NCBI GenBank assembly: GCA_015484845.1
Contig: WFUT01000041.1
Coordinates: 1 to 52,803, forward strand
DNA: 52,803 bases
Source of the DNA: Desulfobulbaceae bacterium
GTDB lineage: Bacteria > Desulfobacterota > Desulfobulbia > Desulfobulbales > Desulfobulbaceae
Direction of reading: 5' to 3'
This document shows positions 1 through 52,803 of this stretch, piece by piece. Below the pieces are notes generated by a model that saw only the letters and a program-made list of their open reading frames with translations, made no database searches and was not told the DNA's origin. The position numbers and the translations under genes are program-made. How positions within the stretch are numbered: position 1 is the stretch's first letter; every line of letters starts with the position of its first letter.

Positions 1-64
1 ATTGCTGAAATGCTGCAGCGCCAGGGCCGGGATCCCGGCCCTGGCGCTGCAGCATTTCAGCAAT
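1..64. repeat. 64-bp perfect palindrome at the window edge
   Basis: Bases 1-64 equal their own reverse complement exactly, centred on CCGGGATCCCGG. The right arm (33-64) is the natural coding sequence of the dehydratase gene; the left arm mirrors it. A 64-bp perfect inverted duplication with no loop inside a coding region, exactly at the window edge, is most simply a fold-back assembly or amplification artefact at a contig end, though a real inverted repeat cannot be excluded. Confidence 0.95.
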
Positions 65-277
65 GAGCAGGGCCCCGGCCTGGAACACGGCCTCGCAGAG
101 CAGCACCCCGGGCATGATGGGATGGCCCGGGTAATGGCCGCGAAAGAGATCCAGGTCAGCGGGGATCGTCTTTTCAGCCCTGATCCGCTCCTCCCCAAGC
201 TCCAGGACCCGGTCCAGCCAGAGAAAGGGCGGCCGGTGCGGGATGCGGGCAAGGATCTCCTCGGATACCCGGGTCAT
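1..277 (-). CDS. FabZ/FabA-like 3-hydroxyacyl-ACP dehydratase, cut by the window edge
   Basis: Partial gene; only the N-terminal part is present and no stop is reached. The start ATG overlaps the stop of the ketoreductase gene (TGATG), indicating translational coupling. The protein opens with the hotdog-fold signature: IPHRPPFLWLDRV near residues 12-23, then GHYPGHPIMPG with the candidate catalytic His48, and LLCEA with Glu62, matching the His/Glu pair of FabZ. It should dehydrate 3-hydroxyacyl-ACP made by the neighbouring ketosynthase and ketoreductase. Residues encoded left of about base 33 are unreliable because the DNA there is the mirror arm of a perfect palindrome. The Cys before Glu62 and the operon context suggest a pathway-specific enzyme rather than the housekeeping FabZ, but that is inference. 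Confidence 0.8.
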   Translation of the reverse strand, partial: MTRVSEEILARIPHRPPFLWLDRVLELGEERIRAEKTIPADLDLFRGHYPGHPIMPGVLLCEAVFQAGALLIAEMLQRQGRDPGPGAAAFQQ

Positions 278-1017
278 CACAAGCCCCCGGTGATCTCCAG
301 CACCGAGCCGGTGATGTAGGCGGCGCCGGGTCCGGCCAGGAAGAGCACGGCCTCGGCCACCTCGTCGGGCCGGCCGAAGCGGCGCATGGGCACGAGTTTC
401 CTGTACTCCTTCACCTGCGCTTCGCCCAGGCCCTCCAGGAAGTCGGTATCGATGAAACCCGGCGAGACGCAGTTGACCGTGATGCCGCGCCTGGCCACCT
501 CCCTGGCCAGGGACTTCATCATCCCTACCTGGCCTGCCTTGGAGGCCGCGTAGTTGGCCTGGCCCGCAAACCCCATGTGGGCCATGGGCGAGGTGATGAA
601 CAGGATGCGGCCATAGCGCTGCTTGAGCATCAGGGGTACGGCAAAGCGGCTCATGTGGTAGCCGCCGGTGAGGTTGACATCCAGGACTCGCTGCCAGTCC
701 GACGGGGCGAGCAGGGCCAGGACACCGTCCCGCCGGATGCCGGCATTGTTGACCAGGATATCGAGCGTCTCGTGCCGCTCTTCGACATCCTGGTAAAAAC
801 GCTGCACGGCCTGGTAATCACTCACGTCCAGGGCGTGCAGCTCCAGCCGGTCACCATGCCCGGCGCAATACCGGCGGCACTCTTCGGCCCCCTCCCGGTT
901 GCCACCGTAGATCCCGATCACCAGGGCGCCCGCCTCGAGCAGGGCCCGGGTAATGGCCCGGCCGATGCCACGGGTGGCGCCGGTGACAATGGCCTTTTTT
1001 CCGTTGAAATCCCTCAT
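277..1017 (-). CDS. FabG-like 3-oxoacyl-ACP reductase (SDR family)
   Basis: A 246-residue short-chain dehydrogenase/reductase. It has the cofactor motif TGATRGIG at residues 12-19, the NNAG motif at 90-93, Asn115, Ser143, and the YAASK box with Tyr156 and Lys160; Ser-Tyr spacing is 13 as in FabG. It ends ITGSVLEITGGL, typical of FabG. The likely reaction is NADPH-dependent reduction of 3-oxoacyl-ACP to 3-hydroxyacyl-ACP in the cytoplasm. I chose the ATG before RDFNGKK because GAGAGAG sits just upstream and the SDR fold begins there; the reading frame is open 26 codons further upstream, but without sequence resembling the family. The gene overlaps the dehydratase start downstream, and follows a CrtI-like oxidoreductase by about 86 bases. 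Confidence 0.9.
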   Translation of the reverse strand: MRDFNGKKAIVTGATRGIGRAITRALLEAGALVIGIYGGNREGAEECRRYCAGHGDRLELHALDVSDYQAVQRFYQDVEERHETLDILVNNAGIRRDGVLALLAPSDWQRVLDVNLTGGYHMSRFAVPLMLKQRYGRILFITSPMAHMGFAGQANYAASKAGQVGMMKSLAREVARRGITVNCVSPGFIDTDFLEGLGEAQVKEYRKLVPMRRFGRPDEVAEAVLFLAGPGAAYITGSVLEITGGL

Positions 1018-1103
1018 CGACTCTCTCTCGAATAAACCGAACCGGCCGGACCAGGTTGCCGGCGCTGAACCCCGGGCTTCACACCCGATACCCAAAACCC
1101 TCT

Positions 1104-2510
1104 TCAGCTCCGCAGGTGCGCATCCACGTCATTGGCCACGATGACACCGTAGTTGATGGCCCCGAGCCAGCCGCTCATGATGATCCCCACCGAGCCGACG
1201 TGGAACAGGCCCGCCACCTCGCGGAAGATGGAGCGCGAGATGTCCAGCCCCTCGAACTTGGTGCCGAACGAGGTGCCACGGGTGTGCAGGGTATAGCGGT
1301 GAAAGGTCTTTGGTGTTGCCGACTCGATGGTGTCGATCTTGTCCCGGATCCCGGGGATGTAGCGCTCCAGGTCGTCCAGGCAGCGCTCCACCATGGCCTC
1401 CTTGGCCCGGGCGTACTCCTCTCCCTCCAGGGTGGCCCAGTCCCCGTAGTTGGCGTTCATGGAGGCGACAACCGTGTAGTCGGGACGCTGCGGCCTGGTC
1501 TTGGGGTAGTAGACCGAGAAGGTCCGGCTCCTGGTCTCCATGTCCCGCATCTCCTCGGAGGAGAAGACCGGCGAGGTGGAGGTGAAGAGGAGATCGCCCA
1601 CGTCACCGAACGACTCGCCCCTGCGGATGCCGAGATAGACCTGGCAGCTCGAGTTGTTGACCTGGACCCGGTCGAATCCGGCCAGGAAGTCGTCGGAAAA
1701 GGCGTCCCGGCCGGCCAGGTTGTCGATGGTGTTGGTGATGCCGGCATTGGAGACCACGGCCGGGGCCGCGATCACCCGCTCGCCCACGGCCACGCCCCGG
1801 GTCCGGCCCTGCTCGATGACGATCCGGTCGACCCGGGCCGAGGTGACGATGGTGACGCCGTTCTTCTGCAGCTCGTCGGCCATCATGCCAATCAACCGGT
1901 CGGTACCGCCCTGAAAGGTGTAGACCCCCCGGTTCATGAAGTTGGAAAACACGATGCCGTAGGTGATGGCCGGGTCGTCCAGGGTGGAGCCGTTGGCATA
2001 GGTGATGGGCTCCATGAGCAGCCGGTGCACGTCGCTGCGGCCGGGAAAGAACTCCTCGAACAGCTCGCGGGTGGTCATGGTCCGGTCGTCGTAGAAGTTC
2101 ATCCCGGCCACGGTGGCAAAGAACCGCTCCACAGTGGCCGGGTCAACGCCAAAACTCCGGTCCAGGATGCGGACAAAATCGTCGCGGCTGAAGGTGGTGG
2201 TCAGCGAGAACTGGGGGTTGTCGAACACGATGTTGGGAAGCTGGACAATGGCATCACGGATCTCGCGCGTCCAGTACTTGCGGCAGGTCTTGACCATGCC
2301 GTAGGGAAAGCCGTGCAGGGAGACATCAAAGATATGGCCGTTGCGCGTGAACCAGGTGGCCAGGCCGCCCAGGCGATGGTGATGCTCCAGGAGCAGGACC
2401 CGGTGTCCTGCCCGGGCCAGGCGGTTGGCACAGGTAAGGCCGCCCAGGCCGGAACCGACCACGATAACGTCGTAGCGGTCGCTGACCTTGTCCAGGGGTG
2501 TAAACGCCAT
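1104..2510 (-). CDS. CrtI/phytoene desaturase-like FAD-dependent oxidoreductase (second copy)
   Basis: A 468-residue flavoprotein. A Rossmann dinucleotide-binding motif VVGSGLGGLTCANRLARAG lies near residues 17-36 with the acidic strand end LLLEHHHRLGG after it, as in phytoene desaturases, carotenoid isomerases and retinol saturases. The C-terminus has GLFHVGSVGIIMSGWLGAI, resembling the FAD-contact segment of that superfamily. It is only distantly similar to the adjacent flavoprotein by eye and is not a recent tandem duplicate. In an operon with acyl carrier protein and ketosynthase, the substrate is more likely a conjugated acyl chain than a carotenoid; no phytoene synthase or other carotenoid gene is nearby. 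Desaturation, saturation and cis-trans isomerisation cannot be told apart from sequence. The start ATG is preceded by GAGAG. Confidence 0.85.
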   Translation of the reverse strand: MAFTPLDKVSDRYDVIVVGSGLGGLTCANRLARAGHRVLLLEHHHRLGGLATWFTRNGHIFDVSLHGFPYGMVKTCRKYWTREIRDAIVQLPNIVFDNPQFSLTTTFSRDDFVRILDRSFGVDPATVERFFATVAGMNFYDDRTMTTRELFEEFFPGRSDVHRLLMEPITYANGSTLDDPAITYGIVFSNFMNRGVYTFQGGTDRLIGMMADELQKNGVTIVTSARVDRIVIEQGRTRGVAVGERVIAAPAVVSNAGITNTIDNLAGRDAFSDDFLAGFDRVQVNNSSCQVYLGIRRGESFGDVGDLLFTSTSPVFSSEEMRDMETRSRTFSVYYPKTRPQRPDYTVVASMNANYGDWATLEGEEYARAKEAMVERCLDDLERYIPGIRDKIDTIESATPKTFHRYTLHTRGTSFGTKFEGLDISRSIFREVAGLFHVGSVGIIMSGWLGAINYGVIVANDVDAHLRS

Positions 2511-2638
2511 GGTACTCTCGGTTCGCCGGAGATGTGGTGCGGAGACGGACCGGCTCCGACGCTCTGCCGGCCTGTCCCCTGGTCGCGGGCCACCTCGGCA
2601 TGGCCCGACATCGCGGTCCGCTCACGAGCCGGTCGCGA

Positions 2639-4018
2639 TCATGATCCCAAAAGATGCTGATTGACGATGGTCACCCCGCTGAGCATGGCGCCGACAATGC
2701 CGAGGTAGCCCTGGTCGGTGCCGGCAATGAACAGGTTGGGCCAGGGGGTACGGCCGTCCCTGATCTTGCGGGGACTGCCATAGACCGCGCCCTCGGCCTT
2801 GGCGGTGAACCGCTCGATGGTCAGAGGGGTGAAGCTATCCTGATATACAATGTCCGCGGGAGAATTCCCAATGATTTTCCCTGCCGCGGCAAGGGATTTC
2901 GCCGACCAGCGCTCCTTGGCCCGCCGGTAGTCGTCATCCTCCAGCCGCTGCCAGAGTTCGTAATTGGCAGCGTTGGTCACCCGCACCTGGGCCGGATCGG
3001 CGGCCTCCAGGCCCTGGAAGTTGCCGGGAAAACAGATCACGCCCCAGGAGACATCGAGCAGGTCGTCCGGCCGCTGGTAGGAAAAGGTCGGCTCCAGGTT
3101 GTAGAAGAAGATGGTCCGGTCGTGGCGCAGCTCCGCCATGCTCCGGGCCGGCACCAGGGCGATGGTCTCCATGAAACTCATCCGGCCGGTGTGGGCCGCC
3201 ACGTCCAGGTCCCAGCCCGCGAGCCGGGCCGTGCCCGGGATCCCCACCGTGGAGAGGACCGCGTCGCCGCTGATCTCCTCGCCGTCGGCGAGGACCACGC
3301 CCGCCACCCGGTCGTGCCGGCGGATGATGGAGGCCACCGGGCTCTGAAACCGGATCTCGCCGTCAAAGCGCCTGAACTGGGCCACCAGCATGTCGAGGAA
3401 GTCGCGGATCGTGCCCTGGGGCCGGAAGAAGCCGTCCTGGAACACGGCCCGGAACATGATCACGAACTGGCCCAGGTCCATGTCATGCTCCTCGGCATTG
3501 CCATAGACCATGAGCGGCAGCAGGAGCATGTCCTCGAGCAGGGGTTCGGCCAGGATGGATGAGAGGAACTCCCGGGTCGAGCGCCAGGGCGCGGGCGCAA
3601 AGGGATCATAGGCGTCCACCGCGCGCACCAGCCTGGCAAAGCGGTCCATGCAGCCGGGAAAGGCGGCGGCGATCCCGGCCTCGAGCAGGGAGAAATCATT
3701 GCTGAAGGCGAGGCGGAGCTGGGGAAAGACGATCTCCGAGCCGATCTGCTCGTGGGTGACAAAGGCGCGCCGCGAGAGCTTGAGCTGGCGGAAGAGCCGG
3801 TTGAGCGGGGCCCGCTTGTCGCCAATGGCCGCGAAGTTGGTCATGGCGTGCAGGCCGGTCTCCAGGAGAACCCCCCTGCGGTGGTAGTAGGAGTTGAGAC
3901 CGCCGGCAACGGTGTGCTGTTCGAGGATAAGGGTCCTGCGGCCGAAACGGGCCGCGCGGATACCGGCGGCGAGCCCGGACAGGCCGCAACCGATGATGAT
4001 GAGCTGATAGTCAGCCAT
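2639..4018 (-). CDS. CrtI/phytoene desaturase-like FAD-dependent oxidoreductase (first copy)
   Basis: A 459-residue flavoprotein with an N-terminal dinucleotide-binding motif IIIGCGLSGLAAGIRAARFG (residues 7-26), followed by LILEQHTVAGGLNSYYHRRG, the layout of phytoene-desaturase-like NAD(P)/FAD oxidoreductases. The C-terminal NLFIAGTDQGYLGIVGAMLS closes the FAD site. It lies between the acyl carrier protein gene (about 68 bases upstream) and the second CrtI-like gene (about 128 bases downstream), all on the same strand. Presence of two divergent members in one operon suggests two redox or isomerisation steps on a polyene acyl chain. It has no signal peptide, so it should act on carrier-bound substrate in the cytoplasm. 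The ribosome-binding site is weak. The exact reaction is unknown. Confidence 0.85.
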   Translation of the reverse strand: MADYQLIIIGCGLSGLAAGIRAARFGRRTLILEQHTVAGGLNSYYHRRGVLLETGLHAMTNFAAIGDKRAPLNRLFRQLKLSRRAFVTHEQIGSEIVFPQLRLAFSNDFSLLEAGIAAAFPGCMDRFARLVRAVDAYDPFAPAPWRSTREFLSSILAEPLLEDMLLLPLMVYGNAEEHDMDLGQFVIMFRAVFQDGFFRPQGTIRDFLDMLVAQFRRFDGEIRFQSPVASIIRRHDRVAGVVLADGEEISGDAVLSTVGIPGTARLAGWDLDVAAHTGRMSFMETIALVPARSMAELRHDRTIFFYNLEPTFSYQRPDDLLDVSWGVICFPGNFQGLEAADPAQVRVTNAANYELWQRLEDDDYRRAKERWSAKSLAAAGKIIGNSPADIVYQDSFTPLTIERFTAKAEGAVYGSPRKIRDGRTPWPNLFIAGTDQGYLGIVGAMLSGVTIVNQHLLGS

Positions 4019-4086
4019 GCCTGGACCGGGCGGCTGCCCGAGGCGGCCGGAGCCGCCCGCAGCCTTGCGCGATCACGTCGCAGTGA

Positions 4087-4338
4087 TCAGGCGTCTTTGA
4101 GCCTGGGCTCGAGGTAGTTGACACAGGATGTCAGGGTGGCGAGCTGCGGATACTCCTCCTCCGGGATCTGCAGCTTGTAGCGCTTGCGCAGCTCCATGAC
4201 GATGTCGAGAAAATCCATGGAATCCAGGTCCAGCTGGTCACGCAGCGGCGCATCGGGGTCAAGCTGGTCGAACTCGGCCTCTTCGTCAATATCTTCAATT
4301 ATTTCAAGGATCATATCCTTGATTTCGTCCCGGGTCAT
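4087..4338 (-). CDS. acyl carrier protein of the lipid/polyketide-like operon
   Basis: An 83-residue acidic protein with the phosphopantetheine attachment motif LDLDSMDFLDIV; Ser40 is the expected modified residue. The remainder fits a four-helix carrier fold (MTRDEIKDMILEIIEDI at the start, YKLQIPEEEYPQL after the serine). AGAGGA stands five bases before the ATG. It is unlike the usual housekeeping AcpP, whose motif is normally DSLDTVELVMALE, so it is probably dedicated to the neighbouring ketosynthase, ketoreductase and dehydratase. A GC-rich inverted repeat occupies part of the 127-base gap to the upstream ketosynthase gene. Confidence 0.92.
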   Translation of the reverse strand: MTRDEIKDMILEIIEDIDEEAEFDQLDPDAPLRDQLDLDSMDFLDIVMELRKRYKLQIPEEEYPQLATLTSCVNYLEPRLKDA

Positions 4339-4396
4339 ACAGTCCTCTATACCATCTCGCGCGGCTGTCGCAGCACCATTTCATGCATCGCAATCA

Positions 4397-4420
4397 CCCC
4401 GGCCGGGGGCCGGGCCGGGG
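4397..4420. repeat. GC-rich inverted repeat between ketosynthase and ACP genes
   Basis: The arms CCCCGGCC and GGCCGGGG pair perfectly across an 8-base loop in the non-coding gap between the two genes. On the transcribed (minus) strand no U-run follows, so it is not a good intrinsic terminator. It could stabilise the mRNA end or set differential expression of the carrier protein, but no function is shown. Confidence 0.5.
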
Positions 4421-4465
4421 GAACACCAGAATATTGCAAAATCGTCTAACGTAGCATAGCTTTTC

Positions 4466-5719
4466 TTACTTTGCCACAAATCTCTGCACAATAACAACAG
4501 AATTGATGCCGACCATGCCAAAGGAGTTGTTGAGGATCGTCTCCACCCGCTCCATGCGGCGGGGCGTGCCGATCACCAGGCCCGGCAGCGCGCAGTCGGG
4601 ATCAAGATGATCGATGTTGATGGTCGGGTGGACCAGGTTGTCGGTGAAGGAGGGCAGGTTGCCGGCCAGCTCCAGCACGCCGGCCGCGCCCATGGCATGG
4701 CCGATCAGGGACTTGGTGTTGTTGACAGCGGTCTGCGGACAGTCGGCGAACAGCTCGCGGATGCCGCGGCACTCCTCGACATCGCCCTGGCGGGTGCCGG
4801 TGGCGTGGGTATTGAGGATGGAGATGTCGGCCGGCGCAAGCGAGGCCCGCTCCAGGGCCATGCGCATGCACTCGGTCTGGCGGGGGCCATGGGGAAGGAC
4901 GAAATCGCGGGCATCGGAGTTCATGGAGTAGCCAACGATCTCGCCGTAGATCCGGGCGCCGCGGTCCAGGGCGCGGTCGAGCCGCTCCAGGGTGAAGACG
5001 CAGCCGCCCTCCGAGATGACGATGCCGTTGCGGTCCCTGTCCAGGGGCCGGCTGGCGCGGGTCGGGTCCGGGTGTTCGGCCAGGGCGCCCTGGGCGCGGA
5101 AACTGGCAAAGATGCCAAACGAGCCCACGCACTCGGAGATACCGCCGCAAAGCGCCAGGTCCACCTCGCCCAGGCGCAGCATCTGGCAGCCCTGGATCAG
5201 GGCCGCGTTGCCGGCGGCGCAGGCCGCACCCACCGAGTAGTGGGGCCCGGTGATCCCGAGGTTCATGGTGATCTCGCCGGCAGGGTTGTTGAGCACGGTG
5301 CGGGGATTGTGGTGGTGGGTCCAATAGTCGACGTTGTAGTCGAACCGGGAGATGTTGTAGACCTCGTTCTCGGTCTCCACGGTGCCATGCTCGGTAAGGC
5401 CGATATAGACCCCGGTCCGGGCCCGGTCGTAGCCGGAAAAATCGATGCCCGCATCCAGCAGGGCCTCGTTGGCGCAGTAGACACCGATGCAGCCGGCCCG
5501 GGTACCGCGCTTGTTCTCTTTTTTCTTGCGGTACCTGGTCTCGGCAAAATCGCAGATCCCGGCCGGCGCCGTGCCCATGTAGCGCAGCTCGATGGTGGAG
5601 ATACCGCTTTCACCGGCCAGGAGCCGGCGCCGGAACTCGGCGAGATCATTGGCGCCGCCGGGCGCGGTCAGGCCAACGCCGGTGATGACGATCCGTTCTC
5701 TTGGCAGAGTCTGCATCAT
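4466..5719 (-). CDS. beta-ketoacyl-ACP synthase (FabF-like)
   Basis: A 417-residue thiolase-fold condensing enzyme with the complete Cys-His-His catalytic set: Cys167 in SVGAACAAGN, His305 in NTHATGT and His341 in KSLIGHAMGAAG, very close to the positions in FabF. It should condense acyl and malonyl units on the downstream carrier protein. The ATG ATG pair at 5714-5719 has GGGAGAAGG directly upstream and follows the alaS stop by 16 bases; an earlier in-frame ATG at 5761 would overlap alaS and lacks a ribosome-binding site. A Lys/Arg-rich stretch (RYRKKKENKRGTR, residues 62-74) and the HHH run near residue 136 are unlike housekeeping FabF, suggesting a specialised branch such as those in polyene or ladderane-like clusters. 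Confidence 0.9.
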   Translation of the reverse strand: MMQTLPRERIVITGVGLTAPGGANDLAEFRRRLLAGESGISTIELRYMGTAPAGICDFAETRYRKKKENKRGTRAGCIGVYCANEALLDAGIDFSGYDRARTGVYIGLTEHGTVETENEVYNISRFDYNVDYWTHHHNPRTVLNNPAGEITMNLGITGPHYSVGAACAAGNAALIQGCQMLRLGEVDLALCGGISECVGSFGIFASFRAQGALAEHPDPTRASRPLDRDRNGIVISEGGCVFTLERLDRALDRGARIYGEIVGYSMNSDARDFVLPHGPRQTECMRMALERASLAPADISILNTHATGTRQGDVEECRGIRELFADCPQTAVNNTKSLIGHAMGAAGVLELAGNLPSFTDNLVHPTINIDHLDPDCALPGLVIGTPRRMERVETILNNSFGMVGINSVVIVQRFVAK

Positions 5720-5735
5720 ACCTTCTCCCGGCCCC

Positions 5736-8390
5736 TCATCCGGCCAGCAGTCGGCCGACAATCCCGGGCACGGCCGCCATGGCCTCGGGCAGCCTGTCGG
5801 CCATGGGACCGCCGGCCTGGGCCATGTCCGGCCTGCCGCCGCCCTTGCCGCCGACCAGGGCCGCCACCTGGCGGACCACGTCGCCGGCCCTGATCCGGTC
5901 GGTGAGATCCCTGCTCACCAGGGCGAGCAGGGCCGCCTTGCCCTTGAACTCGCCGCCCAGGACCGCAACGCCGCTGCCCATCCGGTCCCGCACCCTGTCC
6001 CCCACCTCGCGCAGGGTTTTGGGCGAGTCCAGGGCAACCGTGCCGGCAATGACCCGCACGCCGTCGACCTCGGTGGCGCCGGCCAGCAACTGGTCAAGAT
6101 CCGAGAGGGCCATGGCCGCACCCAGTTGGGCGATCTCGCCCTCCAGCTCCTTCTGTCGCCGCAGCAGGGCCCGTACTTTCTGCGCAGCGTCGGCCAGGGG
6201 TCCGGAGAGGACCTCGCTCACCGCGTCCGCCTGGCGGGCCAGCTCCTGGACCCAGGCAACGGCCGCCTCGCCGGTCACGGCCTCGATGCGGCGCACGCCG
6301 GCGGCTATGCCGCTCTCGGAGACGATCTTGAAAAACCCGATATCCCCTGTGGCCGCGGTATGGGTACCGCCGCAGAGTTCCTTGCTGAACCCTTCGATGC
6401 TCACCACCCGCACCCGGTCGCCATACTTCTCGCCGAACAGGGCCGTGGCCCCCTCGGCCATGGCCTGCTCCCGGTCGAGGACCGCGGTCTCGACCCTGGT
6501 GTTGCGCCTGATCTCCCGGTTGACCAACTGCTCGATGGCCGTGATCTCCTCCGGGGTGAGCGGCGAGAAATGGGTGAAGTCAAAGCGCAGCCGGCCGTGC
6601 TCCACCAGGGAACCGGCCTGCTTGACATGATCGCCCAGGACCTGCCGCATGGCCGCATGCAGGAGATGGGTCGCGGTATGGTTCAGGGCCGTGGCCCGGC
6701 GCCGGCTCTCGGCCACGGCCAGTTCCACCTCCTGGCCCGTCCGCAGCCGGCCCTCGACCAGCACGCCCTCGTGCAGGACCAAGCCGTCGGCCACGCTCCT
6801 GGTCTCCTCGACGCTGAAGCGCCCGCCCGGCCAGCGGATCTCGCCCCGGTCGCCGACCTGGCCGCCGGACTCGGCATAAAACGGTGTCCGGGGACAGAAG
6901 AGACGCAGCCGCTGGCCCGTCCCCTCGGCCTCCGCCACCAGGTCGCCCCCGGCATCGATGATGCCCTCGACCGTGGAACGGTCCTGCAACCGGTCGTAGC
7001 CGGTGAACTCGGTCCGGCGTCCCTGTTCGAGCAGGGTGGCAACGCCGGCATCGAGGTGGTCGACATCGGTTCCCTTCCAGGACTTCCTGGACTGTTGCCG
7101 CTGTGCGGCCATGGCCTGTTCGAAACCGGCCTCGTCCAGGCCGATCTCCTGTTCCAGGCAGACATCCCGCACGATATCCACTGGAAAGCCATAGGTGTCG
7201 TAGAGCCTGAAGATGAAGTCACCGTCGATGACAAGCCGGTCGCCGCCCCGGCGCCGCAGCCGGTCGATCTCCTCGGAGAGCATGGCCAGGCCATGGTCCA
7301 GGGTCTCGCCGAACCGCTGCTCCTCGTTGGTCACCACCTTGGCCAGGAGCTCGCGGGCATCGGCGAGATGGGGATAGGCCTCCTGCATCCGGTCCACCAC
7401 CAGGGCGCAGACCGGGGCGAAGAAGGAGCCCAAGCCCAGGCTGCGGCCAAAGCGGATGGCCCGGCGCATGATCCGGCGCAGGACATAGCCGCGGCCCTCG
7501 TTGGAGGGCAGGACACCGTCGGCGACCAGGAAGGTGGTGGCCCGGGCGTGATCGGCAATAACCCGCATGGCCACGTCATCGGCAGGGCTTGCGTGGTAGG
7601 GCCTGCCGGAAAGGGTGGCGATGTGCTCGATGAGGGGGGCAAAGAGATCGCAGTCAAAGTTGTTCAGCTTGCCCTGCATGACCGCGGCGATCCGCTCCAG
7701 GCCCATGCCGGTGTCGATGGAGGGCTTGGGCAGCGGCGTCATGGTGCCGTCCTCGTCGCGGTAGAACTGCATGAAGACCAGGTTCCACAGCTCCAGGAAC
7801 CGGTCGCAGTCGCAGCCCACGGCACAGTCGGGCCGGCCGCAGCCGGCCTCCACGCCCTGGTCGATGTGGATCTCCGAGCAGGGACCGCAGGGCCCGGTGT
7901 CGCCCATGGCCCAGAAATTCTCCGATTCCCCGAGCCGCACGATCCGGCCCTCGGGCAGGGTCTCGACCTGCTCCCAGAGCGCGTAGGCCTCGTCGTCCTC
8001 CCGGAAAACCGAGACCCAGAGCTTCTCCGGGTCCAGGCCCAGCTCGACGGTCAGAAATTCCCAGGCAAACCCGATGGCCTCTTTTTTGAAATAGTCGCCA
8101 AAGGAAAAATTGCCCAACATCTCGAAAAAGGTATGGTGCCGGGCCGTATGGCCCACGTTTTCAAGGTCGTTGTGCTTGCCGCCGGCCCGGACGCAGCGCT
8201 GCGAGGAGGCGGCCCGCACGTAGTCCCGCTTCTCCTCGCCCATGAAGACCCGCTTGAACTGGACCATGCCGGCATTGGTGAAGAGCAGGGTGGGATCATC
8301 GTGGGGCACCAGGGAGGAGGACTCGACAATGGTGTGGCCACGGTCGGCAAAATACTGCAGAAAACGTTTTCGAATCTCGTCAGCTGTCAT
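5736..8390 (-). CDS. alaS: alanyl-tRNA synthetase
   Basis: An 884-residue class II synthetase, close to the usual 875-880. It starts MTADEIRKRFLQYFADRGHT and carries the motif-2 region FEMLGNFSFGDYFK, the editing-domain zinc motifs HTATHLLHAAM (near residue 570) and CGGTH (near residue 670), and a C-terminal glycine-rich segment GGKGGGRPDMAQAGG typical of the C-Ala/DHHA1 domain. It charges tRNA-Ala and clears mischarged Ser/Gly. Unusually, the specialised ketosynthase gene follows its stop codon by only 16 bases, so the whole lipid-like operon may be read through from this housekeeping gene. It follows the isochorismatase-like gene by 64 bases, a gap containing phased heptamer repeats. Confidence 0.97.
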   Translation of the reverse strand: MTADEIRKRFLQYFADRGHTIVESSSLVPHDDPTLLFTNAGMVQFKRVFMGEEKRDYVRAASSQRCVRAGGKHNDLENVGHTARHHTFFEMLGNFSFGDYFKKEAIGFAWEFLTVELGLDPEKLWVSVFREDDEAYALWEQVETLPEGRIVRLGESENFWAMGDTGPCGPCSEIHIDQGVEAGCGRPDCAVGCDCDRFLELWNLVFMQFYRDEDGTMTPLPKPSIDTGMGLERIAAVMQGKLNNFDCDLFAPLIEHIATLSGRPYHASPADDVAMRVIADHARATTFLVADGVLPSNEGRGYVLRRIMRRAIRFGRSLGLGSFFAPVCALVVDRMQEAYPHLADARELLAKVVTNEEQRFGETLDHGLAMLSEEIDRLRRRGGDRLVIDGDFIFRLYDTYGFPVDIVRDVCLEQEIGLDEAGFEQAMAAQRQQSRKSWKGTDVDHLDAGVATLLEQGRRTEFTGYDRLQDRSTVEGIIDAGGDLVAEAEGTGQRLRLFCPRTPFYAESGGQVGDRGEIRWPGGRFSVEETRSVADGLVLHEGVLVEGRLRTGQEVELAVAESRRRATALNHTATHLLHAAMRQVLGDHVKQAGSLVEHGRLRFDFTHFSPLTPEEITAIEQLVNREIRRNTRVETAVLDREQAMAEGATALFGEKYGDRVRVVSIEGFSKELCGGTHTAATGDIGFFKIVSESGIAAGVRRIEAVTGEAAVAWVQELARQADAVSEVLSGPLADAAQKVRALLRRQKELEGEIAQLGAAMALSDLDQLLAGATEVDGVRVIAGTVALDSPKTLREVGDRVRDRMGSGVAVLGGEFKGKAALLALVSRDLTDRIRAGDVVRQVAALVGGKGGGRPDMAQAGGPMADRLPEAMAAVPGIVGRLLAG

Positions 8391-8396
8391 GGGGAT

Positions 8397-8425
8397 GGGT
8401 TTCGGGTCTGGGGTTTCGGTGTTTC
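8397..8425. repeat. heptamer-phased short tandem repeat upstream of alaS
   Basis: The gap just upstream of the alaS start reads as consecutive 7-base units: GGGTTTC, GGGTCTG, GGGTTTC, then GGTGTTTC with one extra base. Short heptameric repeats are known in intergenic DNA of several bacterial groups. A similar phased array of different sequence lies at 18791-18811. Confidence 0.7.
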
Positions 8426-8454
8426 TGGTTGCAGGTTCTCCGGGAGTATGATCA

Positions 8455-9018
8455 TCATCCCTCTTTCAGGTACGGCAGCATGGCCTTGAAGGCCGGGCTG
8501 CCGGCCTCCCGCAGCAGCTCGTAGACCAGCATCTCGGCCGGGGCCAGTACCGCCCCCATCTCGCGCAGGCGCGCCTGGCCATACCGGTCGTTTACCGGGT
8601 TGCGCGACGAGACCGCATCCGCCACCACCCGCACGGAATAGCCCTCCCGGAGGGCGCCCAGGGCGGTCTGGTAGATGCAGATGTGGGTCTCGACACCGCA
8701 GAGCAGCAGGGTATCGACGCTCTCGGGCAGAGCGTCCAGGACCTCCCTGACCTGCGGACTGGCCAGGCCGTTGAAGGTCAGCTTGTCCGGGCAGGGCACG
8801 TCGGCGAGCAGTTCGGCCAGCCCGGCCACCAGGGGGCCGATCCCCTTCCTGTACTGGGTGTTGGCGATGATCGGAAAGCCCAGCTCCCGGGCCAGGTGGA
8901 TCATCAGGCGGATATTGCGCTCCACCCGCCCTGCCTCGTGGATATGGGCCATCAGCCGCTCCTGGGGATCCACGATATAGAGACAGCACTGTTGGGGTCG
9001 CAGAAAATCAGGGGGCAT
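8455..9018 (-). CDS. isochorismatase-family cysteine hydrolase
   Basis: A 187-residue protein of the isochorismatase-like hydrolase family. The family triad is visible: Asp17 in LYIVDPQE, Lys79 in CPDKLTFNG and Cys114 in GVETHICIYQTAL. Family members hydrolyse nicotinamide, isochorismate, ureidoacrylate and related amides or vinyl ethers; the substrate cannot be fixed here. The ATG before PPDFLRPQQ is preferred because AAGAGGAACGAG lies directly upstream; the frame is open 12 codons further. It is the first gene of a minus-strand group leading into alaS and is probably cotranscribed, because the 64-base gap has no terminator. A link to the lipid-like operon would be coincidental on present evidence. 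Confidence 0.88.
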   Translation of the reverse strand: MPPDFLRPQQCCLYIVDPQERLMAHIHEAGRVERNIRLMIHLARELGFPIIANTQYRKGIGPLVAGLAELLADVPCPDKLTFNGLASPQVREVLDALPESVDTLLLCGVETHICIYQTALGALREGYSVRVVADAVSSRNPVNDRYGQARLREMGAVLAPAEMLVYELLREAGSPAFKAMLPYLKEG

Positions 9019-9517
9019 CTCGTTCCTCTTACCTTGTTCTGGTGCCCGGAACATTCTCCGGTCCCGGCCACGTTGCTTCTATCAACCGACAGTAAGGCTT
9101 TTTAGTGATCCTGCCGGGAATTTGCAACCTAAATCCTGCAGTTGTTCGTGTGTCAGGAGCATGGCCACAGGTGGAGATGGCGGAAGAGAGGCCATCTCCC
9201 GGCCAACCATGGCGCCGGGGCGCCGGTGGCGAAGACCCGGCACCGGAGGCAGGGGAATAACGGAATTGACATCCTGGCAGGGAGAGGCGGCGGGCCTGGG
9301 CACAGGCGGGGAGGGGGAAACGGGAACAACCCGGCTTTCAGCTCAGGCGGCAGGAAGCTGCAGGATAACGGGCGTCCGTGCGAGATCATCATGCCGGCCG
9401 GGCGCCAGGGCCTGTCTGGACAACGCCGGCCGGCAACGGTTCAGCAAAAGAGGGGGAGACGGGCAGCCGACCATGATGGCGCCGGACCGGCGGCCGCCTG
9501 ACTCGGCCTGCCCGCGG
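9019..9517. other. intergenic region, no supported gene
   Basis: About 500 bases between the isochorismatase-like gene and the end of the beta-propeller gene. Open frames occur on both strands, but their predicted proteins are Arg/Pro/Gly-rich with no domain-like pattern and no ribosome-binding sites, as expected for random GC-rich sequence. One short copy of a dispersed repeat lies at 9127-9144. No terminator or RNA gene is evident. Confidence 0.6.
9127..9144 (+). repeat. short copy of the dispersed CCTRAATCCTGCA repeat
   Basis: ACCTAAATCCTGCAGTTG shares the core CCTAAATCCTGCA with both ends of the element at 15438-15595 (one end carries G in place of one A) and with the sequence starting at 52689. 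Only one end is clear here; a weak partner TGCAGGATAACGG occurs about 230 bases downstream (near 9358-9371). Confidence 0.6.
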
Positions 9518-10762
9518 TTACCGGAGAAGGAGCCGTAAGACACCACTCAAGGGCATCCGTCCGCCCCGGTGCCCGCCAGCGGGGGCCGCGTGGCAGAGAC
9601 GGACCGTTACCGTGGGCGAATAATCGGTTATCTCCCCGTTGACCACCGCCCGGACACGCAGGTAATAGGTGGTATCCTCCTTCAAGCCGGAGATGTCGAA
9701 TCCTGTCGTCGCGCCCACGTCCAGGTCATGATAGCCGGGTACAAAGGAGGAGAAATCGGAACTGGTGGAGAGATCGAGCAGATAGGTGTCGGCACCGGCA
9801 AGCCCCTGCCAGCGGGCCCTGAAGCTGTCGGGCAGCATGAATTGCGGCTGCAGGCCCGGCACCTGCAGGAAACCCGTGATGTCGGCCACGTGGATCTCGC
9901 CATCAGCCTCCCAGGCAACGTGGTTCTCACTGATCACGGGATAATGATCGTCGCTCCCGTTGTCCGTCACCCTGGTCAGCCCCTTGTTCCTGCTGTAGAG
10001 AAAGATCTCGCTGTCGGCCCCGTCCCGCCGCGCCAGGACTTCGATCGCCCCTTCCGCGGAACCACTCCTGTTGCAGACAAACCGGTCCGGCGCCTGGCGG
10101 GCCACCGGCGATGCGCTGGCCAGGTCATAGTACCAGAGCGCGACGCTGCCATCGGCCTGCTGCTGCCGCCAAAACACCTTCGAGCCATCGATCCGGGGGT
10201 CACCGGCATCCATGGCCGGATCCGAAATGACCCGGGCACCCTGCTGGCCGCCTGCCTCGTAGAGCATGATCCTGCCGGGATGGTAGGAATCGGTGACAAG
10301 CAGCGATGTCCAGACCACGTGGCCGGAGGCGATCTTCGGGCCAAAGTTGTCACTGTCGTCGGCAGGAGAGATCATCACGCCACCGGCAGGACCGCCTCCG
10401 GAGAGGCTGTGGAGAAAGATCCGGTTGCCGCCGGCAGGATCATGCTTCTGCCAGACCACGACCTCGCCGTCGGTCTGCGGCAGGGTGTCATCACTGTCGT
10501 CGTCGGTGAGCTGGGTCACCTGCAGGCTCTCCAGGTCACAGAGAAAGATCTCCCAATCGGTGTTACCGGAGGTGGCACCGGCAAGGCCGCCCCTGGCCTG
10601 CCAGACCAGGGTCATGCCGTGGAGCATGGGAAAGCTGCTGTCCGAAATCGTGGCAAGTTCGCCGCTGTTCCAGATCTCGGCCGCCCCGGCGTGGTCCATG
10701 GCGGGACCAGCCAGGAGGCAGGCAGCCAGAACGAGTGAGAAGAGGAGCGATCTAGGTTTCAT
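9518..10762 (-). CDS. secreted TolB-like beta-propeller protein with C-terminal fibronectin type III domain
   Basis: A 414-residue exported protein. Residues 1-28 form a signal peptide (MKPRSLLFSLVLAACLLAG ending near AGAAE). Residues 30-300 repeat a blade pattern such as WEIFLCDLESLQVTQLTDD, NRIFLHSLSGG, IMLYEAGG and SEIFLYSRNKGLTRVTDNGSDD, as in TolB/PD40-type propellers. Residues of about 305-395 form an FN3-like domain (FRARWQGLAGADTYLLDLS, then TTYYLRVRAVVNGEITDYS). It lacks a visible anchor or sorting signal and ends in an Arg/Gly-rich tail. It follows the beta-helix gene by 32 bases and is probably cotranscribed. A periplasmic or surface binding role is inferred; no enzymatic motif was seen. 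Confidence 0.75.
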   Translation of the reverse strand: MKPRSLLFSLVLAACLLAGPAMDHAGAAEIWNSGELATISDSSFPMLHGMTLVWQARGGLAGATSGNTDWEIFLCDLESLQVTQLTDDDSDDTLPQTDGEVVVWQKHDPAGGNRIFLHSLSGGGPAGGVMISPADDSDNFGPKIASGHVVWTSLLVTDSYHPGRIMLYEAGGQQGARVISDPAMDAGDPRIDGSKVFWRQQQADGSVALWYYDLASASPVARQAPDRFVCNRSGSAEGAIEVLARRDGADSEIFLYSRNKGLTRVTDNGSDDHYPVISENHVAWEADGEIHVADITGFLQVPGLQPQFMLPDSFRARWQGLAGADTYLLDLSTSSDFSSFVPGYHDLDVGATTGFDISGLKEDTTYYLRVRAVVNGEITDYSPTVTVRLCHAAPAGGHRGGRMPLSGVLRLLLR

Positions 10763-10794
10763 GGGATTCCCTGCAAAAGTTCACTGAAAACGAT

Positions 10795-12771
10795 TCACCA
10801 GGTGATGGGATCACTGCCGCCATAGGCCCCCAGGTCGTTGCCGTCATCGCCGCTGCCTTTGCCCGGTGATCCGGCCTGGAGATGATAGTTGCCTGCTGCC
10901 CGGTCAACAAACATGGGGTCTTCGAACAGCTCGTGGGGGTTACCGGTGAAATTGGGGCCCGATCCCTGGACACAGCCGCCGGTCTGCGCGGGAACGGAAG
11001 TCAGCTTACCGAAGTTGCCATAGTAGAGATTGTAGTCACGGGCTGCACCGCAGGCAGCATCACGGATTCCGGTCCGGTTGTTGTAGGCCGCGATGTTGTT
11101 CTTGATCACCCGGGCGGTCTGGGAGTCATTGCGGATCGGCGGCGAGGCAAAGGCGCGTGCAGACCCGGTCTGGGGATCCGTGGTAACATTGATATCATCA
11201 TAGACAATGCCGCCGCCCGTCTCGCCGGAACCGTTGTCCACCACCGTGTTGTTGCTGATCTCGGTGATGCCCCATGCCTCGTTGTAGGCAAAGGGATCAT
11301 AGGGCGATATGTTATCGCCCGAGAAACGGATGCCGCTCCTGGTATTGCCATAGACCAGGTTATTGGTGATCACTCCCGAGGCGTGATCGAGCCGCATACC
11401 CACCAGGTTGCCGTGGATCTTGTTGCGCCGGATGGTCAGGTTGACCGCTCCCAGTCCCGTGTCGAAACCCACAACCGATGGTGGCGCGTCCGGGTCCGGC
11501 GCCGCGTAGGCGGACCAGTCGCCGGTGAATATTCCGGCGGCACCGGTATGGTCATGGATATCATTGTCCGTGATCACCGCGCTGCAGGGCCTCGTGAAGG
11601 TGATTCCCGACCTGGCGTTCTGGTAGATGTTGTTCCACTCGATGGTGAGCAACCCTGTGATGCGGTCAAGCACCGCGATACCGGCCCTGGCATTGCCATA
11701 GATCGTATTGCCGGTGATCAGCACGGGTTGCGAGCAGGGGAACCTGCTGACGATCGGGTTATTGTTCACGTAAAAAGAGATGCCGGCGATGCCGTTATTG
11801 TAGATCTCGTTATTAGGGCCGATGGTGAGCGTGGAATCACCGCCGATATTGATCCCCGACGTCCCGTTATCATGGATCATATTGCCCCTGATATGGGGAC
11901 TGACGCTGCTCGAATCGATCAGGAAGATGCCGGCCCGGCGATTGTTGAGAATGGTATTGTTCTCGATACTGAGCTGATCGATGTCGTGCAGCCATATTCC
12001 GCTGCCCTTGGCGGCGCTGCTGGTACCGTTGTTGTTGATGATATTCCCGTCTGTCGCGCCGCTGCCACCGATGATCACCCTGTTGCTGTAGCCACTGCGG
12101 CCGGCAAGATAGATTCCGGCGCGGCCGTTCCCCTCGATGGTATTGCCCTTGATGACAACAGTGCTGTTATAGATCGTATCGCCGGAACGGGTTGTGATCC
12201 CGCCGTAATCTGTATTGTAGATCACATTGCCGATGATGTTGACATCGACCTGGTCATTGAGCCTGATGCCGGTCTTGTAGGTGGAAGCACCCGGCGTATC
12301 GGCCCCCTTGATCTCGCAGTTACTGATGGTGATGTTGTTGGAGCCGGAATAGATTCGAATTATAGCGACGCTGGTGAGAAACCCTCCCCCGGAGCCATCA
12401 AGAACAAACCCGTCCAGGGTGCAGTTATCCACGCCGGAGAACTTGACAATGGTCTTCCTGGTCGATGTAATGACCGGCTTTGTCGCCTGCGCACTGCGCA
12501 CATCCACGCCTGTCTTCATGTAGATCCGCTCGGAATAGGTGCCCGGATAGACCAGGACCACATCACCGGCAGAGGCAGCCGAGATGGCCGTACCGATGGA
12601 GCAGTAGGGATTGCTGGTTGTGCCCGAGCCCGTGCTGGGACAGGTGTCGTCATCGACATAGATATTGGTGGCGCTGGAGATGCACGGCAGGCAGGCGAAC
12701 GCCATCACGGCCAGGGCGGCGGACAGGGTTACCAGCCTGCCTTGCCGGCGCAGACTGTTTCTTGCTCTCAT
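10795..12771 (-). CDS. secreted right-handed parallel beta-helix repeat protein
   Basis: A 658-residue exported protein. A basic, then hydrophobic signal peptide (MRARNSLRRQGR then LVTLSAALAVMAFACL) is followed by YVDDDTCPSTGSGTTSNPYCSI, the usual opening of right-handed beta-helix proteins. About a dozen coils of the form GNxIYxNxRAGI/GITF follow, for example NTIYGNARAGIAV and NNIYQNARSGITF, as in pectate-lyase-like and NosD/CASH proteins. It ends with YHLQAGSPGKGSGDDGNDLGAYGG, a closure common in this family. The start is set by AAGGAG seven bases before the ATG and by the signal peptide; the longer open frame upstream is leader. No lyase catalytic residues could be assigned, so carbohydrate binding or surface structure is as likely as enzymatic activity. 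Confidence 0.82.
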   Translation of the reverse strand: MRARNSLRRQGRLVTLSAALAVMAFACLPCISSATNIYVDDDTCPSTGSGTTSNPYCSIGTAISAASAGDVVLVYPGTYSERIYMKTGVDVRSAQATKPVITSTRKTIVKFSGVDNCTLDGFVLDGSGGGFLTSVAIIRIYSGSNNITISNCEIKGADTPGASTYKTGIRLNDQVDVNIIGNVIYNTDYGGITTRSGDTIYNSTVVIKGNTIEGNGRAGIYLAGRSGYSNRVIIGGSGATDGNIINNNGTSSAAKGSGIWLHDIDQLSIENNTILNNRRAGIFLIDSSSVSPHIRGNMIHDNGTSGINIGGDSTLTIGPNNEIYNNGIAGISFYVNNNPIVSRFPCSQPVLITGNTIYGNARAGIAVLDRITGLLTIEWNNIYQNARSGITFTRPCSAVITDNDIHDHTGAAGIFTGDWSAYAAPDPDAPPSVVGFDTGLGAVNLTIRRNKIHGNLVGMRLDHASGVITNNLVYGNTRSGIRFSGDNISPYDPFAYNEAWGITEISNNTVVDNGSGETGGGIVYDDINVTTDPQTGSARAFASPPIRNDSQTARVIKNNIAAYNNRTGIRDAACGAARDYNLYYGNFGKLTSVPAQTGGCVQGSGPNFTGNPHELFEDPMFVDRAAGNYHLQAGSPGKGSGDDGNDLGAYGGSDPITW

Positions 12772-13102
12772 GGGAAACTCCTTGTTTCGGTACCTTCCGC
12801 CTGCAACGCGGCAACGGAACCGGTACCAGGCCAGGAAAAGGCCTGTCTCCTTTGAATTACGATTCAGTAAGCTGGATTTCGAGCCATTACCATCCCCGGA
12901 GGGCCCGACAAATACCCCAACACCCTCGCGGACTTTGACAATTTCCTGTATAGCCGCCACGTTACCAGCAGAACAATCGACCGGAGACACCGTGGCCGCC
13001 TGAAATCCCCTCCTTTCCTGTCGTTGTTGATGCAGCTTGCATACCGCCGGAAGGGAAAATCGGACGCCCGGGACATGGCTCTCCCGCGGCACCTGGATGC
13101 AA
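12772..13102. other. leader and intergenic region upstream of the beta-helix gene
   Basis: About 330 bases between the beta-helix start and the terminator of the symporter operon. Apart from the hairpin at 12789-12827 I see no promoter that stands out and no small gene. I looked for c-di-GMP riboswitch cores here and did not find them. Confidence 0.5.
12789..12827 (-). promoter_or_regulatory. hairpin in the leader of the beta-helix gene
   Basis: On the transcribed strand GGTACC-GG-TTCCG pairs with CGGAA-GGTACC around a 15-base loop, with a GG bulge. It ends about 17 bases before the start codon, close to the AAGGAG site, so it could affect translation or mRNA stability. No U-run follows and it matches no riboswitch I recognise. 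Confidence 0.45.
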
Positions 13103-13141
13103 CAAAAAAATGGCGCCCCGGTCAGCTGACCGGGGCGCCAT
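13103..13141 (-). terminator. intrinsic terminator of the symporter operon
   Basis: A 32-base perfect palindrome at 13110-13141 (core GCGCCCCGGTCAGCTGACC) is followed on the minus strand by a run of seven T residues. It stands about 130 bases after the symporter stop codon and before the beta-helix leader. It is a textbook strong intrinsic terminator; only the distance from the gene is slightly large. Confidence 0.92.
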
Positions 13142-13269
13142 GCTGGCTGTGCCCTCCTTCCGGCAGAACCGAAAGAGAGGGACCTGGCTTCATGCCGCAG
13201 GAACGGCGGGTCGTGTTTGCGCCGCGATGCGCGGCCGGCGGCGGCCGTTCGGCAGCAGGCGCGGCCTGG

Positions 13270-15036
13270 CTACCGCCGGCCGGTGCCGGGAACCCGGATA
13301 TCCTCGACCAGGTGCTGGATATGCTCGGGAGGCGGCGCGGTCATGTTGGAGACGATCATGGCGACCACGAAATTGATCAGGGCGCCGACTGCGCCAAAGG
13401 CCTCGGGCGAGATGCCGAAAAGCCAGTTGTCCGGCGTGTTGGCCAGCATCTCGGTTCCCTTGATGAAGAACCAGCCCTTGTACCAGAAGATGTAGACCAG
13501 GGTGGAGCCGAGCCCGGCCAGCATGCCGAGGACAGCGCCGGCATTATTGGCCCGCTTGGAGAAGATCCCCATCATCAGGGCCGGGAATATGGAGGAGGCG
13601 GCAAGGCCAAAGGCCAGGGCAACGACCTGGGCCGCGAACCCGGGCGGGTTGAGGCCAAGGTAACCGGCCACGAGAATGGAACCGGCCATGGCGATACGGC
13701 TGGCCATCAGCTCGGCCTTGTCCGAGATGCCAGGGGCAAATATGCCCTTGAGCAGGTCGTGGGAGATGGAAGACGAGATGGCGAGCAAAAGACCTGCAGC
13801 CGTGGACAGGGCGGCGGCAATGCCACCGGCGGCCACCAGGGCGATGACCCAGTTGGGCAGCTTGGCGATCTCGGGGTTGGCAAGCACCATGATGTCCCGG
13901 TCGACCTTGACCATCTCGTTGCCCTTCCAGCCAAACGATGCGGCCTTGGCGGCAAACGCCTTGCTGGGGCCGTAGTACTGGATGCGGCCGTCACCGTTCT
14001 TGTCCTTGTGCTTGAGCAGGCCGGTCTTTTCCCAGTTGGTGAACCAGGAGGGCACATCGGAGATCTTGATATTACCGGTGGGAGAACCGACCGGCCCTAT
14101 CTGGATAGTGTTCATCAGGTTGAGCCTTGCCATGGCGCCGACCGCGGGAGCAGTGGTATAGAGAATGGCGATGAAGACCAGGGCCCAGCCCACCGATGAA
14201 CGTGCGTCCTTGACCGTGGGCACGGTGAAGAAGCGGATGATGACATGGGGCAGCCCGGCGGTGCCGATCATCAGGGAGAGGGTGAGCAGGAACATGTTGA
14301 TGGTCGTCCCCTTCTGCACCGTGTAGGCGGAAAAGCCGAGATCGACCAGGACCTTGTCCAGCTTGTCGAGCAGGTACATGTTGCTGCCGTCGGCCATGGT
14401 GGAGCCGAGTCCGATCTGGGGCAGGGCGTGGCCGGTGAGCTGGAGGGAGATGAAGACGGCCGGCACGGTATAGGCGAAGATCAGCACGCAGTACTGGGCG
14501 ATCTGCGTGTAGGTGACGCCCTTCATGCCGCCGAGAACGGCGTAGATAAAGACAATGACCATGCCGGCGACAAGGCCGACAGAGAAATCGACCTCGAGGA
14601 AACGGGAAAAGGCCACGCCGATACCCTTCATCTGGCCGATGACATAGGTCAGGGAGGCGGTGATCAGGCAGATGACCGCCACGACGCGCGCCGTATGGGA
14701 GTAGTAGCGGTCACCGATGAACTCGGGAACCGTGAACTTGCCGTACTTGCGCAGGTAGGGCGCCAGCAGCATGGCAAGCAGGCAGTAGCCGCCGGTCCAG
14801 CCCATGAGGTAGACCGAGGCGTCATAGCCCTTGAAGGCGATGAGACCGGCCATGGAGATGAAGGAGGCCGCCGACATCCAGTCGGCGCCGGTGGCCATGC
14901 CGTTGAGCACCGGCGGCACCCCCTTGCCGGCCACGTAGAACTCGCCGGTGGTGGCGGCCCGGCTCTTGATCGCGATGACAATATAGAGGGCAAATGTCGC
15001 CCCGACAACAAGATAGGTCATTAATTGCAGGCTCAT
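13270..15036 (-). CDS. sodium:solute symporter, VC_2705/ActP-like large subunit
   Basis: A 588-residue SSS-family membrane transporter. LeuT-fold sodium-symporter features are evident: an N-terminal helix LQLMTYLVVGATFALYIVIA, then GATFAL...FYVAGKGVPPVLNGMATGADWMSAASF, GYDASVYLMGWTGGYCLLAM, YTQIAQYCVLIFAYTVP, and AALSTAAGLLLAISSSISHD. Thirteen or so membrane segments are likely. Around residues 335-375 a soluble insertion contains HKDKNGDGRIQYYG, an EF-hand-like loop. This insertion and the small DUF4212 partner gene 12 bases upstream mark the VC_2705-type symporters found beside acs. The likely role is sodium-driven uptake of acetate or a related carboxylate at the inner membrane. Substrate is inferred from context. 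Confidence 0.88.
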   Translation of the reverse strand: MSLQLMTYLVVGATFALYIVIAIKSRAATTGEFYVAGKGVPPVLNGMATGADWMSAASFISMAGLIAFKGYDASVYLMGWTGGYCLLAMLLAPYLRKYGKFTVPEFIGDRYYSHTARVVAVICLITASLTYVIGQMKGIGVAFSRFLEVDFSVGLVAGMVIVFIYAVLGGMKGVTYTQIAQYCVLIFAYTVPAVFISLQLTGHALPQIGLGSTMADGSNMYLLDKLDKVLVDLGFSAYTVQKGTTINMFLLTLSLMIGTAGLPHVIIRFFTVPTVKDARSSVGWALVFIAILYTTAPAVGAMARLNLMNTIQIGPVGSPTGNIKISDVPSWFTNWEKTGLLKHKDKNGDGRIQYYGPSKAFAAKAASFGWKGNEMVKVDRDIMVLANPEIAKLPNWVIALVAAGGIAAALSTAAGLLLAISSSISHDLLKGIFAPGISDKAELMASRIAMAGSILVAGYLGLNPPGFAAQVVALAFGLAASSIFPALMMGIFSKRANNAGAVLGMLAGLGSTLVYIFWYKGWFFIKGTEMLANTPDNWLFGISPEAFGAVGALINFVVAMIVSNMTAPPPEHIQHLVEDIRVPGTGRR

Positions 15037-15048
15037 TCTTCCCTCCCC

Positions 15049-15306
15049 TTATTCTTCATGGACATTGAATTTCCGGTCCAGCTGATTCATGCGCCAGGCA
15101 TAGAAAAAGATCAGGACCACGAAGGTGTAGATTGAGCCCTGCTGGGCAAACCAGAAACCGAGCTGGTAACCTCCGAGACGGATGGCATTGAGCTCCCTGG
15201 CAAACAGTATCCCACAGCCATACGAGACGACAAACCAGACGACGAGACAGCCAATGACCAGGCGGATATTCGCCTTCCAGTACTCCGCTTTTGCAGCGTC
15301 ACTCAT
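15049..15306 (-). CDS. DUF4212 small subunit of the sodium:solute symporter
   Basis: An 85-residue membrane protein with two transmembrane helices (RLVIGCLVVWFVVSYGCGILF and the QGSIYTFVVLIFFYAWRMN region), beginning MSDAAKAEYWKANIRL and ending LDRKFNVHEE, the hallmark pattern of the DUF4212 putative symporter small subunit. The large subunit follows 12 bases downstream. The start with AATGGAGGAAATG in front of ATGAGTGAC is chosen; an ATG immediately before it and an open frame reaching 42 codons further upstream are less likely. Proteins of this family occur almost always paired with a VC_2705-type symporter and probably assist its assembly or regulation. Confidence 0.9.
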   Translation of the reverse strand: MSDAAKAEYWKANIRLVIGCLVVWFVVSYGCGILFARELNAIRLGGYQLGFWFAQQGSIYTFVVLIFFYAWRMNQLDRKFNVHEE

Positions 15307-15437
15307 CATTTCCTCCATTGGTTGTGTTGACAGGAATGCAGTCCCGGTTCCCTCATGCATCCGGAACCATCCCGGCCTTCCGGTCAGGAAATCCCGGCAG
15401 CCGCGCGGGCCGACCGGTTCCCCGGGAGACACTCTCG

Positions 15438-15595
15438 CCTAAATCCTGCACCTCGAAAATGAAGAAAAAAATTTTCTTTCGCAGTAGCAGCGAATTACAC
15501 GAACATAATCGTTTTGTTCGACCCACTGACCGTGTGAAGGATTTTTTTCTTCATTTTCTCGCACACAGGCAAAATAGCCAATTGCAGGATTCAGG
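15438..15595. repeat. 158-bp inverted-repeat (MITE-like) element
   Basis: The ends are 13-base inverted repeats with one mismatch: CCTAAATCCTGCA at 15438-15450 and TGCAGGATTCAGG at 15583-15595. Inside lies a second perfect 17-base inverted repeat, AAAATGAAGAAAAAAAT at 15456-15472 and its complement at 15541-15557. The region is AT-rich compared with its surroundings and encodes nothing. The right end, read on the minus strand, matches 52689-52718 at 28 of 30 positions. It looks like a small non-autonomous mobile element; a target-site duplication is not clear. Confidence 0.75.
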
Positions 15596-15874
15596 TCTCA
15601 TGCTGTTGCCGTCCCCGGCCTGCCACGGGATATTGCAGCGCCTGCTCTCCAGCCCCGCGCTCGCCTGTCCCGGGGTACCGCTCCGGCGACATGAAAATGC
15701 CCCCTCTCCCCTTTTCCGTACAGTGTGACCCGGGCCGTCCGGGGACAGCCGGATACGGGAACCCGGCCCTGCCACGAGAGAACCCGGTCATGCCACCGGG
15801 CCGCCACAGACAGTGAACCGGCGGCCCCGGCCCTCCTGGACCGGACCACGTACCACACAGTACGACAGTTAAAG

Positions 15875-15903
15875 TTTATACTTTTTCGCCTGTAAGCTGT
15901 CAA
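15875..15903 (-). promoter_or_regulatory. sigma-70 promoter, near consensus
   Basis: On the minus strand TTGACA (15898-15903) is separated by exactly 17 bases from TATAAA (15875-15880). Predicted start of transcription is near 15868. The nearest gene in that direction is the DUF4212 subunit about 560 bases away, so the transcript would have a very long leader or be a separate small RNA. Confidence 0.75.
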
Positions 15904-16080
15904 GCAAATAGGTGCCCGAAAGCCTGATCAGTTCTACTGAACAGACGATACACCATTGCTGACTTGACATATCGCCATGCGTCACATTGTAGTACTTCCG
16001 GGTTTTGGCGATCCACCGCCGGCAGTGGCCGCTGTCACGATATACGGAAACAGCCCCTCGCAGCGTCGCAACAAGGCGAC

Positions 16081-16794
16081 TCAGCCGACCAGGCCCAGGG
16101 TACGGCCGGCGCGGTAGAGTTCCCGCAGGGTACGAATGCCGCCGTGCCGGAACTTTTTCACCAGGAAGAGAAAGAGATACGCTGTCTGCAGGGCATCCTC
16201 CAGGGCGTCATGGGGTTTGAAACGGGGCAGGTGGAACTCGTTGCTGAGCTCATCGAGGTTGTAGGACATCGACTGGTCGCAGTGGCCGTAATAGTCGCGG
16301 CAGCGCGCCTCCTTGTAGGCCCTGGCCAGGCGCATGGTGTCGATGCTCGGGTTGGAAAGGGTACCGCCCAGTACCCGGCGGGCGGCACGGTTGAGAAAAT
16401 GCATGTCGATATCGACAAAGTGGCCGACGATGAGGGCATCGCCGCAGAAGCGGACAAACCCGGGCAGGACCTCCTCCACGGGGGGCACGCCACGGAGCTG
16501 CTCCGGGGTGATCCTGTGGATCAGGGTGGCCTGGTTGGGGTCGATGTTGCGGGGCCTGATGTAGCGATGAAAGGTCTCGCCGGGCAGGATCTGCAGGCCC
16601 TCGATGCGGACGGCGCCAATGGAGATGATCTCGTCGCGCCGCCTGTTGAGGCCTGTGAGCTCGGTATCGCAGACCACGAAAGAATAGTGGGCCAGGGGAC
16701 GGCCCTGGTCAAACGCTTCAAAAAGATTCCTGTTGTCGATCAGGACAGGATGGGGCCCGGGCAGGCCGAGGAGGGAGCGGAAAAAGTTCCCCAT
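16081..16794 (-). CDS. DnaQ-like 3'-5' exonuclease (DEDDh family)
   Basis: A 237-residue nuclease-fold protein. The ExoI motif VVCDTELTG carries Asp43 and Glu45, ExoII is GHFVDIDMHFLN, and ExoIII is HDALEDALQTA with the His and Asp of the DEDDh type. It resembles the epsilon-like exonucleases often found next to CBS/DUF294 proteins and acs rather than the replicative proofreading subunit. Its start lies three bases after the DUF294 stop, so the two are translated from one mRNA. The physiological substrate is not known; association with acetate metabolism genes is a recurrent but unexplained arrangement. An N-terminal extension of about 40 residues precedes the nuclease core. Confidence 0.87.
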   Translation of the reverse strand: MGNFFRSLLGLPGPHPVLIDNRNLFEAFDQGRPLAHYSFVVCDTELTGLNRRRDEIISIGAVRIEGLQILPGETFHRYIRPRNIDPNQATLIHRITPEQLRGVPPVEEVLPGFVRFCGDALIVGHFVDIDMHFLNRAARRVLGGTLSNPSIDTMRLARAYKEARCRDYYGHCDQSMSYNLDELSNEFHLPRFKPHDALEDALQTAYLFLFLVKKFRHGGIRTLRELYRAGRTLGLVG

Positions 16795-16797
16795 GGA

Positions 16798-18771
16798 TCA
16801 GACCACCGGAAACATGAGCTTCAGGACCGCGTGCAGCCGGTCAATCACCTCGAAGGCGTCCCGGAGCATGCGTTTTTCCAGGTCAGAGAGCTGGCCCGGG
16901 TCAATATAGTTGTCCGGTTCCTCGCCCCTGTCGATCTGGTTGAGCTGGTGGACGATGCGAAGCTGCATCTGCATCTCGTAGGCGGCATGGGCAGTTGACC
17001 AGAGATCGCCGGAGATATGGCCCTCGTCGGCCAGGACGTGAAGGCGGGCCAGGGTGTTTGTTTCATTGACATTATGCCGGAGGGCCAGGATCCTGGCAAA
17101 GTTGACGAACGGTGCCAGGCCCTGGTGTTTGATATCGAGCTTGTTGCGGTGCTCGCCGTTCTTCTCGACGATGAAGTTCTTGAAAAAGGAGAGCGGTGCC
17201 CGGCTGGCCATGCATTCCCGCGCCATGTGCAGGAGGTAGATCTCCTGCCGGCCGGTGATCCGGTTGAGATGGGCCCGCAGCTCGTCGGCAAGAGCGGTCC
17301 TGCCGAATCCGGCCCGGAAGTCGAAAAATATGGTGGCGTTGAGCAGCTCCCGGGGCTCCGGCGTCTCGACCCAGGAGGAAAAGTACTCCTTCCAGACCGA
17401 CAAAGGCTGGCACCAGCGGGGGTTGACGGCCATGATCTCGCCGGGGCAGAGCGGATAGCCGCACTTGACCAGGTGATCGATGGCCTGGCGGGCGAAGCGG
17501 CCGAAGTACTCCTCGGCCGCGCGCCGCTCGCTGTCACTGCCGGGATCGGCATAGATGATGGCGTTGTCCTGGTCGGTCTTGAAGGTCTGCTCCCTGCGCC
17601 CCTCGCTGCCCAGCAGGAGCCAGCAGTACTCCAGGGGCGGCGGCCCCATCTCTTCCTCGAGCAGGGTCAGGAGACGGGTCAGGATGTGGTCATTGAGAAT
17701 GGAGATCATGCGGGCGATGTTGGAGGCCTTGGCGCCCTCGATGACCAGGTTGCGGATCATGTCCGGAATCCGGCGCGACAGGGGATAGAGACCGTCCATG
17801 GTGCGCTGCTTACCGATCTCCTTGAACAGGAGATAGGGGGAGTTCCCCTGCAGGAGCATGATGTCATGGGAGGTCACCACGCCCACCACCTGGCCCTTCT
17901 GCTCCACGGCCAGGTGATGGATACCGCTGGACATCATCGTGAGCAGGGCGTCGAAACAGACGGCCCGGGACAGGACCCGGATCACGGGCTGGGACATGAT
18001 GCGCGCAACCGGCTCACTGTAGTCGAGCCCGGCGGCGATCACCTTGTTGCGCAGGTCACGGTCCGTGACGATGCCGATGATCTCCCGGCTCTCCCCGGGC
18101 CGGTGCACCAGGATGGAGCCGATCCTGAACTCGGCCATGGCCCGGGCCGCCTCCTGGATGGTGGCATCGGCGGGCAGGGCACGGGGCTTCTGCTTGACCA
18201 GGTCGCCAACCTGCAGCGAGAAGAGCAGCAGGTCCTCGTCGCTGCGCCGCCCCATCCGGTGCCGGCGCAGCTCGGTGTAGGCGGTGTTGACGATCTTTTC
18301 CGAGAAGTTCTTCAGGTAGTACTGGGCAAAACCGGGCTGGTTCTCGATCAGGTCGAGGAAATCCTCGCGCGGCAGGAGGAAACAGAAGGTGTCCTCCACC
18401 GTCTCCACGTTCAGGTTGGCCGGCGTGTTGCGGATGATCGGCAGGGCGCCGACAGAGGACCCTTCGCCCCGGTAATCCTTGAGGGTGACCTCGCCCTCGT
18501 CATCGACGATGTAGGACCTGACCCCGCCCTGCTGGATCAGGAAAAGATGGGTAAGCTCGGTCTCGCCCGCGGTCAAAAGCCGGGTTCCACGAGGATAGAA
18601 ATCGACCCGGACGTGGCGGGCAATCTGCCTGAGCTTTTCCTCGGCCAGTTCGTTAAACGGCATGATGTTGCGAAGGAAATCGACCACCACCTCCGGTGGC
18701 GCCGCCTGCGAGACCCCCCTGCCCGGACCCTGTGCCGGGGAAGGGCCCTTTTTGCCGGACAATTGCATCAT
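16798..18771 (-). CDS. cNMP-binding / CBS / DUF294 nucleotidyltransferase-like signalling protein
   Basis: A 657-residue soluble protein. A cyclic-nucleotide-binding-like domain occupies about 30-155 (MPFNELAEEKLRQIARHVRV, then YPRGTRLLTAGETELTHLFLI). Two CBS motifs follow at about 195-320 (GSILVHRPGESREIIGIVTDRDL and HHLAVEQKGQVVGVVTSHDIM). A DUF294 nucleotidyltransferase-like domain comes next, with LLGSEGRREQTFKTDQDNA, and a helical C-terminal domain ends the protein. Similar proteins regulate or accompany acs and acetate transport; an adenine-nucleotide energy sensor is plausible. GGAG lies just before two consecutive ATGs, and the exact first Met is uncertain by one codon. It is probably transcribed separately from acs, because a terminator stands between them. 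Confidence 0.88.
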   Translation of the reverse strand: MMQLSGKKGPSPAQGPGRGVSQAAPPEVVVDFLRNIMPFNELAEEKLRQIARHVRVDFYPRGTRLLTAGETELTHLFLIQQGGVRSYIVDDEGEVTLKDYRGEGSSVGALPIIRNTPANLNVETVEDTFCFLLPREDFLDLIENQPGFAQYYLKNFSEKIVNTAYTELRRHRMGRRSDEDLLLFSLQVGDLVKQKPRALPADATIQEAARAMAEFRIGSILVHRPGESREIIGIVTDRDLRNKVIAAGLDYSEPVARIMSQPVIRVLSRAVCFDALLTMMSSGIHHLAVEQKGQVVGVVTSHDIMLLQGNSPYLLFKEIGKQRTMDGLYPLSRRIPDMIRNLVIEGAKASNIARMISILNDHILTRLLTLLEEEMGPPPLEYCWLLLGSEGRREQTFKTDQDNAIIYADPGSDSERRAAEEYFGRFARQAIDHLVKCGYPLCPGEIMAVNPRWCQPLSVWKEYFSSWVETPEPRELLNATIFFDFRAGFGRTALADELRAHLNRITGRQEIYLLHMARECMASRAPLSFFKNFIVEKNGEHRNKLDIKHQGLAPFVNFARILALRHNVNETNTLARLHVLADEGHISGDLWSTAHAAYEMQMQLRIVHQLNQIDRGEEPDNYIDPGQLSDLEKRMLRDAFEVIDRLHAVLKLMFPVV

Positions 18772-18790
18772 CGTGCTCCATGGTATCAGA

Positions 18791-18811
18791 AGACAAGAGA
18801 CAGGAGACAGG
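18791..18811. repeat. heptamer-phased short tandem repeat upstream of the DUF294 gene
   Basis: Three contiguous 7-base units, AGACAAG, AGACAGG and AGACAGG, lie about 20 bases upstream of the DUF294 start codon. Copy number variation here would alter the leader length. Compare the array at 8397-8425 in an equivalent position. Confidence 0.7.
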
Positions 18812-18922
18812 GGCCGATAGCCGGATCAGCCTGCGCCTGCGACCGGGTTGAGGGGCAATGGCCCCCTTCTCACTCCCCATCGGGACGGTGAACTGAACAT
18901 GCGGCCCATCCTGCCGGTGTCA

Positions 18923-18966
18923 GAAAACAAAGCAGGCAGGCCACCCTGCCGGGTGCGCCTGCCTGC
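18923..18966 (-). terminator. intrinsic terminator of acs
   Basis: On the minus strand GCAGGCAGGC pairs with GCCTGCCTGC around a 15-base loop (which itself contains a small CCC/GGG stem), followed by TTTGTTTTC. It lies 48 bases after the acs stop codon and separates acs from the DUF294 gene. Confidence 0.88.
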
Positions 18967-19013
18967 CGTTATCGTCGTCGTGACGGGTGTATGCATCCCT
19001 TCACGTGGTCACA

Positions 19014-21002
<1,989 letters not shown>

Positions 21003-21133
21003 GCTGCACTCCTTGTCTGATGGTTGACTGTTTAATCATGCAACTGCCAGGACAACTGCCGCTGTTCCGGGCCCTCTCCCGGCCCGGCACGATCGGTGAT
21101 TTGCTCTTTGGCCGTAATATTTTCCGCCATCTT

Positions 21134-21139
21134 TGTCAA
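21134..21139 (-). promoter_or_regulatory. candidate -35 element of acs
   Basis: A perfect TTGACA on the minus strand, about 132 bases upstream of the acs start. The -10 is not good: TATTAC occurs at a 14-base spacing and only TACGGC at 17, so an activator may be needed, as is usual for acs. I place this at modest confidence. Confidence 0.35.
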
Positions 21140-21280
21140 GCAGAACCGCCAGCTCCTGTCCGGAAATGGCAACAGCGCAAAGCCATTGAACTTGGCCCGC
21201 AAATGGGGTATCTGGGAAACATATTGAAAACCAACGAAAATCCCCGGACCACTGCCCGGGAATGCAACGGAGAGAGATCC

Positions 21281-21769
21281 ATGGCGGCACCGCTCGAAAA
21301 ACAGGTCCTCGGACTGCTCCACACCGGTCTTGACAAGAAGGCGGTTCTCGCGCGCCTGGCCACCGGGAAAAACCGGGACGAGCTGCTGGCCATACTCAAC
21401 GACCTGCCCACGGAGCAGCGCCGGCGGCAGCATATCTGGATCAACTGGATGCTGCTTATCTTCCTTTTCGCGGTGACCAGCAGAAAGATCTACCAGGTCA
21501 CCATCCTCCTCATGGCCGCCGTCTCCGTCAACCGGTTCTCCCCCCTGATGCTGCTCAACCTTGTTGTCCCGGCCATCAACTTCTACATCCTCCGCGAGAT
21601 CGTGCTCTTCCACCGCCAGGGCTACCTGTTTCTCGCCGTGGTCTCCATGCTCGCCCTGCTGCGGCCCGAAAACCGGGTCCTGCCCGATCTCTACCTCTAC
21701 CCGGCCATGGCGCTCCTGGCCGTCGTCCTCATGCTGCGTCTGTTCCCGGCCAGGGAAAAACTGGCCTGA
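21281..21769 (+). CDS. small integral membrane protein of unknown function
   Basis: A 162-residue protein I do not recognise. A soluble N-terminus of about 45 residues (LEKQVLGLLHTGLDKKAVLARLATGKNRDELLAILNDLP) precedes about four hydrophobic segments: HIWINWMLLIFLFAVTS, YQVTILLMAAVSVNRFSPLML with LLNLVVPAINFYILREIVLF, and YLFLAVVSMLALL, then LYPAMALLAVVLMLRLF. The N-terminal segment may form a helix-turn-helix-like helical bundle, but that is uncertain. The start at 21281 is preferred because CGGAGAGAGATCC lies immediately before it; upstream codons in frame are not protein-like. It is divergent from acs, and no functional tie is evident. Confidence 0.7.
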   Translation: MAAPLEKQVLGLLHTGLDKKAVLARLATGKNRDELLAILNDLPTEQRRRQHIWINWMLLIFLFAVTSRKIYQVTILLMAAVSVNRFSPLMLLNLVVPAINFYILREIVLFHRQGYLFLAVVSMLALLRPENRVLPDLYLYPAMALLAVVLMLRLFPAREKLA

Positions 21770-22071
21770 TCCCGCTTTCCGGCCCTGTTATGATTGACGA
21801 ATCAGCAATATTAGAGTTTAATTAAATACTGACCATCCGCCCGCTGCCCGAATCCCGCAACCGGCGCATTCGTCAAAGAGGCGGGACCCCGGGGCCGCAG
21901 GGGCAGGGGCCGCCTTGCCGGCACCGATGTGCCGGCCATGGCGAACGACAAGAACAGGGGCGGACAGGGGCCATCTCCCGTCATTGCCGCCACAGCGAAA
22001 ACCGGGCCGGTTGCTGTCCCACGAGCCCCTGTTGCTCCGACAACTCCAAGCACACACCAGGGGAAAGGACC
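21770..22071. other. promoter-containing intergenic region before the ArsR-family operon
   Basis: About 300 bases. It carries a good sigma-70 promoter with an overlapping AT-rich dyad at 21794-21830. The remaining 240 bases, up to the regulator start, form a GC-rich leader in which no small gene or riboswitch was recognised. Confidence 0.6.
21794..21830 (+). promoter_or_regulatory. sigma-70 promoter with overlapping AT-rich dyad (candidate operator)
   Basis: TTGACG (21794-21799), a 17-base spacer, and TTTAAT (21817-21822). The perfect palindrome TTTAATTAAA (21817-21826) and an imperfect extension AGAGTTTAATTAAATACT overlap the -10. ArsR-family repressors bind AT-rich dyads over their own promoters, so this is a candidate autoregulatory operator for the gene starting at 22072. 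Confidence 0.6.
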
Positions 22072-22410
22072 ATGCACACCCGGGAGGTAGATGAGCTGGC
22101 CGGCCTGCTCAAGGCCATGTCGCACCCGATCCGACTGAAGATCCTCTGCCTGCTCCAGGACAGCGAACTCTCGGTCTCGAGCATCCGGGAACAGGTCAAG
22201 ACCACCAACGCCAACATCTCGCAGCATCTCAACGTCCTGCGCAACCAGGGGATCATCGATTTCCGCAGGGATGCCAACTTCATCTACAACCGGATCAGCG
22301 ATCGCCGGATCATTGAACTGATCAGTACCCTGCAGCAGCTGTTCTGTACGGGCAAGCCGTCCGACAGCGGCCATCACCGGCACCACGCCCCGGCCGGAGA
22401 GCAGCGATGA
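22072..22410 (+). CDS. ArsR-family regulator with SqrR/BigR-like cysteine pair
   Basis: A 112-residue winged-helix repressor. The recognition region is VKTTNANISQHLNVLRNQGIIDFRRDANFIYNRI, an ArsR/SmtB pattern. It lacks the metal-site ELCVCDL motif of ArsR/SmtB. Instead it has two cysteines, Cys26 in RLKILCLLQDSE and Cys92 in LISTLQQLFC, separated by 66 residues. That is the separation of the redox pair in SqrR (41/107) and BigR (42/108), which form a tetrasulfide or disulfide with reactive sulfur species and then leave DNA. A His/Ser-rich tail follows. GGGGAAAGG precedes the ATG. Its stop overlaps the transporter start (ATGA), so it is coupled to that gene. The sulfur-sensing role is inference. 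Confidence 0.85.
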   Translation: MHTREVDELAGLLKAMSHPIRLKILCLLQDSELSVSSIREQVKTTNANISQHLNVLRNQGIIDFRRDANFIYNRISDRRIIELISTLQQLFCTGKPSDSGHHRHHAPAGEQR

Positions 22411-25034
22411 CGCCAGGCGCCCTGGTCCGCCTCGCCCTCGACCGCCCCGGCCTGGTCATGGTCCTGGTCCTGGCCTGGACCCTGCTCACCGGTGCGCTCG
22501 CCGTCAGGGTCCGGCCGGACGCCGATCCCGGCGCCATGCTGCCGGCGGATGCATTCGCCAGGCACTTCAACGAGCAGACCAGGAAGGAGTTCAACCTGCA
22601 TGGCGTCGTGGTTCTCGGTGTGGTCAATGACCGGGACAGGAACGGGGTCTTCAATCCCGGGACCCTGAAGAAGATCCTCGCCCTGAGCCGGTTTGCCGCC
22701 ACCCTCCGTGACCCGAAAAGGCCGGAGCGCCGGGTCATTGCCAGTGACATGGTGGCCCCGGACAGCGTGGACCTGGTGGAGCCGGCCGGCCTGGGCAAGG
22801 TCCGCTTCTCCCTCCTGATGCCAAAGGCCCCCGCCACCCGGGCGCAGGCCGTGGCCATCCGGGACAGGGCCCTGGCCGATCCGCTGCTCAGGGGAACGCT
22901 GGTCTCGGCGGACGGGCGGGCCATGGCCATCTCCATCCCGGTCAGCAGAACGGATATTGCCCGCCGGGTGGGTCTCGCCCTGGAGGCGAAGATCAGGGAA
23001 CTCGGCACCGGCAGCGACCGCTTCTATATCAGCGGCCTGCCGCTGGTCGAGGACACCTTTGCCACCGACCTCCTGCTCCAGCCCGCCATCATGGCACTGC
23101 CGGTCCTGCTGCTGCTCTTTCTGCTCCTCTACCTGCTCTTCAGGAGGATCCGGCTCGTGGTGCCGCCCCTGTTGGTCGCCACGGCGACCGTACTCTCCAC
23201 CATGGGACTCTTCATCGGCGCGGGCAACGGCCTGCAGGTCATCAGCGTCATGATCCCCGTCTTTCTCGCGCCCGTGGCACTGGCAGGTCCGCTCCGCCTC
23301 CTGTCCGGGCTCTCCGCTCTCCCCGGCCGGGATGGTGACCGGCGCCGGGACGTGGAGCAGGTGATGGCCGACCGCCTCACCCCCATGCTGCGCACCGCGC
23401 TCACCTCGGCGGCCGGCTTCGCCTCCCTGGTCCTGTTCCCTGTCCCTGCCGTCAGGATGTTCGGCCTCTTCATGGCCTTCGGCATCATGCTCGCCTGGCT
23501 GCTGACCATTGTCATTATCCCTGCCGCCATCATGCTGACGCGGAAAGAGGCCGGCAACAGTGGCAGCTCCCCCGTGGCCGCCGACAGCCTGCCCATCAAC
23601 CGTTGCCTTCTCTGGACCGGCCGCACCGCCGCCGCCCGTCCCTGGCTGGTCATCGGCTGCAGCCTGGGCGTGGCGGCAGTGGCCGGCATCGGCATCCTCC
23701 TGGTCCGGGTCAACGACAACCCGGTCCGATGGTTCGGCCGCAACCAGCCGGTCCGCGTGGCGGACAGGATACTCAACAGCCGCTTTGCCGGTACCTGGCA
23801 GGCATACCTCGTCCTCCGGGGCGAGGGCCCGCCCATGACCCTGGACCAGGCCGCCGACTGGCTGCGCAACGAACTGGATGACAAGCTCATCGACGTGCCG
23901 GTGATCCGCCAGAAGGCACTGGCAGAGATCGCCGAGGCCGCGGCCGAAAGCGAAAATCCCGCCGCCATGGCCAGGCGGCTGGAAAAATCATGGACCCGGG
24001 AGATCAGGCGGCTGCAGCCCAACGACGCCGTGGGCTATGACCGCTGGTCCACGGCCCTGGACACCCTGGACCGGCTGCGTAACCAGGAGGAGGTCTTCAA
24101 GCGGCCCGACGTGCTCCGCTACATCGACGGCCTGCAGCGCCACCTGGAAAACCTGGACACGGTGGGCAGCAGCTACTCGCTGGTCGCACTGGTCAAGATG
24201 GCGCACCAGGCACTGCTGGAGGGGGACCGGCGCTACTTTTCGATCCCGGACACGGTCAATGCCGTGGCCCAGGCCCTGGATACCTACCGCCAGAGCCACA
24301 GGCCCGACCGGATCCGGCACCTGGTGACCAGGAACTACAGCCGGGCCAACATCGACGTCCGGCTCAGGAGCGGCAACAGCAGGGACATGGCACGGCTGGC
24401 CCGGGACACGGACAGCTACTTTGCCGCCAACCCGCCACCCGTCCGCCTGCGACATGACTGGGCCGGCCCCGCCTTTCTCCACGCCGCCTGGCAGCAACGG
24501 CTGACAACCGGCATGCTCAGGTCCCTGCTTCTCGGCTGCATCACCGTCTTTCTCGCCGCGACCCTGTTTTTCCGTTCCCCGGCCTGGGGAGCCCTGGCCC
24601 TGGTGCCGCTTGCCTGCAGCATCGGCATCACATCCGCCATGATCGGGTTCTCTGGCAGCGACTTCAATGTGCCCCTGGCGGCGCTCTCCCTGCTGCCCCT
24701 GGGCCTGGCCGTTGACGGCGGGATGCACTTTCTCCAGGAGGCCCGGCAGACCATGCAGCGACCCGGCGACTGGCAGGAGAGCGTCTCTGCCCTGGGCCGG
24801 GGAACGGTACGGGTCATGGGCCGCACGGGTATCGCTGTCGCGGCCATGGGCACGCCGCTGCTCTTCTCGCCCCTGGTCCCTTTCCGCAGCGCTGCCCTGA
24901 TGCTGGCCTCCACCGCCCTCTGCTCGGGCCTGGCCATCCTCTGGGTCCTGCCGGCGCTGCTGAGCCTCCTGCGGACGAGGCTGTTCAGGGACATTGCCAT
25001 GCAAGAAACCGTGGCAGAGGATCAAGGCACATAA
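22407..25034 (+). CDS. MMPL/RND-superfamily transporter
   Basis: An 875-residue inner-membrane transporter with the duplicated RND/MMPL layout. An N-terminal helix (LVMVLVLAWTLLTGALAV) is followed by a large periplasmic domain (about 40-220), a helix bundle at about 225-375 (AIMALPVLLLLFLLLYLLF through LAWLLTIVIIPAAIML), then a second half with a helix near 412-432, a second periplasmic domain, and helices from about 705 to 865. ISGLPLVEDTFATDLL before the second bundle is typical of MMPL members. Such proteins export lipids, sterol-like molecules or other hydrophobic compounds using the proton gradient. It overlaps the regulator gene by four bases. No membrane-fusion or outer-membrane partner is present. 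The substrate is unknown. Confidence 0.85.
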   Translation: MTPGALVRLALDRPGLVMVLVLAWTLLTGALAVRVRPDADPGAMLPADAFARHFNEQTRKEFNLHGVVVLGVVNDRDRNGVFNPGTLKKILALSRFAATLRDPKRPERRVIASDMVAPDSVDLVEPAGLGKVRFSLLMPKAPATRAQAVAIRDRALADPLLRGTLVSADGRAMAISIPVSRTDIARRVGLALEAKIRELGTGSDRFYISGLPLVEDTFATDLLLQPAIMALPVLLLLFLLLYLLFRRIRLVVPPLLVATATVLSTMGLFIGAGNGLQVISVMIPVFLAPVALAGPLRLLSGLSALPGRDGDRRRDVEQVMADRLTPMLRTALTSAAGFASLVLFPVPAVRMFGLFMAFGIMLAWLLTIVIIPAAIMLTRKEAGNSGSSPVAADSLPINRCLLWTGRTAAARPWLVIGCSLGVAAVAGIGILLVRVNDNPVRWFGRNQPVRVADRILNSRFAGTWQAYLVLRGEGPPMTLDQAADWLRNELDDKLIDVPVIRQKALAEIAEAAAESENPAAMARRLEKSWTREIRRLQPNDAVGYDRWSTALDTLDRLRNQEEVFKRPDVLRYIDGLQRHLENLDTVGSSYSLVALVKMAHQALLEGDRRYFSIPDTVNAVAQALDTYRQSHRPDRIRHLVTRNYSRANIDVRLRSGNSRDMARLARDTDSYFAANPPPVRLRHDWAGPAFLHAAWQQRLTTGMLRSLLLGCITVFLAATLFFRSPAWGALALVPLACSIGITSAMIGFSGSDFNVPLAALSLLPLGLAVDGGMHFLQEARQTMQRPGDWQESVSALGRGTVRVMGRTGIAVAAMGTPLLFSPLVPFRSAALMLASTALCSGLAILWVLPALLSLLRTRLFRDIAMQETVAEDQGT

Positions 25035-25146
25035 ATCGCGGCCGGGCATGCGCCAGGCCCCGGAAGAGGTGGCGCAGATGCCGGCCCGGCACGGCAGGTT
25101 CAACAATATACTTTTAATATCAACAAATTACGGAAGGAGAAATATC

Positions 25147-25362
25147 ATGGTTGTCAACGACTGGGTTCATGTCTTTGCCGGCTTCTTTATCCTGATCAGC
25201 CTTGCCCTGGGGGTCGACACCCCGGCCAACCCCCTCTTTGTCAGCCGCTACTGGCTGTTTTTCACCGCCTTTGTCGGCGCCAACCTCTTCCAGTACGGCT
25301 TCACCGGTTTCTGCCCCCTGGCCATCATCCTGAAGAAACTCGGGGTACCGGAATCGAAATAA
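25147..25362 (+). CDS. DUF2892 (YgaP-type) small membrane protein
   Basis: A 71-residue protein, MVVNDWVHVFAGFFILISLA at the start, with two membrane helices; the second contains LFFTAFVGANLFQYGFTGFCPL, the conserved DUF2892 end with the QYGFTGFCPLAIIL cysteine motif. In E. coli YgaP this domain is fused to a rhodanese and is regulated by the ArsR-type YgaV; BigR operons also carry a small DUF2892 protein. Here it follows the MMPL gene by 112 bases, with AAGGAGAAATATC before the ATG. It supports a sulfur-related role for the operon. No rhodanese or persulfide dioxygenase gene is in the window. Confidence 0.85.
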   Translation: MVVNDWVHVFAGFFILISLALGVDTPANPLFVSRYWLFFTAFVGANLFQYGFTGFCPLAIILKKLGVPESK

Positions 25363-25373
25363 CACCTGTTGAG

Positions 25374-25404
25374 CGGACCGGGGCGGTCACGGCGCCCCGG
25401 TCCG
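25374..25404 (+). terminator. inverted repeat after the DUF2892 gene, possible terminator
   Basis: A perfect 12-base stem, CGGACCGGGGCG with CGCCCCGGTCCG, around a 7-base loop begins 11 bases after the DUF2892 stop codon. No U-run follows (TCAAGCTTGCC), so it may be a weak terminator or a 3'-end stabilising stem. Confidence 0.5.
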
Positions 25405-26236
25405 TCAAGCTTGCCCTCCCCCGGCCGTGGCCAATGTCGCGACCATAACACGCCATCCCCTGACCCGAAGAGTTCCGGTGCAGGGGCGCCTGTCGCGTGT
25501 CCGGGCCGGGCCGAGCTGATGCCGGATCGCGCCCGCCTGCCCGGAAGGGATCTCTCCTGCCCGGCCCTTCCGTCTTCCCTGGCAGACAGGAGAAAAACAC
25601 CCACTGTCAGCACCGCGCATCCAACTGTCAGCACTGGAAAAATCGGCATACCGTCCAAAAACCCTTCCCAGCGCAATCCCACGCTGTAGCCATGCCCTGA
25701 CGAATACCGGCGACGCCCTGCCTTTGCCGATCCTCTCTTTGCGCCCTCCCCTGTCTCCTTCTCCCGACTCGCCCGGGAATATCTCTGTTCGCTTCCGATT
25801 CCCGCAGGAAAACAAGCTCACGAATATCTCACATCTTGCCAGTGCTCCCGGATGGTTAGCTGACCGGAGCACTGCCCGCCCCATGTCGTCACCCTGAGAA
25901 AAAGACCATCTTGCCAGCACCTGGAACGGTAAATGCAATTTTGAGGAAGATTATCAATTCGTATTGCAGGGCAAGGTTGACGTCCGACAGCCCGCCGTCA
26001 CCCTTGCCGCTGCGGGCGACCAGCACGGCTGGACCAGATTTTCGGGCCATAGCCGCAACAAACCATGAAAATGCCGCCGCCTCTTCCGCTGCGAGCGAAC
26101 ATTTTGGCATAAACCAGCATGGCTGGACCAGGTTTTCAGGGCACAGCCGCAACAGACCATGAAAATGCCGCCGGCCCGCCTAACCACGGGCAGGTGTTTT
26201 CGAATAACGGTGTGACCGGATGGTCATCATCCAATC
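25405..26236. other. intergenic region with hairpin and direct repeats, no supported gene
   Basis: About 830 bases before the riboswitch. No frame looks coding. A stem CAGTGCTCC / GGAGCACTG with a 17-base loop lies at 25840-25874, and two copies of a 61-base sequence lie at 26019-26079 and 26113-26173. The rest is unremarkable GC-rich sequence. Confidence 0.55.
26019..26173. repeat. two 61-base direct repeats, 94 bases apart
   Basis: Copies at 26019-26079 and 26113-26173 match at 55 of 61 positions without gaps. Each opens with a small hairpin (CCAGC..GCTGG) and ends with CCATGAAAATGCCGCCG. They sit directly upstream of the c-di-GMP riboswitch. Nothing I know matches the unit. It may be a duplicated regulatory segment or a duplicated promoter. 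Confidence 0.8.
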
Positions 26237-26328
26237 CCGAAAAAGGCAAACCGCCTGAAAGAGCGGGACGCAAAGCCACCGGCCTACGTTTCTGCAGAAC
26301 AGAAATAGGGTAGCGGGGTTGCCGCAGG
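26237..26328 (+). ncRNA. cyclic di-GMP-I (GEMM) riboswitch
   Basis: The conserved core is intact: GGCAAACC followed by a GAAA tetraloop-bearing stem (GCCTGAAAGAGC), GGGACGCAAAGCC, ACCGGCCTA, a variable hairpin (TTTCTGCAGAACAGAAA), and GGGTAGCGGGGTTGCCG. This order and spacing are those of class I c-di-GMP aptamers. It lies 110 bases upstream of the gene for a 1096-residue secreted protein, so it should couple that gene to c-di-GMP. Whether it switches on or off cannot be told; no clear terminator stem was seen in the expression platform at 26329-26420. Confidence 0.92.
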
Positions 26329-26438
26329 TTGAACACGAGCCATGCATGCGCCATCCGGCGCAGGCGCAATCATGCTGCAACGACTGTCATCCTTCTGCAG
26401 AAACAGGGGAAACCGGGCCGCCTGAGGAGGCCACAACC

Positions 26439-29400
26439 ATGTACCTGCAGCGCTGTTTTCGATGGTCCATCTTCTTTCTTCTCTGCCTGGGACTTCTCCC
26501 CTCCTCGCTGCTCGCGGCCCAGGTCGGATTCAGCTGGCTTCCCAATACCGAACCGACCCTGGCCGGTTACAAGATCCATTACGGAATATCGAGCAGAAAT
26601 TACACGGATGTAATTGATGTGGGCCTGCCGCCGGTGGTCAATGGCCGTGTCCAGGCAGGGATCGACAATCTCGTTCCCGGCCAGACGTATTACTTTGCCG
26701 CAACAGCCTATGACAGCGCCGGAGTTGAGAGCGACTATTCCAACGAGATCTCCGCCACCGTGCCGGACGCCACGCCACCGCCTTCTTCCGGCCAGGCGGA
26801 ATTCTCCTGGCTGCCCAACACGGAACCAACCCTTGCCGGCTACAGGATCCACTACGGAACCGCCTCCCGCACCTATACCGCCTCTGTTGACGTCGGCCTG
26901 CCGCAACCGGTGAACGGCCGGGTGTTTGCCACGGTGACCGGGCTCACCGAGGGCGAGACCTATTTCTTCGCTGCCACGGCCTATGCCGCCGATGGCACCG
27001 AGAGCGACTACTCGGACGAGGTCAGCTTTACCGTTCCCGTGACCGGCGCCGCCACGCCACCATTGGCTGTCGACGGCTCGGCCACCGGCCCGGAAGACAG
27101 CGCCATCACCGGCCGGCTCGAGGTGAACAACAGTGGTGATCTGCCGCTTCGATACACGGTCAAGACCGCTCCGGCCTCCGGGACGGTATCCATCGAGGAC
27201 GCAACCGGCCTCTTCACCTACACACCGTTGCCCGACTATTCCGGCAGTGACACCTTCACCTTTACGGCCACCGGCGGCAATGGCGAGTCCAACACGGCCA
27301 CCATCACCATTACGGTGACACCGGTCAATGACGTGCCGCTGGCAAACAGCACATCCCTCACGGTGAACGAGGATACCCGGGCCACGGGACAGCTCTCTGC
27401 AACCGATGCCGACGGCGACACCCTCACCTTTACCCTGGCCACTCCGCCCGCCAGGGGCACGGCCACCATCTCCCCGGCCGGCGCCTTCACATACACCCCG
27501 GCAGCCAATGCCACGGGCACCGACTCCTTCTCCTTCACCGCCAGCGACGGTACCCTCACCTCGCCGCCGGCCACGGTCACCGTCACCATCAAACCGGTCA
27601 ATGACCCGCCGCTGGCAAACAGCACCTCCCTCGCGGTGGACCAGGGCGCCACCATCAGCGGCCACCTGGACGGCACCGACCCTGACGGCGATCCCCTGAG
27701 CTTCATCCTGGTCAGCAGCCCGGCAAAGGGAACCGCCAACCTGGCGGCGGACGGGTCCTACACCTACCGCGCCAACAGTGACGCCAGCGGCACGGACACC
27801 TTTTCCTTCAAGGTCAGTGACGGCAGGACAGACTCCAACACGGCCACGGTAACGGTGAAGATAAACGAGGTACCCGCAGGCTTCCGTTTCGAGACCGGCG
27901 AGCTGCAGGTCACCTCGGCCTGGCAGAAGGTCAACTTTGACACTCCTTTCCTGAATCCGGTGGTGATCGCCCGCGCAACCAGCCTCAATGATCCCGAACC
28001 GGGCGTTATCCGGGTCAGGAACGTCACCACCACGGGCTTCGAGCTCCGCTTCCAGGAATGGGACAGCCTGGACGGCATCCATCCCGCCGAGACCGTGACC
28101 TACCTGGTCATGGAACAGGGGAGCTTTACCCTGGCCAACGGCACCATGGTAGAGGCCGGCTGCTTCCCGGCAACCACCACCGGCACCTTTGCCCCGGTCA
28201 GCTTTGCAAGGCCCATGCACCGGGTGCCGGTGGTCATGACGGCCGTGGACACGGTCAACGAGACCGATGGTGTCACCACCAGGATCAGGAACATCACGGC
28301 GGCGGGATTCGAGGTCATGATGCAGGAACAGGAGGCCAACCCGGCAGAACATGCACCGGAAACGGGCTGCTTCATCGCCTGGGAGCCCTCGTCCGGCACC
28401 ATCGGCACCATGCTCTATGACGTCACCACCACGGCCGACGAGATCACCCACAACGCTGTCCGGGAAAAATACCCGGTACAGTTTCCGACACCGCCTCTCC
28501 TGCTGGCCGAGATGGAGAGCACGGACGGGGCCGACACCGCTGTTCTCCGTGTCTCGGCAAACAGTGTCACCGGCGCCACCCTCCTGGTCGAGGAAGAACA
28601 GTCCAGGGACAGCGAGGAATACCACACCACCGAGACCGCCGGCATGATCGCCATCGACACCATTGACCCGGCCGCCGACCCGGATGGTGACGGCCTGAGC
28701 ACGGCAGAGGAAACAGGAACCTACCGTACCCATCCGGGGCTTGCCGACAGTGACAGCGACGGCTTGCCGGACGGCCGGGAGGTGGCCTACTGGCAGGACC
28801 AGGGCACCTCCTGGGCCGCTGACCCGGACGGCGACGGCCTGGTCAACCTGCTTGATCCCGATTCCGACGGCGACGGCATTCCGGACGGCACCGAGGTGGC
28901 AGGGGGAACCGACCCGGGAGACCCGGCCTCGACCCCGGGATTTCCCACCATTGACGCCGGCGAGATCGAGCTGGACCATAACCTGGTCCACGTCGACTTC
29001 TCCACGCCCTTTACCCGGCCGGTTGTCGTGGCCCGCCTGGTGAGCCGGAACGGCTGGGACCCATCGGTACTGCGCATCACCAATGTCACGCCCACCGGTT
29101 TTGACATCAGGCTGCAGGAGTATGACTACCTCAACGGCACCCACATCCTGGAACAGGTCAACTACCTGGTCATGGAGGCCGGTCACTACACCCTGTCCGA
29201 CGGCACGCAGATCGAGGCCGGCACCTTTGAGAACCGGGCCGTGAGCTCCTTTGGCCGCCAGGACTTCACCCGGCCCTTTTCCCGGGTGCCGGTGGTCATC
29301 ACCGCGATCGTCAGCGACAACGAGACCGATGCCGTCACGGGCCGGCTTCGCAATATCAACCAGGCCGGCTTTGACTTCAGGATGCAGGAACAGGAGCTCA

Positions 29401-29729
29401 ACCCCCAGGTCCATGCCCCGGAATCGGTGTCCTATATCGCCTGGGAACCCTCGGCCGCCACCATCGCCGGCATCCGTTTTGCCGTCGGCCGCAGCACGGA
29501 CAGTATCACCGGCGTAACCGCAACCGTTCCCTACAACGGGGGTTTCCCCCGGCAACCACTGCTTGTCGCGGCCATGCAGACCACCGACGGCGGCGATACC
29601 GCCAGCCTCCGGATCACGGGACACACCGCCGACGACATGCAGGTCATGGTCGAGGAGGAGCGCTCCAGGGACAGCGAGACCAGCCATACCACCGAGGTGG
29701 CCGGCTACATCGCCATCCTGGCCGAGTAG
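26439..29729 (+). CDS. large secreted adhesin-like protein: FN3, cadherin/VCBS-like and duplicated H-type-lectin-like modules
   Basis: A 1096-residue exported protein. A signal peptide (residues 1-27, SIFFLLCLGLLPSSLLAAQ) is followed by two near-identical FN3 domains (about 28-112 and 118-205; each with FSWLPNTEPTLAGY) and three Ig/cadherin-like repeats (about 208-480) with DxDGDxLxF calcium-type motifs and GTDTFSF. Then a module of about 260 residues occurs twice, at 481-740 and 837-1096. Each copy contains H-type-lectin-like segments (VNFDTPFLNPVVIARATSL, VHVDFSTPFTRPVVVARLVS) and ends SRDSExxHTTExAG. Between them lies a thrombospondin-3-like calcium-binding linker (DSDSDGLPDG, DPDSDGDGIPDG). 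No cell-wall sorting or secretion-signal motif is evident. It is predicted to bind carbohydrate at the cell surface. GAGGAGG precedes the ATG. Confidence 0.85.
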   Translation: MYLQRCFRWSIFFLLCLGLLPSSLLAAQVGFSWLPNTEPTLAGYKIHYGISSRNYTDVIDVGLPPVVNGRVQAGIDNLVPGQTYYFAATAYDSAGVESDYSNEISATVPDATPPPSSGQAEFSWLPNTEPTLAGYRIHYGTASRTYTASVDVGLPQPVNGRVFATVTGLTEGETYFFAATAYAADGTESDYSDEVSFTVPVTGAATPPLAVDGSATGPEDSAITGRLEVNNSGDLPLRYTVKTAPASGTVSIEDATGLFTYTPLPDYSGSDTFTFTATGGNGESNTATITITVTPVNDVPLANSTSLTVNEDTRATGQLSATDADGDTLTFTLATPPARGTATISPAGAFTYTPAANATGTDSFSFTASDGTLTSPPATVTVTIKPVNDPPLANSTSLAVDQGATISGHLDGTDPDGDPLSFILVSSPAKGTANLAADGSYTYRANSDASGTDTFSFKVSDGRTDSNTATVTVKINEVPAGFRFETGELQVTSAWQKVNFDTPFLNPVVIARATSLNDPEPGVIRVRNVTTTGFELRFQEWDSLDGIHPAETVTYLVMEQGSFTLANGTMVEAGCFPATTTGTFAPVSFARPMHRVPVVMTAVDTVNETDGVTTRIRNITAAGFEVMMQEQEANPAEHAPETGCFIAWEPSSGTIGTMLYDVTTTADEITHNAVREKYPVQFPTPPLLLAEMESTDGADTAVLRVSANSVTGATLLVEEEQSRDSEEYHTTETAGMIAIDTIDPAADPDGDGLSTAEETGTYRTHPGLADSDSDGLPDGREVAYWQDQGTSWAADPDGDGLVNLLDPDSDGDGIPDGTEVAGGTDPGDPASTPGFPTIDAGEIELDHNLVHVDFSTPFTRPVVVARLVSRNGWDPSVLRITNVTPTGFDIRLQEYDYLNGTHILEQVNYLVMEAGHYTLSDGTQIEAGTFENRAVSSFGRQDFTRPFSRVPVVITAIVSDNETDAVTGRLRNINQAGFDFRMQEQELNPQVHAPESVSYIAWEPSAATIAGIRFAVGRSTDSITGVTATVPYNGGFPRQPLLVAAMQTTDGGDTASLRITGHTADDMQVMVEEERSRDSETSHTTEVAGYIAILAE

Positions 29730-29753
29730 CCCTGCCCGTTCCGCCGCACCTGC

Positions 29754-29785
29754 CCCGGAGGCCCCCGGCCTCCGGGTTTTTTTTT
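29754..29785 (+). terminator. intrinsic terminator of the adhesin-like gene
   Basis: CCCGGAGGCC pairs with GGCCTCCGGG around a 3-base loop, followed by nine T residues. It begins 24 bases after the stop codon. The T-run overlaps the -35 element of the next promoter. Confidence 0.95.
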
Positions 29786-29812
29786 GACATCCGCCGGAAA
29801 TCCAGGTAAAAA
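29784..29812 (+). promoter_or_regulatory. sigma-70 promoter of the MalT/SARP-like regulator
   Basis: TTGACA (29784-29789), a 17-base spacer and TAAAAA (29807-29812). The predicted transcript starts near 29819 and would have a leader of about 120 bases. The -35 shares two bases with the terminator T-run just upstream. Confidence 0.6.
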
Positions 29813-29937
29813 GAAGGCTGGAAAAAAGAGATGTTACCAGGCCGAACCGAACCGCATCCCCGCCGGCCGTACCATGGCAGCTGCTCTTCCCCCTGCACCG
29901 TACTCCGGCACAACTTCCCGATTTCGATCACTATTTG

Positions 29938-32900
29938 ATGCAACCGCTTGCCGACCTGCAGCAGGAGATCCCCTCCAACAAGTTCTATGCCCCCAGGATT
30001 GACGATGCAAGCAGCCTCTTCCGCGCCGACCTGATCAACAAGACGCTTGCCGCCTGCAGCCACACAAAAAAGATCATCGTCATCGAGGCCCAGGCCGGCC
30101 AGGGCAAATCGACCCTTGCCGCCCAGTATCTCAAGCACCACCACCTGCAGTTCGCCTGGTACCAGGTCGGCCCGGAGGACGCCGACCCTGTCCTCCTGCT
30201 CTCGGCCCTGATCGCCAACCTCTGCAAGCGGCTTCCCGGTTTCGAGTCACCGCAGCTCACCCAGATCCTGCACCGGGGCGAGATCGGTCCCCTGGACATC
30301 AGGCGCTGCACCAATATCCTGCTCGGCGACCTGGACCGGTTCCTGGCCGGCGACTTCACCCTTGTCTTCGACGACGTCCACCTGGTGGAGCAGGCGCCCC
30401 TGACCAACAGCTTTCTCGACCACCTCCTCGACACCTCGCCCCCCCATCTCCACTTCCTGCTCACCAGCCGCAGGCCGCTGGTGCTCCGGTCCAAGACCCT
30501 GCGTTTCAGCACCGATGTCTGTTACCTGAACAACGACAACCTCCGCCTCTCGGCCCGGGAGGTGGAGCGGCTGTTTAACCGGGTGCTCCAGCAGCAGATA
30601 TCGGGCCGCGAGGCAGAGGAGATCCGGCAGCGCACCGGCGGCTGGATCATGGGTATCCTCCTGGCCGCCTACCCCATGCCGGGCAAGGACGCCACCCCCG
30701 GCGGACCGTGGAACTCCTCCCGCCGCCTGCCCGCCAGCCTCACCGCGCGCCAGATGCTCAACTATTTCCGCGACGAGATCCTGGTCCACATCCCCGCAGC
30801 CATGCACGAACCCCTGCTCAGGATCTCCTTTCTCGACGAGATCCCGGTCAAGCTGGCGGTCCGCATCACCGGCAGGGAGGAGATGGGCCAGGCCCTCACC
30901 GACATGATGCTGGCCAACTTCTTTGTCTATCCCCTGGACGACAACCACACGGTCTTCCGCCTCCATCACCTGTTCCAGGAGTTCCTCCAGTACCAGGCCC
31001 GATCCACCATGGCACCAGGCGAGATCAAGCGGGTTCACCGCCAGGCGGCGCAGTACTACCTGGAGAGGGGATTCACCGAAAAGGCGCTGGCCTGCTACCG
31101 GGCCGAGGGCAACCTGGAGGCCATGGAGGATATCCTGCGCCGCGAAGGGCTGCACCTGATGGCCAGGAACCGGACCATGACCCTGCTCACCCTGCTCCGG
31201 TCGGTGCCGGAACAGGACCTGCTCCGCCATCCCTGGCTGGCGCTCTTTGCCGGCCTGGTCTTCTCCGAGTTCTTCCCCAGGAACATCCTGCCCCTGCTCG
31301 AGGCGGCCCGCGCACAGTTCGCGAACCAGGGCGAGGAGAGCGGCGAGCTGCTGGCCCTGGCCCACACCATCTACTTCCACTTCGTGGTCTCGGGCCTCTA
31401 CCATACCGGCTCGCTCCTGCTCAGGCGGGCCGAGGAGCTCTTCCACCGCCGGCGGCAGGAGCTGCCCATCCATGCCAGCATCATGGTGGCCCGGAACCTG
31501 GCCGCAGGCTACTGCTTCTTCATCTCCGACATGGCGCAGGCCAGGGAATACGCCGGCCTGGCCCGCGACCTGTCCGCGAGCCACAACATCCGCAACAGCC
31601 TGGCCTCCACCCTGTTTGTCTGCGGCTATGCCGAGGCCATGACCGGGCAGCCGAAAAGGGCCCTGCAGGAGATCGAGCAGACCTACCCCCTGCTCCACGA
31701 CCCCTTTGTCGGCACATCCAACAGGCTGTCCCTGCGTGTCCTGCACCTGAACTACCTGGCCCAGTTCGGCGACCATATCAATTTCGACCGGCAGCAGAGG
31801 ATGCTGCGCGACTCTGTCGATCCCCAGGTCGTTCAGCAGACCTTTGCCCATCCCTATCTCTATCTCTGGGGCTGTGCCTGCCTGGTGGGCATGGGCGAAT
31901 TCGGGAAAGGGGCCGATCTCCTGCAGCAGGGCAACCGGCTCTCGCAGCCCTTTGCCACCCCGCACATGCACAGCCAGCTCCTGCAGTGGCAGGCCTATAT
32001 CCATGCCCTGCAGGGCAACGCCGAGGATGCCCGGGCCCATATCCGCGAGGCGGGCCGACTCCGGGCCGAGGCCGGCGGCCGTTTCTACGAGATCTTCTAC
32101 AACATCATCGCCGGCGCCACCCATGCCCGCCTGGGTGACCATGACCAGGCCCGTGCCCTGCTCTCGGCCGGCATCGAAAAGGCCGAACAGATGCCATCGG
32201 ACTACCTGCTCGCCGCCGGCCTCATGCACCGGGCCTGGCTGCACCTGGCGCGGCAGGACATGGCCGGCATGGAGCAGGATCTGGCCAGGGGTCTCTCGCT
32301 GATGCGGGACAACGGCTTCACCTTCTTCTGGAGCTGGGAACCCGGCTTCATGGGCGACCTCCTGGCCCACGCCATGGACAGCGACCTGGCATCCTTTGCC
32401 GACAGGCTGGCCAGGGAACGCCTGGACCTGTTCTTCGACAGCAGCGGCGCGCCCTGCCCACTCCTGTCCATCTCCATGCTGGGCGGCTTTCGCATCGCCC
32501 ATGGCAGCCGGACCCTGTTGACCGCCGATGACTTCACCCCGGCCCAGCGCCACATGCTCAGCCTGCTCATGGCCAGCAACGGCCTGCAGATCAGCCAGGA
32601 GGCGATCCAGGCCGAACTCTGGCCGAACAGCCCGGCCGACAAGGCGCGCTCCAAGCTCGATACCCTGGTCATGCGGTTGCGCAGGGTCCTGGCCACGGCC
32701 GTACCGGCGCCGGCAAAAAACTACCTGGTCATGCAGCGGGGAATTCTCAGCCTGAAGAACTGCCGGACAGACGGGGAGGAATTCAGCCGCCTGGCCCACA
32801 GGGGCCTGGCCCTGGCCCGGGAGGAGAAATACTGGCTGGCGGACAATGCCTTTCACAGGGCCCTGGTCCTCTGGAAGGGGGCGCCGGACCGGGACGACCT

Positions 32901-33213
32901 GTATAGCAGCCGGATGGACGAGTACAGCGACCGGCTCCTGGCCCTGCTCGCCAGGATGGGCCAGACCTGGGCCATGGCACTGGCCGAGTCGGAACGGACC
33001 GAGGAGGCCATCGAGGTCCTCGACAAGGTCCTGTCCTTCAACCGCATGGAGGACAGGTTGATCTCCCTGCTCTACACCCTCTACCTGCGCACGGGCAACA
33101 TGCTCAAGGCGCGGGAACTGCTCGGCCAGTACCGGCAGACCCTGCGTGAGCAGGGCTACCCGGAAGACGAGGTCGATGACCTGGTCTTCCGAATCGCCTC
33201 GTCGGCCGCCTGA
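29938..33213 (+). CDS. MalT-like ATPase / SARP-type (BTAD) transcriptional regulator
   Basis: A 1091-residue STAND-type signalling ATPase. The N-terminus has a Walker A loop (EAQAGQGKSTLAAQYL, about 44-59) and a Walker B-like LVFDDVHLVEQ, followed by LTSRRPLVLR, as in MalT and AfsR. Residues of about 370-840 are helical TPR-like repeats. The C-terminus has a winged helix similar to OmpR (LSISMLGGFRIAHGSRTLL near 842, then SQEAIQAELWPN and LDTLVMRLRRVL) and a bacterial transcriptional activator domain (about 944-1091). It therefore resembles SARP regulators but with the ATPase in front. The start is the ATG at 29938, although no strong ribosome-binding site is visible and an adjoining TTG is possible. 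It stands next to the riboswitch-controlled gene; a regulatory link is untested. Confidence 0.88.
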   Translation: MQPLADLQQEIPSNKFYAPRIDDASSLFRADLINKTLAACSHTKKIIVIEAQAGQGKSTLAAQYLKHHHLQFAWYQVGPEDADPVLLLSALIANLCKRLPGFESPQLTQILHRGEIGPLDIRRCTNILLGDLDRFLAGDFTLVFDDVHLVEQAPLTNSFLDHLLDTSPPHLHFLLTSRRPLVLRSKTLRFSTDVCYLNNDNLRLSAREVERLFNRVLQQQISGREAEEIRQRTGGWIMGILLAAYPMPGKDATPGGPWNSSRRLPASLTARQMLNYFRDEILVHIPAAMHEPLLRISFLDEIPVKLAVRITGREEMGQALTDMMLANFFVYPLDDNHTVFRLHHLFQEFLQYQARSTMAPGEIKRVHRQAAQYYLERGFTEKALACYRAEGNLEAMEDILRREGLHLMARNRTMTLLTLLRSVPEQDLLRHPWLALFAGLVFSEFFPRNILPLLEAARAQFANQGEESGELLALAHTIYFHFVVSGLYHTGSLLLRRAEELFHRRRQELPIHASIMVARNLAAGYCFFISDMAQAREYAGLARDLSASHNIRNSLASTLFVCGYAEAMTGQPKRALQEIEQTYPLLHDPFVGTSNRLSLRVLHLNYLAQFGDHINFDRQQRMLRDSVDPQVVQQTFAHPYLYLWGCACLVGMGEFGKGADLLQQGNRLSQPFATPHMHSQLLQWQAYIHALQGNAEDARAHIREAGRLRAEAGGRFYEIFYNIIAGATHARLGDHDQARALLSAGIEKAEQMPSDYLLAAGLMHRAWLHLARQDMAGMEQDLARGLSLMRDNGFTFFWSWEPGFMGDLLAHAMDSDLASFADRLARERLDLFFDSSGAPCPLLSISMLGGFRIAHGSRTLLTADDFTPAQRHMLSLLMASNGLQISQEAIQAELWPNSPADKARSKLDTLVMRLRRVLATAVPAPAKNYLVMQRGILSLKNCRTDGEEFSRLAHRGLALAREEKYWLADNAFHRALVLWKGAPDRDDLYSSRMDEYSDRLLALLARMGQTWAMALAESERTEEAIEVLDKVLSFNRMEDRLISLLYTLYLRTGNMLKARELLGQYRQTLREQGYPEDEVDDLVFRIASSAA

Positions 33214-33222
33214 GCCGGTCCC

Positions 33223-35631
33223 TCACATTCCCGGCATGGCGGGACCGGAACCCTCCTTCTCCCCGGCAGCCGCCTTCCTGGCCTCGTCCTCGGCCATGGC
33301 GGCAAGTCCTGCGGCCGCGCCCAGCTCGGCCATCTTCTTTTTCCGTTCCCCGCTCATCTCCTCCGTCCCCGGGCTCTGCTCCCCGGCGGGCAGCTCCACG
33401 ATCACCTTGCGGTGCGCATAGTGGATCCCCTGGGCGGCCAGGGCCTCGGTGATCCGGCGGTAGGCCTCGCGGCGGATAACGAAATGGGTGCCGGGCCTGG
33501 CCGTGAACTTGACCCGGATCACCATCACCGAGTTGGTGATCTCGCGCACGCCCTGGGACTTGACCGGCCGGATGAAATCCTTGCCAAACTCGGGATCCTC
33601 CAGCATGGCCCTGCCCACCTTCTTGATGATCTTGCGGACCTTGTCGATGTCGGTGTCGTAGGGAAACTCCAGGTTGAACTTGACCACGATGCCGCCGCGC
33701 ATGAAGTTGGTGATGGAGCCCAGCTCGCTGTAGGGCACGATCTGGAGCATGCCCCGGTGGTGGCGCAGCATGACGTTGCGCAGGGTGATGGCCTCCACCG
33801 AGCCGGAAACACTGCCGGCCTGCAGGTATTCCCCGACGCGGAAGGCGTCGTCAAAGAGGTAGAAGAAACCGGACAGCACGTCGCTGACCAGTTTCTGGGC
33901 GCCAAAACCGATGGCCAGGCCGACAACGCCGGCGCCGGCCAGAAGCGGCGCGATATCCACGCCAATGGACGAGAGAACGATCAGGGTCACCATCACCACC
34001 AGCACGGTGCCGATGAACTTGCGCACCATGGGCAGCAGGGTGTAGCTCCGCCCCCGGCCGGCGGCTGCGCCCCACTCGTCGTCCTGTTCCGTGTTCTCCT
34101 CCTCTTCGGGCGTGGCCTCGAGGATCTTCCGTTCGATGTAGGTGGAGACCAGGCGCCAGATGACCAGGGCCAGGGCCAGGGTGACCAGGATGTTGAACAC
34201 CGCCTGGGTGATCTGCAGCGAGTAGGGGATGGTGTAGCCCCAGGCGCTGAGCACCCACAGGGCCAGGGCGGCCAGGATCACCAGCCGCACCACCCGGCAG
34301 GTCCGGGCAACGAGACGCTGTTCCTTTTCCCTGAGCTCGCCGGACTCCCCGTCCTTCCTGTCGCCGTCTTCCGCCGCAGGCAGGGAATAGATCCCCAGGG
34401 TGGAGATGGTGACCCCGACCACCCAGCGGCCGAGGGATTCGAGGATGAAGAAGATGGGCACCACCAGCAGGCTGAGCAGAAAGGCGCCGTTGTCCCTGCC
34501 GCCGTTGACCAGGCGGAAGATCATCAGCAGCCAGACCAGGAACAGGTAGAGCAGGGCCGGGATGTGCCAGAACGAGGCGACCTCCTCCCTGAGCCAGCCA
34601 TCTTCCTGTTCCGGGCCGGGCAGGGCACGGATGACGTCTGCCACCGTGCGGCGGCTCGCCAGGACCATGCCGGCGAGGAGCAGGATGAGCAGGGTGCCCA
34701 GGCCGAGTCCGAACACGACCGTGGTCTCTTCCTGGACATCGAGCACCTTGAGCAGGGCCAGGAAGTTCAGGCCCGCCAGGATGTAGGTGACGACCAGGAG
34801 GATGTCCCGGTGCATGCTGGCCGCTGTGGCGTCGCTGACCGGAAGCAGCCTGAGCCGGGCATTGGCCGGGGACCAGAGCATGCGGGAGAGGATGGCGGCC
34901 AGGCGGGCACCGAGGATGGTGACCAGCAGGGCCATGAACAGGTAGCGCACCGGCCCGAGCCGGCTGATATCGAGCCAGAGAAAGCCGGCCATGGCCACGG
35001 CGGCAAAGACGGTCAGCCGGACCAGGGCAGGCACCGTGCGCATCACCGCGACCCAGAACCGGGTCGGCCCATGCAGGTCCGGCACCGGGGCCCGGTCCAT
35101 GCGCCGGCCGATCCTGCCCACCAGGAAGGCGACCAGCATCTCCACTGCCAGGGCGGCCAGGAACAGCAGGCCGAGCCGGACCAGGTTACGGACGGCCGTG
35201 GCAGGCGAGGCATCGGCAGCGAACCTGCGGACCATCCAGGAGAGATCGTCGGGTATGGCCCGCACATGCCGGGCCAGCCGCAGCAGGACGCGTTCCATGT
35301 CCGCGCCGTCACTGCCGCTGTCCAGCAGGTGCAGCCAGCCCACCGCCACCGTCACCGGGCTGCCGCCACCGCTCCTGGGCCGGGCCGGCTTCGCCTCCTC
35401 CTGCAGGCGGCGCAACAGCATTTCCCGGACCTGTTCGTCGGTCAGGGTGGCCAGGGTGGCGTCCGGCCCTGCCGCTGCTCCGTCCTTCGGAGCGACCACC
35501 GCCGGGCGGCCCGCGGCCAGGGTCATGGACAGACCGGGACAGCCCGGCACAACAGCACAGAGCAGCAGCGCCAGGAGGAGGAACAACCGCCCCGGCCCGG
35601 TGTCAGACCTTGTTCGTTCGGATACCGGCAT
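33223..35631 (-). CDS. MscS-family mechanosensitive channel (large, multi-spanning)
   Basis: An 802-residue membrane protein. A signal-peptide-like segment near 12-35 (LFLLLALLLCAVVPGCPG) precedes a periplasmic region of about 130 residues and then around eleven membrane helices. The MscS pore region GVDIAPLLAGAGVVGLAIGFGAQKLVSDVLSGFFYLFDDAFRVGEYLQ is complete, followed by GSVEAITLRNVMLRHHRGMLQIVPYSELGSI of the beta domain. The C-terminal tail is Glu/Lys/Ala-rich. It should open on membrane tension and protect against hypo-osmotic shock. The start with TTGGAG six bases upstream is used; the frame is open further upstream, into the leader. It converges on the regulator gene with nine bases between them. 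Confidence 0.88.
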   Translation of the reverse strand: MPVSERTRSDTGPGRLFLLLALLLCAVVPGCPGLSMTLAAGRPAVVAPKDGAAAGPDATLATLTDEQVREMLLRRLQEEAKPARPRSGGGSPVTVAVGWLHLLDSGSDGADMERVLLRLARHVRAIPDDLSWMVRRFAADASPATAVRNLVRLGLLFLAALAVEMLVAFLVGRIGRRMDRAPVPDLHGPTRFWVAVMRTVPALVRLTVFAAVAMAGFLWLDISRLGPVRYLFMALLVTILGARLAAILSRMLWSPANARLRLLPVSDATAASMHRDILLVVTYILAGLNFLALLKVLDVQEETTVVFGLGLGTLLILLLAGMVLASRRTVADVIRALPGPEQEDGWLREEVASFWHIPALLYLFLVWLLMIFRLVNGGRDNGAFLLSLLVVPIFFILESLGRWVVGVTISTLGIYSLPAAEDGDRKDGESGELREKEQRLVARTCRVVRLVILAALALWVLSAWGYTIPYSLQITQAVFNILVTLALALVIWRLVSTYIERKILEATPEEEENTEQDDEWGAAAGRGRSYTLLPMVRKFIGTVLVVMVTLIVLSSIGVDIAPLLAGAGVVGLAIGFGAQKLVSDVLSGFFYLFDDAFRVGEYLQAGSVSGSVEAITLRNVMLRHHRGMLQIVPYSELGSITNFMRGGIVVKFNLEFPYDTDIDKVRKIIKKVGRAMLEDPEFGKDFIRPVKSQGVREITNSVMVIRVKFTARPGTHFVIRREAYRRITEALAAQGIHYAHRKVIVELPAGEQSPGTEEMSGERKKKMAELGAAAGLAAMAEDEARKAAAGEKEGSGPAMPGM

Positions 35632-35822
35632 CGTCAACTCCAAGGGTAGGGCCGCTCCCGGCACACCAGCCGGCCCACGGCCATCCATCTTGCGCCCGCG
35701 GCCAGGCACGGGCCTGACCTCCTCCAGTGATTGCACGGGACTCCTGCCGGTGGGCCGCACCTTCCGCGGTGCGGCCACTCCCTGTCCCTGCCGGGTGGCC
35801 GGCCTGGCGCCCACGTGCCATT

Positions 35823-35828
35823 ATTATA
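35823..35828 (-). promoter_or_regulatory. extended -10 promoter of the MscS-family gene
   Basis: On the minus strand TGGTATAAT is an extended -10 with a perfect TATAAT. The -35 is poor (TTGCGC at a 15-base spacing). The transcript would start near 35815 and carry a leader of about 185 bases to the start codon. Confidence 0.55.
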
Positions 35829-35903
35829 CCATCCCGTTGGCCGGCGCAAGGGCATGCCCCCGGGAAGAAACGAAAAACCGGGACCATGCCGCCGGGCACC
35901 GGC

Positions 35904-37286
35904 TCAGGGGGCAGATGTTTTTTCCCTGCCGCAATCGCGAACGGCGCCGCGGAGACGGCAGGCCAGGAAGACCAGGACCAGCACCGCCAGCAGGTACCAC
36001 GGAAACCAGTCCACCGAGGCCATGAAGGCCCGGTTCTCGACCAGGGCGCGTCCGGCCGCCGGGTGCAGGATCTCCTGCCGGTGGCGGAGATGGGCGATCA
36101 GCAGGGCATAGAGAATGCCGATGAGGCCGTAGGCGCCGTTGAACGCCAGTCCCTTGAAGCTGAGCACCGTGGCCCGCTGATTCGAGGCAGCGATGCGGTT
36201 GAGATAGTGACTGGTGAAGAACGAGGTGAACATCATGGCCACGAAAACGGTCATCATGGGCAGCAGGCCGAACCAGGGAATAAACAGGGTCAGGCCCCAT
36301 ACCGAGGAGAAGGCGATAACGGCCACCCAGAGCAGGTTGCGGCCGGGAGAGTTCTTTTCAACCATGGCGCGGGCGATCCTGGGGACCACCAGGCCGAGGA
36401 GGGCAACGGCCGAGCCGATGAGCCCGAAACTCGCCTCGGGCAGGTCGATGAGACGGAAATACTGGCTGGTCAGGGTGACCAGCATGCGCAGGACGTGGTC
36501 AAAGGCCATGCCGAAGAGGATCACGGCCATGGCAAAGGGCGTCTGCAGGATCCAGCGCCCGGCCCGGAGGGTGATGCGCAGGGCGTCCCGGACCCGGGGC
36601 ATGGTGCCGCCCCGCTCCCCGGCCGGCTGCACCGCGGGCACGGGATCCCGCATACCCAGGGTGGCGGCGCAGGCAAGCAGGGCCAGGAGCAGGGTCAGGT
36701 AGACGGGAAAGCGCATGCTCACCTGCTGGTCCACGCGGGCGGCGCTCCCCAGCCAGGCCAGCACCCGGTTGACGGTGCCGGGATCGTAGACCGCGGCGCC
36801 CACGGTCATGGCGACCAGGTAACCGGCATGCTGCATGCGCATCTGGATATCCAGGACCCGGGGCCAGTCCCCGGGGTCGCCGTGCGCGACCAGGGTATCG
36901 TAGGCCATGGCCTCGTCGGCGCCGCTGGCCATGGCCTCGGCCAGGCCGCTCAGGACCCGGTTGGCCAGGAAGACCCAGAAGACCAGCAGGGAGTCGCCCA
37001 CGGGCACGAAGGCGATCAGGGCCATCTCGCCCACCATCAGCAGCGAAGTGGCCACGAGAAGCCGCTTCCGCCCCACCAGGTCGGCCAGGGCGCCGGAGGG
37101 TATCTCGGCCAGGACAATGGTAAAGGCCCAGACCGTGTTGAGCAGGGAGAACTGCTCGATACTCAGGCCATAGTCAAGAAAGAGGATCGTGAAGACCGGG
37201 TAGTAGAAGCGGGCATTGAAAAAGACACGGAAGGCGATGAAACGGCGGATATTGGCCAGGGCAAAGGGAGATCTCGCATTGTGCAT
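35904..37286 (-). CDS. major facilitator superfamily transporter
   Basis: A 460-residue MFS protein with twelve predicted membrane helices. The signature between helices 2 and 3 is IPSGALADLVGRKRLL, close to the canonical MFS motif. A long charged cytoplasmic loop (about 205-235, PVPAVQPAGERGGTMPRVRDAL) separates the halves. The substrate cannot be read from sequence. The start ATG at 37286 is preferred because the only clear promoter would begin transcription at about 37287; two earlier in-frame ATGs (37298, 37322) would lie within or upstream of that promoter. No ribosome-binding site precedes it, so a leaderless mRNA is likely. It is divergent from letA across a 144-base gap. Confidence 0.8.
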   Translation of the reverse strand: MHNARSPFALANIRRFIAFRVFFNARFYYPVFTILFLDYGLSIEQFSLLNTVWAFTIVLAEIPSGALADLVGRKRLLVATSLLMVGEMALIAFVPVGDSLLVFWVFLANRVLSGLAEAMASGADEAMAYDTLVAHGDPGDWPRVLDIQMRMQHAGYLVAMTVGAAVYDPGTVNRVLAWLGSAARVDQQVSMRFPVYLTLLLALLACAATLGMRDPVPAVQPAGERGGTMPRVRDALRITLRAGRWILQTPFAMAVILFGMAFDHVLRMLVTLTSQYFRLIDLPEASFGLIGSAVALLGLVVPRIARAMVEKNSPGRNLLWVAVIAFSSVWGLTLFIPWFGLLPMMTVFVAMMFTSFFTSHYLNRIAASNQRATVLSFKGLAFNGAYGLIGILYALLIAHLRHRQEILHPAAGRALVENRAFMASVDWFPWYLLAVLVLVFLACRLRGAVRDCGREKTSAP

Positions 37287-37293
37287 GGCCTGT

Positions 37294-37322
37294 ATCATGC
37301 GATGGCGGCACCGACCTGTCAA
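37294..37322 (-). promoter_or_regulatory. sigma-70 promoter of the MFS gene
   Basis: On the minus strand TTGACA (37317-37322), a 17-base spacer and CATGAT (37294-37299). The transcription start would lie within a base or two of the chosen ATG, implying a leaderless message. Confidence 0.55.
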
Positions 37323-37377
37323 GGACTATTAACCGGTCCTGCTTTTCAGATAATCCCTCGTCTGCAGCAGTATTCTG

Positions 37378-37386
37378 TGGTATAAA
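37378..37386 (+). promoter_or_regulatory. candidate extended -10 promoter of letAB
   Basis: TGGTATAAA at 37378-37386 resembles an extended -10 element. No recognisable -35 stands at the right distance. It lies about 45 bases upstream of the GTG start of the letA homologue. Confidence 0.4.
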
Positions 37387-37430
37387 GAAGAATTTGATTC
37401 CCAATCTCATTCACCCTGACCCGAGAAATC

Positions 37431-38735
37431 GTGCAGAATCCCTCCAGAGCCATCCACGCCGGTTTCACGGTATGCCCGGGATGCGACCTGCTGCTGGAGC
37501 ATATCCGGACATCCACCGACCACACCGCGGTCTGCCCGCGCTGCGGCAGCCGTCTCTACCGCGCCCGGCGTGACGCGGTCACCAAGACGCTGGCCCTGAG
37601 CCTGACCGGCCTGCTCCTCTACCTGCCGGCCAACTTCATGACCCTGCTCACCTTCGATGTCCTGGGAACGTCGAGCAGCACCACGATCTTTGCCAGCTCG
37701 CTGAGCATGTTCGCCCAGCACCAGTTCATCGTCGGCGTGGTGGTGATGCTCACCGGCCTGGTCTTTCCCCTCTGCACCCTGTCGCTGCTCTTTGCGGTCA
37801 GCCTGGGCCTGCACCTGGACCGGCAATGGCCCTGGATGCCGGTCCTGCTCCGCTGGCACCATCACCTTACCGAGTGGGCCATGCAGGACGTCTTCCTGAT
37901 CGGGGTCTTTGTCACCATCATCAAGATGAGCCATTCGGCCACCATCGAGTCGGGAACCGGGCTCTTCTGCTTCATCGGCCTGGTGCTCGTCACCATCGCC
38001 GCCCAGTCGGCCATCGACTACCCCCTCTTCTGGTCGCGCCTGGACCGGGGCGGGCCGCCGCCCATGCCGCCCGCCGGTGCCGGAACCGCCAGGGAGGCGG
38101 GCCTGATGGCCTGCCACACCTGCGGCCGGGTGATGGCGGCCAGCGACGAACAGGGGGCCCGCTGTCCCCGCTGCGGCGGCCAGGTCCACCTCCGCAGGGC
38201 CGACAGCATCGGCCGCACCTGGGCCCTGGTCATCACCGCCATCATCTTCACCTTTCCGGCCAACCTGCTGCCGATCATGGAGGTGGAATACCTGGGCGTC
38301 CCGGACCGGAACACCATCATGGACGGCATTATCTACTTCTTTCACGAGGGCTCCTACGGCATCGGCGCCATCATCCTGACCGCCTCCATCCTGGTCCCCC
38401 TGTTCAAGATCCTGGGAATGATCCTGATCCTGCTCTCCATCCACTTCCGCTGGCAGGGATGGCTCCGCCACAAGAGCCTGATGTTCCGTTTTATCCAGTT
38501 TATCGGCCGCTGGTCCATGCTTGACATCTTCGTCATTGCCCTGCTCTGCGCCCTGGTCCGGTTCGGCTATCTCTCCACGGTCAACGTGGCGCCGGCGGCA
38601 CTCTATTTCACCGGCGTGGTCCTGGCGACCATGTTCTCGGCCATCAACTTCGATCCGCGCCTGCTGTGGGACGCCGCCGCCCAGGCACCGCAGGAAATGC
38701 AGGAAACGACCTATGCAACAGCCAGTTCTTCATAA
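37431..38735 (+). CDS. LetA/PqiA-like inner-membrane protein
   Basis: A 434-residue polytopic protein with two repeated PqiA domains, each preceded by a zinc-ribbon-like motif: CPGCDLLLEH...CPRCG near residues 16-38 and CHTCGRVM...CPRCG near 226-247. Each half holds about four membrane helices (SLTGLLLYLPANFMTLLTF in the first; ITAIIFTFPANLLPIMEVEYLG in the second). Length fits LetA (YebS, 427). Such proteins partner MCE-domain tunnels to move lipids between the inner and outer membrane. The start codon is GTG with a weak GAGA upstream. Its stop overlaps the start of the MCE gene by 23 bases, so translation of the pair is probably coupled. Confidence 0.88.
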   Translation: MQNPSRAIHAGFTVCPGCDLLLEHIRTSTDHTAVCPRCGSRLYRARRDAVTKTLALSLTGLLLYLPANFMTLLTFDVLGTSSSTTIFASSLSMFAQHQFIVGVVVMLTGLVFPLCTLSLLFAVSLGLHLDRQWPWMPVLLRWHHHLTEWAMQDVFLIGVFVTIIKMSHSATIESGTGLFCFIGLVLVTIAAQSAIDYPLFWSRLDRGGPPPMPPAGAGTAREAGLMACHTCGRVMAASDEQGARCPRCGGQVHLRRADSIGRTWALVITAIIFTFPANLLPIMEVEYLGVPDRNTIMDGIIYFFHEGSYGIGAIILTASILVPLFKILGMILILLSIHFRWQGWLRHKSLMFRFIQFIGRWSMLDIFVIALLCALVRFGYLSTVNVAPAALYFTGVVLATMFSAINFDPRLLWDAAAQAPQEMQETTYATASSS

Positions 38736-41442
38736 GAAAAGGGGGTTGTCCCCCATCTGGATCCTGCCGCTGGTGGCGTTGTGCATCGGCGGCTGGCTCC
38801 TGTTCACCAGCTACCGCGATGCCGGCATCGAAATCACGGTCCGCTTTGCCAGCGCCGAGGGCATCACCGCCGGCAAGACCAGGGTCATCTACCGCGGCAT
38901 CCCGGTGGGCGTGGTCAAGAAGGTGGAGATCAACCAGAACCTGGACGGGGTCAACCTGATCATCGAGATGGAGAAGGAGGCCCGCAAGGGGCTGGTCAAG
39001 GACACCAAGTTCTGGATCGTGCGGCCCGAGATCTCGGCCGGCCGGATCTCCGGCCTGGAGACCCTGCTCACCGGCGCCTACATCGGGGTCCGCAGGGGCA
39101 AGTCCACCGTGCCCGCCACCACCTTCGAGGGACTGGCCGAACCGCCGCCCCTGATCGAGGAGCATCCCGGCCTGCGCATCACCCTGGTCGCCGATTCCCT
39201 CTATTCCCTGCAGAAGGGATCCTATGTCTATGCCAAGAACCTGCAGATCGGCCACGTGGAGGACTACCACCTCGACAGGCACGGCAAGATCATCCTCTCC
39301 CTCTTCATCAAGCAGAAATTCAGCCACCTGGTCCGGCAGGGGACCAGGTTCTGGAACGCCTCCGGCCTCTCCATCAACGGTGACCTGCAGCGGGGCCTGA
39401 CCGTCAATATCGAGTCCCTGGCCTCCCTGATCTATGGCGGCATCACCTGCGCCACGCCGCCTGCCCTGGCCGACAGCCCGCCGGCAGAGCAGAACCAGCG
39501 GTTTACCCTGTTCAAGGACTTCGAGGCTGCCGAGTACGGCATCCCCATGACCCTGCAACTGGCCTCGGGCGAGGGCATCGTGCCGGGCAAGACCAAGGTC
39601 ATGTTCCGGGGCCTCAAGGCGGGCGTGGTCAAGGAGCTCAACATCAACCGCGACCGGTTCCACACGGTCACGGCCACGGTCCTGCTCGATCCCCGCGCCG
39701 AGGTCATCCTCCGCCGCGGCACCCGCTTCTGGGTGGTGCGGCCGCAGTTCTCCATCGACGGCGTCAGGAACCTGAGCACCCTGCTCACCGGCCCCTACAT
39801 CACCTTCGAGGTCGGCGACGGCCCGTTCCAGGACCATTTCGTGGTCCAGGAAAATCCCCTGCCCCGGCCGACGCTCAAGGCCGGCAACCGCTTCACCCTG
39901 GTCAGCAGGGACTCGGGCTCCCTGGAACCGGGCGCGCCGGTGCTCTACCGCAGGATGAAGGTGGGAGAGATCCTCGACATCAGGCTCACCCCGGACGGCA
40001 ATGCCGTGCGGACCATGATCCTTGTCTACCAGCCCTACGCGCACCTGGTGCACAGGGACTCGGTGTTCTGGAACGTCTCCGGCGTCCATATCAACGCCAC
40101 CCTGCCCAAGGTCGAGATCAACCTCTCCTCGGTGCACAGCCTGCTGGTGGGCGGGGTCTCCTTTCTCAGCCCCGCCGGGCATGGCGCAAAAAAGAAAAAG
40201 GCCCAAGCCGCCGAGGCCGGGGCCAGCTTCACCCTCTATCCCAGTTACTACGACGCCGCGACCTCGGTGCCCGCCCTGCAGCCGGCCGGCATGCTGGTCC
40301 GGGTCAGGGCCGGGAAGATGCCGGTCCTGGGAGAAGATGCGCCGGTCTACTACAACAACATCAAGGTGGGCGAGGTCCGGGGTTTCCGGCTGGCAAAGAA
40401 CCGCCGCGACGGCCTGATCGACATCTTCATCAGGCAGGAGTACAGGGACCTGGTCAACACCTCGAGCCGCTTCTACAACTTCTCCGGCTTCACCTTTGAT
40501 GCCTCCCTGCAGCGGCTCAGGCTCTCCAGCGGCCCCCTGGCGTCACTGCTCAGCGGCGGTATCGCCTTCATAACCCCCGGCGAGGGAAAGGAACCGGGCA
40601 GGAACCACGTATTCCATCTCTTCGAAGACCTGGACGGGGCCCTGAACGCGGATGCGGTGCAACTGGTCCTGCATCTCGACAGCGGCGCCGGCATCGGCAA
40701 GGGCACAAAGATCAAGTACAAGGGGATCGTTATCGGCAGGATACTACGGGTCAGCCTTGACAGGGACCTGGAGCACGTCCAGGCCGAGGCCGGAGTGATG
40801 AAGAAAACGGCCCGCCTCTTCACCGACCACTCCACGCTCTGGCTGGTGGAGCCGCAAATCGGCCTGTCCGGGGCAAAGCACCTCGAGACCATCCTGACCG
40901 GCCCCTACATCGATGTCCGGCCCCGGCCTGGCCGGCCGGCCACCGAGTTCACGGTCCAGAGCAGGACACCGACCTCGGCCACGCCGGCCAGCGGCCTCAA
41001 CATCATCCTGGAGACCCCGCGCCTTGGTTCGCTCAAGCGGGGCAGCCCGGTCTACTACCGGCAGGTCCTGGTGGGCCGGGTGACGGGTTTTGCCCTGGCC
41101 CCGGATGCGCGGATGGTCCTGGTCCGTGTCAACATCAGGCCGGGTTACGAACGGCTGGTCTACACGGGGACAAAGTTCTGGAACGTCAGCGGCGTGGAGA
41201 TATCGGCCGGCCTGTTCAGCGGCCTCAACATCGACACCGAGTCCATGGAGGCCCTGCTCATGGGCGGTGTCGCCTTTGCCACACCGGAGGGGGACAAGAT
41301 GGGCCGGCCGGCCCGCGACAATGACCACTTTCTGCTCCATGCCCGGGGCAGGGACCGGTGGCGGAAGTGGCAGCCCGCCCTGCCCCTGCGGCAGGAGGCC
41401 GGGAACCTGGCAGCCCGGGAGAACGGGACAGGAAAACAATAG
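38713..41442 (+). CDS. LetB-like protein with seven MCE domains
   Basis: A 909-residue periplasm-facing protein with one N-terminal membrane helix (LSPIWILPLVALCIGGWLLF, about residues 12-31) and seven consecutive MCE/MlaD domains. Repeated landmarks are VIYRGIPVGVVKKV, VYAKNLQIGHVEDY, VMFRGLKAGVVKEL, VLYRRMKVGEILDI, VYYNNIKVGEVRGF, IKYKGIVIGRILRV and VYYRQVLVGRVTGF. Seven domains and the length match LetB (YebT, 877) rather than PqiB (three domains, 546). It should form a stacked tunnel that carries lipid across the periplasm with the LetA-like partner. AGGAAACGACCT precedes the ATG. The C-terminus meets the hybrid kinase gene with 17 bases between. Confidence 0.9.
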   Translation: MQQPVLHKKRGLSPIWILPLVALCIGGWLLFTSYRDAGIEITVRFASAEGITAGKTRVIYRGIPVGVVKKVEINQNLDGVNLIIEMEKEARKGLVKDTKFWIVRPEISAGRISGLETLLTGAYIGVRRGKSTVPATTFEGLAEPPPLIEEHPGLRITLVADSLYSLQKGSYVYAKNLQIGHVEDYHLDRHGKIILSLFIKQKFSHLVRQGTRFWNASGLSINGDLQRGLTVNIESLASLIYGGITCATPPALADSPPAEQNQRFTLFKDFEAAEYGIPMTLQLASGEGIVPGKTKVMFRGLKAGVVKELNINRDRFHTVTATVLLDPRAEVILRRGTRFWVVRPQFSIDGVRNLSTLLTGPYITFEVGDGPFQDHFVVQENPLPRPTLKAGNRFTLVSRDSGSLEPGAPVLYRRMKVGEILDIRLTPDGNAVRTMILVYQPYAHLVHRDSVFWNVSGVHINATLPKVEINLSSVHSLLVGGVSFLSPAGHGAKKKKAQAAEAGASFTLYPSYYDAATSVPALQPAGMLVRVRAGKMPVLGEDAPVYYNNIKVGEVRGFRLAKNRRDGLIDIFIRQEYRDLVNTSSRFYNFSGFTFDASLQRLRLSSGPLASLLSGGIAFITPGEGKEPGRNHVFHLFEDLDGALNADAVQLVLHLDSGAGIGKGTKIKYKGIVIGRILRVSLDRDLEHVQAEAGVMKKTARLFTDHSTLWLVEPQIGLSGAKHLETILTGPYIDVRPRPGRPATEFTVQSRTPTSATPASGLNIILETPRLGSLKRGSPVYYRQVLVGRVTGFALAPDARMVLVRVNIRPGYERLVYTGTKFWNVSGVEISAGLFSGLNIDTESMEALLMGGVAFATPEGDKMGRPARDNDHFLLHARGRDRWRKWQPALPLRQEAGNLAARENGTGKQ

Positions 41443-41459
41443 ACTGCCCGGCAGGGGCC

Positions 41460-44294
41460 TCAGCCCGGGCCGCGTCTCGCCGCCGCCTGCGCCAGGACCT
41501 CGCGGACCTGGCCGGCCAGGCGGGCGCTCTCCACCGGCTTGGTGAGGATCTTCCAGATGCCGTGACGGCCGACCTCCTCCTCGGACAGGATATCACCGTA
41601 ACCGGTGCAGAGGATCAGCGGCAGGTCGGGCCGCAGGGCACGGACCGCCTCGGCCAGCTGGGTACCGGTGAGTTGCGGCATGGTCTGGTCCGTGATCACC
41701 AGGTCGTAACGTGCCGGGTCCCGGCGCAGAAGCTCCAGGGCCCAGGGACCGGAGGTGGCCCCGGAGACCGTGTACCCAAACGATTCCAGGATCTTGCGCT
41801 GCAGTTCCACCAGGGGCTCCTCGTCATCCACGACCAGGACATGGCCGCTGCCCGCGTCCGGCGTGGCCGGCGCCCTTTCCCCCTCCGGCGTCCGGGTGAC
41901 AACAGGAAAATAGACCCGAAAGGTCGAGCCCATGCCCGGCTCGCTTTCCACCCGGATCATGCCGCCACACCCCTGCACGATCCCGTGCACCAGGGCCAGG
42001 CCCATGCCCGACCCCTGGCCCAGCTCCCGGGTTGTGAAGTAGGGTTCAAAGATATGGGCCAGCACCCCGGGCTCCATGCCCTGCCCCGTGTCGGCGATGG
42101 CCAGCTCGAGGTAATCGCCCGCGGCCTGGCCGGGCTCGACCTCGCCCTCGGCCAGGGACCGGCGGCGGAGTTCGACCACGATGACCCCCTGTTCCCCCTC
42201 CATGGCCTGGGCGGCATTGGTGCAGAGGTTGACCACCACCTGCTGCACGGCCGTGGGATTGGCCATCACCATGCCGCCCTCCTCTTCCACCCGGACCCGC
42301 ATCTCGATGGTCGCGGGCAGCGATGCCCGCAGCAGCTTGAGCGACTCCTTGACCACGGGACCGATGGAAAGCGGGAAACGGACGCTGTCCCCCCTGCTGC
42401 TGAAGGTCAGGACCTGCCGCACCAGGTCCCTGGCCCTGTTGGACGCGTCAATGACCTGCTGCAGGTACCCGGCCGACCGGCTGCCGGGTTCCACCTGCAT
42501 CAGGGTCAACTGGGTAAAGCCAAGGATGGCGGCCAGGATATTGTTGAAATCGTGGGCTATGCCACCGGCCAGGGTGCCGATGGCCTCCATCTTGCTGGCA
42601 TGGAAGAGCTTGTCCTCGAGCTGCTTCTTCTCGGTGATATCCTTGGCGATATGGACCAGGTACTGCATCTCGCCCTGCTCGTCGAGGATCGGCGCCGAGG
42701 AGACCTGGAAAATCCTGCCCAGGGATTCATGTTCGATGGTTCCCCAGTGATCCCGCCGGTCGTGGATCGTCTCCAGGGCCGGGCAGCCGGGGCAGGGATC
42801 GTTGCAGCCCCGGAAGAGCTGGTAGCATTTGCGGCTCGTCATCTCCTCCGGCGTCAGGCCAAACAGTTCACCGGCGGCCCTGTTGACCCGGATGATCCGC
42901 ATGTCGCGGTCCTGGATGGTGACGATATCGCTGATGGCGTCAAAGATCTTGCGCCATTCCCGCTCGGCCGCCACCAGGGCCTGCTGCGCCTCGATACGCT
43001 CGGTGATGTCCTCGATCAGGCCCTGGAAATGGGTGACCCTGCCGTCCGCGTCGCGTCGGATGTGGGTGTGGTCGGAGACCCACCTGGTGTCGCCGTCGCG
43101 ACAGGTGACCCGGTAGGGCTCGTGCACGAAGTTCACGCAGCCGGGATCGGCGCTGTGCTCCTCCACCTCCCTCTGGACCCGTGCCAGGTCCTCTGCGGCA
43201 ATGACATCGGTATAGTGGATCCTGCCGTCCATGAAATCCGCGGCCGAATAGCCGAACAGGTTCTCCACGTTGGCCGACACGAACTCCACCGGCCAGTCCG
43301 GGCTGTTCTGCCAGCGAAAGGCGACCACCGGGCCGGCATTGATGATCTCGTAGGCCTCGCGCAGCGACTCCTCGGCCTGCCTGCGCTCGCCGATGTCGCG
43401 GACCATCCAGAGAAAGGCCGGCTCGTCCCCGATGCTCACCGGCCCCATGCTGATCTCCACCGGGAACAGGGTCCCGTCCCGGCGGCGCTGCAGGGATTCC
43501 ATGGTGATCCTGCCGCCCAGCGGCACGGCGGCCAGCTTCCTGACCGGCAGCACCCGGCCGACAGGGCCGAAATCGATGTCCGCCACCCGCATGCGCAGGA
43601 GCTCCTCCCGGCTGTAACCGAGCATGCCGCAGGCCTGCCGGTTCACCTCCTGGATCCGTCCCTCGTCATCAAGGACCAGGATCGCGTCCATGGCCTGGTC
43701 GAGCAGGGAACGAAACCGTTTCTCGCTCTTTTCCAGCAGCTCCTGTTGCCGGAGCAGGTTGAGATTGGTCAGCCCCTCCCGGGCCAGCATCTCGGCCATG
43801 CCGGTCAGCAGGTCCAGGCGGCGGCGGAACTCCGTCTCCGCGACCACGGGCACCTCGGCCAGGGCCTCGAGATAGGCACGCTCGTCAAAACCGTACCGCT
43901 GCGCCTGGTCCCTGAACCGTTGGCGGGTCTGTTCGTCCACCGGCTCGGTGAGGACCTGGCCGGTGAACATGTTGGCCAGGTGGTGGCCATCGACGATGAT
44001 CGGCGCGGAACCGTCCACCAGGCCGTGCGGGCAGCGGTAGATGGCGTGGCGAGCGCCCTGGGTCAGCTCGTGGCGCAGGTAGGTGTCGCTCTCGATGCAG
44101 GATCGGCAGGCAACCGGGTGGCGGCGATGGAATTCGAGACAGATCCGCTGCCAGCCGGTGGCGGTGAGAAAATTGCCTTCCAGGTCGATGACGGCCGACG
44201 GGATCCCGGCCGTGTCATGGAGTGCATCCAGCAGCGCCTGGAAGGAGTCGAGGTCGACAAGGTCGGGCAGGGTATGGGAAAAGTTCTCTGTCAA
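41460..44294 (-). CDS. PocR-PAS hybrid histidine kinase with receiver domain
   Basis: A 944-residue hybrid sensor kinase without membrane helices, so probably cytosolic. A PocR domain (about 10-170) carries the usual cysteine layout ICLEFHRRHPVACRSCIESD. Three PAS domains follow (about 190-310, 320-440, 450-570), the last with a cysteine-rich CYQLFRGCNDPCPGCP. The HisKA box is GGIAHDFNNILAAI (near 580) and the ATPase has NLCTNAAQA, DTGQGM and GSGMGLALVHGI. A receiver domain at about 820-930 has VVDDEEP and the phospho-acceptor Asp in LVITDQTMP. The start codon is TTG at 44294, with AGG 12 bases before; it opens on a typical PocR sequence. No cognate response regulator is nearby. The signal is unknown. 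Confidence 0.88.
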   Translation of the reverse strand: MTENFSHTLPDLVDLDSFQALLDALHDTAGIPSAVIDLEGNFLTATGWQRICLEFHRRHPVACRSCIESDTYLRHELTQGARHAIYRCPHGLVDGSAPIIVDGHHLANMFTGQVLTEPVDEQTRQRFRDQAQRYGFDERAYLEALAEVPVVAETEFRRRLDLLTGMAEMLAREGLTNLNLLRQQELLEKSEKRFRSLLDQAMDAILVLDDEGRIQEVNRQACGMLGYSREELLRMRVADIDFGPVGRVLPVRKLAAVPLGGRITMESLQRRRDGTLFPVEISMGPVSIGDEPAFLWMVRDIGERRQAEESLREAYEIINAGPVVAFRWQNSPDWPVEFVSANVENLFGYSAADFMDGRIHYTDVIAAEDLARVQREVEEHSADPGCVNFVHEPYRVTCRDGDTRWVSDHTHIRRDADGRVTHFQGLIEDITERIEAQQALVAAEREWRKIFDAISDIVTIQDRDMRIIRVNRAAGELFGLTPEEMTSRKCYQLFRGCNDPCPGCPALETIHDRRDHWGTIEHESLGRIFQVSSAPILDEQGEMQYLVHIAKDITEKKQLEDKLFHASKMEAIGTLAGGIAHDFNNILAAILGFTQLTLMQVEPGSRSAGYLQQVIDASNRARDLVRQVLTFSSRGDSVRFPLSIGPVVKESLKLLRASLPATIEMRVRVEEEGGMVMANPTAVQQVVVNLCTNAAQAMEGEQGVIVVELRRRSLAEGEVEPGQAAGDYLELAIADTGQGMEPGVLAHIFEPYFTTRELGQGSGMGLALVHGIVQGCGGMIRVESEPGMGSTFRVYFPVVTRTPEGERAPATPDAGSGHVLVVDDEEPLVELQRKILESFGYTVSGATSGPWALELLRRDPARYDLVITDQTMPQLTGTQLAEAVRALRPDLPLILCTGYGDILSEEEVGRHGIWKILTKPVESARLAGQVREVLAQAAARRGPG

Positions 44295-44426
44295 TCAGGA
44301 TACCTGTTGTATGCCATATTCCGGGGACAACCAGTTGCCTCCCGCCGCAGGCGCAAACTGCTCCGGCCTCTTTCTGTCCCCTGGCCTTCGCAAACGGAAA
44401 AAACAATTTCTACTTGTCCTGCCAAA

Positions 44427-44454
44427 ACTATAGCACATGTGGACGCGAATCCAA
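44427..44454 (-). promoter_or_regulatory. sigma-70 promoter of the hybrid kinase
   Basis: On the minus strand TTGGAT (44449-44454), a 16-base spacer and TATAGT (44427-44432), with an extended -10 TG. The predicted leader to the TTG start is about 125 bases. Confidence 0.6.
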
Positions 44455-44483
44455 ACGGTTTCACCGGCCACGTCCCCTGTCGT

Positions 44484-47201
44484 TTATGCAGCCTGCTTCG
44501 GCTCCCCGGGCCCTGGCCTGAACAGCCGCAGCCGGTTGGCGTTGCTGACCACGGTCACGGACGAGAGCGCCATGGCGGCGCTGGCGAACATGGGATGCAG
44601 GAGCCAGCCGGTAAAGGGATAGAAGACACCGGCGGCCAGGGGGATACCGATCCCGTTGTAGATAAAGGCGCCGAACAGGTTCTGCTTGATGTTGCGGATC
44701 ACGGCCCGGGACAGGGCAATGGCCACCGGCACATGGGCGAGCGAGTCGCCGGCCAGGGTGATATCGGCGTTGTCAATGGCCACGTCGGTGCCCGAACCGA
44801 TGGCAAAGCCCGTGTCGGCCAGGGACAGGGCCGGGGCGTCGTTGACGCCGTCCCCCACCATGCCGACCCGGAAGCCGCGCTCCTGCAGGGCCCGCACCAC
44901 CTCGAGCTTCTCCTCGGGCAGCAGTTCGCTGTGGACCTCGCGGATTCCCAGCTCGCCGGCCACGGCCCTGGCGGTCTTTTCCGCGTCACCGGTGCACATG
45001 ACCACCTCCACGCCCTGCTCCTGCAGGGCCCGGACCGCACCGGCCGAGTCGGGCCGCACCGGGTCCCTGAGGATCAGCAGGCCGAGGACCCGCTCCCGGT
45101 CCGCCAGCCAGACCGGGGTACCGCCCTGGCCGGCATGACGGTCGGCGGCCTCCTCCAGGTCCGGCTCCACCGCGATACCCTGTTCCCGGAGAAAATGGCG
45201 GTTGCCGAGCAGAAAGCGGCGTCCCTCGGCCGTTCCCTCCACCCCCCGTCCGGGCACGGAGGTAAAATCCGCCATGGCCGCGGGCTCCAGGCGGGCGCCG
45301 CGGCAGGACGCCAGCACCGCCTCGGCCAGGGGATGTTCCGAGGCCGATTCCAGGCCGGCCGCCAGTTGCAGCACCTTGTCGGAGTCCATCTCCCTGCCAG
45401 CGATGATCTCGGTCACCTCCGGCCTGCCCATGGTCAGGGTGCCGGTCTTGTCCACCACCAGGTGGGTCAGGCGGGAGGCGGTCTGCAGGGCGTCGCTGTT
45501 GGAGATCAGGATGTTGAGCTGCGCCGCCCGGCTGGTGCCGACCATAATGGCGATGGGCGTGGCCAGGCCCAGGGCGCAGGGACAGGCGATGACCAGGACC
45601 GCGATGCCCGTGGTCAGGGCGTGGGCCAGGCGCGGCTCGGGCCCGAGCAGGAGCCAGGTGACAAAGGTGATGATCGAGATACAGATGACCGTGGGCACGA
45701 AGACCGCTGCCACCCGGTCCGCCAGGCGGCCGATGGCCGGCTTGGAGAGCTGGGCCTTCCTGACCATGTTGATGATCCGGGCCAGGGTGGTCTCGGACCC
45801 CAGCCTGGTCACCCGGAAGAGCAGCGAGCCGGAGCGGTTCATGGTGCCGCCGGTCACGGTGTCGTCCGGTCCCTTCTCCACCGGCACCGGCTCGCCGGTG
45901 AGCATGGACTCGTCCACCATGGTGCGGCCCTCGGTGACCACGCCGTCAATGGGGATCTTTTCACCCGGCCGCACCCGGACCAGGTCGCCGACCCGGAGCA
46001 GGGAGACCGGCACCTCGATCTCATGCCCGTCCAGCACCACCCGGGCCGACCTGGCCCGCAGCCCGACCAGGGAGGAGATCGCCTCGCTGGTGGTCCGCTT
46101 GGCCCGCACCTCCAGGGCGTGGCCGAACTGGAGAAAGGCCAGGATCATCACCGAGGCGTCGAGATAGAGATGGTGACTGCGGCCGGGGATGAAGTCGGGC
46201 CAGGCGATGGCCATCACCGAGGCCAGCCAGGCCGCGGCCGTGCCCAGGGCCACCAGGGTGTCCATGTTGGCGCTGGCGTGCCGGGCCTGCTTCCAGGCGG
46301 TGACATAGTAGTTGCGGCCGCTGTAGACCATGGTTGCCAGGCAGAGGAGGGCCATGCCGCCCCAGAAGGGCCTGTTCTCGGCCAGGGTGGGGAACAACCC
46401 CGACATATCGCCGGCCATGATCCCGAATCCCACCAGGGCCGCGACAATGGCCCGCTGCCAGGAGCGGCGGATCTCGCGCCTGGCTTCCTCGGCCTGGCGC
46501 CGGGAGGGATCCTCGTACCGCTCCTCGATGCTACACCGATGGCCTGCCTGCTCCAGCAGGAGCACCAGCCGGGCCGGATGCAGGGACGTGGTCACCCGCA
46601 ACCGTCCCTCTGACCAGGACAGGACAATGGCCGGATCCTCGCGCCGCAGGATCTCTTCCAGGGCCGACTGCCGCTCCCCGGCGGGCGGCTCGGCAAAACG
46701 AACAAAAAAGGTATCGCTGCGCGCCTCCTCGACCAGAAAGGCGTCGTAGCCGCGATCCCGGATCACGGCCACCACCTGGTCCGGATCCCCTCCCACGACC
46801 CGCGCCTTCTTCTCCACCAGGCTGACCGTGGCCGACCGTACGCCCTCCACCCCGAGGATGGCCCGTTCCACGTTGCCCACGCAGGCGGCGCAGGCCATGT
46901 CCCGGATACCGATCTCGTAGCCAGCGGCCTCCCCTGCCTGCTCCGTGCCGGCCCCGACCAGCTCTGCCTCGTAGCCGGCCTCGCGCACCGCCCGGACCAC
47001 GGCCGCCGGATCACCGCCCCGGACCAGGGCCTCCTTCTCCACCAGGTTGACCGAGGCCGACTCCACCCCGTCCACGGCCAGGATCGCCTTCTCCACCCTG
47101 GAGACGCAGGCGGCGCAGGCCATGTCGCCCACCCGGATCACGTAGGCCGGCCCGGCGCCGCCCGGCAAACTGTTTTTCTCTTTTTCCGTGTTCTCTGGCA
47201 T
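44484..47201 (-). CDS. copA: copper-translocating P-type ATPase (CopA-like)
   Basis: A 905-residue P1B-type ATPase. Two N-terminal heavy-metal-binding domains carry DMACAAC (Cys29/Cys32 and Cys104/Cys107). The membrane metal site is ACPCALG (near 540), the phosphorylation loop DKTGTLTMG (near 584), and the hinge and nucleotide motifs TGDAEKTA and [13 protein letters not shown] are present, together with the HP dipeptide ([11 protein letters not shown]). These assign it to Cu(I) export from the cytoplasm. GGAG lies eight bases before the ATG. No CueR, CopZ or copper-sensing operator was recognised nearby. It is divergent from the SNF2 gene and transcribed toward the hybrid kinase gene, 189 bases away. 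Confidence 0.92.
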
Positions 47202-47431
47202 GTTCCGGTTCTCCGATCGCGCCGGGCCCGGGAAAAGGGGGCCCGTGGCAACGTATCCCGCATACTACCACATCGTCAGCGTCTGCTCACCATCTTTGGC
47301 CGGGGCGAAAGGAAATTTCGTGGTCCCGGCTCCGGCCCCATGCAGCCGCACCGGCGCCGAATTGAGGATTTACAGAAATCCACGCTTTTGGTAGTCTCTG
47401 CCGCAAACAAACCGGCACCGCCAAAACGACC

Positions 47432-50400
47432 ATGCACGACACCACACGGAAAAAACACGAGCAACAGTACAGGAAGCTGGCGCCCCTGCAGCAGGCGCTG
47501 CTGCGGATCATCGCTGTCAGCGGCAATGGCGCCAGCACCAAGACATCGCTCCTGCGCTGCGTCTCCGCCCTCTCGCTGCGTAACGATTCAGGAAAGACCT
47601 GGAAGCCCACCGAGGTGCGCAAGGCATTGACCGATCTCCAGGAGGGGGACCTGGTCACGACCAGGAGCTCGCGCCTCTCCCTGCCCGGCCACCTCCGCAT
47701 GATCGCCCTCCTGGACAGCCTGGAGCAGCCGGACTTCGCCGACCAGGCCCGGACCATCAACGATCAACTCAACCCGCCGCACCTGGATCTCGGACGACTG
47801 GGCAACGCCAGGGAGGACCTGTTGCTGCGCAACCTCCAGATCAGCATCCTGACCGGCGCGCCGGAAAAGGATATCCGGCACCTGTTGCAGTTCGCCATTG
47901 TCTCCCAGGTGTTCGGCTTCCGGGCCGAGCATCCCCTCAAGACCCTGTTCCTGGACCCCTATTACCCGGAGATCCTGCCCCACCTCGTTGCCTCCGGCTC
48001 GCCGGTGGTGGTGAACTGGATCCTGGAACGGATCGCGACCGAGATCCTGCCCCTGCAGGGAACCGGTGACCTGGCCCGCCTGCTTGCCTCTGACGCCTGC
48101 CGGCCCGAGCAGCAGGCGCGCATCATCACGAGCCTCCTTTTCTGCGGCCGCAACGACCTGGTGGAGGAACTGCTGGAGGACCCTGCCATGGCGGCCTGCG
48201 AGCTGCCGCCCCTGCAGGCCCTGCTGGCGGTCTTCACCGGCCGCACCAACGACGCCCTGGCCGGCTTTGACCGGTGGGCCCAGGTCCTGCGCAAGGCAAG
48301 CCGCAAGAAATTCGTGCCCTTTCCCGGCTATGCCCAGTTCCTCTTTCTCTGCACCCTGCTCCGTTCCGCCGACCCGCAGCGGCTGAACCAGGGCATGCAA
48401 ACCATCCGCGCCCACGGCCGCCGCCTGGAGGATCCAAACCTCCGGCCGGCCACTTTCCTTGCCCTGGCCATGCAGGAGCCCTTTGCCGAGCGGCTGGGCC
48501 TGACACTCAGGCCCGCGGAGCGGCTGGTGGACCTGGAACTCGATGAGGTCGAGATATCGCTGCCCGACCTGTTGCACTGCATGATCCTCTCCTGGATCCG
48601 GCCAGGGGCGGCCCGCAAACAGGCGCCGCGGATCAGCAGGATCCTGGCCCAGGCCACGTCGAGCCAGAACCTGTGGCTGGTCGCGGAGGCGGCCAACATC
48701 CTGGCACGACTGGGGATGGCCAGGAAAAAACATACCGACATCGTCGGCGAGATCCGGCGGGCCAGCGGCCTGGCCTGCCTGTCAGACTGCTGGACAGACC
48801 TGCCGGCCTGGCAGAAGACACTGCTGGCCCTGCAGGGCCTGGCCGACGGTACCGCCGGCAGCGCCACCACCGGTGGCCAGCGGCTGGTCTGGTTCCTCGG
48901 GCCGCACAGCGACCCGGCCCGGGTCACGCTGGAGCCCAGGCTGCAGAAAAAGGGAAAGAACGGCCGCTGGAGCAAGGGGCGGGTGGTGGCGCTCAAGACC
49001 CTGTTCGAGAAGAGTGACTCCATGGAGGGCCTCTCCGGGCTGGACCGCTCCCTGGTCGCCCTGATTACCATCCACCGGGAACAGCAGTACTGGTACGGCC
49101 ACCGCAAGACCACCTACCACCTCGATCCGGTCAAGGCCCTGCCCCTGCTCGCCAGGCATCCCCTGGTCTTCCTGGCCGACTCGCCCTCCACCAGGGTGGA
49201 CATCGTGATGGCCCGGCCCGGTCTCAGCATCAGCCACGAAAAGGACCAGGTCCGGCTGGAGCTGGTGCCGCCTGCCAAGGCCATGCACGAGGAAGGCGCC
49301 CTGGTGCGGGAGACACCGACCCGCTACGCCTTCTACCGGCTGGACAGCGGCCAGCAGCGCCTCTACCAGATCCTGGCCCGGCCGATGACCCTGCCGGCCG
49401 AGGCGGCCGACAGCCTGCGCTCCTCTGTCGCCTCCCTCTCCTCCCTGGTCACCATCCAGTCCGATCTCGACGGCCTGGGCGACGACATCCCCACCGAACA
49501 GGGCGATCCCACGCCCCATGTCCACCTGCTGCCCGCGGGCCAGGGACTGCAGGCCGAGTTCCTGGTCCGTCCCCTGGCCGGTGCCGATACCTGGTGCCGG
49601 CCGGGCCGGGGCGGCGAGACCGTGCTCGCCCGGGTCGAGGGCCGCCCGGTGAAGGCGGTCCGCGACCTGGACAGGGAACAGCAACTCTGCGAGCAGGTGA
49701 TCCGCTCCTGCCCCACCCTGGAGCGGCAGGAGCCGGTGGACGGTGTCTATCGCCTGGAGGACACGCAGGACGGCCTGGAGATGCTGCTGGAGCTGGGCCG
49801 CCTGAACGAGCAAGTGATCCTGGAATGGCCCAGGGGAGAGAAGTTCCGGGTGCGTGGCGAGGCCTCCTTTGCCCGGTTCTCGCTGCGCCTGAAAAAGGAC
49901 CGCGACTGGTTCGCCGCCACCGGCAGGCTGGAGGTGGACAACGAGCTGGCCCTGGACCTGAAACAGCTCCTCCAGATGCTGGAACAGTCACCGGGCCGCT
50001 TTGTCCAGCTCGACGACGGCTCTTTTCTTGCCCTGACCCGGGAATTCCGCAAGCGGATCAGCGAACTGCGCGCCTACGGCGAACTGCGCGGCAAGGGCGT
50101 GCGCATCCCGCCGCTGGCCTCCCTGGCCCTGGAGGAGCTGACCGAGCAGGCCGGCTCACTGCACACGGACAGGGCCTGGAAGGACCACGTGGCCCGGCTC
50201 GGCAGGCCGGTGGACCCGGAACTGCCCTCCACCCTGCAGGCCAGGCTGCGGCCCTACCAGGTGGAGGGCTTCCGCTGGCTGGCCCGCCTCTCCCAGTGGG
50301 GCGTGGGCGCCTGCCTGGCCGACGACATGGGCCTGGGCAAGACCGTGCAGGCGCTGGCCGCGGTCCTGCTCCGGGCCCCTGACGGCCCGACCCTGGTGGT

Positions 50401-51700
50401 GGCGCCACTCTCGGTGATCGCCAACTGGCAGGAAGAGGCACGCCGCTTTGCCCCCACCCTGCAGGTCCGCCACTTCGGGCCCGGCGACCGCGACGCCTGC
50501 CTGGACGACCTGGGCCCCTTTGCCCTGGTGGTCTGCAGCTATGGCCTGCTGGGCACGGAGATCGACCGGCTGGCCAAGGTGGACTGGCAGACCGTGATCC
50601 TGGACGAGGCCCAGGCGATCAAGAACCACCAGACCCGGCGCGCCCGTGCCGCCCTGCGCCTCAGGGCCGGTTTCCGCCTGGCCACCACCGGCACGCCGCT
50701 CGAAAACAACCTCTCCGAGCTCTGGTCCCTGTTCCGCTTTCTCAACCCCGGCCTGCTCGGCTCGCGCAAGTCCTTTCACGAGCGTTTTGTCCTGCCCATC
50801 GAGGGCGACCGGGACCGGGAGGCCCGGCACCGGCTGCGCCGCCTGATCCGTCCCTTCCTCCTGCGCCGGATCAAGAGCGAGGTCCTGCAGGAACTGCCGC
50901 CCCGCACCGATATCGCCCTGGAGGTCGTCATGAGCCCGGAGGAGGCCGCCCTCTACGAGGCCCAGCGGCAGAGGGCCGTGGAACGGCTTGCCGGCGCGGA
51001 CAACGAGGAGGACGGCGGCCGGCACCTGCGTATCCTGGCCGAGATCATGCGGTTGCGGCGGCTGTGCTGCAACCCGCGGCTGCTCGACCCGGACAGCCGT
51101 ATTCCCTCCTCCAAGCTCAAGGTCTTTGACGACATCCTGGCCGAGCTGCTGGCCGGCGGCCACAAGGCCCTGGTCTTCAGCCAGTTTGTCGACCACCTGC
51201 ACATCATCCGCGACCACCTGGAAGAGCAGAAGATCAGCTACCAGTACCTGGACGGCCAGACCAGCCGCAAGCAGCGCGAAACCAGGGTCCGGGCCTTCCA
51301 GGCCGGCAAGGGCGATGTCTTCCTCATCAGCCTCAAGGCCGGTGGCACCGGTCTCAACCTGACCGCGGCCGACTACGTCATCCACATGGATCCCTGGTGG
51401 AACCCGGCCGTGGAGGACCAGGCCTCGGACCGGGCCCACCGCATCGGCCAGCAGCGGCCGGTCACCGTGTACCGCCTGGTCACCCGGGGCACCATCGAGG
51501 AGCAGATCGTCCGCCTGCACGAGGAAAAACGCGATCTCGCCGACTCGCTCCTCTCCGGCACCGACATCAGCGCCCGACTCACCACCGACGAACTGCTGCA
51601 CCTGCTCCGGCAGGAGGGGGAAAACGACCAGGGCCCGCCGGCAGGGGAGGCGACAGGACGAACCTGCCATCACCCCGCGGGAAACGAGCGCCGTCATTGA
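47432..51700 (+). CDS. SNF2-family ATP-dependent helicase with a long uncharacterised N-terminus
   Basis: A 1422-residue protein. The C-terminal SNF2 motor (about 940-1400) is complete: motif I ADDMGLGKT, motif II LDEAQAIK, motif III ATTGTPLENN, then LVFSQFVDHL, GGTGLNLTAADYVIHMD and the arginine-finger motif QASDRAHRIGQ. Residues 1-940 show no motif that I recognise; they look helical at first (residues 1-450) and then more mixed. Bacterial SNF2 proteins with comparable N-termini serve in transcription recycling (RapA-like), DNA repair, or phage-defence systems. No restriction or methylase gene stands near it. The start is the ATG at 47432, with a weak AAAACG upstream. A carbonic anhydrase gene follows at a 31-base distance. 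Confidence 0.88.
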   Translation: MHDTTRKKHEQQYRKLAPLQQALLRIIAVSGNGASTKTSLLRCVSALSLRNDSGKTWKPTEVRKALTDLQEGDLVTTRSSRLSLPGHLRMIALLDSLEQPDFADQARTINDQLNPPHLDLGRLGNAREDLLLRNLQISILTGAPEKDIRHLLQFAIVSQVFGFRAEHPLKTLFLDPYYPEILPHLVASGSPVVVNWILERIATEILPLQGTGDLARLLASDACRPEQQARIITSLLFCGRNDLVEELLEDPAMAACELPPLQALLAVFTGRTNDALAGFDRWAQVLRKASRKKFVPFPGYAQFLFLCTLLRSADPQRLNQGMQTIRAHGRRLEDPNLRPATFLALAMQEPFAERLGLTLRPAERLVDLELDEVEISLPDLLHCMILSWIRPGAARKQAPRISRILAQATSSQNLWLVAEAANILARLGMARKKHTDIVGEIRRASGLACLSDCWTDLPAWQKTLLALQGLADGTAGSATTGGQRLVWFLGPHSDPARVTLEPRLQKKGKNGRWSKGRVVALKTLFEKSDSMEGLSGLDRSLVALITIHREQQYWYGHRKTTYHLDPVKALPLLARHPLVFLADSPSTRVDIVMARPGLSISHEKDQVRLELVPPAKAMHEEGALVRETPTRYAFYRLDSGQQRLYQILARPMTLPAEAADSLRSSVASLSSLVTIQSDLDGLGDDIPTEQGDPTPHVHLLPAGQGLQAEFLVRPLAGADTWCRPGRGGETVLARVEGRPVKAVRDLDREQQLCEQVIRSCPTLERQEPVDGVYRLEDTQDGLEMLLELGRLNEQVILEWPRGEKFRVRGEASFARFSLRLKKDRDWFAATGRLEVDNELALDLKQLLQMLEQSPGRFVQLDDGSFLALTREFRKRISELRAYGELRGKGVRIPPLASLALEELTEQAGSLHTDRAWKDHVARLGRPVDPELPSTLQARLRPYQVEGFRWLARLSQWGVGACLADDMGLGKTVQALAAVLLRAPDGPTLVVAPLSVIANWQEEARRFAPTLQVRHFGPGDRDACLDDLGPFALVVCSYGLLGTEIDRLAKVDWQTVILDEAQAIKNHQTRRARAALRLRAGFRLATTGTPLENNLSELWSLFRFLNPGLLGSRKSFHERFVLPIEGDRDREARHRLRRLIRPFLLRRIKSEVLQELPPRTDIALEVVMSPEEAALYEAQRQRAVERLAGADNEEDGGRHLRILAEIMRLRRLCCNPRLLDPDSRIPSSKLKVFDDILAELLAGGHKALVFSQFVDHLHIIRDHLEEQKISYQYLDGQTSRKQRETRVRAFQAGKGDVFLISLKAGGTGLNLTAADYVIHMDPWWNPAVEDQASDRAHRIGQQRPVTVYRLVTRGTIEEQIVRLHEEKRDLADSLLSGTDISARLTTDELLHLLRQEGENDQGPPAGEATGRTCHHPAGNERRH

Positions 51701-51731
51701 ATACATGGCCAGGCCGGGAGGAATACAACCA

Positions 51732-52364
51732 TTGCAACCGCTCCAGCATCTCTTTGACAACAACAAGGCATGGGCAGCGTCGATAAAGGAAAAGGAGCCG
51801 GACTTTTTCCGGCGCCTGTCGCGGCACCAGGCCCCGAAGTACCTGTGGATCGGCTGTTCTGACAGCCGGGTGCCGGCCAATCAGATCATCGGCCTGCAGC
51901 CGGGCGAGGTGTTTGTCCACCGCAACATCGCCAACCTGGTCGTTCATACCGACTTGAACTGCCTGTCCGTTCTCCAGTATGCCGTGGAGGTGCTCAAGGT
52001 CAGGCATATTATTCTCTGCGGCCACTATGGATGCGGCGGTGTACAGGCGGCGCTGGAGAACCATGAACATGGACTGATCGACAACTGGCTGCGGCATATC
52101 AAGGATGTCATCCGCTTCAACCCATCGCAATTCGAAGGGCTTGGTCACAAGGAGAAACTCGACCTGCTCTGTGAACTCAACGTGAAAGAACAGGTTACCA
52201 ACATCTGCAATACCACCATCGTGCAGAATGCCTGGAAACAGGGCAGGGAGCTTTCCGTTCATGGCTGGATCTACAGCATTGAAGACGGGATACTCAGGGA
52301 CCTGAGCGCGTGCCTTGCAACTGCGGAGGTCCCGACCAAAGACGTCATTGCGCCAACCGGGTGA
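51732..52364 (+). CDS. can: beta-class carbonic anhydrase
   Basis: A 210-residue beta-carbonic anhydrase catalysing CO2 + H2O to bicarbonate and proton in the cytoplasm. The zinc ligands Cys42, His98 and Cys101 and the catalytic dyad Asp44/Arg46 (GCSDSRVP, CGHYGCGG) fall at the same residue numbers as in E. coli Can when translation begins at TTG 51732. GGGAGGAA stands eight bases before that TTG. An ATG at 51705 in the same frame lacks a ribosome-binding site, so TTG is preferred. It follows the SNF2 gene by 31 bases on the same strand and may be cotranscribed. Base composition toward its 3' end falls toward the AT-richer IS remnant. Confidence 0.93.
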   Translation: MQPLQHLFDNNKAWAASIKEKEPDFFRRLSRHQAPKYLWIGCSDSRVPANQIIGLQPGEVFVHRNIANLVVHTDLNCLSVLQYAVEVLKVRHIILCGHYGCGGVQAALENHEHGLIDNWLRHIKDVIRFNPSQFEGLGHKEKLDLLCELNVKEQVTNICNTTIVQNAWKQGRELSVHGWIYSIEDGILRDLSACLATAEVPTKDVIAPTG

Positions 52365-52415
52365 AAGCGCCTGCCGCTCCCTGACAGGACAAATTGAACG
52401 AAAACCATCAAGGCA

Positions 52416-52683
52416 ATGGAGGCTGAACGGGATATATTATACCAACAAATCGACAAGTTGCAGGTTGAGCTGAACTGGTTAAAAAAACAACAGGGCATCT
52501 GGGCTAAGTACGGCTGTCAAGCGGTCATACATTGATCCTTCCCATCCGGAGATCAGCATTGCCCGTCAATGTGATCTTCTTTCCTGGCAATCTGGTCAAC
52601 AAAAGACGAGAAATGTCCATGCAATCCTGGCCGCTGATGACCAACATAGCAGATTTTCAGCGGGTTGCCTGACGTTACGATAA
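52416..52683 (+). pseudogene. remnant of an IS3-family transposase (end of orfA, start of orfB)
   Basis: Frame 1 encodes MEAERDILYQQIDKLQVELN continuing to a KKQQG end, the C-terminal coiled coil of IS3-family OrfA. A second frame from about 52519 encodes KRSYIDPSHPEISIARQCDL, the start of IS3-family OrfB (usually LI-P-HP-LSI-RQC-LL), then runs into unrelated sequence and a stop at 52681-52683. Both are truncated: the N-terminal orfA helix-turn-helix and the catalytic DDE core are missing. The overlapping-frame layout is that of a frameshifting IS3 element. It is a decayed fragment with lower GC than the neighbouring genes. Confidence 0.82.
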
Positions 52684-52688
52684 AATGG

Positions 52689-52803
52689 GACCTAAATCCT
52701 GCAATTGGCAATTTTGCCGGAGATGCGAGGCATCAAGGGCGCAGCCGTATACGAATACTTCAAGCCCTTGATAACGAAGCAGATTCGGTAAAATTGCCAA
52801 TCC
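52689..52803. mobile_element. inverted-repeat element at the window end, same family as 15438-15595
   Basis: The first 30 bases match the right end of the 15438-15595 element in 28 positions (GACCTRAATCCTGCAATTGG is shared). Inside, ATTGGCAATTTTGCCG (52704-52719) is mirrored with one mismatch at 52786-52801, and ATCAAGGGC (52732-52740) is mirrored at 52764-52772. The second terminal repeat would lie just past the window. A 22-codon frame (52724-52792) ends within the right arm, as if the tail of a transposase. A deletion derivative of an insertion sequence is likely. Confidence 0.7.

What the first reader, a model, noticed from the sequence alone, without database searches (positions are those of the whole stretch)
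1..5719. Specialised acyl-carrier operon with two CrtI-like flavoproteins: candidate polyene or ladderane-like lipid pathway
Ketosynthase, dedicated ACP, two divergent phytoene-desaturase-like oxidoreductases, ketoreductase and dehydratase are arranged in one strand, with coupled ends. Motifs are intact (KS Cys167/His305/His341, ACP Ser40, KR Ser143/Tyr156/Lys160). No carotenoid gene is near, so the flavoproteins probably act on acyl-ACP. From memory, comparative work on anammox bacteria linked similar clusters (FabF, ACP, FabG, FabZ and phytoene-desaturase homologues) to ladderane lipid proposals and noted a related cluster in the sulfate reducer Desulfotalea psychrophila. The product here is unknown, and the operon is cut at base 1.
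Basis: partly seen in the sequence, partly recalled or inferred. Interest (0 to 1): 0.75.

Follow-up and report, generated by a model that had tools for sequence, protein, structure and literature searches.

The report
Operon for polyunsaturated membrane hydrocarbons
A bacterium related to sulfate reducers carries one operon that couples a small dedicated fatty-acid module, with two carotenoid-enzyme-like flavoproteins, to the four known genes that join two acyl chains into a long hydrocarbon, which points to an oxygen-free way of making highly unsaturated hydrocarbons without the giant enzyme used by the known producers.

Summary
The genes are real and intact, on the minus strand. The cut end was recovered: contigs C101 and C198 of the same genome overlap the window's left end and add the rest of the dehydratase, a FabI-like reductase, a DUF1232 protein and oleA, oleB, oleC, oleD. 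Ole enzymes join two acyl chains into an olefin, so the best reading is a dedicated type II acyl module feeding a long, probably polyunsaturated hydrocarbon (C31:9-type), not a ladderane. Support: the core is syntenic in class relatives and in Planctomycetota, Opitutae, Chloroflexi and Nitrospinota loci; CrtIb genomes also have OleA in 188 of 198 (class) and 65 of 66 (Planctomycetota); 178 of those 188 show no PfaA-like match at E<=1e-150; no phytoene/squalene synthase was found. Desulfotalea psychrophila is published to make C31:8 and C31:9 without a PUFA polyketide synthase. KS and CrtI of an anammox-type cluster are only 26-32% identical and fall outside the clades. Against: this genome also has PfaA-like genes elsewhere, and no product was measured. 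The boldest, unproven step: CrtIa and CrtIb as the two double-bond isomerases that PUFA synthases need.

The parts
4466..5719 (-). module ketosynthase (KS), 417 aa, Cys167/His305/His341
   Evidence: fabF TIGR03150 291.4 bits, cut-off 493.75 not reached; own clade 100/100
4087..4338 (-). dedicated acyl carrier protein, 83 aa, Ser40
   Evidence: (PF00550)
2639..4018 (-). CrtI-like flavoprotein a (CrtIa), 459 aa
   Evidence: (PF01593)
1104..2510 (-). CrtI-like flavoprotein b (CrtIb), 468 aa; the better conserved of the two
277..1017 (-). FabG-like ketoreductase (KR), Ser143/Tyr156/Lys160
33..280 (-). N-terminal part of the FabZ-like dehydratase (DH); continues on contig C101 (L008:4064-4468, minus)
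   Evidence: fabZ TIGR01750 95.2 bits, fabA TIGR01749 25.1 bits
1..64 (.). perfect 64-base palindrome at the contig end, taken as an assembly artefact; the true continuation is C101 (ER, DUF1232, OleA, OleB, start of OleC) and C198 (rest of OleC, OleD)
5736..8390 (-). alaS, 16 bases upstream of KS; neighbour, probably not part of the pathway

Best explanation
The operon makes a long, highly unsaturated hydrocarbon. A dedicated type II set (KS, ACP, KR, FabZ-like DH, FabI-like ER, with malonyl-ACP and starter from housekeeping FAS) builds an unsaturated acyl-ACP of about C16; CrtIa and CrtIb set its double bonds; OleA condenses two such chains, OleD reduces the beta-keto acid, OleC closes a beta-lactone and OleB decarboxylates it to the olefin. 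With two 16:4 chains the product is C31:9, a hydrocarbon published for Desulfotalea psychrophila. Shown here: gene content, intact catalytic residues, synteny, co-occurrence, clade structure. From established knowledge: the OleABCD chemistry. Inferred: the handing of the chain from ACP to OleA, the polyunsaturation, the chain length, and what the two flavoproteins do. For these I favour redox-neutral 2E-to-3Z and 2E-to-2Z enoyl-ACP isomerisation over oxidative desaturation (about 0.45 against 0.35 if the pathway reading holds, the rest something else).
For: OleABCD continues the operon on C101 and C198. OleA passes the cut-off of the KASIII family NF006720 (438.8 against 285 bits), and its 12 PDB matches at E<=1e-30 are KASIII entries that I recall as Xanthomonas OleA. 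OleD is nearest 2-alkyl-3-oxoalkanoate reductase (378.9 bits, next other family 137.4). Full-length OleC of a same-genus genome is nearest a fatty acid CoA ligase family and the two olefin beta-lactone synthetases. Synteny: 10 of 19 fetched relatives have the module and OleABCD on one strand; KS-ACP-CrtIa-CrtIb in order in 47 of 51 loci of the named collection with enough upstream DNA. Co-occurrence of CrtIb and OleA (both/CrtIb only/OleA only/neither): class 188/10/14/45 of 257, Planctomycetota 65/1/41/187 of 294; OleA in 23 of the 25 genomes with the more distant CrtIb. No PfaA-like match at E<=1e-150 in 178 of the 188. Published: D. psychrophila makes C31:8 and C31:9, has CrtI-like DP2405 and DP2406 and no PUFA polyketide synthase (PMC2649909). 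C31:9 is predicted to come from two 16:4 n-3 through OleABCD (PMC4882568).
Against: No product measured for this organism. Its own genome has two PfaA-like matches (761.7 and 572.7 bits, under the 1010.1 cut-off), so a polyketide synthase could also supply polyenes here; 9 more of the 188 have such a match, and the strict threshold may miss broken or distant ones. 10 of 198 CrtIb genomes of the class lack OleA (one of them, G168, over 90% complete), 14 have OleA without CrtIb, and 41 Planctomycetota have OleA without CrtIb. In several Planctomycetota genomes OleA lies far from CrtIb (e.g. G576, G437). D. psychrophila's own genome was not identified in the sets I examined. OleC and OleD stay under the strictest Ole cut-offs. 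Co-occurrence counts are not corrected for shared ancestry, and 27 of the 45 double absences come from one family, f7.
Confidence: 0.7

Rival explanations
1. Same pathway, but CrtIa and CrtIb are anaerobic acyl desaturases that oxidise a saturated or mono-unsaturated chain (the proposal of Rattray et al. 2009).
For: Fold closest to gamma-carotenoid desaturase 4rep (CrtIb Z 34.1; first Foldseek rank for both); Rattray et al. argue this from gene content and isotopes.
Against: Needs an electron acceptor; with a low-potential menaquinone, oxidation of unactivated C-C bonds is uphill (general knowledge, not tested). The FabI-like reductase and a FabZ- rather than FabA-type dehydratase in the operon fit double bonds kept during elongation at least as well.
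Confidence: 0.25
2. OleABCD is fed by ordinary fatty acids or by a Pfa-like polyketide synthase, and the CrtI module makes a separate lipid that merely shares an operon.
For: PfaA-like genes occur in this genome; Shewanella-type marine producers and, by proposal, Geobacter use Pfa or Pfa-like synthases with Ole; 41 Planctomycetota have OleA without CrtIb.
Against: PfaA-like matches in only 13 of 257 genomes of the class (E<=1e-150) and 2 of 29 others (E<=1e-100), while CrtIb and OleA co-occur in 188 and 65 genomes.
Confidence: 0.12
3. Ladderane-like or other cyclobutane lipid pathway.
For: FabF/ACP/FabZ/CrtI gene types shared with anammox clusters (PMC2649909).
Against: KS and CrtI of two anammox-type clusters are 29-32% and 26% identical and outside the module clades; no radical SAM gene among the 12 genes; D. 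psychrophila had no ladderanes.
Confidence: 0.03
4. Carotenoid-related operon.
For: CrtI fold; weak CrtISO/CrtD profile matches.
Against: No phytoene/squalene synthase family match in the genome (same search positive in 7 of 14 control genomes); the tree puts three annotated carotenoid enzymes outside both clades.
Confidence: 0.01

Closest known systems
OleABCD head-to-head olefin pathway (Xanthomonas, Shewanella)
   Same: OleA, OleB, OleC, OleD in one operon with catalytic residues kept
   Different: preceded by an eight-gene set (KS, ACP, two CrtI-like, KR, DH, ER, DUF1232) instead of relying on housekeeping FAS alone
Pfa plus Ole route to hentriacontanonaene C31:9 (Shewanella; proposed for Geobacter bemidjiensis)
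   Same: dedicated acyl machinery for a polyene joined to OleABCD
   Different: discrete type II proteins and two CrtI-like flavoproteins in place of multidomain Pfa proteins and their FabA-like dehydratase domains
Desulfotalea psychrophila FAS clusters with DP2405/DP2406 and C31:8/C31:9 hydrocarbons (Rattray et al. 2009)
   Same: phytoene-dehydrogenase-like genes with consecutive tags among FAS clusters; hydrocarbon product measured; relationship to this lineage is recalled
   Different: the paper's main text has no hit for OleA, olefin or head-to-head; it cites C32 acid decarboxylation; orthology with this module was not checked by sequence
Anammox ladderane candidate cluster kuste3603-3608
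   Same: ACP, FabZ, FabF and a CrtI-like gene together
   Different: 26-32% identity for KS and CrtI, a second divergent FabF, a radical SAM gene (as published), no OleA in genomes with that kind of CrtI

Membership tests
OleABCD olefin pathway | OleA-type thiolase with Cys-His-Asn | tested here: met
   NF006720 (named 3-oxoacyl-ACP synthase III) 438.8 bits over cut-off 285; C123/H271/N301 in 36 of 36 rows, 1 dropped; PDB matches recalled as Xanthomonas OleA
OleABCD olefin pathway | OleB alpha/beta hydrolase of haloalkane-dehalogenase type with Asp and His | tested here: met
   best NCBIfam matches haloalkane dehalogenases, none over its cut-off; D107/H267 in 31 of 31 rows, 3 dropped; third triad residue not checked
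OleABCD olefin pathway | OleC beta-lactone synthetase | tested here: inconclusive
   same-genus full-length copy scores 522.5 against the synthetase cut-off 900; passes broader NF006754 with 620.1 over 478; own copy split over two contigs
OleABCD olefin pathway | OleD 2-alkyl-3-oxoalkanoate reductase | tested here: inconclusive
   nearest family by far (378.9 bits, next other family 137.4) but under cut-off 580; Tyr140/Lys144 in 38 of 38 rows, 4 dropped
OleABCD olefin pathway | olefin product | not testable with these tools
   needs lipid analysis
Pfa PUFA synthase | multidomain PfaA in the operon | tested here: not met
   operon genes are single-domain-size; PfaA-like matches lie on other contigs, C76 and C164
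Anammox ladderane cluster | orthologous KS and CrtI-like gene | tested here: not met
   29-32% and 26% identity; separate clades
Anammox ladderane cluster | radical SAM enzyme in the cluster | tested here: not met
   none among the 12 genes
Carotenoid desaturase CrtI/CrtISO | over curated family cut-off | tested here: not met
   best family carot_isom: CrtIa 68.2 and CrtIb 103.1 bits against 586.9
Carotenoid desaturase CrtI/CrtISO | phytoene synthase in the genome | tested here: not met
   0 matches to PF00494 in a 97% complete assembly
Housekeeping FabF | over curated fabF cut-off; groups with own FabF | tested here: not met
   291.4 against 493.75 bits; 35% to own FabF; separate clade 100/100

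The most novel reading that the evidence does not exclude
CrtIa and CrtIb are flavin-dependent enoyl-ACP isomerases, one making 3Z and the other 2Z double bonds, so that a discrete type II fatty-acid system makes methylene-interrupted tetraenes with neither oxygen nor a Pfa polyketide synthase. This module, found in at least five phyla, would be the general precursor source for polyunsaturated hydrocarbons in Pfa-free bacteria. The arithmetic fits: 16:4 (4,7,10,13) needs, per three elongations, one 2E-to-3Z and one 2E-to-2Z isomerisation and one full reduction, and the operon holds two isomerase candidates and one reductase.
Probability: 0.3. Interest if true: 0.9.

Novelty: new variant of a known kind. 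Interest (0 to 1): 0.72.

Why it matters
Polyunsaturated hydrocarbons such as C31:9 are explained in the known producers by the large Pfa synthase, yet D. psychrophila was reported to make them without it, and the 2009 paper left the pathway open. A conserved, ole-linked module of ordinary-sized enzymes makes that question testable in culturable strains. It would add an oxygen-independent route to polyunsaturated chains, a possible new flavoenzyme reaction, and a genomic marker for polyunsaturated-hydrocarbon producers in anoxic waters and sediments. It also separates this system from the ladderane problem, with which it was tied in 2009.

Tried and rejected
Ladderane reading: tested with the anammox-type clusters L182 and L183 and rejected. 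Carotenoid reading: tested with PF00494 and with plasmid-borne annotated Crt genes, rejected. Housekeeping FAS: rejected. Strictly 'Pfa-free organism': rejected for this genome, which has PfaA-like genes on C76 and C164; kept only as a statement about most relatives at the threshold used. Structure did not decide desaturase against isomerase: the best match is a carotenoid desaturase, while the P. acnes fatty-acid isomerase 2b9w appears at rank 38 with Z 23.8, no better than amine oxidases. PDB sequence searches of ACP, DH, CrtIa and CrtIb gave general family members; entries that I recall as anammox structures (7qv0, 8ayb, 7auf) did not rank first. The listing of the rest of the window showed no gene that I could tie to the pathway; those proteins were not searched against families.

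Weak points of counts: CrtIb-positive means E<1e-100 in the class and E<=1e-60 in Planctomycetota (G515 and G558 are fragments); OleA-positive means E<=1e-60 and E<=1e-50. Lists of genomes without a match are cut; the rest were deduced from the tallies, and the sets were typed by hand into. The search for PfaA scored only two candidates per genome. In one search rows were dropped before counting when coverage was 0.8 or less, identity under 38%, or the row over-long or interrupted (3 ER, 6 KS, 1 ACP, 6 DH, 2 KR, 1 OleA, 3 OleB, 4 OleD), and some genomes are in twice because unnamed and named collections overlap (e.g. L056 and L072). Some locus tallies include weak 21-24% OleC matches; the '>=1 Ole gene' counts (32 of 55; 10 of 25) use only those at 40% or more. 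Long branches make the exact place of the carotenoid and anammox rows unsure. L190 is called anammox-type only because it falls in the same weak-match group. In L182 and L183 the ACP and the ORF at the place of the radical SAM gene were named by eye and by gene order, not by a family search. For OleB of L050 no family was listed because the limit was E 1e-50.

Literature: of PMC2649909, parts 1-4 of 7 were read and passages of the rest seen; only passages of PMC7064751, PMC3098273, PMC6463001, PMC4790861, PMC9702510, PMC4882568, PMC7158056, PMC5673642 and PMC10176705 were seen; the two Sukovich 2010 papers are not held and may mention ole genes of Desulfotalea. No listed paper linked a CrtI/FAS module to ole genes in searches, which cover the held open library only; listings, not full texts, were judged for most.
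Full report
What is in the window. The window is the whole contig C41 of a 3.38 Mb genome in 233 contigs. On the minus strand, 16 bases after alaS, lie KS (4466-5719), ACP (4087-4338), two CrtI-like flavoproteins (2639-4018, called CrtIa; 1104-2510, called CrtIb), a FabG-like ketoreductase (277-1017) and the start of a FabZ-like dehydratase. Only KR and DH overlap; the other gaps are 68 to 128 bases.

What lies beyond base 1. Bases 1-64 are a perfect palindrome, which I read as an assembly artefact. Contig C101 (4,470 bases) overlaps window 20-225 at 97% identity and continues on the same strand with the rest of the dehydratase, a FabI-like protein, a DUF1232 protein, an OleA-type thiolase, an alpha/beta hydrolase and the first part of an AMP-forming ligase. 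The end of contig C198 overlaps the start of C101 inside that ligase and adds its end and an OleD-type reductase; beyond it the ORFs look like ATP synthase subunits (by eye). A same-genus genome (G024) has KS (cut by the contig start) to OleD on one contig, L050. So the operon is KS-ACP-CrtIa-CrtIb-KR-DH-ER-DUF1232-OleA-OleB-OleC-OleD.

Why this is an olefin operon. OleA passes the cut-off of its KASIII family, and its PDB matches at E<=1e-30 are twelve KASIII sequences (that these are Xanthomonas OleA is recalled). OleD is nearest the curated OleD families and OleC near the curated OleC families, though under the strict cut-offs. Catalytic residues are invariant in the aligned rows: OleA 36 of 36, OleB 31 of 31, OleD 38 of 38 (1, 3 and 4 rows dropped). 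In the published pathway OleA condenses two acyl chains, and OleD, OleC and OleB turn the product into an olefin; clusters without oleB make beta-lactones (PMC7064751 passages). OleB is present here.

Why the upstream module belongs to it. Of 19 relatives' stretches, all have KS, ACP, CrtIa, CrtIb in order; 10 have OleABCD behind it on the same strand, L063 has OleA-OleC, two (L058, L064) have ole genes on the other strand, and six show none in the stretch, though OleA was found elsewhere in the genomes of all six. In the two loci that I read of the kind with ole genes on the other strand, what looks like a Tol-Pal cluster lies between (by eye). A scan of named genomes kept the best 80 loci (cap; more exist): 55 at 68-82% identity, many titled Desulfobulbaceae, Desulfobulbus or Desulfocapsa and others only Deltaproteobacteria, Pseudomonadota or bacterium; and 25 at 59-64%, titled Planctomycetota groups, Opitutae, Chloroflexi/Dehalococcoidia, Nitrospinota, Muiribacteriota, two Deltaproteobacteria and one only bacterium. 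KS-ACP-CrtIa-CrtIb is in order in 47 of 51 of these with enough upstream DNA; exceptions are L117 (CrtIa in two pieces), L125, L130 and L131. With at least 4 kb downstream, DH follows in 65, KR in 53 and ER in 36 of 66. An ole gene at 40% or more lies in the fetched locus in 32 of 55 and 10 of 25.

Co-occurrence. In the window's class, 257 genomes: CrtIb and OleA both in 188, CrtIb alone 10, OleA alone 14, neither 45 (Fisher p 5e-28, not corrected for ancestry). Sampled members of f7 (27 of 27), f10, f11, f12 and f14 lack both. In 294 Planctomycetota: 65, 1, 41, 187 (p 1.4e-35). Of the 25 genomes with the more distant CrtIb, 23 have OleA; G266 and G267 do not. PfaA-like matches at E<=1e-150 occur in 13 of 257 genomes (one over the family cut-off), 10 of them among the 188, including the window's own genome, on contigs C76 and C164; and at E<=1e-100 in 2 of 29 genomes reached through loci. 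In the single-contig genome G069 the match lies in a 2,710-residue ORF. So in this organism a polyketide route cannot be excluded, but in most carriers none was found at these thresholds.

What the flavoproteins are. CrtIa (28 rows) and CrtIb (31 rows) each form one clade with full support, apart from three annotated carotenoid enzymes and four anammox-type rows. No phytoene/squalene synthase family member was found in the genome. AlphaFold models are confident (mean pLDDT 90.1 and 91.7) and closest to gamma-carotenoid desaturase 4rep. A fatty-acid isomerase, 2b9w, shares the fold (rank 38; that it is flavin-dependent is recalled), which shows precedent and nothing more.

Not ladderane. L182 and L183 carry ACP-FabZ-FabF-FabF-CrtI and then an ORF at the place of the radical SAM gene, the order published for kuste3603-3608 (PMC4790861 passages). 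Their KS are 29-32% and their CrtI 26% identical to ours and fall outside the module clades. None of the 18 Planctomycetota genomes with only weak CrtI matches (25-29%) has an OleA match.

How it probably works. C31:9 is predicted to come from two 4,7,10,13-hexadecatetraenoyl chains through OleABCD (PMC4882568 passages). In prokaryotic PUFA synthases FabA-like dehydratase domains are reported to make the cis double bonds by 2,2- and 2,3-isomerisation (PMC9702510, PMC4882568 passages). Counting back from 16:4, my own arithmetic gives one 3Z isomerisation, one 2Z isomerisation and one full reduction per three elongations. The operon has a FabZ- and not FabA-type dehydratase, one FabI-like reductase with Tyr155 and Lys162 kept in 50 of 50 rows and an invariant Ile145 where, from memory, E. 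coli FabI has Tyr146, and exactly two unassigned flavoproteins. That is why I favour the isomerase reading, as inference. Oxidative desaturation, as proposed in 2009, stays a close rival.

What is known and what is new. Known: OleABCD; ole genes in Proteobacteria, Planctomycetes, Verrucomicrobia, Chloroflexi and Actinobacteria (PMC7158056 passages); C31:8 and C31:9 with CrtI-like genes and no PUFA polyketide synthase in D. psychrophila, with a novel anaerobic PUFA route suggested (PMC2649909). New here, as far as the listings of the held open library show: the physical and statistical linkage of a KS-ACP-CrtIa-CrtIb-DH-ER module with OleABCD across phyla. The verdict is a new variant of a known kind, with a mechanistic step that could be novel.

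Noticed in passing
window 1-64: Perfect palindrome at the contig end; likely a chimeric assembly end, so the first ~32 bases should not be used.
   Followed up: yes
L149 (G000:C76) and L150 (G000:C164): Two PfaA-like polyketide synthase pieces in the same genome on separate contigs; in G069 (L151) the match lies in a 2,710-residue ORF.
   Followed up: partly
L008:3046-3270 minus: A 74-residue DUF1232 protein sits between ER and OleA; a similar gene was seen in 10 of 55 closer and 0 of 25 more distant loci.
   Followed up: no
L008:3267-4067 minus (enoyl reductase P0006), residue 145: Invariant Ile (50 of 50 rows) at a FabI position recalled to be Tyr146 in E. coli.
   Followed up: partly
L108:12764-17241 and L058:10106-14670: In these two loci what looks like a Tol-Pal gene cluster lies between the module and the ole genes (named by eye).
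   Followed up: no
G229: One genome of the class has OleA and PfaA-like matches but no strong CrtIb match: a possible natural swap of precursor source.
   Followed up: no

Follow-up and report, generated by a model that had tools for sequence, protein, structure and literature searches.

The locus described here raises two questions: which signal is read by an ArsR-family regulator that carries a pair of cysteines, and what is the role of the membrane proteins encoded behind it? Three genes were found on the forward strand of the window (the whole stretch of 52,803 nucleotides that was analyzed, from a member of the Desulfobulbaceae), encoding an ArsR-family regulator, an MMPL-family membrane protein, and a YgaP-like_TM/DUF2892 protein (Table 1). 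With moderate confidence, we read them as a thiol-switched, self-repressing operon of which DUF2892 is the main output and in which an MMPL cassette has been dismantled in this genus. The MMPL frame overlaps the stop codon of the regulator gene via ATGA, and the DUF2892 gene has its conserved start at the ATG of 25147 (71 aa), whereas the ORF list begins it at 24994. As the first-pass annotation had stated, neither a rhodanese nor a dioxygenase is encoded among the operon genes; 12 rhodanese-domain matches lie elsewhere in the same genome. Genes for an acetyl-CoA synthetase and a CBS-domain protein (16798-21002 of the window, minus strand) lie upstream, and they adjoin the regulator gene in many Desulfobulbales loci.

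Table 1. Features of the locus, with positions in the window and the evidence for each.
Feature	Position	Strand	Evidence
-35-like hexamer TTGACG	21794..21799	+	17 nt 5' of TTTAAT; TTKACA kept at a near-fixed distance before the operator in orthologous loci
Candidate operator AGAGTTTAATTAAATACT, near-palindrome, 18 bp	21813..21830	.	Recurrence 5' of orthologues; sole exact match in the genome
-10-like hexamer TTTAAT, within the palindrome	21817..21822	+	Sequence and spacing
ArsR-family regulator, 112 aa, C26 (alpha2) and C92 (alpha5)	22072..22410	+	PF01022 50.6 bits; alignments; tree; Cys conservation
MMPL-family membrane protein, TM4 Asp lost	22407..25034	+	PF03176 49 bits; motif comparison; dN/dS; TM/periplasmic ratio
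DUF2892/YgaP-like_TM protein, 71 aa, Cys56-Pro57	25147..25362	+	PF11127; conserved start and Cys-Pro in 29 relatives; strongest purifying selection of the operon

The regulator has just two cysteines, C26 (within KILCLLQD) and C92, which are 66 residues apart; there is no Cys between residues 27 and 91, hence no CXC in alpha3. By phmmer alignment, the two residues coincide with the cysteines that sense in BigR (3pqj), SqrR (6o8k-o), and HlyU (4k2e), and with the pair of YgaV (3cuo) that corresponds to them, so that the SqrR/BigR-like pair proposed from the sequence at first is confirmed, as it is by the orthologues. Position 26 is Cys in 78 and position 92 in 80 of 81 orthologues, a set made up of the window and 80 sequences collected from whole genomes by protein similarity, with no Cys-containing pattern; the locus set obtained with a Cys26-containing search pattern was left out of the count for that position. 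Because the pair is nearly invariant in orthologues fetched in this way, it is not a matter of chance. In a second copy of the regulator (L195 in genome G061), both sensing cysteines were lost together, to Y and F, as if this copy had been freed from sensing. An AlphaFold2 model of the regulator (32 sequences) reached a mean pLDDT of 63 and was not used for fold searches or Cys distances. Matches to the regulator were found in 164 of 194 Desulfobulbales genomes, mostly at 58-75% identity, and in only 14 of 148 sampled genomes from the rest of the phylum; outside the order, a single family has members at ~50% identity.

A maximum-likelihood tree that included named references gave the regulator group as an order-wide subfamily of its own (99/99) on the side of SqrR, BigR, HlyU, YgaV, and their relatives, none of which was singled out as its closest. 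A grouping with metal sensors, the outcome that would have spoken against the original proposal, was not obtained: SmtB, CadC, CzrA, ZiaR, and ArsR, together with four further ArsR proteins that this genome encodes, make up a separate clade, also at 99/99. All 81 orthologues gave higher scores against a panel from the persulfide-sensor side than against metal sensors. Among the members found, identity was highest, at ~42-44%, with BigR of S. meliloti and a Bradyrhizobium regulator whose gene adjoins a rhodanese. Cluster 4 of the published ArsR sequence similarity network (SSN), with its alpha2/alpha5 cysteines, contains every known persulfide sensor, and its genes lie near those for sulfurtransferases, rhodaneses, and inorganic sulfur transporters (PMC10509353). 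No sulfurtransferase, rhodanese, or sulfur transporter gene stands beside the regulator in this operon, although such neighbors are a tendency of the cluster and do not strictly define it. The best approximate SSN alignment score was 21.6, from a small reference panel with some truncated members, against a membership threshold of 22 (PMC10509353), and the BigR equivalog model of NCBIfam (NF040642) gave 78.4 bits, short of its cut-off of 155. Thus the regulator shares with SqrR, BigR, HlyU, and YgaV the cysteine pair at aligned positions and the side of the tree, and differs from them in being a subfamily of its own, in its AT-rich palindrome, and in its operon without rhodanese, dioxygenase, or sulfur transporter. 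Its anatomy is that of the persulfide-sensor type, near the BigR family and formally outside it, and the sequence suggests that it would sense persulfide. The literature searched contains no description of ArsR sensors of the persulfide type from Desulfobulbales.

Upstream regions of the orthologous genes repeatedly contain an AT-rich palindrome, AGTATTTAATTAAATACT, 45 of the 81 scoring above the 99th percentile of dinucleotide shuffles. Among 77 distinct sequences, a TTGACA/TTTACA hexamer (at least a 5/6 match) precedes TTTAAT by 15 nt in 36, by 16 nt in 12, and by 17 nt in 3. A candidate operator within the proposed region 21794-21830 is the recurrent palindrome at 21813-21830, with its conserved -35 geometry, at which the regulator is predicted to bind. 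A stricter promoter scan did not report the hexamer at 21794, since TTTAAT has no A at position 2. The operator of the window is the sole exact match in its genome, and across 49 genomes of the family all four exact matches precede the regulator gene, indicating that the protein probably represses its own operon and no other. Because training of the operator matrix used the same related sequences, this genome-wide exclusivity is the stronger argument. The overlap of operator and -10 hexamer predicts autorepression of a single operon, through DNA binding by the regulator that would block its own promoter.

The motif of the SqrR operator is ATTC-N8-GAAT (quoted in PMC9774250); it has no match near the operon, and the whole window holds one match with 1 mismatch, at 12862. 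A second copy of the palindrome with 2 mismatches (L157, G000:C141:4951-4968) was considered as a regulon site, as it lies just 5' of an ORF resembling a molybdopterin oxidoreductase with a twin-arginine signal. We treat it as chance, because it has no TTKACA hexamer in front and because the site is absent from two congeneric genomes. The leader from operator to start codon is GC-rich and ~240 nt long in the window (21831-22071), against ~38 nt in locus L036; a mobile element was considered as its origin and rejected, the stretch at 21940-22060 being single copy in the genome. In the congeneric locus L037, a MITE- or REP-like element of ~100 nt sits between the operator and the regulator start, roughly 25-150 nt 5' of position 10001, with terminal inverted repeats GTAAAAGTTCAGCAG...CTGCTGAACTTTTAC and flanking direct repeats CACGAGGAAG.

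Among 78 loci with downstream sequence, a DUF2892 gene starts within 400 nt 3' of the regulator in 32 and an MMPL gene within 300 nt in 23. The usual MMPL arrangement is MMPL, LolA-like, outer-membrane protein, and DUF2892, the intermediate genes encoding a LolA_like protein (PF17131) and then a putative outer-membrane protein that matches no Pfam family. Of the 13 MMPL loci whose sequence extends for 5 kb or more, 8 reached a DUF2892 gene within 5.5 kb. Taking the direct and the long loci together, DUF2892 is the most constant partner of the regulator, and the expectation that it would be a recurrent neighbor of BigR/YgaV-type regulators holds in this order. The active RND/MMPL exporter that the first-pass annotation had named as the coupled gene does not hold up in the same way, the MMPL cassette being an alternative arrangement. 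The DUF2892 protein (PF11127, 36.5 bits; cut-off 25.3) is alone of its family in this genome, and all 29 relatives that were aligned share its Cys56-Pro57. In E. coli ygaVP, the gene that comes after a BigR-type regulator likewise encodes the YgaP transmembrane domain, and the regulator represses itself (PMC9774250). However, YgaP also has a rhodanese domain, while here the transmembrane protein stands alone, and the solved E. coli domain (2mpn) has no Cys-Pro at the site aligned with the invariant one. No paper that links DUF2892 with ArsR or YgaP was found in the literature searched. In loci L101 and L115, a fused ATP-sulfurylase/APS-kinase gene lies directly 3' of the orthologous regulator, a link to sulfate activation.

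The MMPL protein of the window (49 bits against a PF03176 cut-off of 20.5) has lost a residue that intact relatives keep. Relatives carry VVDSIHILSEF in TM4 and LAVDFAIHFL in TM10, which we take to be the equivalents of the Asp-Tyr pairs of MmpL3; in the window, TM4 reads VALAGPLRLL, with Asp replaced by Gly, and the TM10 Asp is kept. In MmpL3, paired Asp residues in the middle of the membrane domain, in Asp-Tyr pairs, form the proton path (PMC10466384). Where the DUF2892 gene comes immediately after MMPL, with no LolA-like or outer-membrane genes, the TM4 Asp was lost in each of the five loci (G, A, N, N, A); among 25 other distinct MMPLs, it was lost in one. Three of the five loci come from one genus, so that the independent losses are few, probably three. 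The LolA-like and outer-membrane genes are missing from the locus in the genus of the window, whose own genome (97% complete) contains no LolA_like protein. Nor does this genome hold a second copy of this MMPL, so that redundancy with an intact copy was rejected as an explanation. The intact cassettes of relatives keep the paired Asp motifs and the LolA-like partner, and belong to the same MMPL family as HAE3/HpnN-like proteins; the window protein falls below the cut-offs of the HAE3/HpnN models.

Constraint on the MMPL protein is weak in the same genus, and regulator and DUF2892 remain constrained. By pairwise Nei-Gojobori estimates, which are rough, within-genus dN/dS was 0.42-0.63 for MMPL, 0.13-0.19 for the ArsR regulator, 0.03-0.08 for DUF2892, and 0.05-0.07 for acetyl-CoA synthetase; MMPL is not a generally fast-evolving family, other MMPL pairs giving 0.06-0.18. 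With domain boundaries estimated from hydropathy, the ratio of membrane to periplasmic dN was 1.9-2.1 within the genus, inverted relative to the 0.35-0.72 of Asp-bearing pairs; Asp-less proteins of other lineages gave 1.0-1.2 (pairs with L088) and 0.64-0.68 (pairs with L057). The frame is open in three species (871-881 aa), and the gene is therefore not simply a pseudogene. Most likely, the window protein has lost proton-driven transport and kept its periplasmic domains; some function may remain, and it would probably be that of these domains. We would advance only tentatively the full proposal, that MMPL has turned into a non-energised, membrane-anchored periplasmic protein which, with relay, membrane constraint, and partners gone, is still under persulfide control beside DUF2892.

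Could the MMPL protein nevertheless be the point of the operon, an active exporter, driven by the persulfide sensor, that clears a sulfur-reactive lipid or product and tolerates the change in TM4? The open frame, the kept TM10 Asp, the constrained periplasmic domains, the co-transcription implied by the ATGA overlap, and the intact cassettes tied to the same regulator in other genera speak for it. However, the loss of the TM4 Asp, the membrane domain as the region of weakest constraint, and the missing LolA-like and outer-membrane partners, the former absent genome-wide, lead us to reject the word exporter for this genome, contrary to the first-pass annotation, and to consider such activity improbable.

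As for the signal, two conserved thiols denote only thiol chemistry, and the operon has no sulfur enzyme, so that the same operator and operon logic would also suit a dithiol switch that forms a disulfide upon exposure to oxidants or electrophiles or loss of anoxia. Desulfobulbales are anaerobes, for which exposure to oxygen is a plausible stress. We nonetheless consider this rather unlikely, because HlyU, whose alpha2/alpha5 pair is the same, reportedly reacts with persulfides and not with H2O2 or GSSG, and the peroxide sensor RexT uses another Cys pair (alpha3) and belongs to another cluster (PMC10509353). A metal or metalloid sensor, aided by a His-rich tail and governing membrane genes for metal tolerance, is very improbable. 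The regulator does exceed the cut-off of a generic NCBIfam metalloregulator model (78.3 against 55), and its tail contains GHHRHH; yet it stands outside the metal and arsenic clade, alpha3 is without CXC, no metal transporter is encoded in the operon, and nearly all orthologues lack the tail. The tail itself (SGHHRHH, within 22360-22410) has His counterparts in L036 and L037. Oxidant and metal signals are thus less likely than persulfide.

The persulfide-responsive operon that we prefer would work as follows. The reduced dimer, with C26 in alpha2 and C92 in alpha5, would bind the palindrome and block its own operon. A rise in sulfane sulfur or persulfide would then, judging from homology to SqrR and HlyU, join C26 and C92 by a polysulfide bridge and release the repressor. 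The main output would be the small DUF2892 membrane protein with its Cys-Pro, and our guess is that it has a part at the membrane in the handling of reactive sulfur. Other genera would express, in addition, the cassette of MMPL, LolA-like, and outer-membrane proteins, which probably carries a hydrophobic molecule across the envelope; in the genus of the window the cassette appears dismantled, and what is left of it is most likely the MMPL protein with its periplasmic domains and without proton-driven transport. The missed BigR equivalog, the SSN score just under 22, the operon without a persulfide enzyme, the His tail that could bind metal, and the still open MMPL frame weaken this reading.

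Coupling of such a regulator to an MMPL/RND protein, which had been suggested as a distinct version of the operon, is not unique, for on a Salinivibrio plasmid (L216) a BigR-like regulator already has DUF2892 and an RND permease as neighbors. There, the permease is a large efflux-type subunit of ~1100 aa, DUF2892 has diverged, and the regulator sits between DUF2892 with an additional FAD-dependent oxidoreductase on one side and the permease on the other. The operon as a whole would add a further form to a known type of sensor, and its MMPL is probably de-energised.

The persulfide-sensor type of ArsR protein would thereby be extended to a whole order of sulfur-metabolising bacteria, with a defined candidate operator now on hand for testing. 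DUF2892 is now tied to a regulator as its constant output gene. The loci also form a graded series, in which MMPL loses its partners, its relay residue, and then the constraint on its membrane domain, and with this series one can test what the periplasmic domains that remain are for.
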